NCBI GenBank assembly: GCA_944391755.1
Contig: CALXUT010000040.1
Coordinates: 1-46,033 of the forward strand
Direction of reading: 5' to 3'
DNA from: an uncultured Clostridia bacterium
GTDB taxonomy: Bacteria; Bacillota; Clostridia; TANB77; CAG-508
Length of the DNA stretch: 46,033 bases
Translations under genes and position numbers: made by a program
Part shown: positions 1 through 46,033 of the stretch, piece by piece
How positions within the stretch are numbered: position 1 is the first letter of the stretch
Layout of the letters: each line of letters starts with the position of its first letter
The notes under the pieces: generated by a model
Database searches by the model: none
Told to the model about the DNA's origin: nothing
What the model saw: only the letters and a program-made list of their open reading frames with translations

Positions 1-2
1 AA

Positions 3-203
3 TATGAGGGAGAAGAATATGTTGTTTTACTTCCAGGCGAAGATGATGAAAATTCTGAAGAGGTCTTAATCTTAAAATTGGAAGATACAGATTCAGAAGA
101 CGAAGAATCATATGTAAGTGTAGAAAATGAAGAAACACTTAATGCTGTATTCGAAATTTTCAAAGAGAAATTTAAAGATGAATTCAATTTTGTAGAAGAA
201 TAA
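3..203 (+). CDS. DUF1292 family protein, C-terminal part
   Basis: This is the last 66 codons of a gene whose start lies before the window. The frame reads Y-E-G-E-E-Y-V-V-L-L-P and ends ...F-N-F-V-E-E-stop. The short, very acidic product with a central E-E-V-L-I-L-K motif and a late E-E-T-L-N-A-V-F segment matches the DUF1292/YrzB family, a small Firmicute protein of unknown function. In that family the gene usually lies near Holliday-junction resolvase and alanyl-tRNA synthetase genes; that neighbourhood is outside this window. A terminator follows immediately. Confidence 0.75.
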   Translation, partial: YEGEEYVVLLPGEDDENSEEVLILKLEDTDSEDEESYVSVENEETLNAVFEIFKEKFKDEFNFVEE

Positions 204-212
204 TATTATAAT

Positions 213-246
213 AAAAGCAGTGTATTTTTAATATACTGCTTTTTAC
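213..246 (+). terminator. Intrinsic terminator after the DUF1292 gene
   Basis: The arms AAAAGCAGTGTAT and ATATACTGCTTTT pair with one G-U and are followed by a T-run. It separates the DUF1292 gene from mnmA. Confidence 0.8.
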
Positions 247-334
247 TCTAAAAGGTCGCTTTGTTTGGCTACTTGATTAATCTAAAAAAATCATGTAATA
301 TAGTATGAGAGAATCAATAAAAAGGTGTAAATAA

Positions 335-1387
335 ATGAAAAATAAAAAAGTATTATTAGGTATGAGTGGAGGCGTTGACAGTTCAGTTGCAGCAATACTC
401 TTAAAAGAACAAGGATATGAAGTAATAGGAATCACATTAGAATTATTGAATAATCAATCACAAAATAGTATAGATGCCAAAAATATATGTGACATTTTAG
501 GTATACAGCATGTTACATATAGCTGTACAGAACAATTTAGAAGATGTGTTATTCAAGATTTCATAGATGGTTATGCAAATTGTAAAACACCAAATCCATG
601 TATAGAATGTAATCGATATATGAAATTTGGAGTCATGTATGAAAAAGCAAAAGAACTAGGTTGTGATTATATTGCAACAGGACATTATGCTAGAACAGAA
701 TATAATGAAGAATATGCAAGATGGGTGTTAAAGAAATCGAATGCAGGTAGAAAAGAGCAAAGTTATGTTTTATGGAACATTCCAAAAGAATTAATAGGTC
801 ATATACTATTTCCACTTGCAGATTTTGAAAATAAAGAGGAAATCAGAGAAATTGCTCGAAAAAATCATTTACATGTTGCCAATAAGCCAGATAGTGAAGA
901 TATTTGTTTTATTCCTGATGGAGATTATAAAAAGTTTCTGGAAAACAATTCTGATATGAAACCAAAAGTAGGGAATATCGTAAGTTCAAAAGGAGAAGTA
1001 TTAGGAAAACATACAGGTTTGTATAATTATACAATTGGACAAAGAAAAGGTCTTGGAATTTCTTATTCTGTACCATTATTTGTATTAGGTTTCAATGTTG
1101 CCAAAAATGAAGTTATCGTTGGAGAAGAAAAAGAATTATATAAAAAAGAAGTAATTGTTAAGGACATTAACTTATTAGCAATTGACGAAATAAAAGAACC
1201 AATCAAAGTTGATGTAAAAACAAGATATTCTGCAAAATCAGCAAAAGCACAAATCATGCAATATGGAAAGGAAATAAAGATAATATTTGATGAGCCACAA
1301 AGAGCGATAACTCCTGGACAGTCAGCAGTTTTTTACATGGGTGATATCGTCCTTGGTGGAGGAAAAATTAGTGATAAAATAAGATAA
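335..1387 (+). CDS. mnmA: tRNA-specific 2-thiouridylase MnmA
   Basis: MnmA transfers sulfur to uridine 34 of tRNA-Glu, -Gln and -Lys in the cytoplasm, using ATP and a persulfide. The 350-residue length fits the family. The PP-loop SGGVDSS lies at residues 11-17. The first catalytic cysteine is C89 in the N-P-C motif and the second is C191 in S-E-D-I-C-F-I. The ATP-binding T-G-H-Y-A-R motif is at about 115-120. The C-terminal part has the usual beta-barrel domain ending in a G-Q-S-A-V-F-Y motif. The start is ATG with AAAGGTG upstream. Only 11 bases separate it from the HD-domain gene, so it probably heads a three-gene operon. Confidence 0.96.
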   Translation: MKNKKVLLGMSGGVDSSVAAILLKEQGYEVIGITLELLNNQSQNSIDAKNICDILGIQHVTYSCTEQFRRCVIQDFIDGYANCKTPNPCIECNRYMKFGVMYEKAKELGCDYIATGHYARTEYNEEYARWVLKKSNAGRKEQSYVLWNIPKELIGHILFPLADFENKEEIREIARKNHLHVANKPDSEDICFIPDGDYKKFLENNSDMKPKVGNIVSSKGEVLGKHTGLYNYTIGQRKGLGISYSVPLFVLGFNVAKNEVIVGEEKELYKKEVIVKDINLLAIDEIKEPIKVDVKTRYSAKSAKAQIMQYGKEIKIIFDEPQRAITPGQSAVFYMGDIVLGGGKISDKIR

Positions 1388-1398
1388 GGAGTAGAAAA

Positions 1399-2454
1399 AT
1401 GAACCATTATTTTGAAAACTTAAATGGAATTATAAAAGAATATTTTCACGTATTGTCAAATGAAATACCAGATTTTTTATATGATTATATAGATACGCCA
1501 GAAATGCAAAGAATAGGAAAAATTGGTTGTGGATGTGGAACAGATTATACAAAAATTTTTAATAACAAATTCTTTTATTCTAATTTAGATCATAGTATAG
1601 GAGTAGCTTTAATCGTATGGAACTTCACAAAAGATAAAAAACAAACATTAGCCGGACTTTTTCATGATATTAGTACACCAGTATTTAAACACTGTATAGA
1701 CTTTATGAATGGAGATTATGAAAAACAGGAATCTACAGAAGAACTAACAACACATATCATAAAAAACTCAAAAGAAATTATGAAATTATTAAAAAGAGAT
1801 AATATAAAAGTCAGTGAAGTAGATAATTATCATATATATCCCATTGCAGATAATGATACACCTAGATTGTCAGCTGATAGATTAGAGTACACTTTTACTG
1901 GAGGATTGTATTCTAAAGAAGTTTGGAATGTTGAACAAATACGAAGAATATATTCTGATATTGAAGTACAAATAAATGAGGAGAATATACCAGAATTAGG
2001 ATTTAAAAACAAAAGTATAGCAGAAGAATTTATTTCATCTGCTAGCCAATTATGGCCATTATGGATATCTAATAAAGATAAATTATTAATGCAATTTTAT
2101 GCAGATACCGTTAAAAGAATGTCAGAAGAAAAGTATTTAACAAAAGAAGATTTATATACATTATCAGAAAAGGAAGTAATCAATAAAATAGAAAATTGCC
2201 CTGATAAAAAAATCTCAAATTGTTTCAAGTTATTTGAAAATGCAACAAATGTTTATGAGAGTGATGAACCAATTCCAGATAAATATTGTGTTAGTGTTAA
2301 AGGAAAAAGAAGATATATCATACCACTAGTAAAAACAGAAGAGAATGCATATAAAAGAATAAATGAAATCTCGGATTTCGCAAAAGGCAAAATAGATAAT
2401 TATTTACAAATAAAAACAAAGAAATATGCATATTTAGACTTTGATTTTGAATAA
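1399..2454 (+). CDS. HD-domain phosphohydrolase-like protein
   Basis: A 351-residue cytoplasmic protein. It carries the metal-binding arrangement of the HD superfamily: H65 in L-D-H-S-I-G, then the H-D pair at 89-90 in G-L-F-H-D-I-S-T-P, and a later aspartate in the segment S-A-D-R-L-E-Y. HD proteins of this layout hydrolyse phosphate esters such as nucleotides, but the substrate cannot be deduced here. A glycine/cysteine-rich G-C-G-C-G stretch at 43-47 is notable and could be structural. The start is supported by AAGGAG. The gene lies 11 bases after mnmA and 9 before the pentapeptide gene, so the three are probably co-transcribed. Confidence 0.7.
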   Translation: MNHYFENLNGIIKEYFHVLSNEIPDFLYDYIDTPEMQRIGKIGCGCGTDYTKIFNNKFFYSNLDHSIGVALIVWNFTKDKKQTLAGLFHDISTPVFKHCIDFMNGDYEKQESTEELTTHIIKNSKEIMKLLKRDNIKVSEVDNYHIYPIADNDTPRLSADRLEYTFTGGLYSKEVWNVEQIRRIYSDIEVQINEENIPELGFKNKSIAEEFISSASQLWPLWISNKDKLLMQFYADTVKRMSEEKYLTKEDLYTLSEKEVINKIENCPDKKISNCFKLFENATNVYESDEPIPDKYCVSVKGKRRYIIPLVKTEENAYKRINEISDFAKGKIDNYLQIKTKKYAYLDFDFE

Positions 2455-2463
2455 GAGGTATAT

Positions 2464-3096
2464 ATGAATATAACAAAACCAAAAATAAGTAAAGAATTGA
2501 TAAAGATTGACAAATTAATAGAAGAAATAGAAGATAATCAGCTATCAAACAAAAAGCTGAATGATACAACTTTAGAAAATTTAGATATATATGATGTAGA
2601 ATTTGAAAACATGAAATTTACGAATTGTACAATAAATAATAGTAAAATAGAAAAAAGTACTTTTACAGATGTCTATTTTGAAAACTGCAATCTTTCTAAT
2701 ACGACTTTTGAAAATTGCATATTTAACAAATGTGAATTCAAGAATTGTAAGATGACAGGTTGTAGTTTAGCAGAATCAAGATTATATCATGTAAGCTTTA
2801 TAGAAACAAATGCGAATTATATAAATTTGTCTATGACAGATATGGAAAATGTATTATTTGAAAGTACAGGATTAAGAAATAGCAATTTTCAAGAAAATCA
2901 TTTAAAAAATGTATACTTTGAAAAAGCGGATTTAACACAAGCACAAATTTTCAAGACTAGCTTTAAGAACATCGATTTATCAAATAGTATCATAGAAGGA
3001 ATTGCTATTTCCATCGATGATATTAAAGGTGCTATTATAAGTCAATTTCAAGGAATAGATTTATTATATTTAATTGGTGTAAAAATAAAAATGTAG
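2464..3096 (+). CDS. Pentapeptide-repeat protein
   Basis: A 210-residue protein. From about residue 38 to 175 it repeats the A/C-(D/N)-(L/F)-x-x pattern every five residues: segments such as F-E-N-C-I-F-N-K-C-E-F-K-N-C-K recur, with many cysteine and asparagine positions. Such repeats fold into a right-handed quadrilateral beta-helix. Known members include gyrase-protecting proteins (Qnr, MfpA) and proteins of unknown role. The first 35 residues are helical and charged, and the last 30 lose the repeat and turn hydrophobic. RBS AGAGGT. I cannot assign a target; a role in fluoroquinolone resistance would be guesswork. Confidence 0.75.
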   Translation: MNITKPKISKELIKIDKLIEEIEDNQLSNKKLNDTTLENLDIYDVEFENMKFTNCTINNSKIEKSTFTDVYFENCNLSNTTFENCIFNKCEFKNCKMTGCSLAESRLYHVSFIETNANYINLSMTDMENVLFESTGLRNSNFQENHLKNVYFEKADLTQAQIFKTSFKNIDLSNSIIEGIAISIDDIKGAIISQFQGIDLLYLIGVKIKM

Positions 3097-3167
3097 GAGT
3101 AAGCCGAAAATAAAAATATTGAAATAAATAGTATAAAAAATATTTTGCGAAAACTTGTTCTTAAATA

Positions 3168-3196
3168 TTGATTTTAAAAATAACCTATGTTATACT
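3168..3196 (+). promoter_or_regulatory. σA promoter for the small hydrophobic peptide
   Basis: TTGATT and TATACT are separated by exactly 17 bases. The -10 box sits inside the palindrome CCTATGTTA/TAACATAGG (3184-3208), so the start region may also be an operator or a 5' hairpin of the RNA. Confidence 0.6.
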
Positions 3197-3248
3197 ATTT
3201 AACATAGGAAATGAGAATAAGCAGATGTGAGTGTGTTACCTTTAATTC

Positions 3249-3264
3249 CTAAGCACAAGCTTAG
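3249..3264 (+). promoter_or_regulatory. Small hairpin just upstream of the peptide RBS
   Basis: CTAAGC and GCTTAG form a perfect six-base stem with an ACAA loop, placed six bases before the GGAGGTGAT ribosome-binding site. It could affect access to the RBS. Confidence 0.45.
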
Positions 3265-3282
3265 AGATTGGAGGTGATGTTT

Positions 3283-3387
3283 ATGGTTGAATTTTTACTA
3301 TTCCTGATAATAGGATTTATGGTATCAACTACTATAAACTTAGCCTTGTTGTGTATATTGTACATAATTTGGACTAATAAACAATAA
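3283..3387 (+). CDS. Small hydrophobic peptide, candidate type I toxin
   Basis: A 34-codon reading frame encodes one membrane-spanning helix (about residues 4-30, including F-L-L-F-L-I-I-G-F and L-A-L-L-C-I-L-Y-I-I-W) with a short polar tail T-N-K-Q. The RBS GGAGGTGAT is almost fully complementary to the 16S tail, as in type I toxin mRNAs of Bacillus (txpA, bsrG class). It has its own 17-spaced promoter upstream. Downstream lies a hairpin and a consensus promoter reading back towards it. The length and single-helix design resemble Fst/TxpA/holin-like toxins, but I see no clear family signature. Membrane toxin is an inference from layout. Confidence 0.6.
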   Translation: MVEFLLFLIIGFMVSTTINLALLCILYIIWTNKQ

Positions 3388-3390
3388 ATA

Positions 3391-3426
3391 TACACCACAT
3401 TTTGCTTTACTGAGTAATGTGGTGTA
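3391..3426. terminator. Hairpin between the convergent small RNAs
   Basis: TACACCACATT and AATGTGGTGTA are a perfect 11-base inverted repeat with a 14-base loop. It starts 3 bases after the peptide stop codon. It is read by both the peptide mRNA and the minus-strand RNA, and could end one or both; the T-content after it is better on the minus strand. Confidence 0.55.
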
Positions 3427-3470
3427 ATCTAACATATAGGTAACACACATTTCTGTGGTTATCATTTCCT
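3391..3470 (-). ncRNA. Candidate antisense RNA (antitoxin)
   Basis: A minus-strand transcript starting about 3470 from the consensus promoter at 3477-3505 and stopping at the hairpin at 3391-3426 would be about 80 nt. It would be complementary to the 3' untranslated part of the peptide mRNA. Its first 35 nt also resemble the first 35 nt of the peptide mRNA (both begin ATAGGAAATGA and contain GTGTGTTACC), so the DNA has an imperfect inverted repeat flanking the peptide gene. No coding frame of note is present. Confidence 0.5.
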
Positions 3471-3476
3471 ATACTT

Positions 3477-3505
3477 ATTATACACGGATAATAAAGAAAT
3501 GTCAA
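3477..3505 (-). promoter_or_regulatory. Consensus σA promoter reading back toward the peptide gene
   Basis: On the minus strand TTGACA (3505-3500) and TATAAT (3482-3477) are separated by exactly 17 bases, a perfect match to consensus. No protein gene lies downstream on that strand, which argues for a small RNA. Confidence 0.75.
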
Positions 3506-3551
3506 ATAAATATTGATAGAAATTTATATAAATTTAGTAGGAGGTAATCAT

Positions 3552-4169
3552 ATGTTAGAAAATATAGAAATCAATTGTCATAGTTCTATAAAAATAAATA
3601 AAGGAGTAGTTATCTATTTTGATCCATTTAAAATTGAAAAAGAAATGCACGATGCAGATATCATTTTCATAACACATAATCATTATGACCATTATTCAAA
3701 AGAAGATATAGACAAAATTATAAAAGAAGATACAATTATAGTAGCTCCTAAAACAACCGAGAAGACGATAGAAAAAACACAAAATGGTATATTTGTTGAA
3801 CCAAATAAAGAATATGAAATAAAAGGAATAAAAGTAAAAACAGTTCCGGCTTATAATATCTATAAACAATTTCATCCAAAAACCAATGAATGGGTTGGAT
3901 ATATAGTAAATATAGATAATATAAATTATTATATTGCAGGAGATACAGATATAACACCTGAAAATAAAAATGTAAAATGTGATGTTGCATTTGTACCTGT
4001 TGGAGGAACATATACAATGGACTATAAAGAAGCGGCAGAACTAGTGAATATCATAAAACCTAAAATTGCAGTTCCAACCCATTATGCTTGTATTGTAGGA
4101 AACAAAGAAGATGGAGAAAAATTTAAAGCATTATTAGATAAAGACATCAAATGTGAGTTGTTGATATAA
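3552..4169 (+). CDS. Metallo-beta-lactamase-fold hydrolase
   Basis: A 205-residue cytoplasmic hydrolase of the MBL superfamily, closest in layout to UPF0173/UlaG-like metal-dependent hydrolases. The metal motif T-H-N-H-Y-D-H is at residues 41-47. A second metal ligand region is A-G-D-T-D in the middle, and the last is P-T-H-Y near the C-terminus. The ATG at 3552 is preferred over the in-frame ATG at 3513 because GTAGGAGGT precedes it at proper distance. The gene stands alone between the peptide locus and clpB. Substrate unknown. Confidence 0.8.
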   Translation: MLENIEINCHSSIKINKGVVIYFDPFKIEKEMHDADIIFITHNHYDHYSKEDIDKIIKEDTIIVAPKTTEKTIEKTQNGIFVEPNKEYEIKGIKVKTVPAYNIYKQFHPKTNEWVGYIVNIDNINYYIAGDTDITPENKNVKCDVAFVPVGGTYTMDYKEAAELVNIIKPKIAVPTHYACIVGNKEDGEKFKALLDKDIKCELLI

Positions 4170-4190
4170 TCATATAAAAAATCATAAAAA

Positions 4191-4233
4191 TTAGCACTCT
4201 CCTATTGACATTGCTAAAATATTGTATTATAAT
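4191..4233 (+). promoter_or_regulatory. CIRCE (HrcA) operator overlapping the clpB promoter
   Basis: TTAGCACTC, a 9-base spacer and CATTGCTAA form a CIRCE-type inverted repeat: the left arm is perfect and the right arm matches the GAGTGCTAA consensus at 7 of 9. The operator covers the -35 TTGACA (4205-4210); TATAAT follows at 4228-4233 with a 17-base spacer. HrcA bound here would block RNA polymerase, so clpB should be heat-inducible. The same design recurs before htpG. Confidence 0.85.
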
Positions 4234-4251
4234 AATATATGCAAATAAAAG

Positions 4252-4287
4252 AAAGGCACATTCTATGTATATTGGACTGTGCTTTTT
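4252..4287 (+). promoter_or_regulatory. Terminator-like hairpin in the clpB leader
   Basis: AAAGGCACA and TGTGCTTTT form a nine-base stem (one G-U) followed by a T-run, inside the 5' untranslated region of clpB and after its promoter. It may attenuate basal clpB transcription or end transcripts from the upstream gene. Confidence 0.5.
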
Positions 4288-4347
4288 GCATATGAAAAAA
4301 GTAAAAAAAAATTGGGATAAATTTCCTAAAACAAAGGAGGGATTATT

Positions 4348-6936
4348 ATGAATCTACAAAAATTTACACAAAAATCATTAGAAGCAATACAAGAGGCACA
4401 AAATTTAGCAATAGAAAACCAAAATGCACAAGTAGAACAAGAACATTTGTTATTAGCATTATTAGAACAAGAAAACAGCCTAATTAAAGAATTAATTAAG
4501 AAAATGGGAGATGCAGAAAGTTTTGAACGAGAAGTAAGAAGAATCATAGACAATAAACCTAAAATGACAGGAGGAGCAAGACCAAGTGGAAGTATTTATG
4601 TTGCACAAGATGTAGATACAGTTTTAACAAATTCAGAAAATATAGCTAAAAAGATGAAAGATGAATATGTATCTGTAGAACATATTATGCTAGCTATTTT
4701 TGACAATGCCAATAAAGAAATAAAAGAATTATTGAGAACATTTCATATTACCAAAAATGACTTTTTAAAAGCATTATCAAGTGTTAGAGGAAATACAAGA
4801 GTCACAACAGACAATCCAGAAGAAACCTATGATGCTTTAAAGAAATATGGACAAGATTTAGTAGCATTAGCAAGAGAACAAAAATTGGATCCTGTTATTG
4901 GTAGAGATTCTGAAATCAGAAATGTTATCAGAATTTTATCAAGAAAAACAAAAAATAATCCTTGTTTAATTGGTGAACCAGGTGTTGGTAAAACAGCAAT
5001 AGCAGAGGGATTAGCACTAAGAAGTGTAAGAGGAGATGTACCAGAAGGATTAAAAGATTGTACTGTATTTTCTTTAGACATGGGATCATTAGTTGCAGGT
5101 GCAAAATATAGAGGAGAATTTGAAGAAAGATTAAAAGCTGTATTACAAGAAATCAAGAAAAGTGAAGGAAAAATTATTTTATTTATTGATGAGATTCACA
5201 CAATTGTTGGTGCAGGAAAAACAGATGGAGCAATGGATGCAGGTAATTTGTTAAAACCTATGTTAGCAAGAGGAGAATTGCACTGCATAGGTGCAACAAC
5301 ATTAAATGAATATAGACAATATATAGAAAAAGACCAAGCATTAGAAAGGCGTTTCCAACCAGTAATGGTAGATGAACCATCAGTAGAAGATACAATTGCC
5401 ATATTAAGAGGTTTAAAAGAAAGATATGAAGTATATCATGGTGTAAAAATAGCAGACAATGCGTTAATCGCAGCTGCAACATTATCACATAGATATATAT
5501 CAGATAGATTTTTACCAGATAAAGCAATCGATTTAATTGATGAAGCATGTGCTATGATAAAAACAGAAATGGAATCTATGCCTACAGAATTAGATGAAGT
5601 ATCAAGAAAGATTATGCAATTAGAAATAGAAGAAACTGCATTGTCTAAGGAAAAAGATGAAATCTCAAAACAAAGATTAGCCGATATTCAAAAAGAAAAA
5701 GCAGAATTAAAAGCAAAGTTTGATGGAATGAAAGCAAAATGGGAAAATGAAAAAGCTGCCATAGGAAAAGTACAAAAATTACGTGAAGACATAGAAAAAG
5801 TAAATGCACAGATAGAGCAAGCAGAAAGAAATTATGAATTAAATAAAGCAGCTGAATTAAAATATGGTAAATTACCTGAGCTTCAAAAACAATTAGAACA
5901 AGAAGAGCAACAAGCTGAAAAGACAAAAGAAGAAGGACTACTTAGAAATAAAGTAACAGAAGATGAAATCACAAAAATCATTTCAAGATGGACAGGAATT
6001 CCTGTTTCCAAATTAATGGAAGGTGAAAGAGAAAAAATATTACATTTAAGTGAAATCCTTCATAAAAGAGTTATTGGACAAGAGGAAGCTGTTGAAAAAG
6101 TCTCAGAAGCAATTATGCGTTCAAGAGCGGGAATCAGCGATCCTCGTAGACCAATTGGTTCATTCCTATTTTTAGGACCAACAGGAGTAGGTAAAACTGA
6201 ACTTGCGAAATCATTAGCAGAAAGTTTATTTGATGATGAAAGTAATATGGTAAGAATAGATATGTCAGAATATATGGAAAAATATTCTGTATCAAGATTA
6301 ATTGGTGCACCTCCAGGATATGTAGGATATGAAGAAGGCGGACAATTAACAGAAGCAGTTAGAAGAAAACCATATTCTGTTGTACTATTTGATGAAATAG
6401 AAAAAGCACATCCAGATGTATTTAATATATTATTACAAGTATTAGATGATGGTCGTATTACAGATTCACAGGGAAGAACTGTCGACTTTAAGAATACAAT
6501 TATTATACTAACATCAAATTTAGGTTCAGACTATATTTTAGAAGGCATTCAACCAAATGGCGAGATTTCAGATGAGGCAAAAGAAAAGGTAAGTATGTTA
6601 TTAAAACAAAGTTTTAGACCCGAATTTTTAAATAGATTAGACGAAATCGTATTTTACAAACCGCTTCTAAAAAATGAAGTTTCAAAAATCTTAGATTTAT
6701 TAATAAAAGACTTAGAGAGACGATTAGATGACAAACATATTAAACTAGAATTAACGCAATCAGCAAAAGACTATTTAATTGATAATGGATATGATGAAGT
6801 CTATGGTGCAAGACCATTAAAAAGATTTGTCCAAAAGAAATTGGAAACATTAATTGCTAAAAAGATATTAACACAAGAAATTTTGCCAAATACAAAGGTT
6901 AAAGTAGATTGCAGAGATGGAGAATTGACGATTTAA
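4348..6936 (+). CDS. clpB: ATP-dependent disaggregase ClpB
   Basis: An 862-residue hexameric AAA+ chaperone that extracts proteins from aggregates together with DnaK. Order of domains: Clp N-domain (1-145), first AAA+ with Walker A GEPGVGKT at 209-216 and Walker B L-F-I-D-E, a long coiled-coil middle domain (about 405-530, rich in K/E/Q), and second AAA+ with GPTGVGKT at 610-617 and the V-G-Y-E-E-G-G-Q pore loop. The coiled-coil M-domain distinguishes ClpB from ClpA/ClpC. Start ATG has AAAGGAGG upstream. It is transcribed alone from the CIRCE-controlled promoter and ends at a strong terminator. Confidence 0.97.
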
Positions 6937-6948
6937 TTCTAATGTATG

Positions 6949-7016
6949 AATCACAAAAGTCATTCGAAAAATGTGATAAAAATCACGAAAATCGTTTGAC
7001 TTTTGTGATTTTTTGC
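6949..7016 (+). terminator. Terminator of clpB
   Basis: AATCACAAAAGTCA (6949-6962) and TGACTTTTGTGATT (6997-7010) are perfect 14-base arms followed by TTTT. The loop contains a smaller inverted repeat. Confidence 0.85.
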
Positions 7017-7103
7017 TTTTTGTATGTAAAAAAATGCAGAAATATGGTATAATAAAGTAACTTTTCATGATGATGATTGTAATAAAGAATGAAAGAGGGA
7101 TAT

Positions 7104-8042
7104 ATGAATAAAAAAGTTAATGAAAAATCAGATAAAATGATTCATTACAAACCGAAAAAAACACTGAAAAAACAAACAAATAGAAAAATCAGTGCAAGAA
7201 TGAAAAGAAAAATTATCAGAAAACTGATACAGAAAATATTTTCTGTACTTATTATACTATTGCTTTTATTCATTATATTCAAAATTGCAACAAGCAATCA
7301 TACATCTGAAACAACAGCAGAAGGAACCTCAAAAGAAAATACAATTTTGGAAGAAGATAGTCAATCCAATGGAAATGATTTATCAAGAAATAGTAATATG
7401 AATTTGCTTGATAGAGAAAATGATGAAAATAGTGGAAATACTGGAAATCAATCAGATCCATTCATCATAAATAATGATTGGAGACTGACACTTGCCAATT
7501 ATGAAAATATCATACCGGAAAATTTTGAAATAGAATTAGCAAATATTGATGAAGAAAGACAATTTGATGCAAGAGCTATCCAATATTTAAATCAAATGAT
7601 GGAAGATATGAGAAATGATGGAATAACAAATATATGGATACAATCTGCATATAGAAGTGTAAAGAAACAAAAAGAATTATATAATAATAGCATTAATAAA
7701 TATTTAAAACAAGGAAAAACTCAAGAAGAAGCAGAAAAACTAACATTAGAATACATAAACAAACCAGGAGCAAGTGACCATAATTTAGGCCTAGCAGTCG
7801 ATTTTAATTATGTTGATGAAAGTTTTGAAGATTTAAAGGGATTCGAATGGTTACAACAAAATGCAGAGAAATATGGCTTTGTACTTCGATATCCAAAAGA
7901 TAAAGAAAAAATAACGAAAATAAAATACGAACCTTGGCATTGGAGATTTGTAGGACAAGAACATGCCAAGAAAATGAATGAGCTCAATATGTGTTTAGAA
8001 GAATATGTAGACTATCTCGCGAACTTTGGGGACGGTCCTTAA
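7104..8042 (+). CDS. Membrane-anchored D-Ala-D-Ala carboxypeptidase, VanY family
   Basis: A 312-residue peptidase that trims the terminal D-alanine of peptidoglycan stem peptides outside the cell. A positively charged N-terminus leads into a single membrane helix (about 42-60), then a low-complexity N/S/E-rich linker (65-120) and the catalytic domain. Zinc ligands are H226 and D233 in S-D-H-N-L-G-L-A-V-D and H279 in E-P-W-H-W-R-F; R184 lies in S-A-Y-R-S. The ATG at 7104 is chosen because AAAGAGGG precedes it; an ATG five codons earlier has no RBS. The last residues, A-N-F-G-D-G-P, and the stop are encoded by a dispersed GGGGACGGTCC repeat, so the native C-terminus has been replaced or extended. 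Confidence 0.9.
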   Translation: MNKKVNEKSDKMIHYKPKKTLKKQTNRKISARMKRKIIRKLIQKIFSVLIILLLLFIIFKIATSNHTSETTAEGTSKENTILEEDSQSNGNDLSRNSNMNLLDRENDENSGNTGNQSDPFIINNDWRLTLANYENIIPENFEIELANIDEERQFDARAIQYLNQMMEDMRNDGITNIWIQSAYRSVKKQKELYNNSINKYLKQGKTQEEAEKLTLEYINKPGASDHNLGLAVDFNYVDESFEDLKGFEWLQQNAEKYGFVLRYPKDKEKITKIKYEPWHWRFVGQEHAKKMNELNMCLEEYVDYLANFGDGP

Positions 8043-8097
8043 AAAGGACTCTGGGGACAGCCCTTTTTATTAAATTTTAACATAAAGGAACGTCCCA
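8017..8097. repeat. GGGGAC-type dispersed repeat, copy 1
   Basis: TCGCGAACTTTGGGGACGG and then GGACTCTGGGGACAGCCC and GGAACGTCCC recall the better-preserved copies at 9380 and 32046. It overlaps the 3' end of the carboxypeptidase gene and fills the gap to the lysozyme gene. GC content is far above its surroundings. Confidence 0.75.
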
Positions 8098-8120
8098 AAA
8101 ATAAAAAAGGAGGATGTATC

Positions 8121-8849
8121 ATGAAAAATAAACTATTTATTATTATAGCGATTGTATTACTTATATTAACATTACTATTATGGGGATTTCTTGGAATTAT
8201 AAAGTTTAATAATCCATCTAAAGAAGAATATCCTGTAAGAGGAGTGGACGTGTCAGCATATCAAGGAACAATCGATTGGAAAAAATTATCTGAGCAAAAT
8301 ATACAATTTGCATATATAAAAGCAACTGAAGGAAGCAGTTTTGTAGATGAAAACTTCCAAGAAAACTATAAAAATGCACAGGAAACCAATCTAAAAATAG
8401 GTGCATATCATTTTTTTAGCTATGACAGCGAGGGAGCAACACAAGCGGAAAACTTTATTAATAATGTAGAAAAAATAGACAATATGTTACCACCTGTCAT
8501 TGATGTTGAATTTTATGGAGAGTACAAGAAAAATACGCCAGATAAAGAAAAAACACAAGAGCAGTTAAGAATTTTAATAGATAAAATCAAAGAAAACTAT
8601 GAAGTATCACCAATCCTTTATGCTACGAATGAATCATATGAATTATATATAGCAAACAACTTTGAAGATTGTGAAATATGGATAAGAGATATTATGAAAT
8701 CTCCAGACTTACCAGATAATAGAGAATGGACATTTTGGCAATATACCAATAGAGAAATATTAGATGGATATCAAGGAGAAGAAACATATATTGATATGAA
8801 TGTATTTCATGGAACACAAGAAGAGTTTGATGCAAAATTCTCAATATAA
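8121..8849 (+). CDS. GH25 family lysozyme, membrane-anchored
   Basis: A 242-residue muramidase that would cleave the MurNAc-GlcNAc bond of peptidoglycan outside the cell. Residues 4-28 form a hydrophobic anchor or uncleaved signal. The domain starts R-G-V-D-V-S-A-Y-Q-G (40-49), with D43, then Y-I-K-A-T-E-G (65-71, E70) and the catalytic D-V-E at 128-130. The C-terminal W-T-F-W-Q-Y motif is typical. Start ATG follows AAAAGGAGG. It follows the VanY gene after a repeat; the two enzymes act on the same wall polymer. Confidence 0.92.
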   Translation: MKNKLFIIIAIVLLILTLLLWGFLGIIKFNNPSKEEYPVRGVDVSAYQGTIDWKKLSEQNIQFAYIKATEGSSFVDENFQENYKNAQETNLKIGAYHFFSYDSEGATQAENFINNVEKIDNMLPPVIDVEFYGEYKKNTPDKEKTQEQLRILIDKIKENYEVSPILYATNESYELYIANNFEDCEIWIRDIMKSPDLPDNREWTFWQYTNREILDGYQGEETYIDMNVFHGTQEEFDAKFSI

Positions 8850-8963
8850 ATTTTAAATCCAATAAATGATTTTATATTACCTATAAATAATTTTAAATAT
8901 AAAATTTTATAAAAAATGAAACTATATATAGAAAAAAACACTCTTATATATGGAGGGATAAAT

Positions 8964-9380
8964 ATGATTAAGCTAGCAAGGGCATTTATAAAAATTTTAG
9001 CAATGGTAATCGTAATAGGGGCGTTTTTATTTCTGATAGCATCATCGGAAAATGGGAATACTGTAAATGCAAATCAGCAATTAAAAGATGTGTATTTTAC
9101 ACGAACCTATTATGTAATAAAGGATTTAGAACTAACTGATCATACAGGAAATTTTCATTATTATGTAATTAACCAATTTCTAGAAGATGACCCAACTGTC
9201 ATAAAAGTAGAAAAACAATATATATTAGAGGAAAATAAAAACTACGAATTTACCTTTCATGGTGAAATAGTAGAGAAAAAAGATTATAGAATAAAAGATT
9301 TATTTGAAAATTTAAATATAGTTGAAATTGAAGAAACTGATAAAACTGGACTAGACCAAGTTCAAGAATCAGTTAATTAA
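8964..9380 (+). CDS. Small membrane-anchored protein of unknown function
   Basis: A 138-residue protein. Residues 1-25 hold a hydrophobic helix (F-I-K-I-L-A-M-V-I-V-I-G-A-F-L-F-L-I), after which a polar, beta-rich domain of about 110 residues faces outward. No motif or family is recognised. The ATG at 8964 is chosen over an upstream ATG (8916) because TGGAGGGATAA precedes it. A dispersed hairpin repeat begins exactly at its stop codon. Its position after VanY and GH25 genes suggests an envelope role, but only by context. Confidence 0.65.
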   Translation: MIKLARAFIKILAMVIVIGAFLFLIASSENGNTVNANQQLKDVYFTRTYYVIKDLELTDHTGNFHYYVINQFLEDDPTVIKVEKQYILEENKNYEFTFHGEIVEKKDYRIKDLFENLNIVEIEETDKTGLDQVQESVN

Positions 9381-9491
9381 AAACGAACTCTGGGGACGGT
9401 CCTTTACGCGAACAAAAAGGACCGTCCCCAGAGTTCGTTTTAAGGTCTGTCCCCAAAGTTCGCGTTAAGGTACGTCCTTGATGTTCGCGAA
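9380..9491. repeat. GGGGAC-type dispersed repeat, copy 2, with perfect hairpin
   Basis: Two perfect 26-base arms (9380-9405 and 9416-9441; core GGGGACGGTCCTTT and its complement) flank a 10-base loop ACGCGAACAA. A second partial unit, GTCTGTCCCCAAAGTTCGCG, and a third, ACGTCCTTGATGTTCGCG, follow. The stem begins at the stop codon of the upstream gene, so it may act as a transcription terminator too. It is much richer in GC than the flanks. Confidence 0.85.
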
Positions 9492-9517
9492 CTCAAAAAA
9501 TTAAAATTTTATTAAGA

Positions 9518-9531
9518 TTACAAAATTGTAA
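9518..9531. promoter_or_regulatory. BceR-type operator before the response regulator gene
   Basis: TTACA-AAAT-TGTAA matches the TNACA-N4-TGTAA operator known for BceR-like regulators. It lies 22 bases before a TATAAT box at 9554-9559, which has no good -35, as expected for an activated promoter. This implies autoregulation. Confidence 0.65.
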
Positions 9532-9591
9532 GATAAATTCCTTTTGTTTATGCTATAATAAAAATGTAAAGCAAAGAAAGGAAGAAAAAAG

Positions 9592-10257
9592 TTGAAACGA
9601 AAAATATTGATAATAGAAGATGATAAGGAAGTCAGGGAAGAATTAGAAATCTTATTAGAAAATGCAGGATATGAGGTAGAAACAATAACAGATTTTGAAG
9701 ATGTTGTAGAACAGGTCTTTAGAATAAATCCACATCTTATCTTATTAGATGTAAATTTGCCTGGGAAAAGTGGATATGAAATCTGTACAAAAATTAGAAT
9801 GAAAATGAAAACTCCTATTATTTTTGTAACAAGCAAAAATAGTGCAATGGATGAATTGAATGGATTGACAGTAGGGGGAGATGATTACATAGAAAAACCT
9901 TATAATGTTCCAGTTCTACTTGCAAGAATCAATAAAATGATGAAAAGAGTTTATCCAGAAGAGAATGAAGTTTTAGAATATAAAGGAATAACTCTTGAAA
10001 TTTTAACAGGTGCACTAATTTATAATGAGCAAAAAATAGAGTTAACAAGAAATGAATTTAAAATTTTATATTATCTTTTTAAAAATGCAGGAAAGATAGT
10101 GCCAAGATTGGACATAGTAGAGTATATGTGGAACAATCAAATGTTTATAGATGATAATACACTAAGTGTAAACATAACTAGAATTAGAGAAAAGCTTGCT
10201 CAGATAGGAATTGAAAACTTAATAGAAACTAGAAGGGGACAGGGATATAAAGTATGA
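9592..10257 (+). CDS. OmpR-family response regulator, BceR-like
   Basis: A 221-residue cytoplasmic regulator. The receiver domain (1-118) has the acidic pair E9-D10-D11, phosphoacceptor D53 in L-L-D-V-N-L-P-G, and K in I-E-K-P. The winged-helix DNA-binding domain (about 125-221) ends with the typical T-R-R-G-Q-G-Y-K. The gene starts with TTG preceded by AAAGGAAG. It overlaps the kinase gene by four bases (ATGA). Two BceR-type operators in this locus are its probable targets. Role: switch on the adjacent transporter when a wall-active peptide is present. Confidence 0.9.
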   Translation: MKRKILIIEDDKEVREELEILLENAGYEVETITDFEDVVEQVFRINPHLILLDVNLPGKSGYEICTKIRMKMKTPIIFVTSKNSAMDELNGLTVGGDDYIEKPYNVPVLLARINKMMKRVYPEENEVLEYKGITLEILTGALIYNEQKIELTRNEFKILYYLFKNAGKIVPRLDIVEYMWNNQMFIDDNTLSVNITRIREKLAQIGIENLIETRRGQGYKV

Positions 10258-11276
10258 AGTTTAGCAAATATGTATTGCAAAGAATCAATTATATTTTTAT
10301 ATATGTTATCTATTGCATAGCATTGTTTGGATTTCTAAAACTAATAGGAAATCATTCATTAGAAATTTTCATTGTACTTGCAACATCAACAATTCTCCTT
10401 ATAGGAATATTTTTATTTGATTTTTATAAAAAGAAAAAACAATTCAAAGAATTAAATCAACTGATAGATAATTTAGAACAAAAATATTTAATAACAGAAG
10501 TAATGACAAAGCCTTATAAACTGGAAGATATAGAAGTTTATAATATCATGAAAAAAGCTAACAAATCCATGATAGAGGAAGTATCTAAAGTTAAAAGAAA
10601 TCAAAAAGAATATAAGGAATATATAGAAAGCTGGGTACATGAAATCAAAACACCTATTACATCAAGCATGTTACTATATGAAAATCATAAAACAGAAATC
10701 ACAAGAAAGTTAAATACATACATGCAAGAAATCAATAATTATGTAGAACAAGTATTATTTTATGCAAGACTAGATAATGTCGAAAATGATTATATCATTC
10801 AAAAAACAGATTTATCACCAATTGTAGGAAATGTCATCAGCAAAAATAAAAATTTATTGATTCAAAATGAAGTAAATATAGATATTAGTGAAAATTTAGG
10901 AGAAGCATATACAGATGCCAAATGGATAGAATTTATTCTAAATCAAATTATTATAAATTCTATTAAATATAGAAAAGAAAATCCTAAAATAAAAATATAT
11001 TCTCAGAAAAGTGAGAATAATGTATGTTTGTACATTGAAGATAACGGAATAGGCATAAAAGAAAGTGAAATTTCTAGAGTATTTGAAAAAGGATTTACAG
11101 GAAGTAATGGTAGAATACTTGGGAAAAAATCTACAGGAATAGGGCTTTACTTATGTAAAAATTTATCAGAAAAAATAGGGGCACAAATACAAATAGAATC
11201 AAAATTAAACGAATTTACCACAATCAAATTAATATTACCATCAAATGAAACTTACAAAACTGTAAGAGAGATGTAA
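10254..11276 (+). CDS. Intramembrane-sensing histidine kinase, BceS-like
   Basis: A 340-residue kinase with two N-terminal membrane helices (about 12-32 and 36-56) and almost no extracellular loop, the hallmark of BceS-type kinases that sense through their partner transporter. The phosphorylated H129 sits in S-W-V-H-E-I-K-T-P. The ATPase domain has the N-box N-Q-I-I-I-N-S-I-K-Y, the G1 box D-N-G-I-G-I and the G2 box K-S-T-G-I-G-L-Y-L. Its start overlaps the regulator stop. A BceR-type operator lies inside its last codons. Confidence 0.93.
   Translation: MKFSKYVLQRINYIFIYVIYCIALFGFLKLIGNHSLEIFIVLATSTILLIGIFLFDFYKKKKQFKELNQLIDNLEQKYLITEVMTKPYKLEDIEVYNIMKKANKSMIEEVSKVKRNQKEYKEYIESWVHEIKTPITSSMLLYENHKTEITRKLNTYMQEINNYVEQVLFYARLDNVENDYIIQKTDLSPIVGNVISKNKNLLIQNEVNIDISENLGEAYTDAKWIEFILNQIIINSIKYRKENPKIKIYSQKSENNVCLYIEDNGIGIKESEISRVFEKGFTGSNGRILGKKSTGIGLYLCKNLSEKIGAQIQIESKLNEFTTIKLILPSNETYKTVREM
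11252..11265. promoter_or_regulatory. BceR-type operator for the transporter genes
   Basis: TTACA-AAAC-TGTAA is a second exact match to TNACA-N4-TGTAA, inside the 3' end of the kinase gene. A TATAAT box follows at 11310-11315, 44 bases after the operator; the other operator is 22 bases from its -10, so both keep the same helical face. Confidence 0.65.
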
Positions 11277-11348
11277 GCCAGATTGATACAAAGCTCACAA
11301 AAAAGGTAATATAATAAACTTATAAAATAAAAGATAGGAGTGGTAAAT

Positions 11349-12116
11349 TTGAGTGAAATGTTAAAAGTAGAACATATTGAAAAATACTATGGGAATAAAG
11401 ACAATATTACAAAAGCCATTGATGATATCAGTTTTGTCGTACAAAATGGTGAATTCATCGGTATCATGGGAGCAAGTGGTAGTGGAAAAACAACCTTACT
11501 AAATTGTATTTCTACAATCGATAATGTAAGTGCTGGACACATATTTTTAGAAAACCAAGATATCACGGAAATAAAAGAAGAAAATATTGCAAAATTTAGA
11601 AGAGAAAATCTAGGATTTATCTTTCAAGATTTTAACTTATTAGACACACTAAAGATCGAAGAAAATATTGCATTATCTTTAACCATCAATAAAAAAGATG
11701 CAAAAGAAATTGACCAAAAAGTAAAAGAAATATCCAAAAAATTAGGCATAGATGCCATATTAGATAAATTTCCATATCAAGTATCAGGGGGACAAAAGCA
11801 AAGATGTGCATGTGCAAGGGCAATTGTAAACAAACCAAAAATCATCCTTGCAGATGAGCCAACAGGAGCATTAGACTCAAAATCAGCAAATGATTTATTG
11901 AGCTTAATGGAAGAAATGAATCAAAAAATGCAAGCAACAATATTAATGGTAACTCATGATCCATTTTCAGCAAGCTATTGCAATAGAATACTATTCTTAA
12001 AAGATGGAAAAATATTTAATGAAATTATAAAAGGAGAAAAAACAAGAAAAGAATTTTATAACGAAATACTAGATGTTTTAGCACTTCTTGGAGGTGATAC
12101 AAGAGATGTTAGGTAA
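11349..12116 (+). CDS. Bce-like ABC transporter ATPase
   Basis: A 255-residue ATP-binding subunit that powers the adjacent permease. Walker A is G-A-S-G-S-G-K-T-T, the Q-loop is I-F-Q-D-F-N-L-L-D, the signature is V-S-G-G-Q-K-Q-R and Walker B is I-I-L-A-D-E-P-T-G-A-L-D. The L-L-D-T-L segment after the Q-loop is typical of peptide-antibiotic exporters of the MacB/Bce group. I chose the TTG at 11349, eight bases after AGGAG; a GTG at 11340 is an alternative. The gene overlaps the permease by 11 bases. Confidence 0.93.
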   Translation: MSEMLKVEHIEKYYGNKDNITKAIDDISFVVQNGEFIGIMGASGSGKTTLLNCISTIDNVSAGHIFLENQDITEIKEENIAKFRRENLGFIFQDFNLLDTLKIEENIALSLTINKKDAKEIDQKVKEISKKLGIDAILDKFPYQVSGGQKQRCACARAIVNKPKIILADEPTGALDSKSANDLLSLMEEMNQKMQATILMVTHDPFSASYCNRILFLKDGKIFNEIIKGEKTRKEFYNEILDVLALLGGDTRDVR

Positions 12117-14136
12117 ATTATCTTTAAGAAATGCCAAAAGACAAGCAAAAGATTACATTATTTATTTTATCACTATCACGATAGCGGTAGCACTTATCTT
12201 TAGTTTTAACTCATTAGCCTTTTCAGAAGATATATCAGAATTATCACAATCCATGAAATACTTTAAAACAAGTATCATGATAATGAGTGTCATCATTATT
12301 ATCGTAATTGCATGGCTTGTGAATTATACAATGAGTTTTATATTAGAAAAGAGGAGCAAAGAATTTGCTACTTATCAAATTTTAGGAATTGAGAAAAAAG
12401 ATATTTCCAATATTTTTATGTTAGAAAATATATTGATAGGAATTGTGGCATTAGCTTTTGGAATTGTAATAGGGACCATTCTTTATCAAATTTTAACAAT
12501 CATCATTATGAATATCTTTGCACAACCTTATCAAATTACAATAGACTTTAACTTGAAAGCAGTTGGATTAACGGCTGCATATTTTATGGGGATATTTTTC
12601 ATAGCACTATTAAACAATAGAAGAAAACTGAAAAAAACAAAAATTAATGAACTTTTATATGCAGAAAAAAAGAATGAAAATCACTTACTAAAAAAATCAT
12701 TAGGAAATACCATTATATTTCTTATATCCATTGTTTTATTTATAACCGCATTAGTTATAATAGGAGATACTTTTAAAGATGGTAATTCCGTAAAAGGAAA
12801 TTCTACTTTAATAGCCATTTTTCTAACAATTGTAGGAATCTATTTATTTTATATTAGCATATCAAGCTTTATTACAAAAAGATATTTAAACAATAAAAAT
12901 AGAAAATATAAAAAGGATAACATGTTTTTATTTCGAAATTTAACATCCAAAATAAACACAATGAGTGTAACAATGGGAACACTTGCTATGTTATTTACCT
13001 TTATTATCATTGGTTGCAGTATTGCTATGCTTATGAATGCCATGTTAAATAATGAAATAGAAATGGGATATCCGTTTGAAATTATGATAAGTTCAGCAGA
13101 TGGTGATTTTTCTAAATACAAAGAGTATATAGAAAAAAATGCGAAAGTCAAAGGTATGTATGAATATGAAATATTGAAAATAAATGAAACAGGAATATCA
13201 AATGGATTAAAAGGTACTCCATTTGAAGAGAATAAGTGGTATGATTATGATGAGGTTATGAAACTATCAGATTATAATTATTTAAGGAAAATGTTGGGAT
13301 ATGAAGAAAGTACTTTACAAGAAGATGAAATCATAGTACAATGTTTAAGAACAATAGAAAAAGATTTTGAAAAATATGTAAAAGAAAATAACACAATCGT
13401 TATCGATCAACAAGAATACAAAATAAAAGAAGTCAATGGTGAAAACTTTGCACAAACAATATCCTTTAATGGATATATATATCTTATTATCGTACCAGAC
13501 GAGGTTGCCAATACATTAACAGAAATAGATTTAGAAGGTGAAAGCTATAATTTTAGATATAAATTTGTTGTACAAACAGAAGAAAAGACAGATGAAAGAT
13601 TTTATGATGAACTATGTCAATTTATTTTAAAAGAGGAAATACCACAAACAGAAATCATTGATGGGGAAGAAATCGAATATAACTTAGAAATTTCATTAGG
13701 AAATGTTACAACCAAAGGAGAAAGACTAACACAAGTAAAATCTTTTTATACCATCATATCTTTTCTAGCATTTTATGTATCATTGGTATTTGCAATCGCA
13801 TCAGCTACGATACTTGCCATTCAACAATTAAGTGATTCAGAAAAATATAAATATCGATACCAATTATTAAGAAAATTAGGAGTGGATGAAACTAGATTAA
13901 ACAAAATGATATTTAAACAATTATTTATCTATTTTATTTTACCAGTGTTCATTCCAGTATTAATAAGCATACCAGCTGTTTTTCTTGTAGGAAGAATATT
14001 TTTAGTTGCAGTCACATTGGGAGATATCGCTTTAAATATAGGTATCATTTTAGGATTATTATTCTTAGTATATGGAGTTTATTTTATAGCAACATATGTA
14101 CAATTTGAAAGAAATATAAAAGAGGGGACTAGGTGA
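12106..14136 (+). CDS. Bce-like ABC transporter permease
   Basis: A 676-residue permease of the BceB type: ten predicted membrane helices (one at about 20-40, three at about 50-170, two at about 200-245, one near 285-310, then three at the end) and a large extracellular domain of roughly 200 residues (about 315-540) that senses the peptide. Such transporters free lipid-II-cycle intermediates from bacitracin-like or lantibiotic peptides and signal to the BceS kinase. The ATG at 12106 follows GGAGGTGAT; a TTG six codons earlier lies before the RBS. The stop overlaps the GTG of the next gene. Confidence 0.92.
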   Translation: MLGKLSLRNAKRQAKDYIIYFITITIAVALIFSFNSLAFSEDISELSQSMKYFKTSIMIMSVIIIIVIAWLVNYTMSFILEKRSKEFATYQILGIEKKDISNIFMLENILIGIVALAFGIVIGTILYQILTIIIMNIFAQPYQITIDFNLKAVGLTAAYFMGIFFIALLNNRRKLKKTKINELLYAEKKNENHLLKKSLGNTIIFLISIVLFITALVIIGDTFKDGNSVKGNSTLIAIFLTIVGIYLFYISISSFITKRYLNNKNRKYKKDNMFLFRNLTSKINTMSVTMGTLAMLFTFIIIGCSIAMLMNAMLNNEIEMGYPFEIMISSADGDFSKYKEYIEKNAKVKGMYEYEILKINETGISNGLKGTPFEENKWYDYDEVMKLSDYNYLRKMLGYEESTLQEDEIIVQCLRTIEKDFEKYVKENNTIVIDQQEYKIKEVNGENFAQTISFNGYIYLIIVPDEVANTLTEIDLEGESYNFRYKFVVQTEEKTDERFYDELCQFILKEEIPQTEIIDGEEIEYNLEISLGNVTTKGERLTQVKSFYTIISFLAFYVSLVFAIASATILAIQQLSDSEKYKYRYQLLRKLGVDETRLNKMIFKQLFIYFILPVFIPVLISIPAVFLVGRIFLVAVTLGDIALNIGIILGLLFLVYGVYFIATYVQFERNIKEGTR

Positions 14137-14732
14137 GAAAAATGAAAAAATTGTATCTCATATTAACACACACAGGTACAGCATTATCAACAATCATTAA
14201 ATATTATACAAAAGATGAATTTTCACATGTTTCAATAGCATTGGATTCAGATTTAAAAGAAATGTATAGTTTCGGAAGATTACATCCATATAATCCTTTT
14301 TGGGGTAGCTTTGTACATGAAGAAATTAATAAAGGAACATTTAAAAGATTCAAAAAGACAAAAACAGAGGTATATTCATTTTTTGTTACAGATGAACAAT
14401 ATGACAAGGCAAAAAAGATTATTACTTATTTTAATGAGAATAAGAGAAAATATAGATTTAATTTTATTGGACTTGCTTGTATTAGTATTCATAAAAAGGT
14501 AAAAAGGAAAAATAAATTCTATTGTGCAGAATTCGTAAAACATGTGTTAAAATCATCAGGAATTTCAGAAGCGAATCATTTACCAGTTCTTATAAAACCA
14601 GAAGATTTTAAACAATTACCTGGACTAAGATTGGAATATGAAGGGCTTTTAAGAAAATATAAAAAGAAAAAATATTTAAAACTAGAAGATGTACATGAAC
14701 TGATTCAAGGGAAAAAGATAAGTTATGTATAA
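14133..14732 (+). CDS. Permuted papain-like (YiiX/NlpC-P60) amidase-like protein
   Basis: A 199-residue protein. H33 in F-S-H-V-S-I-A-L and a cysteine in K-F-Y-C-A-E-F-V match the permuted NlpC/P60-type papain fold, in which histidine precedes cysteine. Such proteins cleave peptide or lipid amide/ester bonds, but the substrate is unknown. No signal peptide is present, so it may act in the cytoplasm. GTG start overlaps the permease stop (GTGA) with AGAGGGG upstream, so it is translationally coupled to the Bce-like operon. This extra gene is not part of the standard Bce set. Confidence 0.7.
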   Translation: MRKMKKLYLILTHTGTALSTIIKYYTKDEFSHVSIALDSDLKEMYSFGRLHPYNPFWGSFVHEEINKGTFKRFKKTKTEVYSFFVTDEQYDKAKKIITYFNENKRKYRFNFIGLACISIHKKVKRKNKFYCAEFVKHVLKSSGISEANHLPVLIKPEDFKQLPGLRLEYEGLLRKYKKKKYLKLEDVHELIQGKKISYV

Positions 14733-14743
14733 TGACATACTAG

Positions 14744-14779
14744 AAAAACAGAAAATAAATTTTATTTTCTGTTTTTTTC
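14744..14779 (+). terminator. Terminator of the Bce-like operon
   Basis: AACAGAAAATAAA and TTTATTTTCTGTT are perfect arms followed by seven Ts, 12 bases after the last stop. Confidence 0.85.
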
Positions 14780-14783
14780 GTTT

Positions 14784-14816
14784 AGTCACTTTAGAGTCAC
14801 TTTTGAAGATTATGAT
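14784..14816 (+). promoter_or_regulatory. Direct repeat and -10 before the second ABC exporter
   Basis: AGTCACTTT occurs at 14784 and again at 14795, an 11-base period. TATGAT (14811-14816) is a plausible -10, so the repeat covers the -35 region. This is the usual target layout of OmpR-family regulators, such as the one encoded at 18359. Confidence 0.5.
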
Positions 14817-14840
14817 AGAATCAATAAGGGAGGAAGAAGT

Positions 14841-15518
14841 ATGGAAATTTTGAGAGTAGAAAATTTAAAAAAGATTTATGGAAAAGGTGAAAATGAAGTA
14901 AAAGCAGTAGATAATGTATCATTCTCTATAGAAAAAGGAGAGTTCGTAGCAATTGTAGGTGCAAGCGGAAGCGGAAAATCAACATTATTACATTTAATAG
15001 GAGGTGTTGATAGACCAACATCAGGAAAGGTATATATTGATGGAAAAGATATCTATTCTTTAGATGATGAAAATTTAGCCATTTTTAGAAGAAGGCAAGT
15101 AGGATTAATTTATCAATTTTATAATTTAATACCAATTTTAAATGTAGAAGAAAATATTACATTACCATGTGATTTAGATGGGAAAAAAGTAGATCAAGAT
15201 CGATTAGAAGAATTACTAAAAACGCTAAAATTAGAAAATAGAAGAAAACATTTACCAAATGAATTATCAGGAGGGCAACAACAAAGAGTATCTATAGGAA
15301 GAGCCATCATTAATAGTCCTGCGATTATGCTTGCAGATGAACCAACTGGTAATTTAGACAGTAAAGCTTCAGAAGAAATTATTTCTCTATTAAGACTTTC
15401 CAATAAAAAATATAACCAAACCGTTATTGTTATTACACATGATGAAAAAATTGCATTAGAAGCAGATAGAGTTATTACCATAGATGACGGAAAAATTATG
15501 AAAGATGAAAGAAACTAA
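14841..15518 (+). CDS. ABC transporter ATPase, MacB/LolD type
   Basis: A 225-residue ATPase. Walker A G-A-S-G-S-G-K-S-T, Q-loop Y-Q-F-Y-N-L-I-P, signature L-S-G-G-Q-Q-Q-R and Walker B I-M-L-A-D-E-P-T-G-N-L-D are all intact. The L-I-P-I-L-N-V motif after the Q-loop is typical of the MacB/FtsE class that drives FtsX-like permeases by mechanotransmission rather than by moving substrate through the membrane. RBS GGGAGGAAG. The permease follows after 13 bases, and a two-component system lies downstream. Confidence 0.93.
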   Translation: MEILRVENLKKIYGKGENEVKAVDNVSFSIEKGEFVAIVGASGSGKSTLLHLIGGVDRPTSGKVYIDGKDIYSLDDENLAIFRRRQVGLIYQFYNLIPILNVEENITLPCDLDGKKVDQDRLEELLKTLKLENRRKHLPNELSGGQQQRVSIGRAIINSPAIMLADEPTGNLDSKASEEIISLLRLSNKKYNQTVIVITHDEKIALEADRVITIDDGKIMKDERN

Positions 15519-15531
15519 TAGGAGGTGCAAG

Positions 15532-18147
15532 ATGAAATCTATTTTAAATAAATTCACAATAAGAAGTTTGAAATTAAACAAAAAACGAACAATTGTTACC
15601 ATCATTGGAATTATACTTTCAACTGCTCTTATTTGTGCAGTTGCAGGAGTATTTTCAAGTTTTCAACAAACATTAGTGCAACATGCCATTGAATCTGATG
15701 GAGATTATCATGCAACCTTTTTTGATGTACCAAAAGAAGAGCAAAAATATATCACAGAAAATCGCAATGTAAAAAGTTATTTTATAACACAAGGAGTAGG
15801 CTATGCTGAACTAAAGGAAAGTAAAAATGATTACAAACCATATATGTATTTACAAGAATTTGATAAAACCGCATTAACCAGTTATGGACTAAAATTAATC
15901 GATGGAAGGTTGCCAGAAAACAGCAATGAAATCATCATTTCAGAACATATAGAAAATGATGGAGGCGTAAAATACAATATTGGAGATAAGATAACATTAG
16001 CTATAGGAAAAAGGATGGCAGATGGTTATGAATTAAATCAAAATAATCCTTATAATAATCCAGAAGATGCTGATGATGAAAATTATATGGAAGAACATTT
16101 AGAAACTATGTTTACAAAAGAATATACAGTAGTTGGAATCATAGAAAGACCTAATATGGAAATAGAAGATTATAGTGCTCCAGGATATACGATGATCACT
16201 TTATTAGATGAAATAAGAGAAAATGCCAATATTTCTGTAAAATATACAAATATTAAAGATACTTATAAATTAACAGAAGAAATCAGTCATCAAGAAGCTT
16301 ATTTAAATGGAGAAACAGATGATTATATAAGTGCTCATGTAAATAGTGAATTATTAAGATGGTCTGGAGTAACAAGATCTGATGAAACATTACAAGTATT
16401 GTATGGCTTAGCTGGAGTCGTAATCGCGATTATTATTTTATCAAGCGTATTTGTTATCAGAAATAGTTTTGCTATTTCCATAACAGAAAAAATGAAACAA
16501 TATGGAATGCTAGCAAGTATTGGGGCAACTAAAAAACAGATAAAGAAAAATGTATTATTTGAAGGATTTATTTTAGGAATTATAGGCATTCCAATAGGTA
16601 TCCTTTGTGGTGTTTTAGCAACATTTATATTGATAAATGTAACCACATTATTAATAGGGGAAAGTATATTTTCAAGTGAAATCCATTTTGCATTTTCTAT
16701 GCCAATACAAGCTATACTATTAAGCATCATTTTAGGATTTGTAACAATTTATTTTTCTTGTATTTTTTCTGCAAGAAAAGCAAGTAAAATATCACCAATA
16801 GATGCTATCAGAAGTAATGAAGATATAAAAATAAAATCAAAAAAGATAAAATCTCCAAAAATCATTAAAAAACTTTTTGGAATTGGTGGAGAGATTGCCT
16901 ACAAGAACTTAAAAAGAAATAAGAAAAAATATAGAACAACTGTTATTTCGTTAGTGGTAAGTATTACGGTATTTATTTCACTATCTACATTTATTGGATA
17001 TATGTTTGGAATGACAGGTATCTATTATCAAGAACAAGATTATAATGTAAGTTTAAACATCAGATATACAGCTGAAGAAGCTAAAAATGAAGAAATGTAT
17101 GATTATTATAAAAGGATTGTAAAAGAAAATAATATTCAGAATTACAGTATTGAAAGATTAAACATATTAAATTCTAATATAAATGAAAAATATACAGAGG
17201 ACTATAAACAATATCGAATTGATAATGGGATAGATGAAGAGGTTGATGAAACGATTACACTTACTTCAGTTGGAGAAAATGCATATCAAGAGTTTATTAA
17301 GAAAATTGGTGGAAATTATGAAGATTATAAAGATAAAATAATCCTTGTCAATAATGGTTTCGTCACTAGGTATGACCGAGAAAAAGATACTTATAAGAGA
17401 ATAGACACATTAAATGCAAAAGTACATGATACAATAACTTTTTCTGTTCCAGATACAGATAAAACATTTACATTAGAAATAGCAAAAATTACAGAAGAAA
17501 TTCCTTTTGGTTTGAATTCGTCGTATCCAGAACTAGGAATATTTATTATTAGTGATGAATTGATGGAGAAAATTGGAAATTATAGAACAAGTAATGTAAA
17601 AATCAATTCAGAAGATCCTTATGAATTATGTAATAAAATACAAGAAGAGTATGACGCTATTCAAAATCCAGAATATAAATTAAATCTTACAAATTATAAA
17701 GAAGAAGCGGATGAAAATAATCGAATTGTACTATTAATTTCTATTTTTCTTTATGGATTTATAGCCGTAATTACATTAATTGGTGTAACCAATATCTTTA
17801 ATACCATCACAACTAATATGAATTTAAGAAGTAAAGAATTTGCTATGCTAAAATCCATCGGTATGACAAAAAAAGAGTTTAATAAGATGATAAATTTAGA
17901 GAGTATTTTCTATGGAATAAAATCCTTAATTATAGGTTCGGTTTTAGGAATTGGATTATCATATTTAATTTATAGAATAGGTGTTGGTTCAGAAGCAACA
18001 AGCTCTATTCAGTTTATATTCCCAATAAAACCTATATTCATTTCTATCGTATTTATTATGATAATTGTTGGCATTATTATGAGATATTCTTTAAGTAAAA
18101 TTAATAAACAAAATATTATTGAGACAATTAGAAATGATAATATATAA
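15532..18147 (+). CDS. FtsX-like ABC permease, two-module type
   Basis: An 871-residue permease. An N-terminal helix (about 18-42) is followed by an outward domain of about 220 residues, three helices (about 285-425), then a second module beginning with a helix near 475-500, another outward domain of about 230 residues, and three terminal helices (about 735-860). Both modules carry FtsX-like A-x-L-x-S-I-G-x-T/M-x-K motifs (M-L-A-S-I-G-A-T-K-K and M-L-K-S-I-G-M-T-K-K). Export of peptides or lipoproteins, or resistance to envelope-active agents, is typical. The ATG at 15532 has TAGGAGGTG. Partner ATPase is immediately upstream. Confidence 0.9.
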   Translation: MKSILNKFTIRSLKLNKKRTIVTIIGIILSTALICAVAGVFSSFQQTLVQHAIESDGDYHATFFDVPKEEQKYITENRNVKSYFITQGVGYAELKESKNDYKPYMYLQEFDKTALTSYGLKLIDGRLPENSNEIIISEHIENDGGVKYNIGDKITLAIGKRMADGYELNQNNPYNNPEDADDENYMEEHLETMFTKEYTVVGIIERPNMEIEDYSAPGYTMITLLDEIRENANISVKYTNIKDTYKLTEEISHQEAYLNGETDDYISAHVNSELLRWSGVTRSDETLQVLYGLAGVVIAIIILSSVFVIRNSFAISITEKMKQYGMLASIGATKKQIKKNVLFEGFILGIIGIPIGILCGVLATFILINVTTLLIGESIFSSEIHFAFSMPIQAILLSIILGFVTIYFSCIFSARKASKISPIDAIRSNEDIKIKSKKIKSPKIIKKLFGIGGEIAYKNLKRNKKKYRTTVISLVVSITVFISLSTFIGYMFGMTGIYYQEQDYNVSLNIRYTAEEAKNEEMYDYYKRIVKENNIQNYSIERLNILNSNINEKYTEDYKQYRIDNGIDEEVDETITLTSVGENAYQEFIKKIGGNYEDYKDKIILVNNGFVTRYDREKDTYKRIDTLNAKVHDTITFSVPDTDKTFTLEIAKITEEIPFGLNSSYPELGIFIISDELMEKIGNYRTSNVKINSEDPYELCNKIQEEYDAIQNPEYKLNLTNYKEEADENNRIVLLISIFLYGFIAVITLIGVTNIFNTITTNMNLRSKEFAMLKSIGMTKKEFNKMINLESIFYGIKSLIIGSVLGIGLSYLIYRIGVGSEATSSIQFIFPIKPIFISIVFIMIIVGIIMRYSLSKINKQNIIETIRNDNI

Positions 18148-18192
18148 TGCAATCAAGAAGAATAGGCATTTCTCATTATATTTTGTTAATCA

Positions 18193-18282
18193 AAAAAATG
18201 ATATAATTCATATTTCTTGTCAAAAACATACCCCGGTCTTCCTATGGGTCTTTGACTACGAAATATGAATATATCATTTTTT
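18193..18282. repeat. Long imperfect hairpin between the permease and regulator genes
   Basis: Arms of 32 bases (18193-18224 and 18251-18282) match except for one bulged base and a small mismatch near the inner end. The 26-base tip contains ACCC/GGGT that can pair further. The outer end is A6/T6, so it could terminate transcription from either side. GC content of the tip is above the flanks. The 211-base gap holds nothing else except the regulator promoter (TATAAT at 18329-18334). Confidence 0.75.
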
Positions 18283-18358
18283 AAGAAAAACTTAATAAAT
18301 TCTCTATTTTTTCTTAATAAAAATCTGTTATAATATAAATAGCAAAGGGGAGATAAGA

Positions 18359-19051
18359 ATGTACAATATTTTAGTAGTAGATGATGATAAAGAAATCGTA
18401 AAAGCAATCGAAATTTATTTGGGTAGAGAAAATTACAAAATCTTTAAAGCTTATGATGGAGATGAAGCATTAAAGCAAATAAAAGAAAATGATATACATT
18501 TAGTCATTTTAGATATCATGATGCCAAACAAAGATGGGATAGAAACATTAGAAGAAATCAGAAAAGATAAAAAAATTCCTGTCATCATGTTATCTGCAAA
18601 ATCAGAAGATGTTGATAAAATTAATGGATTAAATGTAGGAGCAGATGATTATGTAACAAAACCTTTTAATCCAGTTGAATTAATTGCAAGAGTAAATGCA
18701 TTAATTAGAAGATATACACAATTCGGAGCAATTGAGGAAAATAAGAAAGATATTATCAAAAATGGTGAACTTATTATAGATGATGAACTAAAAAAAGTAT
18801 CTGTTGATGGTAAAGAAATCAAATTAACACCAACAGAATATAACATTTTAAAATTCTTAACAGAAAACAAAGGAAAAGTTTTTTCGATTGAAGAAATTTA
18901 TACACATGTATGGGATGATGAATGTTATGCAGCAGAAAATGTAATCGCAGTACATATAAGACACATAAGAGAAAAAATTGAAATAAATCCAAAAGAACCA
19001 AAATATTTAAAAGTAATATGGGGAGTAGGATATAAAGTAGAAGCTTTATAA
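18359..19051 (+). CDS. OmpR-family response regulator, VanR-like
   Basis: A 230-residue regulator. The receiver has D8-D9-D10, phosphoacceptor D52 in V-I-L-D-I-M-M-P, and the T-K-P-F lysine. The winged-helix domain (about 130-230) ends W-G-V-G-Y-K-V-E. It has its own TATAAT box and GGGGAGATAAG RBS. The kinase gene starts 19 bases later. Position behind the ABC exporter suggests it controls that operon, possibly through the 11-base direct repeat at 14784. Confidence 0.93.
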   Translation: MYNILVVDDDKEIVKAIEIYLGRENYKIFKAYDGDEALKQIKENDIHLVILDIMMPNKDGIETLEEIRKDKKIPVIMLSAKSEDVDKINGLNVGADDYVTKPFNPVELIARVNALIRRYTQFGAIEENKKDIIKNGELIIDDELKKVSVDGKEIKLTPTEYNILKFLTENKGKVFSIEEIYTHVWDDECYAAENVIAVHIRHIREKIEINPKEPKYLKVIWGVGYKVEAL

Positions 19052-19070
19052 TCCTAGAATAGGAGGATGT

Positions 19071-21185
19071 ATGAGAGAAAGTAGAAGTTTAAGAATTTTA
19101 TGTTATATATTATTGCCAATTATGATAGCCATTTTAATCATATCATCATTTTATATGGCATTAAAAGAAACCAATCGTTTTAATGAAGAAGATTATTATG
19201 CATCAGTAGATTTTACTTATTCCTATATGAGTGCAACAAACAATATTTTAAAAAGATTAATTTATTATAATGGAAATCCTACCATTACAGATGGTGACAT
19301 AAAAATCATTTACCAAGACAATAGTGATTCATACGGATATTATTTTAATGCACAAGAAAGGTATTATTTAGCAATATACGAAAATAAAGCCATGACAAAT
19401 GTTGAATTATCTTCACAAACAAATACCATTGAAGCTATAAAAACATTTATCAACCAAAATGAACAAGCAAAAAAAGTAACCATCATTGATGGTAAAATTC
19501 AATCTGATTCAGAGGTTATACAAGATTTTGGAGCAGAGTATTTTAATGGAGAATTATCTTATTATACTGTTAATGAAGAGCAAGAAAGTACTTTAACACA
19601 AAACTTTACAACTAATCCAAATTCATTTGAAGTATATAGCTCTTTTGTTGAAAAATTTGAAGAACACTCACAAGAAGCTGTTATAGGAAGTTTAATGAAC
19701 CAATTTTCATTTTTAGATAATTCTGTATATGTCATATTGCCAATCAGTTCTATAGGTATTGTCTTAATATTAATCTATTTAATCATATCAATAGGACATA
19801 AAAAAGGAAATAACGGAATTTCTTTAAATGATTTTGACAAAATACCATTAGAAATTATTGTTTTTGTCGCAATATGTATAGGTTGTATTCCATTTATTGG
19901 ACTTATGGAAGTCAATGATGCCAATGCGATAATTAGCTTGATTGTAACAGCATATCTCTTAATATATGTACTTTCTGCAATTACATTACATACATTTGTT
20001 AAAAGAATAAAAGCGAAAACATTATTAAAAACAACTATATTTGGTATGATTGCCCTATTTATTGATAAAATTCTCATAAAAATTGTTAATCAATTTAAAA
20101 AGATAAAAACGACATTAAGTTATTCAACAAATATCACATACAAAGTTTTTATATATTTTGCATTATATATAATTGCTGGATTAAGCATCTTTATCCTATT
20201 TAGGGATTCATTTTTAACTTTATTGGGAGAGTTTACATTATTTTGTTTTGCTGTTTATAAAGTGATAAAAATTGTTAAACAATACAATCAAATCGAAAAC
20301 AAATTAAAAGAAATGTATGAAGGAAATAATCAAAATCCACTTGTGGTATCTGAATTTATGCCAGCATTTCAACACACGGTAAAATACATTAATGATATTT
20401 CAAATGGATTTGAAAATGCGATACAAGATAGAATCAAAAGTGAAAGATTAAAAGCAGAATTAATTACAAATGTATCACATGATATTAAAACACCTTTAAC
20501 ATCGATTATCAATTATGTGGACTTATTAAAAGAAATCAAAATTGATGATGAAAAGGCAAAAGAATATATAGGAATATTAGACAATAAATCCCAGAGATTG
20601 AAAAAATTAACAGAAGATTTAGTAGAAGCTTCAAAAGTTTCAACAGGCAATATTTCTTTAAATTTAGAAAAAATAAATATTGTGGAACTTATCAAACAGG
20701 CATCAGGAGAATTTGAAGATAAATTTAAAAAGAGAAAATTAGAAACCATTATAAATAGCTCTGAAAGTGAAATCAATATAAAAGCAGATAGTCGATATAT
20801 GTATAGAATCATTGAAAACTTGTTTAGCAATATAGCAAAATATGCTTTAGAAAATTCAAGAGTATATGTAGATATTCGCACAACAAATGCAGAAAAGGAT
20901 GCAGGAACAAATTGGCAAATTATAAAATGGGACAAAAAAGAAGAACCTGTGCATTCATCAAAACAAGTAAAAATTGAAGTAAAAAATATATCAAAAGATA
21001 AATTAAATATATCAGCAGAAGAATTAATGCAAAGATTTGTAAGAGGTGATAAATCAAGAACAACAGAAGGTAGTGGCTTAGGAATTTCAATAGCACAAAA
21101 TCTTACAGAATTGCAAAATGGAGAATTTCATCTAAAATTAGATGGGGATCTATTTAAAGTTGAACTAATATTTGATATAATATAG
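19071..21185 (+). CDS. Sensor histidine kinase with multi-helix membrane region
   Basis: A 704-residue kinase, longer than typical VanS-like enzymes. One helix (about 10-30) precedes an outward domain of about 190 residues; then come about six helices between 223 and 405. The dimerisation helix has H470 in V-S-H-D-I-K-T-P-L-T-S. The ATPase has N-box R-I-I-E-N-L-F-S-N-I-A-K and G-box G-S-G-L-G-I-S-I-A. An unusual insert of about 25 residues (N-A-E-K-D-A-G-T-N-W and after) sits in the ATP domain. RBS AGGAGG. It pairs with the regulator just upstream; the signal is probably envelope stress. Confidence 0.9.
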   Translation: MRESRSLRILCYILLPIMIAILIISSFYMALKETNRFNEEDYYASVDFTYSYMSATNNILKRLIYYNGNPTITDGDIKIIYQDNSDSYGYYFNAQERYYLAIYENKAMTNVELSSQTNTIEAIKTFINQNEQAKKVTIIDGKIQSDSEVIQDFGAEYFNGELSYYTVNEEQESTLTQNFTTNPNSFEVYSSFVEKFEEHSQEAVIGSLMNQFSFLDNSVYVILPISSIGIVLILIYLIISIGHKKGNNGISLNDFDKIPLEIIVFVAICIGCIPFIGLMEVNDANAIISLIVTAYLLIYVLSAITLHTFVKRIKAKTLLKTTIFGMIALFIDKILIKIVNQFKKIKTTLSYSTNITYKVFIYFALYIIAGLSIFILFRDSFLTLLGEFTLFCFAVYKVIKIVKQYNQIENKLKEMYEGNNQNPLVVSEFMPAFQHTVKYINDISNGFENAIQDRIKSERLKAELITNVSHDIKTPLTSIINYVDLLKEIKIDDEKAKEYIGILDNKSQRLKKLTEDLVEASKVSTGNISLNLEKINIVELIKQASGEFEDKFKKRKLETIINSSESEINIKADSRYMYRIIENLFSNIAKYALENSRVYVDIRTTNAEKDAGTNWQIIKWDKKEEPVHSSKQVKIEVKNISKDKLNISAEELMQRFVRGDKSRTTEGSGLGISIAQNLTELQNGEFHLKLDGDLFKVELIFDII

Positions 21186-21235
21186 AAGAAATGTTTTCAA
21201 TAAGTATTTCTTCCTTAAGGAAGGTATAAGAAAAA

Positions 21236-21880
21236 ATGAAAAAAACAGTGAAAATTTTAATCATACTTGTTGTATTCGTTATAATTAGTGTTATAATAAT
21301 AAATGTTATTCTTAGAAACAAGCAAACTGTTGTATGTATTGATGCAGGACATGGTGGGAATGATGTAGGAGCCTATCTTGATAAAAGATACGAAAAAGAA
21401 GATACATTAAAGATTGCAAAACTTATAAAACAGTATCTAGAAGAACAAGATATTAAAGTAATACTAACTAGAGATTCTGATGAAGCTGTTAGTTTAGGAA
21501 AGAGATGCAAAATTGCAAATAAAAAATTAGCAGATGTATTTGTATCCATACATAGAAATAGCAGTGAAGATGCACAAGCAAATGGCATAGAAATTTGGAC
21601 AAATAGTCAAAAAGCCAATGATGATATAGAACTTGCAGAAAATATTTTAAAAGAATTAGAAAAAACAGAGATTCAGAGTAATAGAGGGATCAAAAATGGT
21701 TCCATAAAAGGTGAAAATACAAACTATTATGTTTTAAATAATACAAATATGCCAAGTTGTTTAATAGAATTAGGATTTATTTCAAATGAAGAAGATAACA
21801 AATTATTAGATGAAAATATAGAAGCTTATGCGAAAGCAATAGCAAATGGAATTTTAGAAAAATTAGAGGTAGAGGAATAA
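21236..21880 (+). CDS. N-acetylmuramoyl-L-alanine amidase (Amidase_3)
   Basis: A 214-residue zinc amidase that cleaves the bond between MurNAc and L-alanine. Residues 7-26 form an N-terminal anchor or signal. Zinc ligands are H39 in D-A-G-H-G-G, a glutamate in the Y-E-K-E-D segment (53-55) and H106 in S-I-H-R-N. The catalytic glutamate is E178 in L-I-E-L-G-F. The size and single domain resemble CwlD-type spore-cortex amidases, though others share it. RBS AAGGAAGG. Only one base separates it from the next gene. Confidence 0.9.
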   Translation: MKKTVKILIILVVFVIISVIIINVILRNKQTVVCIDAGHGGNDVGAYLDKRYEKEDTLKIAKLIKQYLEEQDIKVILTRDSDEAVSLGKRCKIANKKLADVFVSIHRNSSEDAQANGIEIWTNSQKANDDIELAENILKELEKTEIQSNRGIKNGSIKGENTNYYVLNNTNMPSCLIELGFISNEEDNKLLDENIEAYAKAIANGILEKLEVEE

Positions 21881-21881
21881 G

Positions 21882-22601
21882 ATGAGCGAAAAAAAGAAGA
21901 TGAAACTAATAAGAACAATAGTATTAATTGCCGCCATTGCTGTATTTGTAGGATTAATCGCCTACTTATTTCCAGTAATGAAGAATTTATCTACACATGA
22001 AGGACAAATTGCTTTTAAAGAAAGAGTAGATAATTCAGGTGTATTAGGCTTTTTGTCACTAATTGGATTGCAAATTGCACAAATATTTTTAGTGGTATTA
22101 CCAGGAGAACCTTTAGAGATATTAGCAGGAATGTGCTATGGTGCTGTGGGTGGAACGATATTTTTATTATTCTCATTTTTTATAACAACAACTGCACTAT
22201 TTTGGTTAGTTAGAAAATTTGGTAAAAAATTGGTATATCAAGTATTTGAAAAAGAAAAAATTGATAGAATTGAGAAAAGTAAAATATTTCAAAATCCAAA
22301 AAATTTAGAATTTATTTTTGCTATCTGTTTTGCGATAATAGGTCCACCAAAAGATTTTCTTGTTTATGTAGGGGGATTACTACCAGTAAAACCATGGAGA
22401 TTTATATGTATTGCAACTTTTTGCAGATTTCCATCCATTATTTCTTCTACAATAGTAGGACAATATTTTTCAGAAGGAAATTGGAAAATTAGTATTGTCA
22501 TATATGGAATTACTTTATTAATTACTTTTGCTATTTTAGCTTTGGTTAGAATATTTGATAAAGAAAAAATTACAGAAAAAGCTTTAAATGAATTAAAATA
22601 G
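21882..22601 (+). CDS. TVP38/TMEM64 (VTT/DedA) family membrane protein
   Basis: A 239-residue protein with about six membrane segments. The VTT domain motif appears as G-E-P-L-E-I-L-A-G (about 70) and later G-P-P-K-D-F-L-V-Y-V-G-G-L-L-P (about 155-170). Family members are implicated in lipid scrambling or undecaprenyl-phosphate recycling, but not for this branch. It is co-transcribed with the amidase and ends at a terminator. Confidence 0.88.
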   Translation: MSEKKKMKLIRTIVLIAAIAVFVGLIAYLFPVMKNLSTHEGQIAFKERVDNSGVLGFLSLIGLQIAQIFLVVLPGEPLEILAGMCYGAVGGTIFLLFSFFITTTALFWLVRKFGKKLVYQVFEKEKIDRIEKSKIFQNPKNLEFIFAICFAIIGPPKDFLVYVGGLLPVKPWRFICIATFCRFPSIISSTIVGQYFSEGNWKISIVIYGITLLITFAILALVRIFDKEKITEKALNELK

Positions 22602-22608
22602 AAATTTA

Positions 22609-22643
22609 AGAGTAGAGTACAGTATTATGTATTCTACTTTTTT
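22609..22643 (+). terminator. Terminator after the VTT gene
   Basis: AGTAGAGTACA and TGTATTCTACT pair with one G-T and are followed by six Ts. Confidence 0.8.
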
Positions 22644-22652
22644 CGATAAAAA

Positions 22653-22681
22653 TTTACAAAATAAAAAATTAATGGTATAAT
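22653..22681 (+). promoter_or_regulatory. σA promoter of the glycosyltransferase operon
   Basis: TTTACA and TATAAT separated by 17 bases, about 50 bases before the start codon. Confidence 0.75.
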
Positions 22682-22729
22682 ATATCATGCGTAATTATTT
22701 AAATAGAAAAAAGTAATAAAGAGGTAAAA

Positions 22730-23872
22730 ATGAAAATATTAATAGTAATAGATCAATATGATGGAGCAAATAATGGTACCACCATATCGGCAAGGCGATT
22801 TGTTGAAAATTTAAGAAAAAGAGGAAATGATGTACGCGTAATTAGTACAGGAAAAGAAGAAAACGGAAAATATGCCGTAGATAAAATTCATTTAATACCA
22901 GTAGTAAACTGGATAGTAACATCTCAAGGGATGGAATTTGCAAAAGCAGATGAAGAAAAATTAAAAGAAGCGATCAATTGGGCAGAAGTGGTACATTTTT
23001 ATATGCCATTTTTTCTTTCTATCAAAGGGATGAAAATTGCAAAAGAAATGAACAAACCTATGACTGCTGCTTTTCATGTTCAACCAGAGAATATAACTTA
23101 TTCTATTGGGCTTGGGAAAATTGAAAGAGTAAATGATAAAATATATACAGTTTTTAGAGATTGTTTTTTTAATGAATTCCATCATATTCACTGTCCAAGT
23201 AATTTTATAGCAAATGAATTAAAAGAACATGGATATACAGCAAAATTACATGTCATTTCAAATGGTATAGAAGATGATTGGAAATATAGAAAAACAGATA
23301 AACCAGAAAATTTGAAAGATAAAATTATTATCACGATGGTTGGAAGACTATCAGGAGAAAAAAGACAAGATGTTTTAATAGATACTGTAAAACAAAGTAA
23401 ATATGCAGATAAAATACAAATCATTTTTGCAGGAAAAGGACCTAAAAAAAGAACCTATCAAAGATTAGGCGAGCAATTAAAAAATCAACCAATATTTGAA
23501 TTTTGCGAAAAAGAAAAATTACAAAATATATTGGCATACACAGATTTATATGTCCATACTTCAGATGCAGAGATAGAAGCAATTTCTTGTATAGAAGCAA
23601 TTGCAACAGGACTTGTACCAATTATTGCGAAAAGTGATAAATCAGCAACTAGTCAATTTGCACTTGATGAAAGAAGCACATTTGAAGCAGGAAATAGTAA
23701 AGAATTAGCAGAAAAAATGGATTATTGGCTAGAAAATACTGATGAAAGAAAAAGAATGGAATTAGAATATGCTAAAAATGCAGAAAATTACAGAATAGAA
23801 AAAAGTATGGAAAAAATAGAAAAAATGTTTAAGGAAGAGATAAATGAAAGAAATAGAAGAAGTGAATTATGA
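22730..23872 (+). CDS. GT4-family glycosyltransferase
   Basis: A 380-residue cytoplasmic or membrane-associated glycosyltransferase of the GT-B fold. The N-terminal acceptor lobe has N-N-G-T-T-I-S-A-R-R-F near residue 15. The C-terminal nucleotide-sugar lobe starts at V-G-R-L-S-G-E-K-R (about 202) and contains the E-x7-E motif in D-A-E-I-E-A-I-S-C-I-E-A. Closest in layout to diacylglycerol glucosyltransferases, so a glycolipid or lipoteichoic-acid anchor is likely. The next gene overlaps its end by 29 bases and encodes an acyltransferase, which supports a lipid role. Confidence 0.88.
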   Translation: MKILIVIDQYDGANNGTTISARRFVENLRKRGNDVRVISTGKEENGKYAVDKIHLIPVVNWIVTSQGMEFAKADEEKLKEAINWAEVVHFYMPFFLSIKGMKIAKEMNKPMTAAFHVQPENITYSIGLGKIERVNDKIYTVFRDCFFNEFHHIHCPSNFIANELKEHGYTAKLHVISNGIEDDWKYRKTDKPENLKDKIIITMVGRLSGEKRQDVLIDTVKQSKYADKIQIIFAGKGPKKRTYQRLGEQLKNQPIFEFCEKEKLQNILAYTDLYVHTSDAEIEAISCIEAIATGLVPIIAKSDKSATSQFALDERSTFEAGNSKELAEKMDYWLENTDERKRMELEYAKNAENYRIEKSMEKIEKMFKEEINERNRRSEL

Positions 23873-24596
23873 TGATCTTAATTTAAAAGGTGATGAACAA
23901 GTATTTCATATGTGGGAACCTTTAAATTTTGAAATCAAAGATGATTATAAGTATATTATTGATAATAGAATATTTAATGCTTTTTCTGATTTATTAGCAA
24001 TTATAGCAACACCAATTTTATGGATAATCAATATTGTATTATTTGGGTTTGATGTGCAAGATGTTGATAATTTAAGAAAAGTATCTGGTGGAAAAGTTAC
24101 CATCTCTAATCATATTCATCCAATGGATTGTACAATGAATGGATTAATAAACTTTCCAGAAAGAACTTATTTTCCAACACTTGCAACCAATTTTAAAATA
24201 CCATTTATTAGACATTTAATTAGAATATTATATGCTATACCTATACCAAAAAAAGTAACACAAAAGGAAAAGTTTTTTGAAGAAATCAAAAAAGCATTAT
24301 TAGATGGAAAAACAGTTCATATGTATCCTGAAGCAGCATTATGGCCTTATTATGAGAAAATAAGACCATTTAAAAAAGGTGCTTTTAAAATGGCAGTAGA
24401 TGCTAAGTGCCCAATTGTACCGATTTTATATGAGTTTAAAGAGCCAGAAGGAATCTTTGCATTATATAAAAGGAAAAAATGCATTCATGCTAGAGTACTA
24501 GAACCAGTTTATCCAAATTTGGATTTAAATGATAATGAAATGATAGAAGATTTACAAAATAGAGTATTGGAAGAGTATCATAAATATTGTAACTAA
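23844..24596 (+). CDS. PlsC-type lysophospholipid acyltransferase
   Basis: A 250-residue acyltransferase. The H-x4-D motif is H90-I-H-P-M-D95 and the third block is P-E-A-A-L-W at 161. A hydrophobic helix at about 48-68 would tie it to the membrane. It probably acylates a glycerolipid. The ATG at 23844 has AAGGAAGAG and lies inside the end of the glycosyltransferase gene, indicating translational coupling. Confidence 0.88.
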   Translation: MKEIEEVNYDDLNLKGDEQVFHMWEPLNFEIKDDYKYIIDNRIFNAFSDLLAIIATPILWIINIVLFGFDVQDVDNLRKVSGGKVTISNHIHPMDCTMNGLINFPERTYFPTLATNFKIPFIRHLIRILYAIPIPKKVTQKEKFFEEIKKALLDGKTVHMYPEAALWPYYEKIRPFKKGAFKMAVDAKCPIVPILYEFKEPEGIFALYKRKKCIHARVLEPVYPNLDLNDNEMIEDLQNRVLEEYHKYCN

Positions 24597-24636
24597 AAAT
24601 AAGAATGGGAATAAGATATTGAGGAGGTTTTTACAG

Positions 24637-24696
24637 ATGTTAAAAATCATAGATAATATTTTAGAAAAAGAATTATTTTATGATTTTTTAATATAA
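24637..24696 (+). CDS. Tiny reading frame (19 codons) with a strong RBS
   Basis: ATG follows GAGGAGG at a good distance and the frame encodes 19 residues with acidic and aromatic residues and no clear membrane helix. It ends just before a terminator and follows the acyltransferase by 40 bases. It may be a small peptide, a decayed gene end or chance. The rest of the gap up to 24825 contains the terminator and AT-rich sequence with nothing recognisable. Confidence 0.3.
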   Translation: MLKIIDNILEKELFYDFLI

Positions 24697-24701
24697 CAAT
24701 G

Positions 24702-24749
24702 AAAGACGAATCTTTTGTAAAATTTTTACGAAATGATTCGTCTTTTTGA
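24702..24749 (+). terminator. Terminator downstream of the acyltransferase
   Basis: AAAGACGAATC (24702-24712) and GATTCGTCTTT (24735-24745) are perfect arms. The inner bases TTTTGTAAA and TTTACGAAA extend the stem, and Ts follow. Confidence 0.85.
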
Positions 24750-24824
24750 TTGAAAAATTTTTATAAAATTATTGAAAAATAATCAATTATATGATAACAT
24801 AATTATGTTAAATTCATAACAACT

Positions 24825-25208
24825 TTGTATTACATAATTTATTTTAAATTCAACTTATTTGAATTCCAAAAAATTAGAATCTTAAATTCTAAAAAACAAC
24901 AAAAATGGATAAAAGAAATAACATTATATATTTTATCAGATGTATTACATCCAGATGAAAGAGAAGAAATATTAAATATAATAGAAAATAAGGAGGAAAA
25001 CGATATGGATGAATGGGTATAACGAGTAAGAAGAAATAATGAAAAAAATGAACAAAAATTAATAAAAACTGGAAAGCATCAAACTTTAAAAAACTTTATA
25101 AAAAACATGTTATTAAACAATGAAGACGAGGCAAAAATATTACAATATACAAATTTAAGTCAAAAAGAATATCAGAAAATAAAAAAAGAATTAAAAGTAG
25201 AAAGCTAA
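24825..25208 (+). pseudogene. Remnant with an internal stop, nuclease/transposase-like C-terminus
   Basis: The frame runs to a TAA at 25020, then continues open to 25208. The joined product reads ...L-S-D-V-L-H-P-D-E-R-E-E-I, D-M-D-E-W-V-(stop)-R-V-R-R-N-N-E-K-N and L-S-Q-K-E-Y-Q-K-I-K-K-E-L. This resembles the C-terminal part of Rpn/PD-(D/E)XK transposase-like proteins, where such charged helical tails are common. There is no convincing start; the N-terminal nuclease domain is missing. A single GAA or CAA to TAA change explains the stop. The homology is from memory and is uncertain. Confidence 0.5.
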
Positions 25209-25234
25209 CTATTTATTACCATTTCGCAGTATAA

Positions 25235-25263
25235 TTGACTTTTCGCTTAAAAACTGATATAAT
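25235..25263 (+). promoter_or_regulatory. σA promoter of the orphan coiled-coil gene
   Basis: TTGACT and TATAAT with exactly 17 bases between them, about 110 bases before the start codon. Confidence 0.75.
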
Positions 25264-25371
25264 ATACACGCATTTAATGTTTTTGGTGTTTGTTAATAAT
25301 TTAACTTACACAAAAAGGTTATATTGCATAATAAAAGACACAAAAACTTAGACATCAGAAAGGAGAAAATT

Positions 25372-26520
25372 ATGCCTGTATTAACCAATTTTTTGTCAGT
25401 ACAAGAATTAACTGAGGAGGAGGTTGCTTTAAGCGAAAGCTATATTAGTACGATAAGAGAATATCGGAGTGCTATTAAGCATTTGAATAAAGCATTCGAT
25501 ATTCACATCTGCCCGAGAGGTAAATATGAGGAATTCGGAACACTACTTTATGAGAAAGAAAAAGCTACTCTTGTTGAATTGTTTAAGAGCTCTGGTTGCA
25601 TTCCAGAAGAATTCATAAATTCTTCTTGCTTTGGTGATCCAATGCCGTATAACACTATTTTTGGTAATCTTTTGAGATATCCAATTGTTGGTGTGGAACA
25701 ATTGAAGCGATTAGCGGATATTTTATCATTTGTAATCATACCCATAAATTATGTTGACATTGATAAAATATTTAACATGTACATTGGTGTTGATTCTCGC
25801 GACATCAAGTATTCATATTACTATGAAGCAGCCTATTCGTATACAATTAGAAGAGCATTTGGTGAATTTTGCGATACGATAAAAGAAGGTGTTGAAACGA
25901 ATTGTATTAATCCACAAACTATTTACATTTTAGCTCCGCTTTCTTTCTACGATGCTTGGCTCGAAGTAAGTAGTGAACAAGTTTCTCCTAAATATTTTTC
26001 AAGTAAGTTACTCTCTTTGAGTACTACCTTGGGATTGTTAATTCCTACGCAGAGAAACTTGTATAAAATTGCAAGTTCAAATAGCGAAAATATTCGTGAG
26101 ATGAAACAAACAATGGATGCAAATTTTCAGATGCTTAAGCAATCCATTGAAGATTGTCATCGTCGGATCAACTGGGTGGAAAGAATGGTAAGCAACTTGC
26201 AATCTCAAGTTGCAAGTTTGCAAGTTAGATTGCATGAAGCAGAGCTAAAGACTGCAGAACTTGAATCTATGATATATTGTCTTTTGGATCCTATTATCTT
26301 TGCAGTGGATTCTGATGTCGATATTTCGAGATCTAGTTCTAGCAGCGCTAGAGCTCGTATTGGACTGTGTTTTGGACCGGAAATGCCTCTAGATTTCTTT
26401 GTTGAACAAGGACTAACAACCATTTTTGATAAACGGTTTGATACGGTTACAGAGATTTTGCAGCCAAAAATTTCTATTATTGAAACAGAAACTGGCAAAA
26501 AAGGAAAAAGCAAAAAGTAA
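25372..26520 (+). CDS. Orphan coiled-coil protein, probably acquired
   Basis: A 382-residue protein that I do not recognise. Residues 1-230 are a mixed, probably helical domain with hydrophobic patches (118-126, 185-195) and no metal or nucleotide motif. A coiled coil spans about 236-303 (M-K-Q-T-M-D-A-N-F-Q-M-L-K and after). A serine run S-S-S-S-S lies at 321-325, and the basic tail is K-K-G-K-S-K-K. Codon use (CGG, GCG, CTC, GAG, TTC) is far more balanced than in neighbours and GC is visibly higher, signs of transfer. It has its own strong promoter, a clear RBS (GAAAGGAG) and terminator, next to a decayed mobile-type gene. An ATG start at 25372 is preferred over an upstream TTG. Confidence 0.8.
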   Translation: MPVLTNFLSVQELTEEEVALSESYISTIREYRSAIKHLNKAFDIHICPRGKYEEFGTLLYEKEKATLVELFKSSGCIPEEFINSSCFGDPMPYNTIFGNLLRYPIVGVEQLKRLADILSFVIIPINYVDIDKIFNMYIGVDSRDIKYSYYYEAAYSYTIRRAFGEFCDTIKEGVETNCINPQTIYILAPLSFYDAWLEVSSEQVSPKYFSSKLLSLSTTLGLLIPTQRNLYKIASSNSENIREMKQTMDANFQMLKQSIEDCHRRINWVERMVSNLQSQVASLQVRLHEAELKTAELESMIYCLLDPIIFAVDSDVDISRSSSSSARARIGLCFGPEMPLDFFVEQGLTTIFDKRFDTVTEILQPKISIIETETGKKGKSKK

Positions 26521-26556
26521 ATAGCTTTTTGCAATAGTAACTAATATATACTAATT

Positions 26557-26596
26557 AAACGGACGAGAGGTAATTTTTACTTTTCGTCCGTTTTTA
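26557..26596 (+). terminator. Terminator after the orphan gene
   Basis: AAACGGACGA and TCGTCCGTTT are perfect ten-base arms followed by Ts. A smaller hairpin (GCAAAAAG/CTTTTTGC) overlaps the stop codon just before it. Confidence 0.85.
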
Positions 26597-26635
26597 TATG
26601 ATCACTAGCAAAAGTATAAAAAATACATAAACCAC

Positions 26636-26664
26636 TTGCAAAGCAAAAACAAATATAGTATAAT
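26636..26664 (+). promoter_or_regulatory. Promoter of the T-box leader and tyrS
   Basis: TTGCAA and TATAAT separated by 17 bases. Confidence 0.7.
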
Positions 26665-26727
26665 AAGCACATATTCATTTAATTACGATTTAAAAAGAAA
26701 CACAGTAGTATTTTATAGTTACAAATA

Positions 26728-26912
26728 AAAGAGAGATAGTGGACGGTGAGAACTATCAGTATATAAATATACGAAATACAATTCTTACAGTAATTAACGA
26801 TAGCAACGAACAGCTAAAAATAAGGCACAAATTTAAAAAAAATTTGTGTAAATAAAGGTGGTACCACGAGTCAAATCGTCCTTTAATAGGATTATTTGGC
26901 TCTTTTTGAATA
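26728..26912 (+). promoter_or_regulatory. T-box riboswitch (tyrosine) controlling tyrS
   Basis: This leader senses uncharged tRNA-Tyr and permits read-through into tyrS. The stem I start (GAGAGATAGTGG...GGTGAGAACTATC elements) is at 26731. A TAC triplet at 26777-26779, after GAAA, fits the tyrosine specifier. The conserved T-box AAGGTGGTACCACGAG is at 26855-26870. The competing terminator pairs GAGTCAAAT with ATTTGGCTC (26868-26903) and is followed by Ts. The gene downstream is tyrosyl-tRNA synthetase, which agrees with the specifier. Confidence 0.92.
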
Positions 26913-26966
26913 TATGCTTATAAAAGGACAAGCTTAGAACAAAAATAAAATCAAGGAGGTAAAAAA

Positions 26967-28193
26967 ATGACACTAGTAGAAGACTTAAAATGGAGAGGAC
27001 TTATAAAAGATATATCAAGTCCAGAATTAGAAGAAAAATTAAATAAAGGAGGATTAAGTTTCTATATAGGAACAGACCCAACAGCAGACAGTTTACATGT
27101 AGGACATTTATCAAGCTTTTTAATATCAAAAAGATTAAAAGATGCAGGACATCATCCACTACTATTAGTAGGTGGAGGCACAGGCTTAATAGGAGATCCT
27201 AGACCAACAACAGAAAGAGCCATGATTAGTAAAGAACAAGTAAAACACAACTTTGATTGCTTAAAAAAACAGGTAGAAGATATATTTGGATTTGAAGTTG
27301 TTAATAATAAAGACTGGTATGATGATATCAATGTTATCGATTTCTTAAGAGATTATGGAAAATATTTTAATGTCAACTACATGCTAGACAAAGACATTAT
27401 CAGAAGAAGACTAGATACAGGAATTACTTATACAGAATTTTCATACATGATATTGCAAGCACTAGACTTTAAATACTTACATGAACACAAACATGTAGAT
27501 TTACAATGTGCAGGTTCAGATCAATGGGGAAATATCACAGCAGGAATTGACTTAATTAGAAAATCAACTGGTGATGAAGTATATGGATTTACAATGCCAC
27601 TGGTTACAGACTCACAAGGAAAGAAATTTGGTAAAAGTGAAGGTAATGCTTTATGGCTAGATAAACATAAAACTTCAAGTTATAAATTATATCAATTCTT
27701 TGTCAATGTAGAAGATTCAATGGTAATTAATTACCTAAAAATTTATACATTTTTATCAAAAGAAGAAATCGAAGAATATGAAAAAAAGAATAATGAACAC
27801 CCAGAATTAAGAGAAGCACACAAAGCTTTAGCAAGAGAAATTATCACATTCTTACATGGAAAAGAAGAATATGAAAGAGCAGAAAAATTAGCAGCAAGTT
27901 TATTTCATAATGAATTTAAAGATTTAAATAAACAAGATATCACCGATTTATTTGATGAGCAAGATATGAAAGATGTTCAAAGTGATATATCTATACTAGA
28001 TATGCTTGTTACTGTTGGAGCTGCAACAAGCAAAAGAGAAGCAAGAGAATTCCTATCAAGTGGTGCTATATCTATCAATGGAGAAAAAATAACAGATATA
28101 GATTTAAGTGTATCTAAAGATAGGTTTATTGATGATACATATATCATCATAAAAAGAGGAAAGAAAAACTATTATGTAGGAAAAAAGATTTAA
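26967..28193 (+). CDS. tyrS: Tyrosyl-tRNA synthetase
   Basis: A 408-residue class I synthetase that charges tRNA-Tyr. The HIGH motif appears as H-V-G-H at 44-47 and the KMSKS motif as K-F-G-K-S at 220-224. The tyrosine-binding Y-I-G-T-D-P-T-A and Y-M-I-L-Q-A-x-D segments are present. The C-terminal S4 RNA-binding domain covers about 340-400 (S-K-R-E-A-R-E-F-L-S-S-G-A). RBS AAGGAGGT. Controlled by the T-box just upstream. Confidence 0.97.
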   Translation: MTLVEDLKWRGLIKDISSPELEEKLNKGGLSFYIGTDPTADSLHVGHLSSFLISKRLKDAGHHPLLLVGGGTGLIGDPRPTTERAMISKEQVKHNFDCLKKQVEDIFGFEVVNNKDWYDDINVIDFLRDYGKYFNVNYMLDKDIIRRRLDTGITYTEFSYMILQALDFKYLHEHKHVDLQCAGSDQWGNITAGIDLIRKSTGDEVYGFTMPLVTDSQGKKFGKSEGNALWLDKHKTSSYKLYQFFVNVEDSMVINYLKIYTFLSKEEIEEYEKKNNEHPELREAHKALAREIITFLHGKEEYERAEKLAASLFHNEFKDLNKQDITDLFDEQDMKDVQSDISILDMLVTVGAATSKREAREFLSSGAISINGEKITDIDLSVSKDRFIDDTYIIIKRGKKNYYVGKKI

Positions 28194-28234
28194 TATCAAA
28201 TATGACCAAATGATAATTGTAAAGGAGAACAAAG

Positions 28235-29092
28235 ATGAAGAAAGCAATATTAGTCTTAGAGGGTGGAGCCATGAGGAGCCTCTATACTTCTGGAGTACTA
28301 GATGTGTTAATGGATAACAACATAGAAATAGAATGTACAGTAGGTGTATCTGCTGGCGCCTTGACTGGTTCCAATTATATCTCTAAACAAAGAGGAAGAA
28401 CAGCCAATATCAATATAGAATATTGTAATGATCCTAAATATATTGGTGTAAGAGCTATCAAAAATAACAAAGGTTTAGTAGGATTTGACTATTTATTTGG
28501 AGAAATTTCGAAATATCAAGTTCCATTTGATGAAAAAACTTATCAGGAATCTAAACAAAAATTTTATATAGGTGCTACTAATTGTTTAACAGGGAAAACA
28601 GAATTTTTTGAAAAAAATAAAGGTGATACTTATAAGATTTTACAAGCATCATCTAGCATGCCAATTGTTTCAAATATTGTGGAAATAGATGATAAACCAT
28701 ATCTAGATGGTGCCATTGAATGTAATATTCCTATTGAATGGGCAAAACAACAAGGATATGAAAAAATTGTAATTGTTTTAACAAGAGATAAAGAATATCG
28801 AAAACAAGAACTAACCAATAATATGAAAAAAGTATACAACTTACGATATAAAAAATATCCTGAGTTAGTAAAAACGATATGTAACAAACCTCAAAAATAT
28901 AATGAAACTGTTGAAGAAATTAATAAATTAGAAGCTGAAGGAAAGGCTTTTGTCATCAGACCACAAAAACCTATTGAAGTTTCAAGATTGGAAAAAAATA
29001 AAGAAAAATTAAAGGCATTATACCAACAAGGGGTTACAGAAATGACAGAAAGACTAGAGGATTTAAAAAAATATTTAGAGGCATCATGCTAG
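28235..29092 (+). CDS. Patatin-like phospholipase
   Basis: A 285-residue lipid acyl hydrolase of the patatin/RssA group. The oxyanion loop E-G-G-A-M-R is at 9-14, the nucleophile S39 is in G-V-S-A-G (37-41) and the catalytic D158 is in D-G-A. No signal peptide or anchor is seen, so it is likely cytoplasmic and acts on membrane or storage lipids. RBS AAAGGAG; it follows tyrS by 41 bases and may be co-transcribed. Confidence 0.9.
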   Translation: MKKAILVLEGGAMRSLYTSGVLDVLMDNNIEIECTVGVSAGALTGSNYISKQRGRTANINIEYCNDPKYIGVRAIKNNKGLVGFDYLFGEISKYQVPFDEKTYQESKQKFYIGATNCLTGKTEFFEKNKGDTYKILQASSSMPIVSNIVEIDDKPYLDGAIECNIPIEWAKQQGYEKIVIVLTRDKEYRKQELTNNMKKVYNLRYKKYPELVKTICNKPQKYNETVEEINKLEAEGKAFVIRPQKPIEVSRLEKNKEKLKALYQQGVTEMTERLEDLKKYLEASC

Positions 29093-29120
29093 AAAAATTG
29101 GGAGAAATCTCAATTTTTTT
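29091..29120 (+). terminator. Terminator after the patatin gene
   Basis: AAAAATTG...GAG and CTCAATTTTT form an imperfect stem (two bulged Gs) ending in seven Ts, overlapping the last codon. Confidence 0.65.
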
Positions 29121-29190
29121 ACGCAAAATGCTTTATTTTTTTCCAAAATTATGTTATCATAAATATATTGAAAAAGAGAGGTGAGAAAAA

Positions 29191-29292
29191 ATGAGTGAAG
29201 ATCCGTACGAAAAGTCGAAACTGAAAATGTATAAGAATATTTACAAAAAGGGAAATGAAGTAGGAGCTTCATTCGTTTTTTTGTTGTATTAA
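29191..29292 (+). CDS. Leader peptide upstream of mgtE (33 codons)
   Basis: The frame begins ATG with GAGGTGAG six bases ahead, a good RBS. The peptide starts M-S-E-D-P-Y-E-K, continues with a lysine- and tyrosine-rich middle (L-K-M-Y-K-N-I-Y-K-K-G) and ends hydrophobic (A-S-F-V-F-L-L-Y). An acidic-proline start is the trait of MgtL, the Salmonella leader peptide whose E/P/D-rich nascent chain makes ribosomes drop off when Mg2+ is low. The codons CCG, TCG, CTG and AAG are rare in neighbouring genes, which may reflect either a regulatory peptide or constraint from RNA structure. A -10-like TATCAT is at 29155-29160. Confidence 0.5.
   Translation: MSEDPYEKSKLKMYKNIYKKGNEVGASFVFLLY
29254..29282 (+). 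promoter_or_regulatory. Intrinsic terminator inside the mgtE leader
   Basis: AATGAAG (29254-29260) and CTTCATT (29267-29273) form the core stem with a TAGGAG loop, and T7 follows at 29276-29282. AGTGAAG at 29194-29200, the second to fourth codons of the leader ORF, could pair with the same CTTCATT and act as an antiterminator. A longer enclosing stem pairs ATAAGAATATTT (29231-29242) with AAATATTCTTAT (29292-29303). Confidence 0.55.
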
Positions 29293-29333
29293 AATATTCT
29301 TATCCATTTCTAAAATAAATAGGGGGAAAAGAA

Positions 29334-30671
29334 ATGGAATTAGAAGAGATAAAATATTTAGTTGAAAATAAAAGATTTACAGAACTAAAAAATAAGTTAA
29401 AAGACATGAATAGTGCAGATATATCTGAAATCTTAGACGAACTTGATGATGTAGAAAGTGTAATTATTGTATTTCGATTATTGGACAAAGAAAAAGCAGG
29501 AATTACATTCTCGCATATGGAATCAGACATGAGAGAAAAACTGATTCACGCATTTACAGATAGAGAATTAAAAAATGTCCTTGATGAATTATTTATGGAC
29601 GACACAGTAGATTTAATAGAAGAAATGCCATCAAATGTTGTTCCAAAAATTCTAAAAGCAATACCAAAAGAAGATAGAAAAATTGTAAATGAGTTGTTAA
29701 AATATCCAGATGATAGCGCTGGAAGCATTATGACAACAGAATTTATTGACTTAAAAGAAAATATGACAGTTGAAGAAGCTTTAAAAAGAATAAGAAAAAT
29801 TGGAACAGATTCAGAAACCATATATACTTGTTATGTTTTAAATGAAGAAAGAATTTTAAAAGGAATCATCAATATAAAAGATATCTTACTAAGTAAAAAA
29901 GAAACCACAATAGGAACATTGATGGAAACAAACATTATTTCAGTTAATACTTTAGAAGATCAAGAAGAAGTAGCAAAAATGTTTGATAAATATGATTACT
30001 TTGCATTACCTGTTGTAGATCATGAAAATAGATTAGTTGGTATCATAACCGTAGATGATGCTATTAATGTATTACAAGAAGAGGTAGCAGAAGACTTCGA
30101 AAAAATGGCAGCAATTTCACCAACAGAAGATGGCTATTTTGAAACCTCTGTATTTAAACATGCTAAAAATAGAATTGTATGGTTATTAGTTTTGATGTTA
30201 TCAGCCGCTATCACAGGAAATATTATTACACAATATGAAAATGCTTTTGCAGCAGTACCACTATTAGTATCATTTATACCAATGATAATGGGAACAGGAG
30301 GAAATTGTGGCTCACAAAGCTCTACACTTATTATTCGTGGTCTTGCGACAGATGAAATAGAATTAAAAGATATATTCAAAGTACTTTGGAAAGAAATAAG
30401 AGTATCTATAGTAGTAGGTATCGTTTTAGCAATTGTCAATGGAATAAGAATTATGATTCAGTACGATGATATGCAACTGGCAATTGTATTAGGCATCACC
30501 TTAATGGTAACTACGACTATTGCAAAAATTTTAGGTTGCTTATTACCAATGACTGCTAAAAAATTAAAACTAGATCCAGCCATTATGGCATCACCATTAA
30601 TTACTACATTAGTAGATGTTTGTTCAATATTAGTATACTTCCAAGTTGCAACATCTATTATGGGACTTTAA
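29334..30671 (+). CDS. mgtE: Magnesium transporter MgtE, first copy
   Basis: A 445-residue Mg2+ channel/transporter. The cytoplasmic N-domain (1-125) has the superhelical M-N-S-A-D-I-S-E-I-L repeats; two CBS domains (about 130-250) bind Mg2+ and gate the pore; five membrane helices follow from about 280. The pore motif G-T-G-G-N-C-G-S-Q-S is intact. RBS AGGGGG. A leader with an internal terminator precedes it. A paralogue follows after 17 bases, in the same operon. Confidence 0.93.
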   Translation: MELEEIKYLVENKRFTELKNKLKDMNSADISEILDELDDVESVIIVFRLLDKEKAGITFSHMESDMREKLIHAFTDRELKNVLDELFMDDTVDLIEEMPSNVVPKILKAIPKEDRKIVNELLKYPDDSAGSIMTTEFIDLKENMTVEEALKRIRKIGTDSETIYTCYVLNEERILKGIINIKDILLSKKETTIGTLMETNIISVNTLEDQEEVAKMFDKYDYFALPVVDHENRLVGIITVDDAINVLQEEVAEDFEKMAAISPTEDGYFETSVFKHAKNRIVWLLVLMLSAAITGNIITQYENAFAAVPLLVSFIPMIMGTGGNCGSQSSTLIIRGLATDEIELKDIFKVLWKEIRVSIVVGIVLAIVNGIRIMIQYDDMQLAIVLGITLMVTTTIAKILGCLLPMTAKKLKLDPAIMASPLITTLVDVCSILVYFQVATSIMGL

Positions 30672-30688
30672 TAGATGGAGGTGATTTC

Positions 30689-32038
30689 ATGGAATTAGAA
30701 GAGAATATAGAAGAAAAAATAGAAGAATTTATCAAAGAAAAGAAATATACAGAATTGAAAGCACTATTAAAAGAAATGAAAAGTGCGGACATATCAGCAA
30801 TTTTAGATGATTTGAACAAAGAAGAAGCTGTAATTGTATTTAGGCTATTATCAAAAGAAAAAGCCGGAATGACTTTCTCCTATATGGAAACAGATATGAG
30901 AGAGAAATTAATTCAAAATTTAACAGATTCCGAATTGAAAAGTGTGCTAGATGAATTATTTATGGACGACACGGTAGACTTGATAGAAGAGATGCCTTCC
31001 AATGTTGTAACAAGAATTTTAAGAACAGTCAATCGCAATGATAGAAAAATCATAAATGAATTATTAAAATATCCAGATGACAGTGCTGGAAGTGTCATGA
31101 CAACAGAATTTATAGACCTAAGAGAAAATATGACAATAGAACAAGCTTTGGATAGAATTCGCAAAATTGGTACAGACTCAGAAACCATTTATACATGTTA
31201 TGTATTAGATAAAGATAGAATATTAAAAGGAATTATCGATATTAAAGATATATTATTAGCTAAAGAAGATAGTTTGATCCATGATTTAATGGAAACCAAT
31301 ATCATATCTGTAAATACTCTAGAGGATCAAGAAGAGGTAGCAAAAGCCTTTGATAAATATGATTTATATGCATTACCAGTAGTAGATAATGAAAATAGAT
31401 TAGTTGGTATCATAACCGTAGATGATGCTATGGATGTATTACAAGAAGAGGTAGATGAAGATTTTAACAAAATGGCAGCAATATCTCCAACGGAGGATGG
31501 TTATTTCGAGACATCTGTATTCAAACATGCAAAAAGTAGAATTGTTTGGTTATTAGTGTTAATGCTTTCATCAGCAATCACAGGAGCCATTATAACCAAT
31601 TATGAAAATGCCTTTGCAGCAGTACCTGTTCTAGTAGCATTTATTCCTATGATAATGGGAACAGGAGGAAATTGTGGTTCACAAAGCTCTACACTTATTA
31701 TTCGTGGTCTTGCAACTGATGAATTAGAATTAAAAGATGTATTTAAAATTTTATGGAAAGAAATTCGAGTAGCTGTTATCGTAGGTGTCATTCTAGCTCT
31801 TGTAAATGGTTTAAGAATATTCATACAATATGATAGTTTGCAACTTGCAGTTACAATCGGATTAAGTATAACTGTAACCATTATTATGGCAAAATCAATT
31901 GGGTGTTTATTACCACTACTTGCTAAAAAATTAAAATTAGATCCAGCCATTATGGCTGCACCACTTATATCTACCATAGTAGATATTCTTTCAATTTTAA
32001 TATTTTTCCAAATTGCAACCCTTATTATGGGTTTATAA
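30689..32038 (+). CDS. mgtE: Magnesium transporter MgtE, second copy
   Basis: A 449-residue paralogue of the gene just upstream, with the same order: N-domain, CBS pair and five helices with G-T-G-G-N-C-G-S-Q-S. Residues agree at roughly three in four positions by eye, and the DNA around the pore motif is nearly identical, as expected after a tandem duplication, perhaps with gene conversion. ATG at 30689 has GGAGGTGAT; upstream in-frame starts lie inside the first copy. A GGGGAC repeat follows directly after its stop. Confidence 0.93.
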   Translation: MELEENIEEKIEEFIKEKKYTELKALLKEMKSADISAILDDLNKEEAVIVFRLLSKEKAGMTFSYMETDMREKLIQNLTDSELKSVLDELFMDDTVDLIEEMPSNVVTRILRTVNRNDRKIINELLKYPDDSAGSVMTTEFIDLRENMTIEQALDRIRKIGTDSETIYTCYVLDKDRILKGIIDIKDILLAKEDSLIHDLMETNIISVNTLEDQEEVAKAFDKYDLYALPVVDNENRLVGIITVDDAMDVLQEEVDEDFNKMAAISPTEDGYFETSVFKHAKSRIVWLLVLMLSSAITGAIITNYENAFAAVPVLVAFIPMIMGTGGNCGSQSSTLIIRGLATDELELKDVFKILWKEIRVAVIVGVILALVNGLRIFIQYDSLQLAVTIGLSITVTIIMAKSIGCLLPLLAKKLKLDPAIMAAPLISTIVDILSILIFFQIATLIMGL

Positions 32039-32045
32039 AAATTTA

Positions 32046-32140
32046 ACTTTGAGGACGGACCTTATCGCGAACTTTGGGGACAGTCCTTTGCGCGAACAAA
32101 AAGGAACGTCCCTAAAGTTCGCGCAAGGGACAGACCTTAT
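32046..32140. repeat. GGGGAC-type dispersed repeat, copy 3
   Basis: GCGAACTTTGGGGACAGTCC and its imperfect complement flank the loop GCGCGAACAA, nearly the same loop as in the copy at 9380. Partial units lie on both sides. It sits between the second mgtE stop and the htpG promoter and contrasts with the AT-rich flanks. Confidence 0.85.
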
Positions 32141-32157
32141 GTGAAATTTTTGTGAAA

Positions 32158-32200
32158 TTAGCACTCTTTTATTGACTTTGCTAAAAATAAGATATATAAT
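32158..32200 (+). promoter_or_regulatory. CIRCE-like operator overlapping the htpG promoter
   Basis: TTAGCACTC, a 9-base spacer and CTTTGCTAA: left arm perfect, right arm 6 of 9 to consensus. -35 TTGACT (32172-32177) and -10 TATAAT (32195-32200) are 17 apart. Placement is the same as in the clpB promoter. Confidence 0.8.
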
Positions 32201-32234
32201 TAGCAATGTCAAATGTTAAAGGAGTGTGTTTTTT

Positions 32235-34121
32235 ATGGGAACAAAACAATTTAAAGCAGAGTCTAAAAGATTACTAGACTTAATGATTCATTCAATTTAT
32301 ACAAATAAAGAAATATTTTTAAGAGAATTGATTTCAAATGCAAGTGATGCATTAGATAAACTGCATTATCGTTCATTAACAGATAAAAATATTTCTGTAG
32401 ACCTTTCTAAATTAGAAATTAAAATAGAAATTGATAAAGAAAATCGTGAAATCATCATAAAAGATAATGGATGTGGAATGACAGAAAAAGAATTGGAAAC
32501 AAACTTAGGTACAATTGCAAAAAGTGGTTCATTAGCTTTTAAAGAAGCAAACGAGAAAAAAGAGGATATAGATATTATTGGTCAATTTGGTGTTGGATTC
32601 TATTCTGCTTTTATGGTAAGTGATAAAGTCACAGTAGAAAGTAAATCCATAGATAGTGAGCAAGCATATAAATGGGAATCTAGTGGAGCAGAGGGATATA
32701 CAGTTGAACCTTGTGATAAAAAAGATGTCGGAACAACGATTACGCTTCACATAAAAGAAGATAGTGAAGAAGAAAAATATAGTGAATATTTAGAAGATTA
32801 TGAAATTCAAGAATTGATTAAAAAGTATTCAGACTATATTCGTTATCCTATCAAAATGGATGTAACACATAAACAGAAAAAAGAGGGAACAGAAAATGAA
32901 TATGAAGATGTTGTAGAAACAGAAACGATTAATAGTATGATTCCTATTTGGAAAAGAGAAAAAAGTAAAGTTAAAAAAGAAGAATATAATAGTTTCTATA
33001 CAGAAAAATTTAATGATTTTCTTCCACCATTAAAAGTAATCCATTCATCAGTAGAAGGACAATTTAGTTATAATGCTTTATTATATATACCATCTCATCT
33101 ACCATATGATTATTATGCTCAGGATTACGAGAAGGGCTTACAATTGTATTCTAATGGTGTCCTTATTATGAATAAGTGTAGTGATCTATTACCAGATTAT
33201 TTTGGATTTATAAAAGGATTAGTAGATAGTCCAGATTTATCATTAAATATTTCAAGAGAAATGTTACAACATGATAGACAATTAAAAGTCATTGCTAAAA
33301 ATATCGAAAACAAAATTAAAAGTGAATTACAAAATATGTTAAAAAATGATAGAGAAACCTATGAGAAGTTTTTCAATACATTTGGTACACAATTAAAATA
33401 TGGAACTTATAATAATTATGGAATGGATAAGGACAAACTAAAAGATTTATTAATGTTCTATTCATCTACTGAGAAAAAATTAGTTACTTTAGGTGAATAT
33501 GTTTCTCGAATGAAAGAAAATCAAAATACCATTTATTATGCTTGTGGGGAATCTATTGATAAAATTGATTTATTACCTCAAGTAGATGCTGTTAAAGATA
33601 AAGGATATGAAATGTTATACTTATCTGCTAGTGTAGATGAGTTCGTAATACAAGTACTTCAAGAGTATGAGGGAAAGAAATTCGCAAATGTATGTGCAGA
33701 TAATATTGATTTAGAAACTTCTGAAGAAAAAGAAGAACTAAAAAAAGTAAATGAAAAAAGTAAAGACATGTTTGATCTTATGAAAGAAGCCATCAGTGGG
33801 GAAGTAGATGCCATTAGATATACACATAAATTAAAAAATCATCCTGTTTGTTTAACAAGTGAAGGTGCGCTTTCTATAAAAATGGAAAAAGTTATTAATG
33901 CTATGCCAAATGAGGAAAAAGTTAAAGCACAAACTATTTTGGAAATTAATGAAAACCATCCCATTGTTGAAAAATTAAAAGATCTATATAAAAATAATAA
34001 AGAGGAATTAAAAGAATATACCAAAATACTTTATGCACAAGCAAGATTAATTGAAGGATTACCAATAGAAAATCCTACAGAAATTAGTAATTTAGTATGT
34101 AAAATGATAGCTAAAAATTAA
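32235..34121 (+). CDS. htpG: Hsp90-family chaperone HtpG
   Basis: A 628-residue dimeric chaperone. The N-terminal ATPase has [14 protein letters not shown]-x-G-M and G-Q-F-G-V-G-F-Y-S motifs. The middle domain contains the [10 protein letters not shown] segment, and the C-terminal dimerisation domain is complete. Several functional residues of Hsp90 are seen in that order. ATG at 32235 follows AAAGGAG at ten bases; an upstream GTG lies before the RBS. Transcribed alone under the CIRCE promoter; a terminator follows. Confidence 0.96.
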
Positions 34122-34127
34122 TAATCT

Positions 34128-34168
34128 AAAGAATTCAAAACTAATTATTGTTTTGAGTTCTTTTTTTA
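34128..34168 (+). terminator. Terminator of htpG
   Basis: AAGAATTCAAAAC and GTTTTGAGTTCTT pair with one G-T, followed by seven Ts. Confidence 0.85.
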
Positions 34169-34280
34169 CCTGTCATATAGAATACATTTTCTCCAAGTTA
34201 CATAATTATCAAAAAATAGATAACAAAAATAGAATGCAAACATAAAATATAATATGATAATGAACATTGGAGGGATATTC

Positions 34281-35036
34281 ATGAAAAATGTACTAAAAGT
34301 AAAAGATATCTGTAAAACCTATCAAGCAAAAAACGGAGAAATTGAAGCACTAAAAAATATAAGTTTTGAAGTAAAAGATGGTGAATATGTAAGTATCATC
34401 GGACCAAGTGGTTGTGGAAAATCCACATTATTATCTATTATAGCAGGCCTAGAAAATAAAACATCTGGAGAAATCTACATAGATGGAAAAATAGGCTATA
34501 TGTTACAAAAAGACAATTTATTAGAATGGAGAACGATTTATAACAATGTTTTACTAGGTTTAGAAATACAAAAAAACAATACACAAGAAAATAAAGCATA
34601 TGTAATCGAATTACTAAAAAAATATGGATTATATGAATTTAAAGATAAATATCCAATGCAATTGTCAGGAGGAATGAGGCAAAGAGTAGCATTAATAAGA
34701 ACTCTTGCAATAAGACCTAACATTTTATTATTAGATGAAGCTTTTTCAGCATTAGATTATCAAACAAGATTAATGGTAACAGAAGACATCTATAAAATTT
34801 TAAAAAATGAAAATATTACTGCAATCATGGTAACGCATGATATTTCAGAAGCTATTAGTATGTCGGATAGAATTGTTGTATTATCCAAAAGACCAGCAAT
34901 TGTTAAAAACATACATGAAATTGACTTTGAAATGGAAAATCGAACACCTTTAAATTGTAGAGAAAAGCCAAAATTCAGTCAATATTTTAATTTAATGTGG
35001 AAGGAGCTGGAAGAACATGAAGAAAAAGAAAAATGA
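34281..35036 (+). CDS. NitT/TauT-type ABC importer ATPase
   Basis: A 251-residue ATPase. Walker A G-P-S-G-C-G-K-S-T, Q-loop M-L-Q-K-D-N-L-L-E-W-R, signature L-S-G-G-M-R-Q-R and Walker B I-L-L-L-D-E-A-F-S-A-L-D. The L-L-E-W-R motif is characteristic of the NitT/TauT/SsuB family that imports nitrate, taurine, sulfonates or thiamine precursors. ATG at 34281 has GGAGGGAT. A TATAAT lies at about 34249. First gene of a three-gene operon; it overlaps the permease by 20 bases. Confidence 0.92.
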   Translation: MKNVLKVKDICKTYQAKNGEIEALKNISFEVKDGEYVSIIGPSGCGKSTLLSIIAGLENKTSGEIYIDGKIGYMLQKDNLLEWRTIYNNVLLGLEIQKNNTQENKAYVIELLKKYGLYEFKDKYPMQLSGGMRQRVALIRTLAIRPNILLLDEAFSALDYQTRLMVTEDIYKILKNENITAIMVTHDISEAISMSDRIVVLSKRPAIVKNIHEIDFEMENRTPLNCREKPKFSQYFNLMWKELEEHEEKEK

Positions 35037-35820
35037 AATACTTTCAGAAGATAGAAAAAAGTATCTAAAAAAAGTTAAAATAAGAAAATTTGAAATTTTA
35101 GGAACACAAATATTTATATTAATTGCTTTTATTGCAGCATGGGAATTACTGGCACGAGCAGGAAAAATTGATAGTTTTATTACTAGCCAACCTTCCAGAA
35201 TTTTAGACACTTTTTTTAATTTATCTTCCAATAATTTGTTAGAACACTTAAAGATAACCTGTACAGAAACAATTATCGGTTTTTTATTAGGAACTACCTT
35301 AGGGTCTATTATTGCTATTATATTATGGTGGTCGCCTTTTATTTCAAAAGTTGCTGAACCATTTTTAGTAATATTAAATAGCCTTCCTAAAGTTGCATTA
35401 GGTCCTGTAATTATTATATGGGTAGGAGCTGGTATGCCTGCAATTATTGTTATGGCACTAGCAATTTCATTAATCGTTTCCGTTTTAGAAATTTTAAACG
35501 GATTTTTACACACAGATAGAGAAAAAATTAAGATGGCAAAAACTTTTAATGCAAGTAAAGTACAAATTCTTACCAAAATTGTAATACCTTCAAATATAGC
35601 TACTTTTTTTAATTCTTTAAAAGTAAATATAGGGCTTTCATTAGTTGGTGTTATTTCTGGAGAATTCCTTGTTTCTAAAGGAGGTCTAGGATATTTAATT
35701 GTATATGGTGGTCAGGTATTTCAATTAGATTTAGTAATGACAAGTGTTATTATACTTGCAATAGTTGCTGCTTTAATGTACGAAAGCATTGTTTTATTAG
35801 AAAAAAAGATAGTGAAATAG
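35017..35820 (+). CDS. NitT/TauT-type ABC importer permease
   Basis: A 267-residue permease with six predicted helices. The EAA loop facing the ATPase is visible as M-A-K-T-F-N-A-S-K-V-Q-I (about 168-180). RBS AAGGAG inside the end of the ATPase gene, so the two are translationally coupled. Confidence 0.9.
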   Translation: MKKKKNEILSEDRKKYLKKVKIRKFEILGTQIFILIAFIAAWELLARAGKIDSFITSQPSRILDTFFNLSSNNLLEHLKITCTETIIGFLLGTTLGSIIAIILWWSPFISKVAEPFLVILNSLPKVALGPVIIIWVGAGMPAIIVMALAISLIVSVLEILNGFLHTDREKIKMAKTFNASKVQILTKIVIPSNIATFFNSLKVNIGLSLVGVISGEFLVSKGGLGYLIVYGGQVFQLDLVMTSVIILAIVAALMYESIVLLEKKIVK

Positions 35821-35828
35821 GAGGAAAA

Positions 35829-36848
35829 ATGAAAAAAATAGTAATAAGTTTATTATGCATAATCGTTGTTGTTGGTGCTGCAGTTTTGGTTGTATATAAT
35901 TTAAATAACAACAATAATAATGAAACTGCAGACTTACAAACAATTCAATTAAATGAGGTTACAAGATCCGTTTTTTATGCACCTCAATATGTTGCCATTT
36001 CTAATGGATTTTTTGAAGAAGAAGGCCTTGAATTAGAAATTACAACAGGTCAAGGCGCTGATAAGGTTATGACTGCAATATTAGCAGGTCAAAGTGATAT
36101 AGGTTTATGTGGTCCAGAAGCTGCAATCTATGTCTATAATGAGGGAAGAGAGGACTATGTTGAAGTATTTGCTCAATTAACGCAAAAAGATGGTTCATTC
36201 TTAGTAAGCAAAAATCCAACAGATAATTTCTCATGGAAAGATTTAGTTGGCAAAACAGTTATCCCTGGAAGAAAAGGTGGCGTTCCATACATGACATTAG
36301 AATATGTATTAAAACAAAATGGAATCGATCCACAAAAGGATTTAGTATTGGATGATAGTATTCAATTTGACTTAATGGCTGGTGCTTTTGCTGGTGGTGA
36401 AGCTGAGTATGTTACACTATTTGAGCCAACCGCATCTATGACACAAGATGCAGGAAAAGGTTATATAGTAGCATCGGTCGGAGAAGCAGCAGGAGAAGTA
36501 CCTTATACAGCTTATTGCGCTAGCAAGAGTTATATAGAAGAAAATGCAGATATCATTGAAGGATTTACAAGAGCAGTATACAAAGGTGAACAATGGGTAA
36601 AAAATCACACAGCTAGAGAAGTTGCTGAAGCAATACAAGATTTCTTCCCAGATACAACAATAGAGTCATTAGAAAATTCTGTTCAAAAGTATAAAGATAT
36701 AGATGCTTGGAAAGAAGATCCAGTATTAAAAGAAGAATCTTTTGATAAACTACAAGAAATTATGTCAGAAGCTGGCGAATTAGATACAAAAGCACCATAT
36801 GATAAAGTTGTAAACAATACTTTTGCAGAAAAAGTAAAAGAGCAATAA
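35829..36848 (+). CDS. NMT1/THI5-like substrate-binding protein
   Basis: A 339-residue binding protein for the adjacent importer. Residues 4-26 form a hydrophobic signal or anchor (S-L-L-C-I-I-V-V-V-G-A-A-V-L). No clean lipobox follows, unusual for a Gram-positive binding protein, so it may stay as an uncleaved anchor; an N-rich spacer leads into the domain. The ligand domain has Y-A-P-Q-Y-V-A-I-S-N-G-F-F-E-E-E-G-L and G-x-x-D-I-G-L-C-G-P-E-A, typical of NMT1/SsuA-like proteins. Ligand unknown: thiamine precursor, sulfonate and others are possible. No riboswitch is seen upstream. Confidence 0.88.
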   Translation: MKKIVISLLCIIVVVGAAVLVVYNLNNNNNNETADLQTIQLNEVTRSVFYAPQYVAISNGFFEEEGLELEITTGQGADKVMTAILAGQSDIGLCGPEAAIYVYNEGREDYVEVFAQLTQKDGSFLVSKNPTDNFSWKDLVGKTVIPGRKGGVPYMTLEYVLKQNGIDPQKDLVLDDSIQFDLMAGAFAGGEAEYVTLFEPTASMTQDAGKGYIVASVGEAAGEVPYTAYCASKSYIEENADIIEGFTRAVYKGEQWVKNHTAREVAEAIQDFFPDTTIESLENSVQKYKDIDAWKEDPVLKEESFDKLQEIMSEAGELDTKAPYDKVVNNTFAEKVKEQ

Positions 36849-36868
36849 AAATATTTTCAAAAAATGTA

Positions 36869-36926
36869 TAGACAGATTCCAAAATCTGTATTATAATATC
36901 ATCTAGTATTGAATACTAGATGATAT
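36869..36926 (+). promoter_or_regulatory. Promoter with perfect 31-base palindrome at the start site
   Basis: TAGACA (36869-36874) and TATAAT (36892-36897) are 17 apart. The palindrome at 36896-36926 has two perfect 15-base arms around one G; the left arm is ATATCATCTAGTATT. It starts at the end of the -10 and covers the expected start site, so it may be a repressor operator or a 5' hairpin of the mRNA. Confidence 0.75.
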
Positions 36927-36949
36927 TTCTAAAGAAAAGGAGACAAGTT

Positions 36950-37624
36950 ATGAAAAGAACGAAATTATCAGATAGAATATTACCTACTTACACCAAAGGA
37001 GAAGAAATCTTTAATATGGTTTCACATATAGTTGGAGGAGTAGCAGGAATTGTAACAATTGTATTAAGTAGCATTTTTGGTGCTATCAGACATAATCCAT
37101 ATGGAATTATAAGTGGTATCATCTTTGGTGTTTCTATGATATTTTTATATACTATGTCAAGTATCTATCATGGATTAAGTTCAAAATTAAAATCTAAAAA
37201 AGTTTTTCAAATCCTTGACCATTGTGCTATATTTGTATTAATTGCTGGTTCATACACGCCATTTGCATTGTGCACATTAAGAGAATATTCTCCAGCTTTA
37301 GGTTGGACAATCTTTGGTGTTATATGGGGATTTGCAGCTTTAGGAATTGCATTAAATTCGGTAGATTTAAAAAAATATAAATTATTTTCTATGATTTGTT
37401 ATTTAGCAATGGGATGGTGTATTGTTGTAAAAATTAATATTTTACCTGCACTTTTAGGCATGCCTGGATTTATACTATTGCTATTAGGAGGAGTTATTTA
37501 TACAATAGGAGCTATTTTATATGGAGTTGGAAAAAAACATAAATATGTGCATTCTGTATTTCACATATGTGTGTTTTTAGGTAATTTATTACACATGCTA
37601 TGTGTATTGATGTATGTCATATAA
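36950..37624 (+). CDS. Hemolysin III / PAQR-family membrane protein
   Basis: A 224-residue protein with seven membrane helices. Zinc-site residues of the PAQR superfamily are visible: S-x3-H in S-S-I-Y-H-G, D in I-L-D-H-C-A, and H-x3-H late in H-S-V-F-H and the following L-L-H. The HlyIII name is historical; members are probably lipid amide/ester hydrolases. ATG at 36950 follows AAAGGAGAC. Stands alone between a palindromic promoter and a terminator. Confidence 0.9.
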   Translation: MKRTKLSDRILPTYTKGEEIFNMVSHIVGGVAGIVTIVLSSIFGAIRHNPYGIISGIIFGVSMIFLYTMSSIYHGLSSKLKSKKVFQILDHCAIFVLIAGSYTPFALCTLREYSPALGWTIFGVIWGFAALGIALNSVDLKKYKLFSMICYLAMGWCIVVKINILPALLGMPGFILLLLGGVIYTIGAILYGVGKKHKYVHSVFHICVFLGNLLHMLCVLMYVI

Positions 37625-37628
37625 AAAG

Positions 37629-37675
37629 AATAGAGATAATAAATAAAATTCTTATTTATTATCTCTATTTTTCTG
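37629..37675. terminator. Bidirectional terminator between convergent genes
   Basis: AATAGAGATAATAAATAA and its exact complement (18-base arms), five-base loop, T-run on the plus side and A/T-rich on the other. It serves the hemolysin III gene and the minus-strand gene at 37688. Confidence 0.85.
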
Positions 37676-37687
37676 AAAATTCATGTT

Positions 37688-38044
37688 TTAAGCCTCAATC
37701 ACACTATCAAAATCACCAATCAAATGCCAATGACGATTTTTTAGTAAAATAGCTCTCTTCTTTCCAAGTCTTTGCATAGTTGAAAGCAAGTTCTTTTCTT
37801 CTTTAAAAACACTTTGAATTTGTTCAAAGGAATATTCTTTTCCAATATAAGTAGTATCTGATATATTTATCATTTTACCCATAAGGATTATACCATTTTT
37901 ATTTCTCATATCGCAATCAAAAAAGAAATAGCCAATAGCATTTTGAGGTAATTCACATAATCGAAACTTCCTTTCTGGTAATTCTCTACAAATTTCTCCT
38001 AATGGCGAACGAAAATACAGAAAACCAATATAATGTTTTAACAT
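37688..38044 (-). CDS. Hypothetical small protein
   Basis: A 118-residue protein of unknown family. It starts M-L-K-H-Y-I-G-F-L-Y-F and is a mixed alpha/beta, cysteine-poor protein with G-K-K-R-A-I-L-L-K-N-R-H-W-H-L-I-G-D-F-D near the end. No membrane helix or motif. ATG at 38044 has AAAGGAGAG on the minus strand; an ATG seven codons earlier is less favoured. It has its own promoter (TTGATT, 17 bases, TATAAT at 38128-38100), divergent from the flavodiiron gene promoter. Confidence 0.65.
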   Translation of the reverse strand: MLKHYIGFLYFRSPLGEICRELPERKFRLCELPQNAIGYFFFDCDMRNKNGIILMGKMINISDTTYIGKEYSFEQIQSVFKEEKNLLSTMQRLGKKRAILLKNRHWHLIGDFDSVIEA

Positions 38045-38099
38045 GTTTTTTCTCTCCTTTTGCAATACGCAAAGTTGATTTTAAATAATAATTGTTTGA

Positions 38100-38128
38100 A
38101 TTATATACTAATTTTACATAAAAATCAA
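38100..38128 (-). promoter_or_regulatory. Minus-strand promoter of the hypothetical gene
   Basis: TTGATT (38128-38123), 17 bases, TATAAT (38105-38100) on the minus strand. Confidence 0.65.
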
Positions 38129-38136
38129 TCATATTC

Positions 38137-38165
38137 TTGACAATATTGTAAATATTAAATAAAAT
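38137..38165 (+). promoter_or_regulatory. Promoter of the flavodiiron gene
   Basis: TTGACA, 17 bases, TAAAAT. Divergent from the promoter at 38100-38128; the two -35 boxes are only 8 bases apart. Confidence 0.7.
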
Positions 38166-38186
38166 AACAGGGAAAAGGAGGATATT

Positions 38187-39350
38187 ATGAAAAATAATAA
38201 AATAACAGATTCCATCATATATGTGGGTGTTGATGATAAGGAAATGGATTTATTTGAAAATCAATATCATACACCTAATGGAATTTCCTATAATTCTTAC
38301 ATGATTTTAGATGATAAAATAGCCATTATGGATACAGTAGATGCAAGGAAAACAGACGAATGGATGAAGAATATAGAAAATGTATTAGGAGAAAAACAAC
38401 CGGACTTTTTAGTTGTTTCTCATATGGAATCAGACCATTCTGATAATATTGCAAATTTAGTAAATAAATATCCAAATATGAAAGTAGTAGGAAATGCTCA
38501 AATATTTAGAATGATCAATCAATTTTTTAATTTAGAATTAGGAGACAGAGCTATTATCGTAAAAGAAGGAGATACACTAAATTTAGGGAATCATACACTA
38601 CAATTTATCATGGCTCCAATGGTTCACTGGCCAGAAGTTATGATGTCTTATGAACAAACAGAAAAAATTTTATTTAGTGCTGATGGATTCGGAAAATTCG
38701 GAACATTAGATACAAATGAAGATTGGACTTGTGAAGCAAGAAGATATTATTTTAATATCGTTGGAAAATATGGTGCAAATGTACAAGCACTATTAAAAAA
38801 AGCTTCTAACTTAGATATAAAAATCATATGTCCACTACATGGTCCAATACTTGATAAAGATTTAGCATTTTATATTAACAAATATAATATTTGGAGCAGT
38901 TATACACCTGAAGATGACGGAGTTCTTATTGCATATGCTTCTATTCATGGGAATACAGAAAGAGCTGCCAAAAAAATGGCAGAAATTTTAAAGCAAAAAG
39001 GTGCTAAAAAAGTTGTTTTAGCTGATTTAGCAAGAGACGATATGGCAGAAGCTATTGAAGATGCTTTTCGATATGATAAAATAGTAGTTGCATCCTCAAC
39101 TTATAATATGGAAATATTTCCTTGTATGCATCATTTTCTACTACATTTACTTGGCAAAAACTATCAAAATAGGAGAGTGGGAATTATAGAAAATGGTTCT
39201 TGGGCACCTAATTCTGGAAAGTTAATGAAAGAGCTATTTGAAAAAATGAAAGATATATCTATTTGTGATACAATGGTAACTATTAAATCTGCAATGAAAG
39301 CTGATAATATTGAACAAATGGAAAAATTGGCAGAGGAAATATTAGGATAA
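38187..39350 (+). CDS. A-type flavodiiron protein (oxygen/NO reductase)
   Basis: A 387-residue enzyme that reduces O2 to water or NO to N2O, protecting anaerobes. The beta-lactamase-like diiron domain has H79, E81, D83 and H84 in H-M-E-S-D-H, H148 in M-V-H-W, D167 and H219. The C-terminal flavodoxin domain (about 250-387) binds FMN with Y-A-S-I-H-G-N-T-E and A-S-S-T-Y-N motifs. No rubredoxin domain is fused. RBS AAAGGAGG. Stands alone with its own promoter and a terminator. Confidence 0.95.
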   Translation: MKNNKITDSIIYVGVDDKEMDLFENQYHTPNGISYNSYMILDDKIAIMDTVDARKTDEWMKNIENVLGEKQPDFLVVSHMESDHSDNIANLVNKYPNMKVVGNAQIFRMINQFFNLELGDRAIIVKEGDTLNLGNHTLQFIMAPMVHWPEVMMSYEQTEKILFSADGFGKFGTLDTNEDWTCEARRYYFNIVGKYGANVQALLKKASNLDIKIICPLHGPILDKDLAFYINKYNIWSSYTPEDDGVLIAYASIHGNTERAAKKMAEILKQKGAKKVVLADLARDDMAEAIEDAFRYDKIVVASSTYNMEIFPCMHHFLLHLLGKNYQNRRVGIIENGSWAPNSGKLMKELFEKMKDISICDTMVTIKSAMKADNIEQMEKLAEEILG

Positions 39351-39376
39351 AAATGGTGATAAACTAAAATTATAAA

Positions 39377-39410
39377 TAAAAAAGAGCAACTTATTGTTGT
39401 TCTTTTTTCG
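39377..39410 (+). terminator. Terminator after the flavodiiron gene
   Basis: AAAAAAGAGCAAC and GTTGTTCTTTTTT with a five-base loop; one G-T pair. Confidence 0.85.
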
Positions 39411-39438
39411 ACAAATATCCTTTTATATTCATATGATA
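39411..39438 (+). promoter_or_regulatory. σK-like promoter of dpaB
   Basis: AC at 39411-39412 and CATATGATA at 39430-39438 with 17 bases between. This fits the σK pattern (AC, 16-17 bases, CATAnnnTA) used by late mother-cell genes. No σA-type promoter is seen in this short gap. Confidence 0.55.
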
Positions 39439-39469
39439 TATAAAGACCTAAGAAAGGAGGATTATATAT

Positions 39470-40042
39470 GTGAGTTTAGAGGGAAAAACAATTGGAATTT
39501 TAATTACAAACTCTTTTTATAATTTTAAAATCATGATAAAAGAGCTTAAAAAATTTATAGATCAAAATGCAAATATTATTCTTTTTATAGAAGAATCTTT
39601 TTACAATACTTTCAAAGAAGATGATTTTATAAAAGAAGTTAAACATATAACAAAAAATGAGAGTATTCATTCTCTTCAAGAATGGGATAGCTCAGGATTT
39701 AAAAATGGTATAGATGTACTTATCGTATTACCTTCAACAAGTAATACGATTGCAAAACTTGCAAATGATATTACAGACGATTTTGAAACAATGATAATAC
39801 ATCATAGTTTAAAATTAGAAAAACCAATTGTATTAGCAATTTCATGTGATGATGGTCTTTCATCAGGAGCAGAAAATTTAGGTAAATTATTTAACATACG
39901 AAATTATTACTTTGTACCATTTAAACAAACGAATCCAATAACAAGACCACGAGCGATCACTTTTGATTCATCCTATTTGTATAAAACAATTATATGTGCA
40001 TTAAACAAAGAACAAATTCAACCAATATTATTAAGCATATGA
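39470..40042 (+). CDS. dpaB: Dipicolinate synthase subunit B (flavoprotein)
   Basis: A 190-residue protein resembling the DpaB/SpoVFB flavoprotein subunit that makes dipicolinic acid for the spore core. It begins M-S-L-E-G-K-T-I-G-I, has V-L-P-S-T-S-N-T-I-A-K-L-A-N-D-I-T-D in the middle, then P-I-V-L-A-I-S-C-D-D and N-Y-Y-F-V-P-F-K-Q-T-N-P-I-T-R-P, all close to the family pattern. Starts with GTG, nine bases after AAAGGAGG; the overlapping ATG two bases earlier gives an immediate stop. DpaA is not in the window, so dpaB stands alone. The σK-like promoter fits sporulation. Confidence 0.8.
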   Translation: MSLEGKTIGILITNSFYNFKIMIKELKKFIDQNANIILFIEESFYNTFKEDDFIKEVKHITKNESIHSLQEWDSSGFKNGIDVLIVLPSTSNTIAKLANDITDDFETMIIHHSLKLEKPIVLAISCDDGLSSGAENLGKLFNIRNYYFVPFKQTNPITRPRAITFDSSYLYKTIICALNKEQIQPILLSI

Positions 40043-40074
40043 GATCACTTATATTTTGTAAGTAAAATAAAGAA

Positions 40075-40095
40075 TAGGGAGGATACACCTCCCTA
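40075..40095. terminator. Hairpin between convergent genes
   Basis: TAGGGAGG and CCTCCCTA are perfect eight-base arms around ATACA. T-runs are poor on the plus side; on the minus strand TTCTTTATTTT follows. Probably a terminator, mainly for the minus-strand gene. Confidence 0.55.
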
Positions 40096-40114
40096 AATCT
40101 CATATATATTGCAT

Positions 40115-40618
40115 TTATTGTTCACTTCTATACTTAAATAAACATTTTTTCTTTATAAAATTTGAAAATTCTTCAGCAGTACCGATTTCAAACCCTTTTT
40201 TACTTACAAGAGCAGCATGGTCCTCATCTATGTATAAGTAAAAGTAATCTTTTGTTTCAAAAACTCTGTGTAACTTAAAATAGTATATTGTCTTTTTATT
40301 TAAAATAAAATAATTCTTATAAAAAGAGAATACAAATCCTAATTGTTTGTTATTTTTATATTCTTCTTGTTGTTTTTGTGCTCTTCTATGTGGTAAATAT
40401 ATTCTCCATCCCAAGAATAAAATGAAAAGTCCCATAAATAATAAAATTAATAATATATCTCTACTTTGTATATTGAGAATGATACAATATATTAATAATA
40501 TGGACATAATAATGGTATATGCGTTTTGTGAAAAACTATATTTATTTGTATGAAATTCCGTAAACTCTTTATAATTATTAGCATTATATTTTGTTATATT
40601 TTTAAATAATGGTTTCAT
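40115..40618 (-). CDS. YcxB-like membrane protein
   Basis: A 167-residue protein with two membrane helices (about 32-50 and 53-72) and a soluble C-terminal domain. The C-terminal sequence Y-F-K-L-H-R-V-F-E-T-K-D-Y-F-Y-L-Y and A-L-V-S-K-K-G-F-E-I-G follows the YcxB-like pattern, a family of unknown function. RBS GAAAGGAA on the minus strand. It lies next to the recombinase gene, also on the minus strand. Confidence 0.65.
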   Translation of the reverse strand: MKPLFKNITKYNANNYKEFTEFHTNKYSFSQNAYTIIMSILLIYCIILNIQSRDILLILLFMGLFILFLGWRIYLPHRRAQKQQEEYKNNKQLGFVFSFYKNYFILNKKTIYYFKLHRVFETKDYFYLYIDEDHAALVSKKGFEIGTAEEFSNFIKKKCLFKYRSEQ

Positions 40619-40676
40619 ATATATTCCTTTCGAAAGTGTATTTAAAATTTGTTTTACTTACTAAGTTCGTTATAAA

Positions 40677-41663
40677 TTATAAGTTTGCTAGTGGATTGCT
40701 TTCAACTGCATTTCTAACTTGATCATTACTTACATGTGTATATATTTCTGTAGTAGATATACTTTGATGACCTAAAAGTTCTTGTAATGCTCTAATATCA
40801 ACTTCTCCGTATTGATACATAAGAGTTGCAGCTGTATGTCTTAACTTATGCACAGACAGGTTTTTTGAATCTAATCCTGCTGCTTTTAGTTCTTTATTGA
40901 TAATAGCTTGTACAGTGCGATTACTAATTCTTTGTTTTTGTTCACTTAAAAATAGAGCTTTATCTGAATTTTTTGAATCTTTTTTTACTAAATTTTGAGG
41001 TGGGCGAGATGATAGGTAATCATATATTGCTTTCATACAAGCTCTATTTAAATAAACTGTCCTTTCTTTATTTCCTTTACCAATAACCGTTAATTTACAT
41101 TCGTCAAAATCAATATCATTGATATTAATACCAACTAATTCTGATAATCTCATTCCACAATTTAAAAATAGGGTAGTGATTGCAAAATCTCTTTTCGCAT
41201 TACGATTATCTTCATGACTTGCAACAGATAGTAATTTTTTACTATCTTCTAAAGATAAATATTTTGGCATTCTTTTTTCTAATTTAGGAGTTTCTAAATT
41301 TTGAGCAGGATTTATTTCTAATAAATTTGCTTTTTGAGTTAAATATTTAAAAAATATTCTAATAGTAGAAATTTTTCTAGCTCTTGTTGTAGCTTTGCTT
41401 CTATTATCAACGGCTAAATGTGATACATAAGCATGTATGTCATCAAGCGTTATTTTCTTTAAATCATTAATTGTAAATGATGTTATATCAATTTCGTCAT
41501 AAACTGTCTTATTTGTCAATTTAAAGCGAATCATCATGAATTTTAAAAAGTTTGCAAGGTCATAATTATATTCTTTTACTGAATTTGGTGATTTGTTTAA
41601 TATAGTTATGGAATAATCTAAAAAAGCATTTAAATAATCTGGATTTTTTTCTTTTGGTATCAT
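40677..41663 (-). CDS. Tyrosine recombinase (XerC/XerD-like)
   Basis: A 328-residue site-specific recombinase. The SAM-like N-terminal DNA-binding domain is at about 10-115. The catalytic residues are intact: R172 in C-G-M-R-L-S-E, K196 in G-K-G, H272 and R275 in V-H-K-L-R-H-T, H299 in L-G-H-Q-S and the nucleophile Y308 in E-I-Y-T-H. It is a complete XerD-like enzyme. ATG at 41663 has GGAGT at eight bases; a GTG six bases upstream is less likely. Whether it is the chromosomal dimer-resolution enzyme or belongs to a mobile element is open. No att sites could be seen. Confidence 0.92.
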   Translation of the reverse strand: MIPKEKNPDYLNAFLDYSITILNKSPNSVKEYNYDLANFLKFMMIRFKLTNKTVYDEIDITSFTINDLKKITLDDIHAYVSHLAVDNRSKATTRARKISTIRIFFKYLTQKANLLEINPAQNLETPKLEKRMPKYLSLEDSKKLLSVASHEDNRNAKRDFAITTLFLNCGMRLSELVGININDIDFDECKLTVIGKGNKERTVYLNRACMKAIYDYLSSRPPQNLVKKDSKNSDKALFLSEQKQRISNRTVQAIINKELKAAGLDSKNLSVHKLRHTAATLMYQYGEVDIRALQELLGHQSISTTEIYTHVSNDQVRNAVESNPLANL

Positions 41664-41861
41664 ATTCACTCACTCCATTAAAATTATTATGGATATCATA
41701 TCACTTTTGTCGAAAAAAATAAAGAGGTTGCTCAAAATATTCATATAAACATTTGATTTAATATCTTAGTAAAAGTTTGCAATTAAATTGTAATTTTTAT
41801 AGACTTTTTTTCAGAAGTGTTATAGAATCATTAATATAAGAGGTAAAAAGTAGGTGAAAAA

Positions 41862-42413
41862 ATGAATCTAAAAAAAATAATAAAAAACGTAGCTATATCA
41901 ATTATGATAGGTATTTTATTGGGAACAATTGCAGAATTTGCTTTAATTTTAGATATTCGTTGGTTAATAAAAATAACACAATCTTTTTTGTTTTGGGGTA
42001 TCATCATGTGTGTAAGTGCTTTAATGGCAAAAAAATATATATTCGCATTAATGAATCCTATTATTATAATGACATTGATGAATAGTACATATTACATCAT
42101 TCGCTTTTTGAAATCAGGCTACACAAATACCGAAAGTTGGGAAATGTTTGTTTTAACAGGTATAGCTGGTTCACTTTATTTAGGAACAATTATCTATATG
42201 ATAAAGGAAAGATTTATTAAACATAATTCACATATTTCGATACAAGTATATACTTTTATTTGTATGACAATTTGTATGATTGCTTTTAAAACTTATTGTT
42301 CTTTTAATTACATTTTTAATAATTTATTTTACGCCATTGATATAGGAGTCATTATTGGATTTGCGATTAGTCTTATATTGCATAAATTTCATGGATATTT
42401 TAAAAAAACTTAA
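41862..42413 (+). CDS. Hypothetical multi-helix membrane protein
   Basis: A 183-residue protein with five or six membrane helices (about 8-30, 35-58, 60-80, 95-115, 125-147, 155-175). No motif is recognised. RBS AGTAGGTGA. It is the first gene after the recombinase and precedes the TIR gene by 98 bases; they have separate promoters, so a link is not shown. Confidence 0.65.
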   Translation: MNLKKIIKNVAISIMIGILLGTIAEFALILDIRWLIKITQSFLFWGIIMCVSALMAKKYIFALMNPIIIMTLMNSTYYIIRFLKSGYTNTESWEMFVLTGIAGSLYLGTIIYMIKERFIKHNSHISIQVYTFICMTICMIAFKTYCSFNYIFNNLFYAIDIGVIIGFAISLILHKFHGYFKKT

Positions 42414-42445
42414 ATTCTATTACATATCACAACATTACATAAAAT

Positions 42446-42474
42446 TTGTAATATTTTGTATTTTATGATATTAT
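42446..42474 (+). promoter_or_regulatory. Promoter of the TIR gene
   Basis: TTGTAA, 17 bases, TATTAT. The upstream ATTACA and TGTAAT (42434-42452) form an inverted repeat overlapping the -35. Confidence 0.6.
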
Positions 42475-42511
42475 ATCGACATAAATTTTAAATTTTTTGG
42501 AGGAGGTTCAT

Positions 42512-42961
42512 ATGGAAATAGATGTTTTTATTTCTCATCATACAAGTTCATCATTATACATAGTAGAAGCAATTGTCAACAAATTAGAGGGAGTAGGAGT
42601 ACGTTGTTGGTATGCTCCTCGTGATACAAATGGAGCTTATGCAGGAAGTATTGCAGATGCGATTCATTCTTGTAAAGTATTTCTTTTAATCTTGAATAAA
42701 CCATCTTCTTATTCATTTGATGTATTAAATGAAATTAATATGGTAAGTGAGCGTTTGCGTAATGCCGAACATGTAATCGTAATACCATTTCATACAGCAG
42801 ACGCAAATGAAGAAACTTTAGGAGATGTTTATGCTGAGAAAAAACAATATGCTGATGCTTCTAATTGCTATTTAGCTGTTTTAAATATGCTTGAAAAATA
42901 TTTTCCTCATAAAGTTGATTACATAAATAGAGTCAAAGAAAAAATGAAATTTAATAGATAA
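42512..42961 (+). CDS. TIR-domain protein fused to a short TPR-like tail
   Basis: A 149-residue protein. Residues 3-94 form a TIR domain: V-F-I-S-H-H at 5-10, C-W-Y-A-P-R-D at 32-38, F-L-L-I-L-N at 57-62 and candidate catalytic E74 in V-L-N-E-I. TIR domains often cleave NAD+ in antiphage systems. At residue about 100 the sequence switches to a TPR-like end (L-G-D-V-Y-A-E-K-K-Q-Y-A-D-A-S), and the usual final TIR strand and helix are missing. The gene looks like a full TIR-TPR protein that lost its middle by deletion, in frame. RBS TGGAGGAGG. Confidence 0.75.
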   Translation: MEIDVFISHHTSSSLYIVEAIVNKLEGVGVRCWYAPRDTNGAYAGSIADAIHSCKVFLLILNKPSSYSFDVLNEINMVSERLRNAEHVIVIPFHTADANEETLGDVYAEKKQYADASNCYLAVLNMLEKYFPHKVDYINRVKEKMKFNR

Positions 42962-42999
42962 AACATTTTATAAAAATTCATATTAAGTGAGGTATAAAA

Positions 43000-43632
43000 A
43001 TGAGTAAAGTAATTCAACCTTCAATAGAAATTCCAGAAAAATATTTAAAAGGGTTAGTAACTGGAAAATATATAAGGGAAGGTAGTGTTATTCGTGATCA
43101 ACAAGGAAAATTTGTAAAATTTTTGAAAGAAGTTGATAATAGTAATAATAAAGATAATATTGTTAATACAGTAACATCAAACAATACAGTAAAAAATACA
43201 TTAATTGGCATAGGAGTGGTAGTAGGTATTAGTACTGTAGCTCTTGGGATATATTCTTCATATCAAAAACATAAAAAGGAAAAACAAGAAATTAATCAAC
43301 AAGATGGTATTACTAATGGATTTAATGTATCTTTAAATAATTATATTAATGCAATTAAAGAAGGAAATTTATCTTTAGATATTTTAGAAGACCTAATTTG
43401 GAATATAAATTTTATAAAAGAAAATTCTGAAAATAAAGAAATAAAAGTTACATTTACTCTTCAACAACTTGAAGAATTAGTAAATTTAATTTATAACTAT
43501 ACTATTCAATTAGCAAAAGTAAACAATATTGATTATACATCGATTAAGAAAGAGAAAGAAAATTCTTTATCAAATATAATATATTATTTGGATTTTCAAA
43601 AGGAAATTTTTAAAAGACAAAATGCAAGTTAA
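43000..43632 (+). CDS. Hypothetical protein with one membrane helix
   Basis: A 210-residue protein. The first 45 residues look like a short folded unit (Y-L-K-G-L-V-T-G-K-Y-I-R and R-D-Q-Q-G-K-F-V-K-F). A membrane helix lies at about 66-86 (L-I-G-I-G-V-V-V-G-I-S-T-V-A-L-G-I). The rest is helical and charged. No family recognised. RBS GTGAGGT. It follows the TIR gene after 38 bases and could be co-transcribed. Confidence 0.65.
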   Translation: MSKVIQPSIEIPEKYLKGLVTGKYIREGSVIRDQQGKFVKFLKEVDNSNNKDNIVNTVTSNNTVKNTLIGIGVVVGISTVALGIYSSYQKHKKEKQEINQQDGITNGFNVSLNNYINAIKEGNLSLDILEDLIWNINFIKENSENKEIKVTFTLQQLEELVNLIYNYTIQLAKVNNIDYTSIKKEKENSLSNIIYYLDFQKEIFKRQNAS

Positions 43633-43658
43633 TTCAAATAAAAATATGGAGGAATTCT

Positions 43659-44261
43659 ATGAAGAAAAAAATCATTTTAAATATATTAGGAATATTTTTA
43701 GGGCTTACATTAGTATTATTTGGATTAGAATTATATTTTCAATTTGGTAATCCATTATTTATCTTAGGACTAGATTTTTTTTATATTTGGGATTATCTCA
43801 ATTAAATACTTTACTTATGGTTATTTAATAACCTTGGTTGGTTTATATATATTACTATATACCTTAAATATATGGAAAATAGACAGTAATTTTCTTCGAT
43901 ATATAATAGTTATCTTTTTTCCAATTGTTCCTGGATTTGTGCTTTTTTCAGAAAAGAATGATAAAAGGAGATTCCTTAAAAAGGGTTGTTCTGAAGTAGA
44001 AGCAATATGTAAAGGAACTGATTTTTATGGGGGCTATAAATTTGAATATTATTTTAATAATAAAAATATGTTGAAATTTCATATAAGAAAGGAAATTTTA
44101 ACTATCGTAAAAATGAAAAAATAAAAGTATATGTATCAAATGAAAATCCAGAAAAGATATTTGTTGATATGCCAGAAAAACAAATAAAATTGGTAAAAAG
44201 AGTAACTATTTTTTTATCAATATTCGCTATACTCATTATACTCTTGATGTTATTTGGATAA
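43659..44261 (+). pseudogene. Membrane protein with DUF3592-like domain, two frameshifts
   Basis: The frame from ATG 43659 (RBS GGAGGAATTC) encodes M-K-K-K-I-I-L-N-I-L-G and stops at about 43805. Removing one T from the run of eight near 43775 joins it to the next open frame (Y-F-T-Y-G-Y-L-I-T-L-V-G), which runs to 44124. Adding one A near 44092 joins that to a third stretch ending V-K-R-V-T-I-F-L-S-I-F-A-I-L-I-I. The repaired protein, about 200 residues with several helices, resembles DUF3592 proteins. Either a decayed gene or errors in homopolymer runs. Confidence 0.65.
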
Positions 44262-44265
44262 ACAA

Positions 44266-44406
44266 ATCAATGTTTTTGGGCATATACATGATAAGCCACT
44301 TGATAAAAAGTTTGATAAGAAAAATCATATATGTGTTTCTTGCGATGTACTTGATTATACACCTGTAAGTATAAGAAAAATTGAAAGTGTAGCTAAACAA
44401 TTTTAA
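44266..44406 (+). pseudogene. C-terminal fragment of a metallophosphoesterase
   Basis: The frame reads I-N-V-F-G-H-I-H-D-K-P-L, then C-V-S-C-D-V-L-D-Y-T-P-V-S-I, ending at TAA. G-H-I-H is the last metal motif of calcineurin-like phosphoesterases. About 46 residues remain and no start exists, so the rest of the gene has been deleted. Confidence 0.6.
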
Positions 44407-44435
44407 TTTAAAATAGTAAGTTGTAGAGGAGATAT

Positions 44436-44797
44436 ATGATAAGAAGATTTGAAAAGAATGATATAAATACTATAATGCAAATATGGAAAAATGAAAAAAT
44501 ATATATGTTCATATTATTAAAGAAAAAAAAGTGGGATTTGTAGGACTAGATAATAACTATATTGAAGGTATTTTTGTTGATACAAATAATCAATGCAATG
44601 GAATAGGAACATCTTTATTAACTAAAGTAAAAGAAAGCAGAAATAATTTGACATTAAGCGTATATAAGAAAAATACAAATACGATTTGTTTTTATAAGAA
44701 AAATGGATTTGTAATTACAAGTGAAAATATAGATAAAAATACAAAAGAAATAGAATATACTATGACTTGGAATAATTGTAAAGGAGATAAGAATTGA
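44436..44797 (+). pseudogene. GNAT acetyltransferase with an internal deletion
   Basis: ATG 44436 (RBS AGAGGAG) opens M-I-R-R-F-E-K-N-D-I-N-T-I, the usual GNAT start, but the frame soon ends. In the next frame the C-terminal half is intact: V-H-I-I-K-E-K-K-V-G-F-V-G-L, then G-I-F-V-D and Q-C-N-G-I-G-T-S-L-L, the acetyl-CoA loop, then N-T-I-C-F-Y-K-K-N-G-F. The junction lies at about 44505, where some 40 residues of a normal GNAT domain are missing. The last ATG/GTG-started frame (44531) lacks the N-terminal half. Confidence 0.6.
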
Positions 44798-44800
44798 CAT

Positions 44801-45334
44801 ATGAAACGCAAAGTTATTTTATATATTTCACAAAGTTTAGATGGATTTATTGCAGATAGCAAAGGAAATGTTGACTGGATTTTAGGAAATAATGAAAATT
44901 ACGATAGTGATTATGGATATGAAACTTTTATTAAAGATATAGATACTGTTATTTTAGGAGCAAACACATATAAGCAAATAAAAAATGAACTATCACTAGA
45001 CAAATGGGTATACGAAGATTTACAAAGTTATGTTTTAACTAATGAAAAAATCAAAGATTCTATAAATATAAAATATGTTAATATGAATATAAAAAAACTA
45101 ATAAATAAATTACAACAAGAAAAAGGAAAAAATATATGGATATGTGGAGGAGCAAATTTAGTAAATCAATGTGTAAAAGAAAATCTAATTGATGAATACC
45201 AAATTACAACTGTTCCAGTAATTCTAGGAAGTGGAATCAGACTTTTTGAAGAAAATAATAAAAAAGTCAGACTAGAATTGAAAGACACAAAAGAAGAGAA
45301 TGGTTTAATAATTGGAATATATGCAAAGAGATAA
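44801..45334 (+). CDS. DHFR/RibD C-terminal-like reductase
   Basis: A 177-residue protein with a dihydrofolate-reductase-type fold (RibD C-terminal domain family). It starts I-L-Y-I-S-Q-S-L-D-G-F-I-A and has V-I-L-G-A-N-T-Y, I-W-I-C-G-G-A-N-L and P-V-I-L-G-S-G-I-R-L-F motifs for NADPH binding. Substrate unknown; these stand-alone members often have no assigned role. The AAGGAG is 14 bases before the ATG, rather far; no better in-frame start is seen. It follows the broken GNAT gene closely. Confidence 0.85.
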   Translation: MKRKVILYISQSLDGFIADSKGNVDWILGNNENYDSDYGYETFIKDIDTVILGANTYKQIKNELSLDKWVYEDLQSYVLTNEKIKDSINIKYVNMNIKKLINKLQQEKGKNIWICGGANLVNQCVKENLIDEYQITTVPVILGSGIRLFEENNKKVRLELKDTKEENGLIIGIYAKR

Positions 45335-45346
45335 ATTACAATTTTT

Positions 45347-45377
45347 AGATTAGTTTGAAAGAGAACTAATCTTTTTA
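45347..45377 (+). terminator. Terminator after the reductase gene
   Basis: AGATTAGTT and AACTAATCT perfect nine-base arms followed by Ts. Confidence 0.8.
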
Positions 45378-45546
45378 TATATTTAATGAAAAAACAGAGA
45401 GTAGGGGATAGCACATTTTTTAGTATATAAAAATTAAGAAAATATATTAAAAAAAATTTTTTTGCAATCTTTAATATAAAAAATAATAAATTTATAAATA
45501 AAAAATAAATTTTAAGATTTAAAAATATATTTTGGGAAATCAGACT

Positions 45547-45665
45547 GTTATATTTTTATAACGATTTAAAGATATATTAAAAAAATATAAAAAATTATAC
45601 ATGTCTTTAAAATATGTATAATTTTTTCGATTTTTTATACATATTTATTGAAAATGTATAAAAAA
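45547..45665. promoter_or_regulatory. Three perfect inverted repeats before the Fic gene
   Basis: GTTATA/TATAAC at 45547-45562; AAAAAATTATACAT with its complement at 45589-45602 and 45614-45627; TTTTTTATACAT with its complement at 45631-45642 and 45654-45665. The last two share the TTATACAT/ATGTATAA core. They may be terminators or operators. The remaining AT-only stretch from 45379 shows nothing else I recognise. Confidence 0.5.
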
Positions 45666-45696
45666 TGTGATATTTTATATATATGGAGGTAAAAGT

Positions 45697-46033
45697 ATGA
45701 AATTAGAAATGCTACCATATAAAAATGTTAATTTAAAAACAAATAAAATTTTAGAACAATTAACTTTATCATCAAGAGCATTAGCAGAATTAAAAGGTTA
45801 TGCAAACACTATACCAAATATGCATATTTTAATAAATGCTGTAACTATTAATGAAGCCAAAGATAGTAGTGCTATTGAAAATATTGTTACAACTCATGAT
45901 GATATTTATAAAGTACTAACAGAAAGTGGATATAAGGAAGAAAATGCAAAAGAAGTTGTAGATTATAGAAATGCTATTTGGCTTGGTTATGAACAAATTA
46001 AAAAAGATGGTTATATAAATACAAATACTATTA
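45697..46033 (+). CDS. Fic family protein, N-terminal part
   Basis: The first 112 codons of a gene cut by the window end. The start is M-K-L-E-M-L-P-Y-K-N with TGGAGGT ahead. A-L-A-E-L-K-G-Y-A and I-P-N-M-H-I-L-I are the Fic N-terminal domain pattern. D-S-S-A-I-E-N-I carries the S-x3-E-N inhibitory motif that blocks AMP transfer in class II Fic proteins. The catalytic H-P-F motif lies beyond the window. Confidence 0.8.
   Translation, partial: MKLEMLPYKNVNLKTNKILEQLTLSSRALAELKGYANTIPNMHILINAVTINEAKDSSAIENIVTTHDDIYKVLTESGYKEENAKEVVDYRNAIWLGYEQIKKDGYINTNTI

What the first reader, a model, noticed from the sequence alone, without database searches (positions are those of the whole stretch)
29155..29330. 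Candidate Mg2+-sensing leader peptide (MgtL-like) with an internal attenuator before mgtE
Upstream of two mgtE genes there is no recognisable M-box, but there is a well-started 33-codon ORF whose second to fifth codons give S-E-D-P. In enterobacterial MgtL an acidic/proline-rich start makes ribosomes dissociate when Mg2+ is low, and this switches on a Mg2+ transporter (established for mgtA/mgtL). Here a terminator (29254-29282) lies inside the ORF. Its 3' arm CTTCATT could instead pair with AGTGAAG at codons 2-4, exactly where a ribosome would sit. So ribosome position on the leader could decide between terminator and antiterminator. The peptide mechanism is inference; the ORF, RBS, terminator and the two competing pairings are seen. 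The rare codons in this segment also allow a purely RNA-based sensor.
Basis: partly seen in the sequence, partly recalled or inferred. Interest (0 to 1): 0.7.

Follow-up and report, generated by a model that had tools for sequence, protein, structure and literature searches.

The report
Leader-peptide switch before magnesium transporter MgtE
A conserved short reading frame lies just ahead of the magnesium-transporter gene mgtE in a group of uncultured Clostridia, and the position of a ribosome on it would likely decide whether mgtE is made, which is predicted to give these bacteria a magnesium gauge that does not use the known M-box riboswitch.

Summary
The small ORF (29191-29292), its RBS and the hairpin with U-run are real. 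Seven other genomes carry the same leader before mgtE: six more among the 210 of the genus, one in another genus before a distant mgtE. All eight leaders can form three pairings: uORF start with the terminator's 3' arm (b); uORF codons 10-18 with an anti-start segment, AS (m); AS with the mgtE start region (s). m and s compete. S-E-D-P is not conserved either (P in four of eight, S in four), whereas a rare codon YCG and an acid at residue 3 are. Best reading: a ribosome-position switch working like Salmonella mgtQ/mgtL; its sign and Mg2+ sensing are untested, and for the window itself folding does not show the mgtE start opening. Wider: 33 of 124 upstream regions of other clostridial mgtE genes carry a uORF starting M-[DE]-x-G-[SGN]-[SGNC] (antisense 0, shuffled 0.05), and one such uORF precedes mgtA. 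The window's ORF resembles this class but fails its strict motif.

The parts
29152..29160 (+). promoter-like extended -10 (TG-T-TATCAT), read by eye; it would start the transcript about 24 nt before the uORF
   Evidence: sequence; a similar TATGGTATCAT stands ahead of the L045 leader; the consensus scan does not list it
29177..29185 (+). Shine-Dalgarno of the leader ORF (GAGAGGTGA region)
   Evidence: a purine-rich SD precedes the uORF in all 8 leaders
29191..29292 (+). leader ORF, 33 codons, MSEDPYEKSKLKMYKNIYKKGNEVGASFVFLLY
   Evidence: homologous uORFs in seven other genomes
29185..29204 (+). arm b5 (SD spacer and uORF codons 1-5) of pairing b
   Evidence: duplex prediction; MFE
29263..29282 (+). 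arm X: partner of b5, and 3' arm plus U-run of the local hairpin
29254..29282 (+). local hairpin with U7 (weak intrinsic-terminator-like), inside the uORF
   Evidence: sequence; -7.3 kcal/mol; not listed
29225..29241 (+). arm m5 (uORF codons 12-17), AAATG-T-ATAAGAATATT, can pair with AS
   Evidence: 4 of 40320 partner permutations reach the observed total over 8 leaders
29293..29311 (+). AS, anti-start segment AATATTCTTATCCATTTCT: pairs with m5 or with the mgtE start
29321..29338 (+). mgtE Shine-Dalgarno (AGGGGG) and start; AGAAATGGA (29330-29338) pairs with TCCATTTCT of AS (pairing s)
   Evidence: MFE (18 of 40320 permutations)
29334..30671 (+). mgtE, first copy
   Evidence: TIGR00400 509.5 bits; Pfam MgtE, MgtE_N, CBS
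30689..32038 (+). mgtE, second copy, 17 nt behind the first, so probably in the same transcript
   Evidence: TIGR00400 502.1 bits; Pfam

Best explanation
The conserved reading frame at 29191-29292 overlaps RNA segments that can pair in mutually exclusive ways, and the position of the ribosome on it would likely switch the downstream mgtE on or off. Seen directly: the uORF with its RBS, the complementarities b (uORF start with X), m (uORF codons 10-18 with AS) and s (AS with the mgtE start region) in eight leaders, and that m and s share AS. Predicted by folding with ribosome-sized masks: without a ribosome, or with one at codon 12 or 16, b and s prevail in most leaders and the mgtE start is covered; with a ribosome on the first codon b cannot form and m becomes available, which frees the mgtE RBS clearly in three leaders and slightly in a fourth, not in the window. 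Inferred: in low Mg2+ ribosomes pause or fall off at the start-proximal acidic residue(s) and rare codons (codon 5 YCG, codons 8-11 CTG), keep the m state and raise MgtE; complete translation restores b and s and lowers MgtE. That is the logic of Salmonella mgtQ, reached with unrelated sequence. The weak terminator inside the uORF probably adds a transcriptional layer in some members, the window among them.
For: Leader before mgtE in 8 genomes of two genera, with two distant mgtE types (MgtE by TIGR00400 for window, L134 and L082). Pattern search over the genus: 7 of 210 genomes, reversed control 0. Own-partner energies beat swapped partners: 88 (b), 4 (m), 18 (s) of 40320 permutations. Frame open through the hairpin in 8 of 8, chance about 0.08 each. 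Masked folding: P(b) 0.84-0.99 in 6 of 8 without ribosome; P(m) 0.49-0.82 in 7 of 8 with the P site at codon 1; P(m) 0 in 8 of 8 at codons 12 and 16. Two or more rare codons among codons 2-12 in 7 of 8, against 2.3% of 11-codon gene windows. No Rfam match (L045, L046, L053, L056, L059). Precedent: mgtQ (PMC8092293).
Against: In the window, L045, L053 and L056 the mgtE RBS is no more open in any masked state (window 0.55 in all). L053 shows almost no m (0.05-0.09), L045 has m 0.61 already without a ribosome, and with the P site at codon 5 m is only 0.16 in L082 and 0.23 in L134. b and m together would be a pseudoknot, which the program cannot score. By plain pair counts the covariation is modest: 171 (b) and 32 (m, six leaders) of 2000 arm swaps reach the observed number. 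None of the tests corrects for relatedness. Acidic residues in positions 2-8 number 3, 3, 3, 1, 2, 2, 2, 2, few for ribosome destabilisation. Patterns used to find further leaders demanded CG at codon 5. Nothing here measures Mg2+.
Confidence: 0.5

Rival explanations
1. Opposite-sign attenuator: a ribosome on the first codons blocks pairing b, the local terminator forms and mgtE is off; ribosome drop-off in low Mg2+ lets b form and transcription goes on.
For: Hairpin with U7 in the window; local hairpins of -5.7 to -7.7 kcal/mol in the window, L045, L046, L053, L056; b and the hairpin exclude each other; b prevails without a ribosome in 6 of 8.
Against: b pairs with the 3' arm beside the U-run and could itself act as a terminator; no local stem in L134; four U only in L059 and L082; does not explain the competing m and s pairings.
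Confidence: 0.2
2. Pure RNA sensor: the leader folds directly in response to Mg2+ or another ligand, and the ORF is incidental.
For: Codon 5 YCG and CTG fixed at the nucleotide level; strong pairings.
Against: Start, RBS and an open frame in 8 of 8; the by-eye promoter leaves about 24 nt before the uORF; no compact conserved aptamer seen; no Rfam match.
Confidence: 0.15
3. Codon- or tRNA-sensing attenuator: the rare codons YCG and CTG make ribosome speed report charged tRNA or general translation, and Mg2+ plays no part.
For: CCG is 5 and TCG 18 of 9592 codons in 28 window genes, yet codon 5 is YCG in 8 of 8; CTG in 7 of 8.
Against: The codons differ in amino acid (P or S); the regulated gene is a Mg2+ transporter in all eight.
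Confidence: 0.1
4. Chance: an open frame and fortuitous complementarity in AT-rich DNA kept by common descent.
For: AT-rich sequence; only eight leaders; permutation tests not corrected for relatedness; most relatives with MgtE lack the leader.
Against: Arms change together across two genera and two distant mgtE genes; reversed-pattern control 0 of 210; z -4.3.
Confidence: 0.05

Closest known systems
mgtQ leader ORF of Salmonella mgtB (PMC8092293; outline and passages read)
   Same: small ORF before a Mg2+ transporter; alternative stems, one hiding the transporter's RBS; acidic codons near the start; ribosome position decides which stem forms
   Different: 8 codons in an intergenic region of a P-type ATPase operon; no sequence similarity sought or seen; ours has 29-36 codons, hides the uORF start in pairing b, and carries a hairpin with U-run in some members
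MgtL leader peptide of enterobacterial mgtA (PMC11282234; passages read)
   Same: leader ORF, acid (and in the window proline) at codons 2-5, Mg2+ transporter downstream
   Different: EPDP motif and Rho-dependent termination in mgtL; here proline is not conserved and no Rho site was examined
M-box riboswitch RF00380
   Same: controls mgtE; found before mgtE in three relatives (L081, L096, L110)
   Different: no match in the window or in the five leaders tested
mgtE motif of Thioalkalivibrio (PMC11109978; passages read)
   Same: structured leader before mgtE with SD and start codon in a stem
   Different: reported only in Thioalkalivibrio and classed as a riboswitch candidate; not aligned here
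M. tuberculosis M-box with a small uORF (PMC12810186; search listing only)
   Same: Mg2+-related leader with a uORF
   Different: built on an M-box; the window has none

Membership tests
MgtL (mgtA leader peptide) | leader ORF before a Mg2+ transporter gene | tested here: met
MgtL (mgtA leader peptide) | EPDP-like acid/proline codons 2-5, conserved | tested here: not met
   window has SEDP, but P in only 4 of 8 leaders
MgtL (mgtA leader peptide) | Rho-dependent termination controlled by translation | not tested
   no Rho-site analysis made
MgtL (mgtA leader peptide) | ribosome drop-off in low Mg2+ | not testable with these tools
   needs translation assay
mgtQ | alternative stems that hide or free the transporter RBS | tested here: inconclusive
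   complementarities m and s in 8 of 8; RBS opening predicted in 3, slightly in a fourth, not in the window
mgtQ | acidic codons near the start | tested here: met
   acid at residue 3 in 8 of 8; could also follow from pairing b
mgtQ | 8-codon ORF between mgtC and mgtB | tested here: not met
   33 codons before mgtE
M-box riboswitch RF00380 | covariance-model match at gathering score | tested here: not met
Intrinsic-terminator attenuator | stem plus U-run before the gene, conserved | tested here: not met
   present in the window, weak's rule, no local stem in L134, U4 in L059 and L082
Clostridial M-[DE]-x-G uORF class (described here) | strict start motif M[DE].?.?G[SGN][SGNC] | tested here: not met
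   none of the eight window-type uORFs (sequences) fits; L056 MDEGSK comes nearest

The most novel reading that the evidence does not exclude
Clostridia have their own large class of Mg2+-sensing leader peptides: uORFs starting M-[D/E]-x-G-(S/G/N)-(S/N) before mgtE, and also before the unrelated Mg2+ ATPase gene mgtA, in which the first codons make the ribosome falter when Mg2+ is low; in the sample seen here it is commoner than the M-box, and the window's SEDP leader is its AT-rich, RNA-elaborated offshoot.
Probability: 0.4. Interest if true: 0.88.

Novelty: new variant of a known kind. Interest (0 to 1): 0.74.

Why it matters
In the papers read here, sensing Mg2+ through the stability of a translating ribosome is described for enterobacterial P-type ATPase genes (mgtA, mgtB). 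A leader of like logic before mgtE in Clostridia, with unrelated sequence, would mean that this way of sensing arose more than once or is wider than known. The M-[DE]-x-G class adds dozens of natural leader peptides on which start-proximal ribosome destabilisation can be tested directly, and explains how many mgtE genes without an M-box might be controlled.

Tried and rejected
Peptide search of the 33-aa ORF in 55 genomes found only the window's own copy convincingly (13 of 55 with E up to 1; all others E 0.029 or weaker). Covariance model R1: one search gave one weak hit besides the window (L126, E 0.04), not followed up beyond a look at its sequence; one search gave L082, which proved true, and L046, and many weak hits that were not used. 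A general scan for anti-start segments that also pair elsewhere, over 93 upstream regions, does not separate true leaders from GC-rich background. The same test on 28 of the 33 members of the M-[DE]-x-G class (those with stop to mgtE up to 170 nt) gave weak mean z (s -1.2, m -0.8), so the RNA switch is NOT shown for that class; L122, L146 and L149 have m z of -3.4 to -3.8. Riboswitch and tRNA-sensing readings: see rivals. Paper searches listed no paper on an mgtE leader ORF in Clostridia that I recognised; only open-licence PMC papers are held. Papers: PMC8092293 outline and passages; PMC11282234, PMC11109978, PMC12288461, PMC6429828 passages only; PMC12810186 listing only.

Limits and dropped rows. 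Patterns demanded CG at codon 5 and a TCA-N-TC-like X, so leaders without them would be missed; codon 5 was not so constrained when the window, L045, L046, L053, L056 and L059 were found, but it was for L134, and L082 came from a model built on such leaders. Minus-strand loci were first read unoriented and re-oriented, where L027, L028, L030, L034 and L040 were skipped; L039 and L041-L043 were not read. The m core count leaves out L046 and L134. Codon rarity uses the window's genes for all eight leaders. The strict motif was fixed after hits had been seen, so its controls judge the regular expression, not a blind prediction; the 124 regions are L107-L124, L134, most of L135-L164 and L165-L244, ranked by likeness to one MgtE, not a random sample; none of the uORFs printed for nearer relatives (L022-L106) fits it. 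The genome-wide pattern also gave 2 hits with its reversed control against 12 real ones. Rfam was run on 20 loci each and on all 80 of L165-L244, not on every region. Shuffles are first-order Markov samples.

Full report
What is there. The window holds two tandem mgtE genes (29334-30671, 30689-32038; TIGR00400 509.5 and 502.1 bits). No Rfam family reaches its gathering score in the window. The leader folds better than shuffles (z -4.3; five relatives -1.7 to -3.6). A promoter-like extended -10 at 29152-29160, read by eye and not listed, would start the transcript only some 24 nt before the uORF.

Relatives. MgtE homologues were fetched from genome contigs (80 of 135 loci kept) and from 97 genus genomes (22 with a match at E 1e-20). 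L045, L046, L053 and L056 showed the same leader, then L059; a covariance model gave L082, where the leader stands before the first of two mgtE genes (TIGR00400 502.8 bits). A DNA pattern over 210 genomes of the genus returned seven genomes, the window and these six leaders, with 0 hits of the reversed control. In a 390-genome family sample one more appeared in another genus (L134), before a distant MgtE (TIGR00400 317.1 bits). A 31-genome search of that genus and a 385-genome order sample gave no further ones. So the leader is rare: many relatives have mgtE behind another gene or behind an M-box (L081, L096, L110).

Pairings. In the window b joins 29185-29204 with 29263-29282, the core of m joins 29225-29241 with 29293-29309, and s joins 29303-29311 with 29330-29338, which holds the mgtE start codon. 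m and s compete for AS. For each helix, pairing every leader's arm with its own partner was compared with all 40320 permutations of partners: 88 (b), 4 (m) and 18 (s) reach the observed total energy. Plain pair counts are weaker: 104 of 112 cells paired for b and 62 of 66 for the m core (six leaders), reached by 171 and 32 of 2000 arm swaps. Relatedness is not corrected for. L134, of another genus and with another mgtE, still has b (15 bp), m (12 bp) and s (16 bp) with different letters.

Terminator. The local stem is absent in L134 and the U-run is four long in L059 and L082. Pairing b takes the 3' arm next to the U-run, so it is not a classical antiterminator; in L134 b is the only stem seen before a U-run. 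What all eight share is that the uORF start can be hidden by X and the mgtE start region by AS.

Peptide or RNA. Residues 2-5 are SEDP, GEEP, SEDP, NEGP, DEGS, TDGS, SEGS, SDDS. The acid at residue 3 is constant, but b alone could keep it. Codon 5 is CCG or TCG in 8 of 8, although CCG is 5 and TCG 18 of 9592 codons in 28 window genes; CTG, another rare codon, stands at codons 8-11 in 7 of 8. How far the searches themselves demanded this is told under Tried and rejected. Two or more rare codons fall in codons 2-12 in 7 of 8 leaders, in 2.3% of 11-codon gene windows, and in 1 of 28 gene starts. RNA pairing and slow codons are thus constrained more clearly than an E-D-P peptide. The frame is open through the hairpin in 8 of 8; chance for one is about 0.08.

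Mechanism. Folding with a ribosome-sized mask: without a ribosome P(b) is 0.84-0.99 in 6 of 8 (L045 0.02, L053 0.10). With the P site at codon 1 P(m) is 0.49-0.82 in 7 of 8 (L053 0.05); at codon 5 it is 0.49, 0.62, 0.91, 0.09, 0.81, 0.64, 0.16, 0.23 (window, L045, L046, L053, L056, L059, L082, L134); at codons 12 and 16 it is 0 in all. The mgtE RBS opens at codon 1 in L059 (0.20 to 0.71), L082 (0.13 to 0.69), L134 (0.20 to 0.50) and slightly in L046 (0.54 to 0.59), but not in the window, L045, L053 or L056. A ribosome on codons 1-5 covers b5 and leaves m5 (codons 10-18) free. This resembles the published logic of Salmonella mgtQ, where acidic codons 2 and 5 destabilise the ribosome and the mgtB RBS is freed (PMC8092293); drop-off at EPDP of mgtL in low Mg2+ is described in PMC11282234. 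That Mg2+ acts so on the window leader is inference.

Wider class. A scan for uORFs upstream of 89 distinct mgtE starts showed a second set in distant Clostridia, for example MDTGSSSHNKPGGR and MDAGNGGKPGRSS. A class-wide search found MgtE (E 1e-80 or better) in 220 of 381 genomes; upstream regions of 80 listed places were fetched. Over 124 distinct regions a strict motif, M[DE].?.?G[SGN][SGNC] in a uORF of 12-60 codons with an SD, occurs in 33 sense, 0 antisense and on average 0.05 Markov-sampled regions; the 25 hits with family labels come from nine families. Codon 2 is GAC 21, GAT 5, GAG 5, GAA 2, so the acid is kept while the wobble base varies. With no demand on residue 2, 31 of 34 are D or E. 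Among the 80 newly fetched regions 21 have the strict uORF and 6 an M-box, none both; elsewhere L143 has both an M-box and a related uORF, MNAGSS.

Specificity. A pattern for the start of this class in 391 genomes gave 12 places, against 2 for its reversed control. Five precede mgtE (G777 and G790 by the places, G609 by Pfam, G903 and G944 by TIGR00400; the mgtE of G903 is read in two frames). One (L251/L257, G959) precedes a full-length Mg2+-translocating P-type ATPase (TIGR01524 1195 bits, cut-off 610.75; MgtA structure 9ejn E 1.9e-162 on a fragment). For the other six no Mg2+ transporter was recognised by eye among the ORFs. The window's leader fails the strict motif; MDEGSKKSS (L056) and MSEGSADKL (L082) resemble it, so descent from one class is possible but not shown. 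The RNA switch is not shown for the wide class.

Verdict. The terminator/antiterminator reading is secondary and partly wrong; the MgtL analogy holds for the logic, not as membership. Sign and ligand remain to be tested.

Noticed in passing
L143:1085-1244 (M-box) with a uORF at -172..-76 of mgtE; L138:3082-3236 (minus strand) with a uORF at -142..-55: M-box and a small uORF (MNAGSSGDIKPPNLC..., MVADSTGNDIKPPNLC...) stand together before mgtE; L136 has a like uORF (MNASGSGDIKPPNLC...). The shared DIKPPNLC is striking.
   Followed up: partly
L251:1513-1741, L257:488-3193: A uORF MEAGSSSGTKSDELGSKKNV... precedes a full-length mgtA-type Mg2+ ATPase gene, a transporter unrelated to MgtE.
   Followed up: partly
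L023, L024, L047 upstream of mgtE: These relatives lack the uORF but keep an ATCCATTTCT segment able to cover the mgtE start (s-type hairpin); it also matches a stretch of the upstream gene (z about -4).
   Followed up: no
L176, L179, L181, L188 uORF codons 4-6: The conserved codons GGA GGT (A/N) look like an internal Shine-Dalgarno and can pair with a CTTCCTACC-like segment ahead of mgtE.
   Followed up: partly
L197, L209, L212, L217, L219: M-E-x-G-S uORFs lie 315-352 nt (stop to mgtE) away, much further than the others; what fills the gap was not studied.
   Followed up: no
window 29334-32038; L082:1611-4338: Two tandem mgtE genes behind one leader, in the window and in L082; some distant genomes also have two adjacent copies.
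   Followed up: no
window 28235-29092: Patatin-like phospholipase gene with a DUF6363 domain directly upstream of the leader.
   Followed up: no
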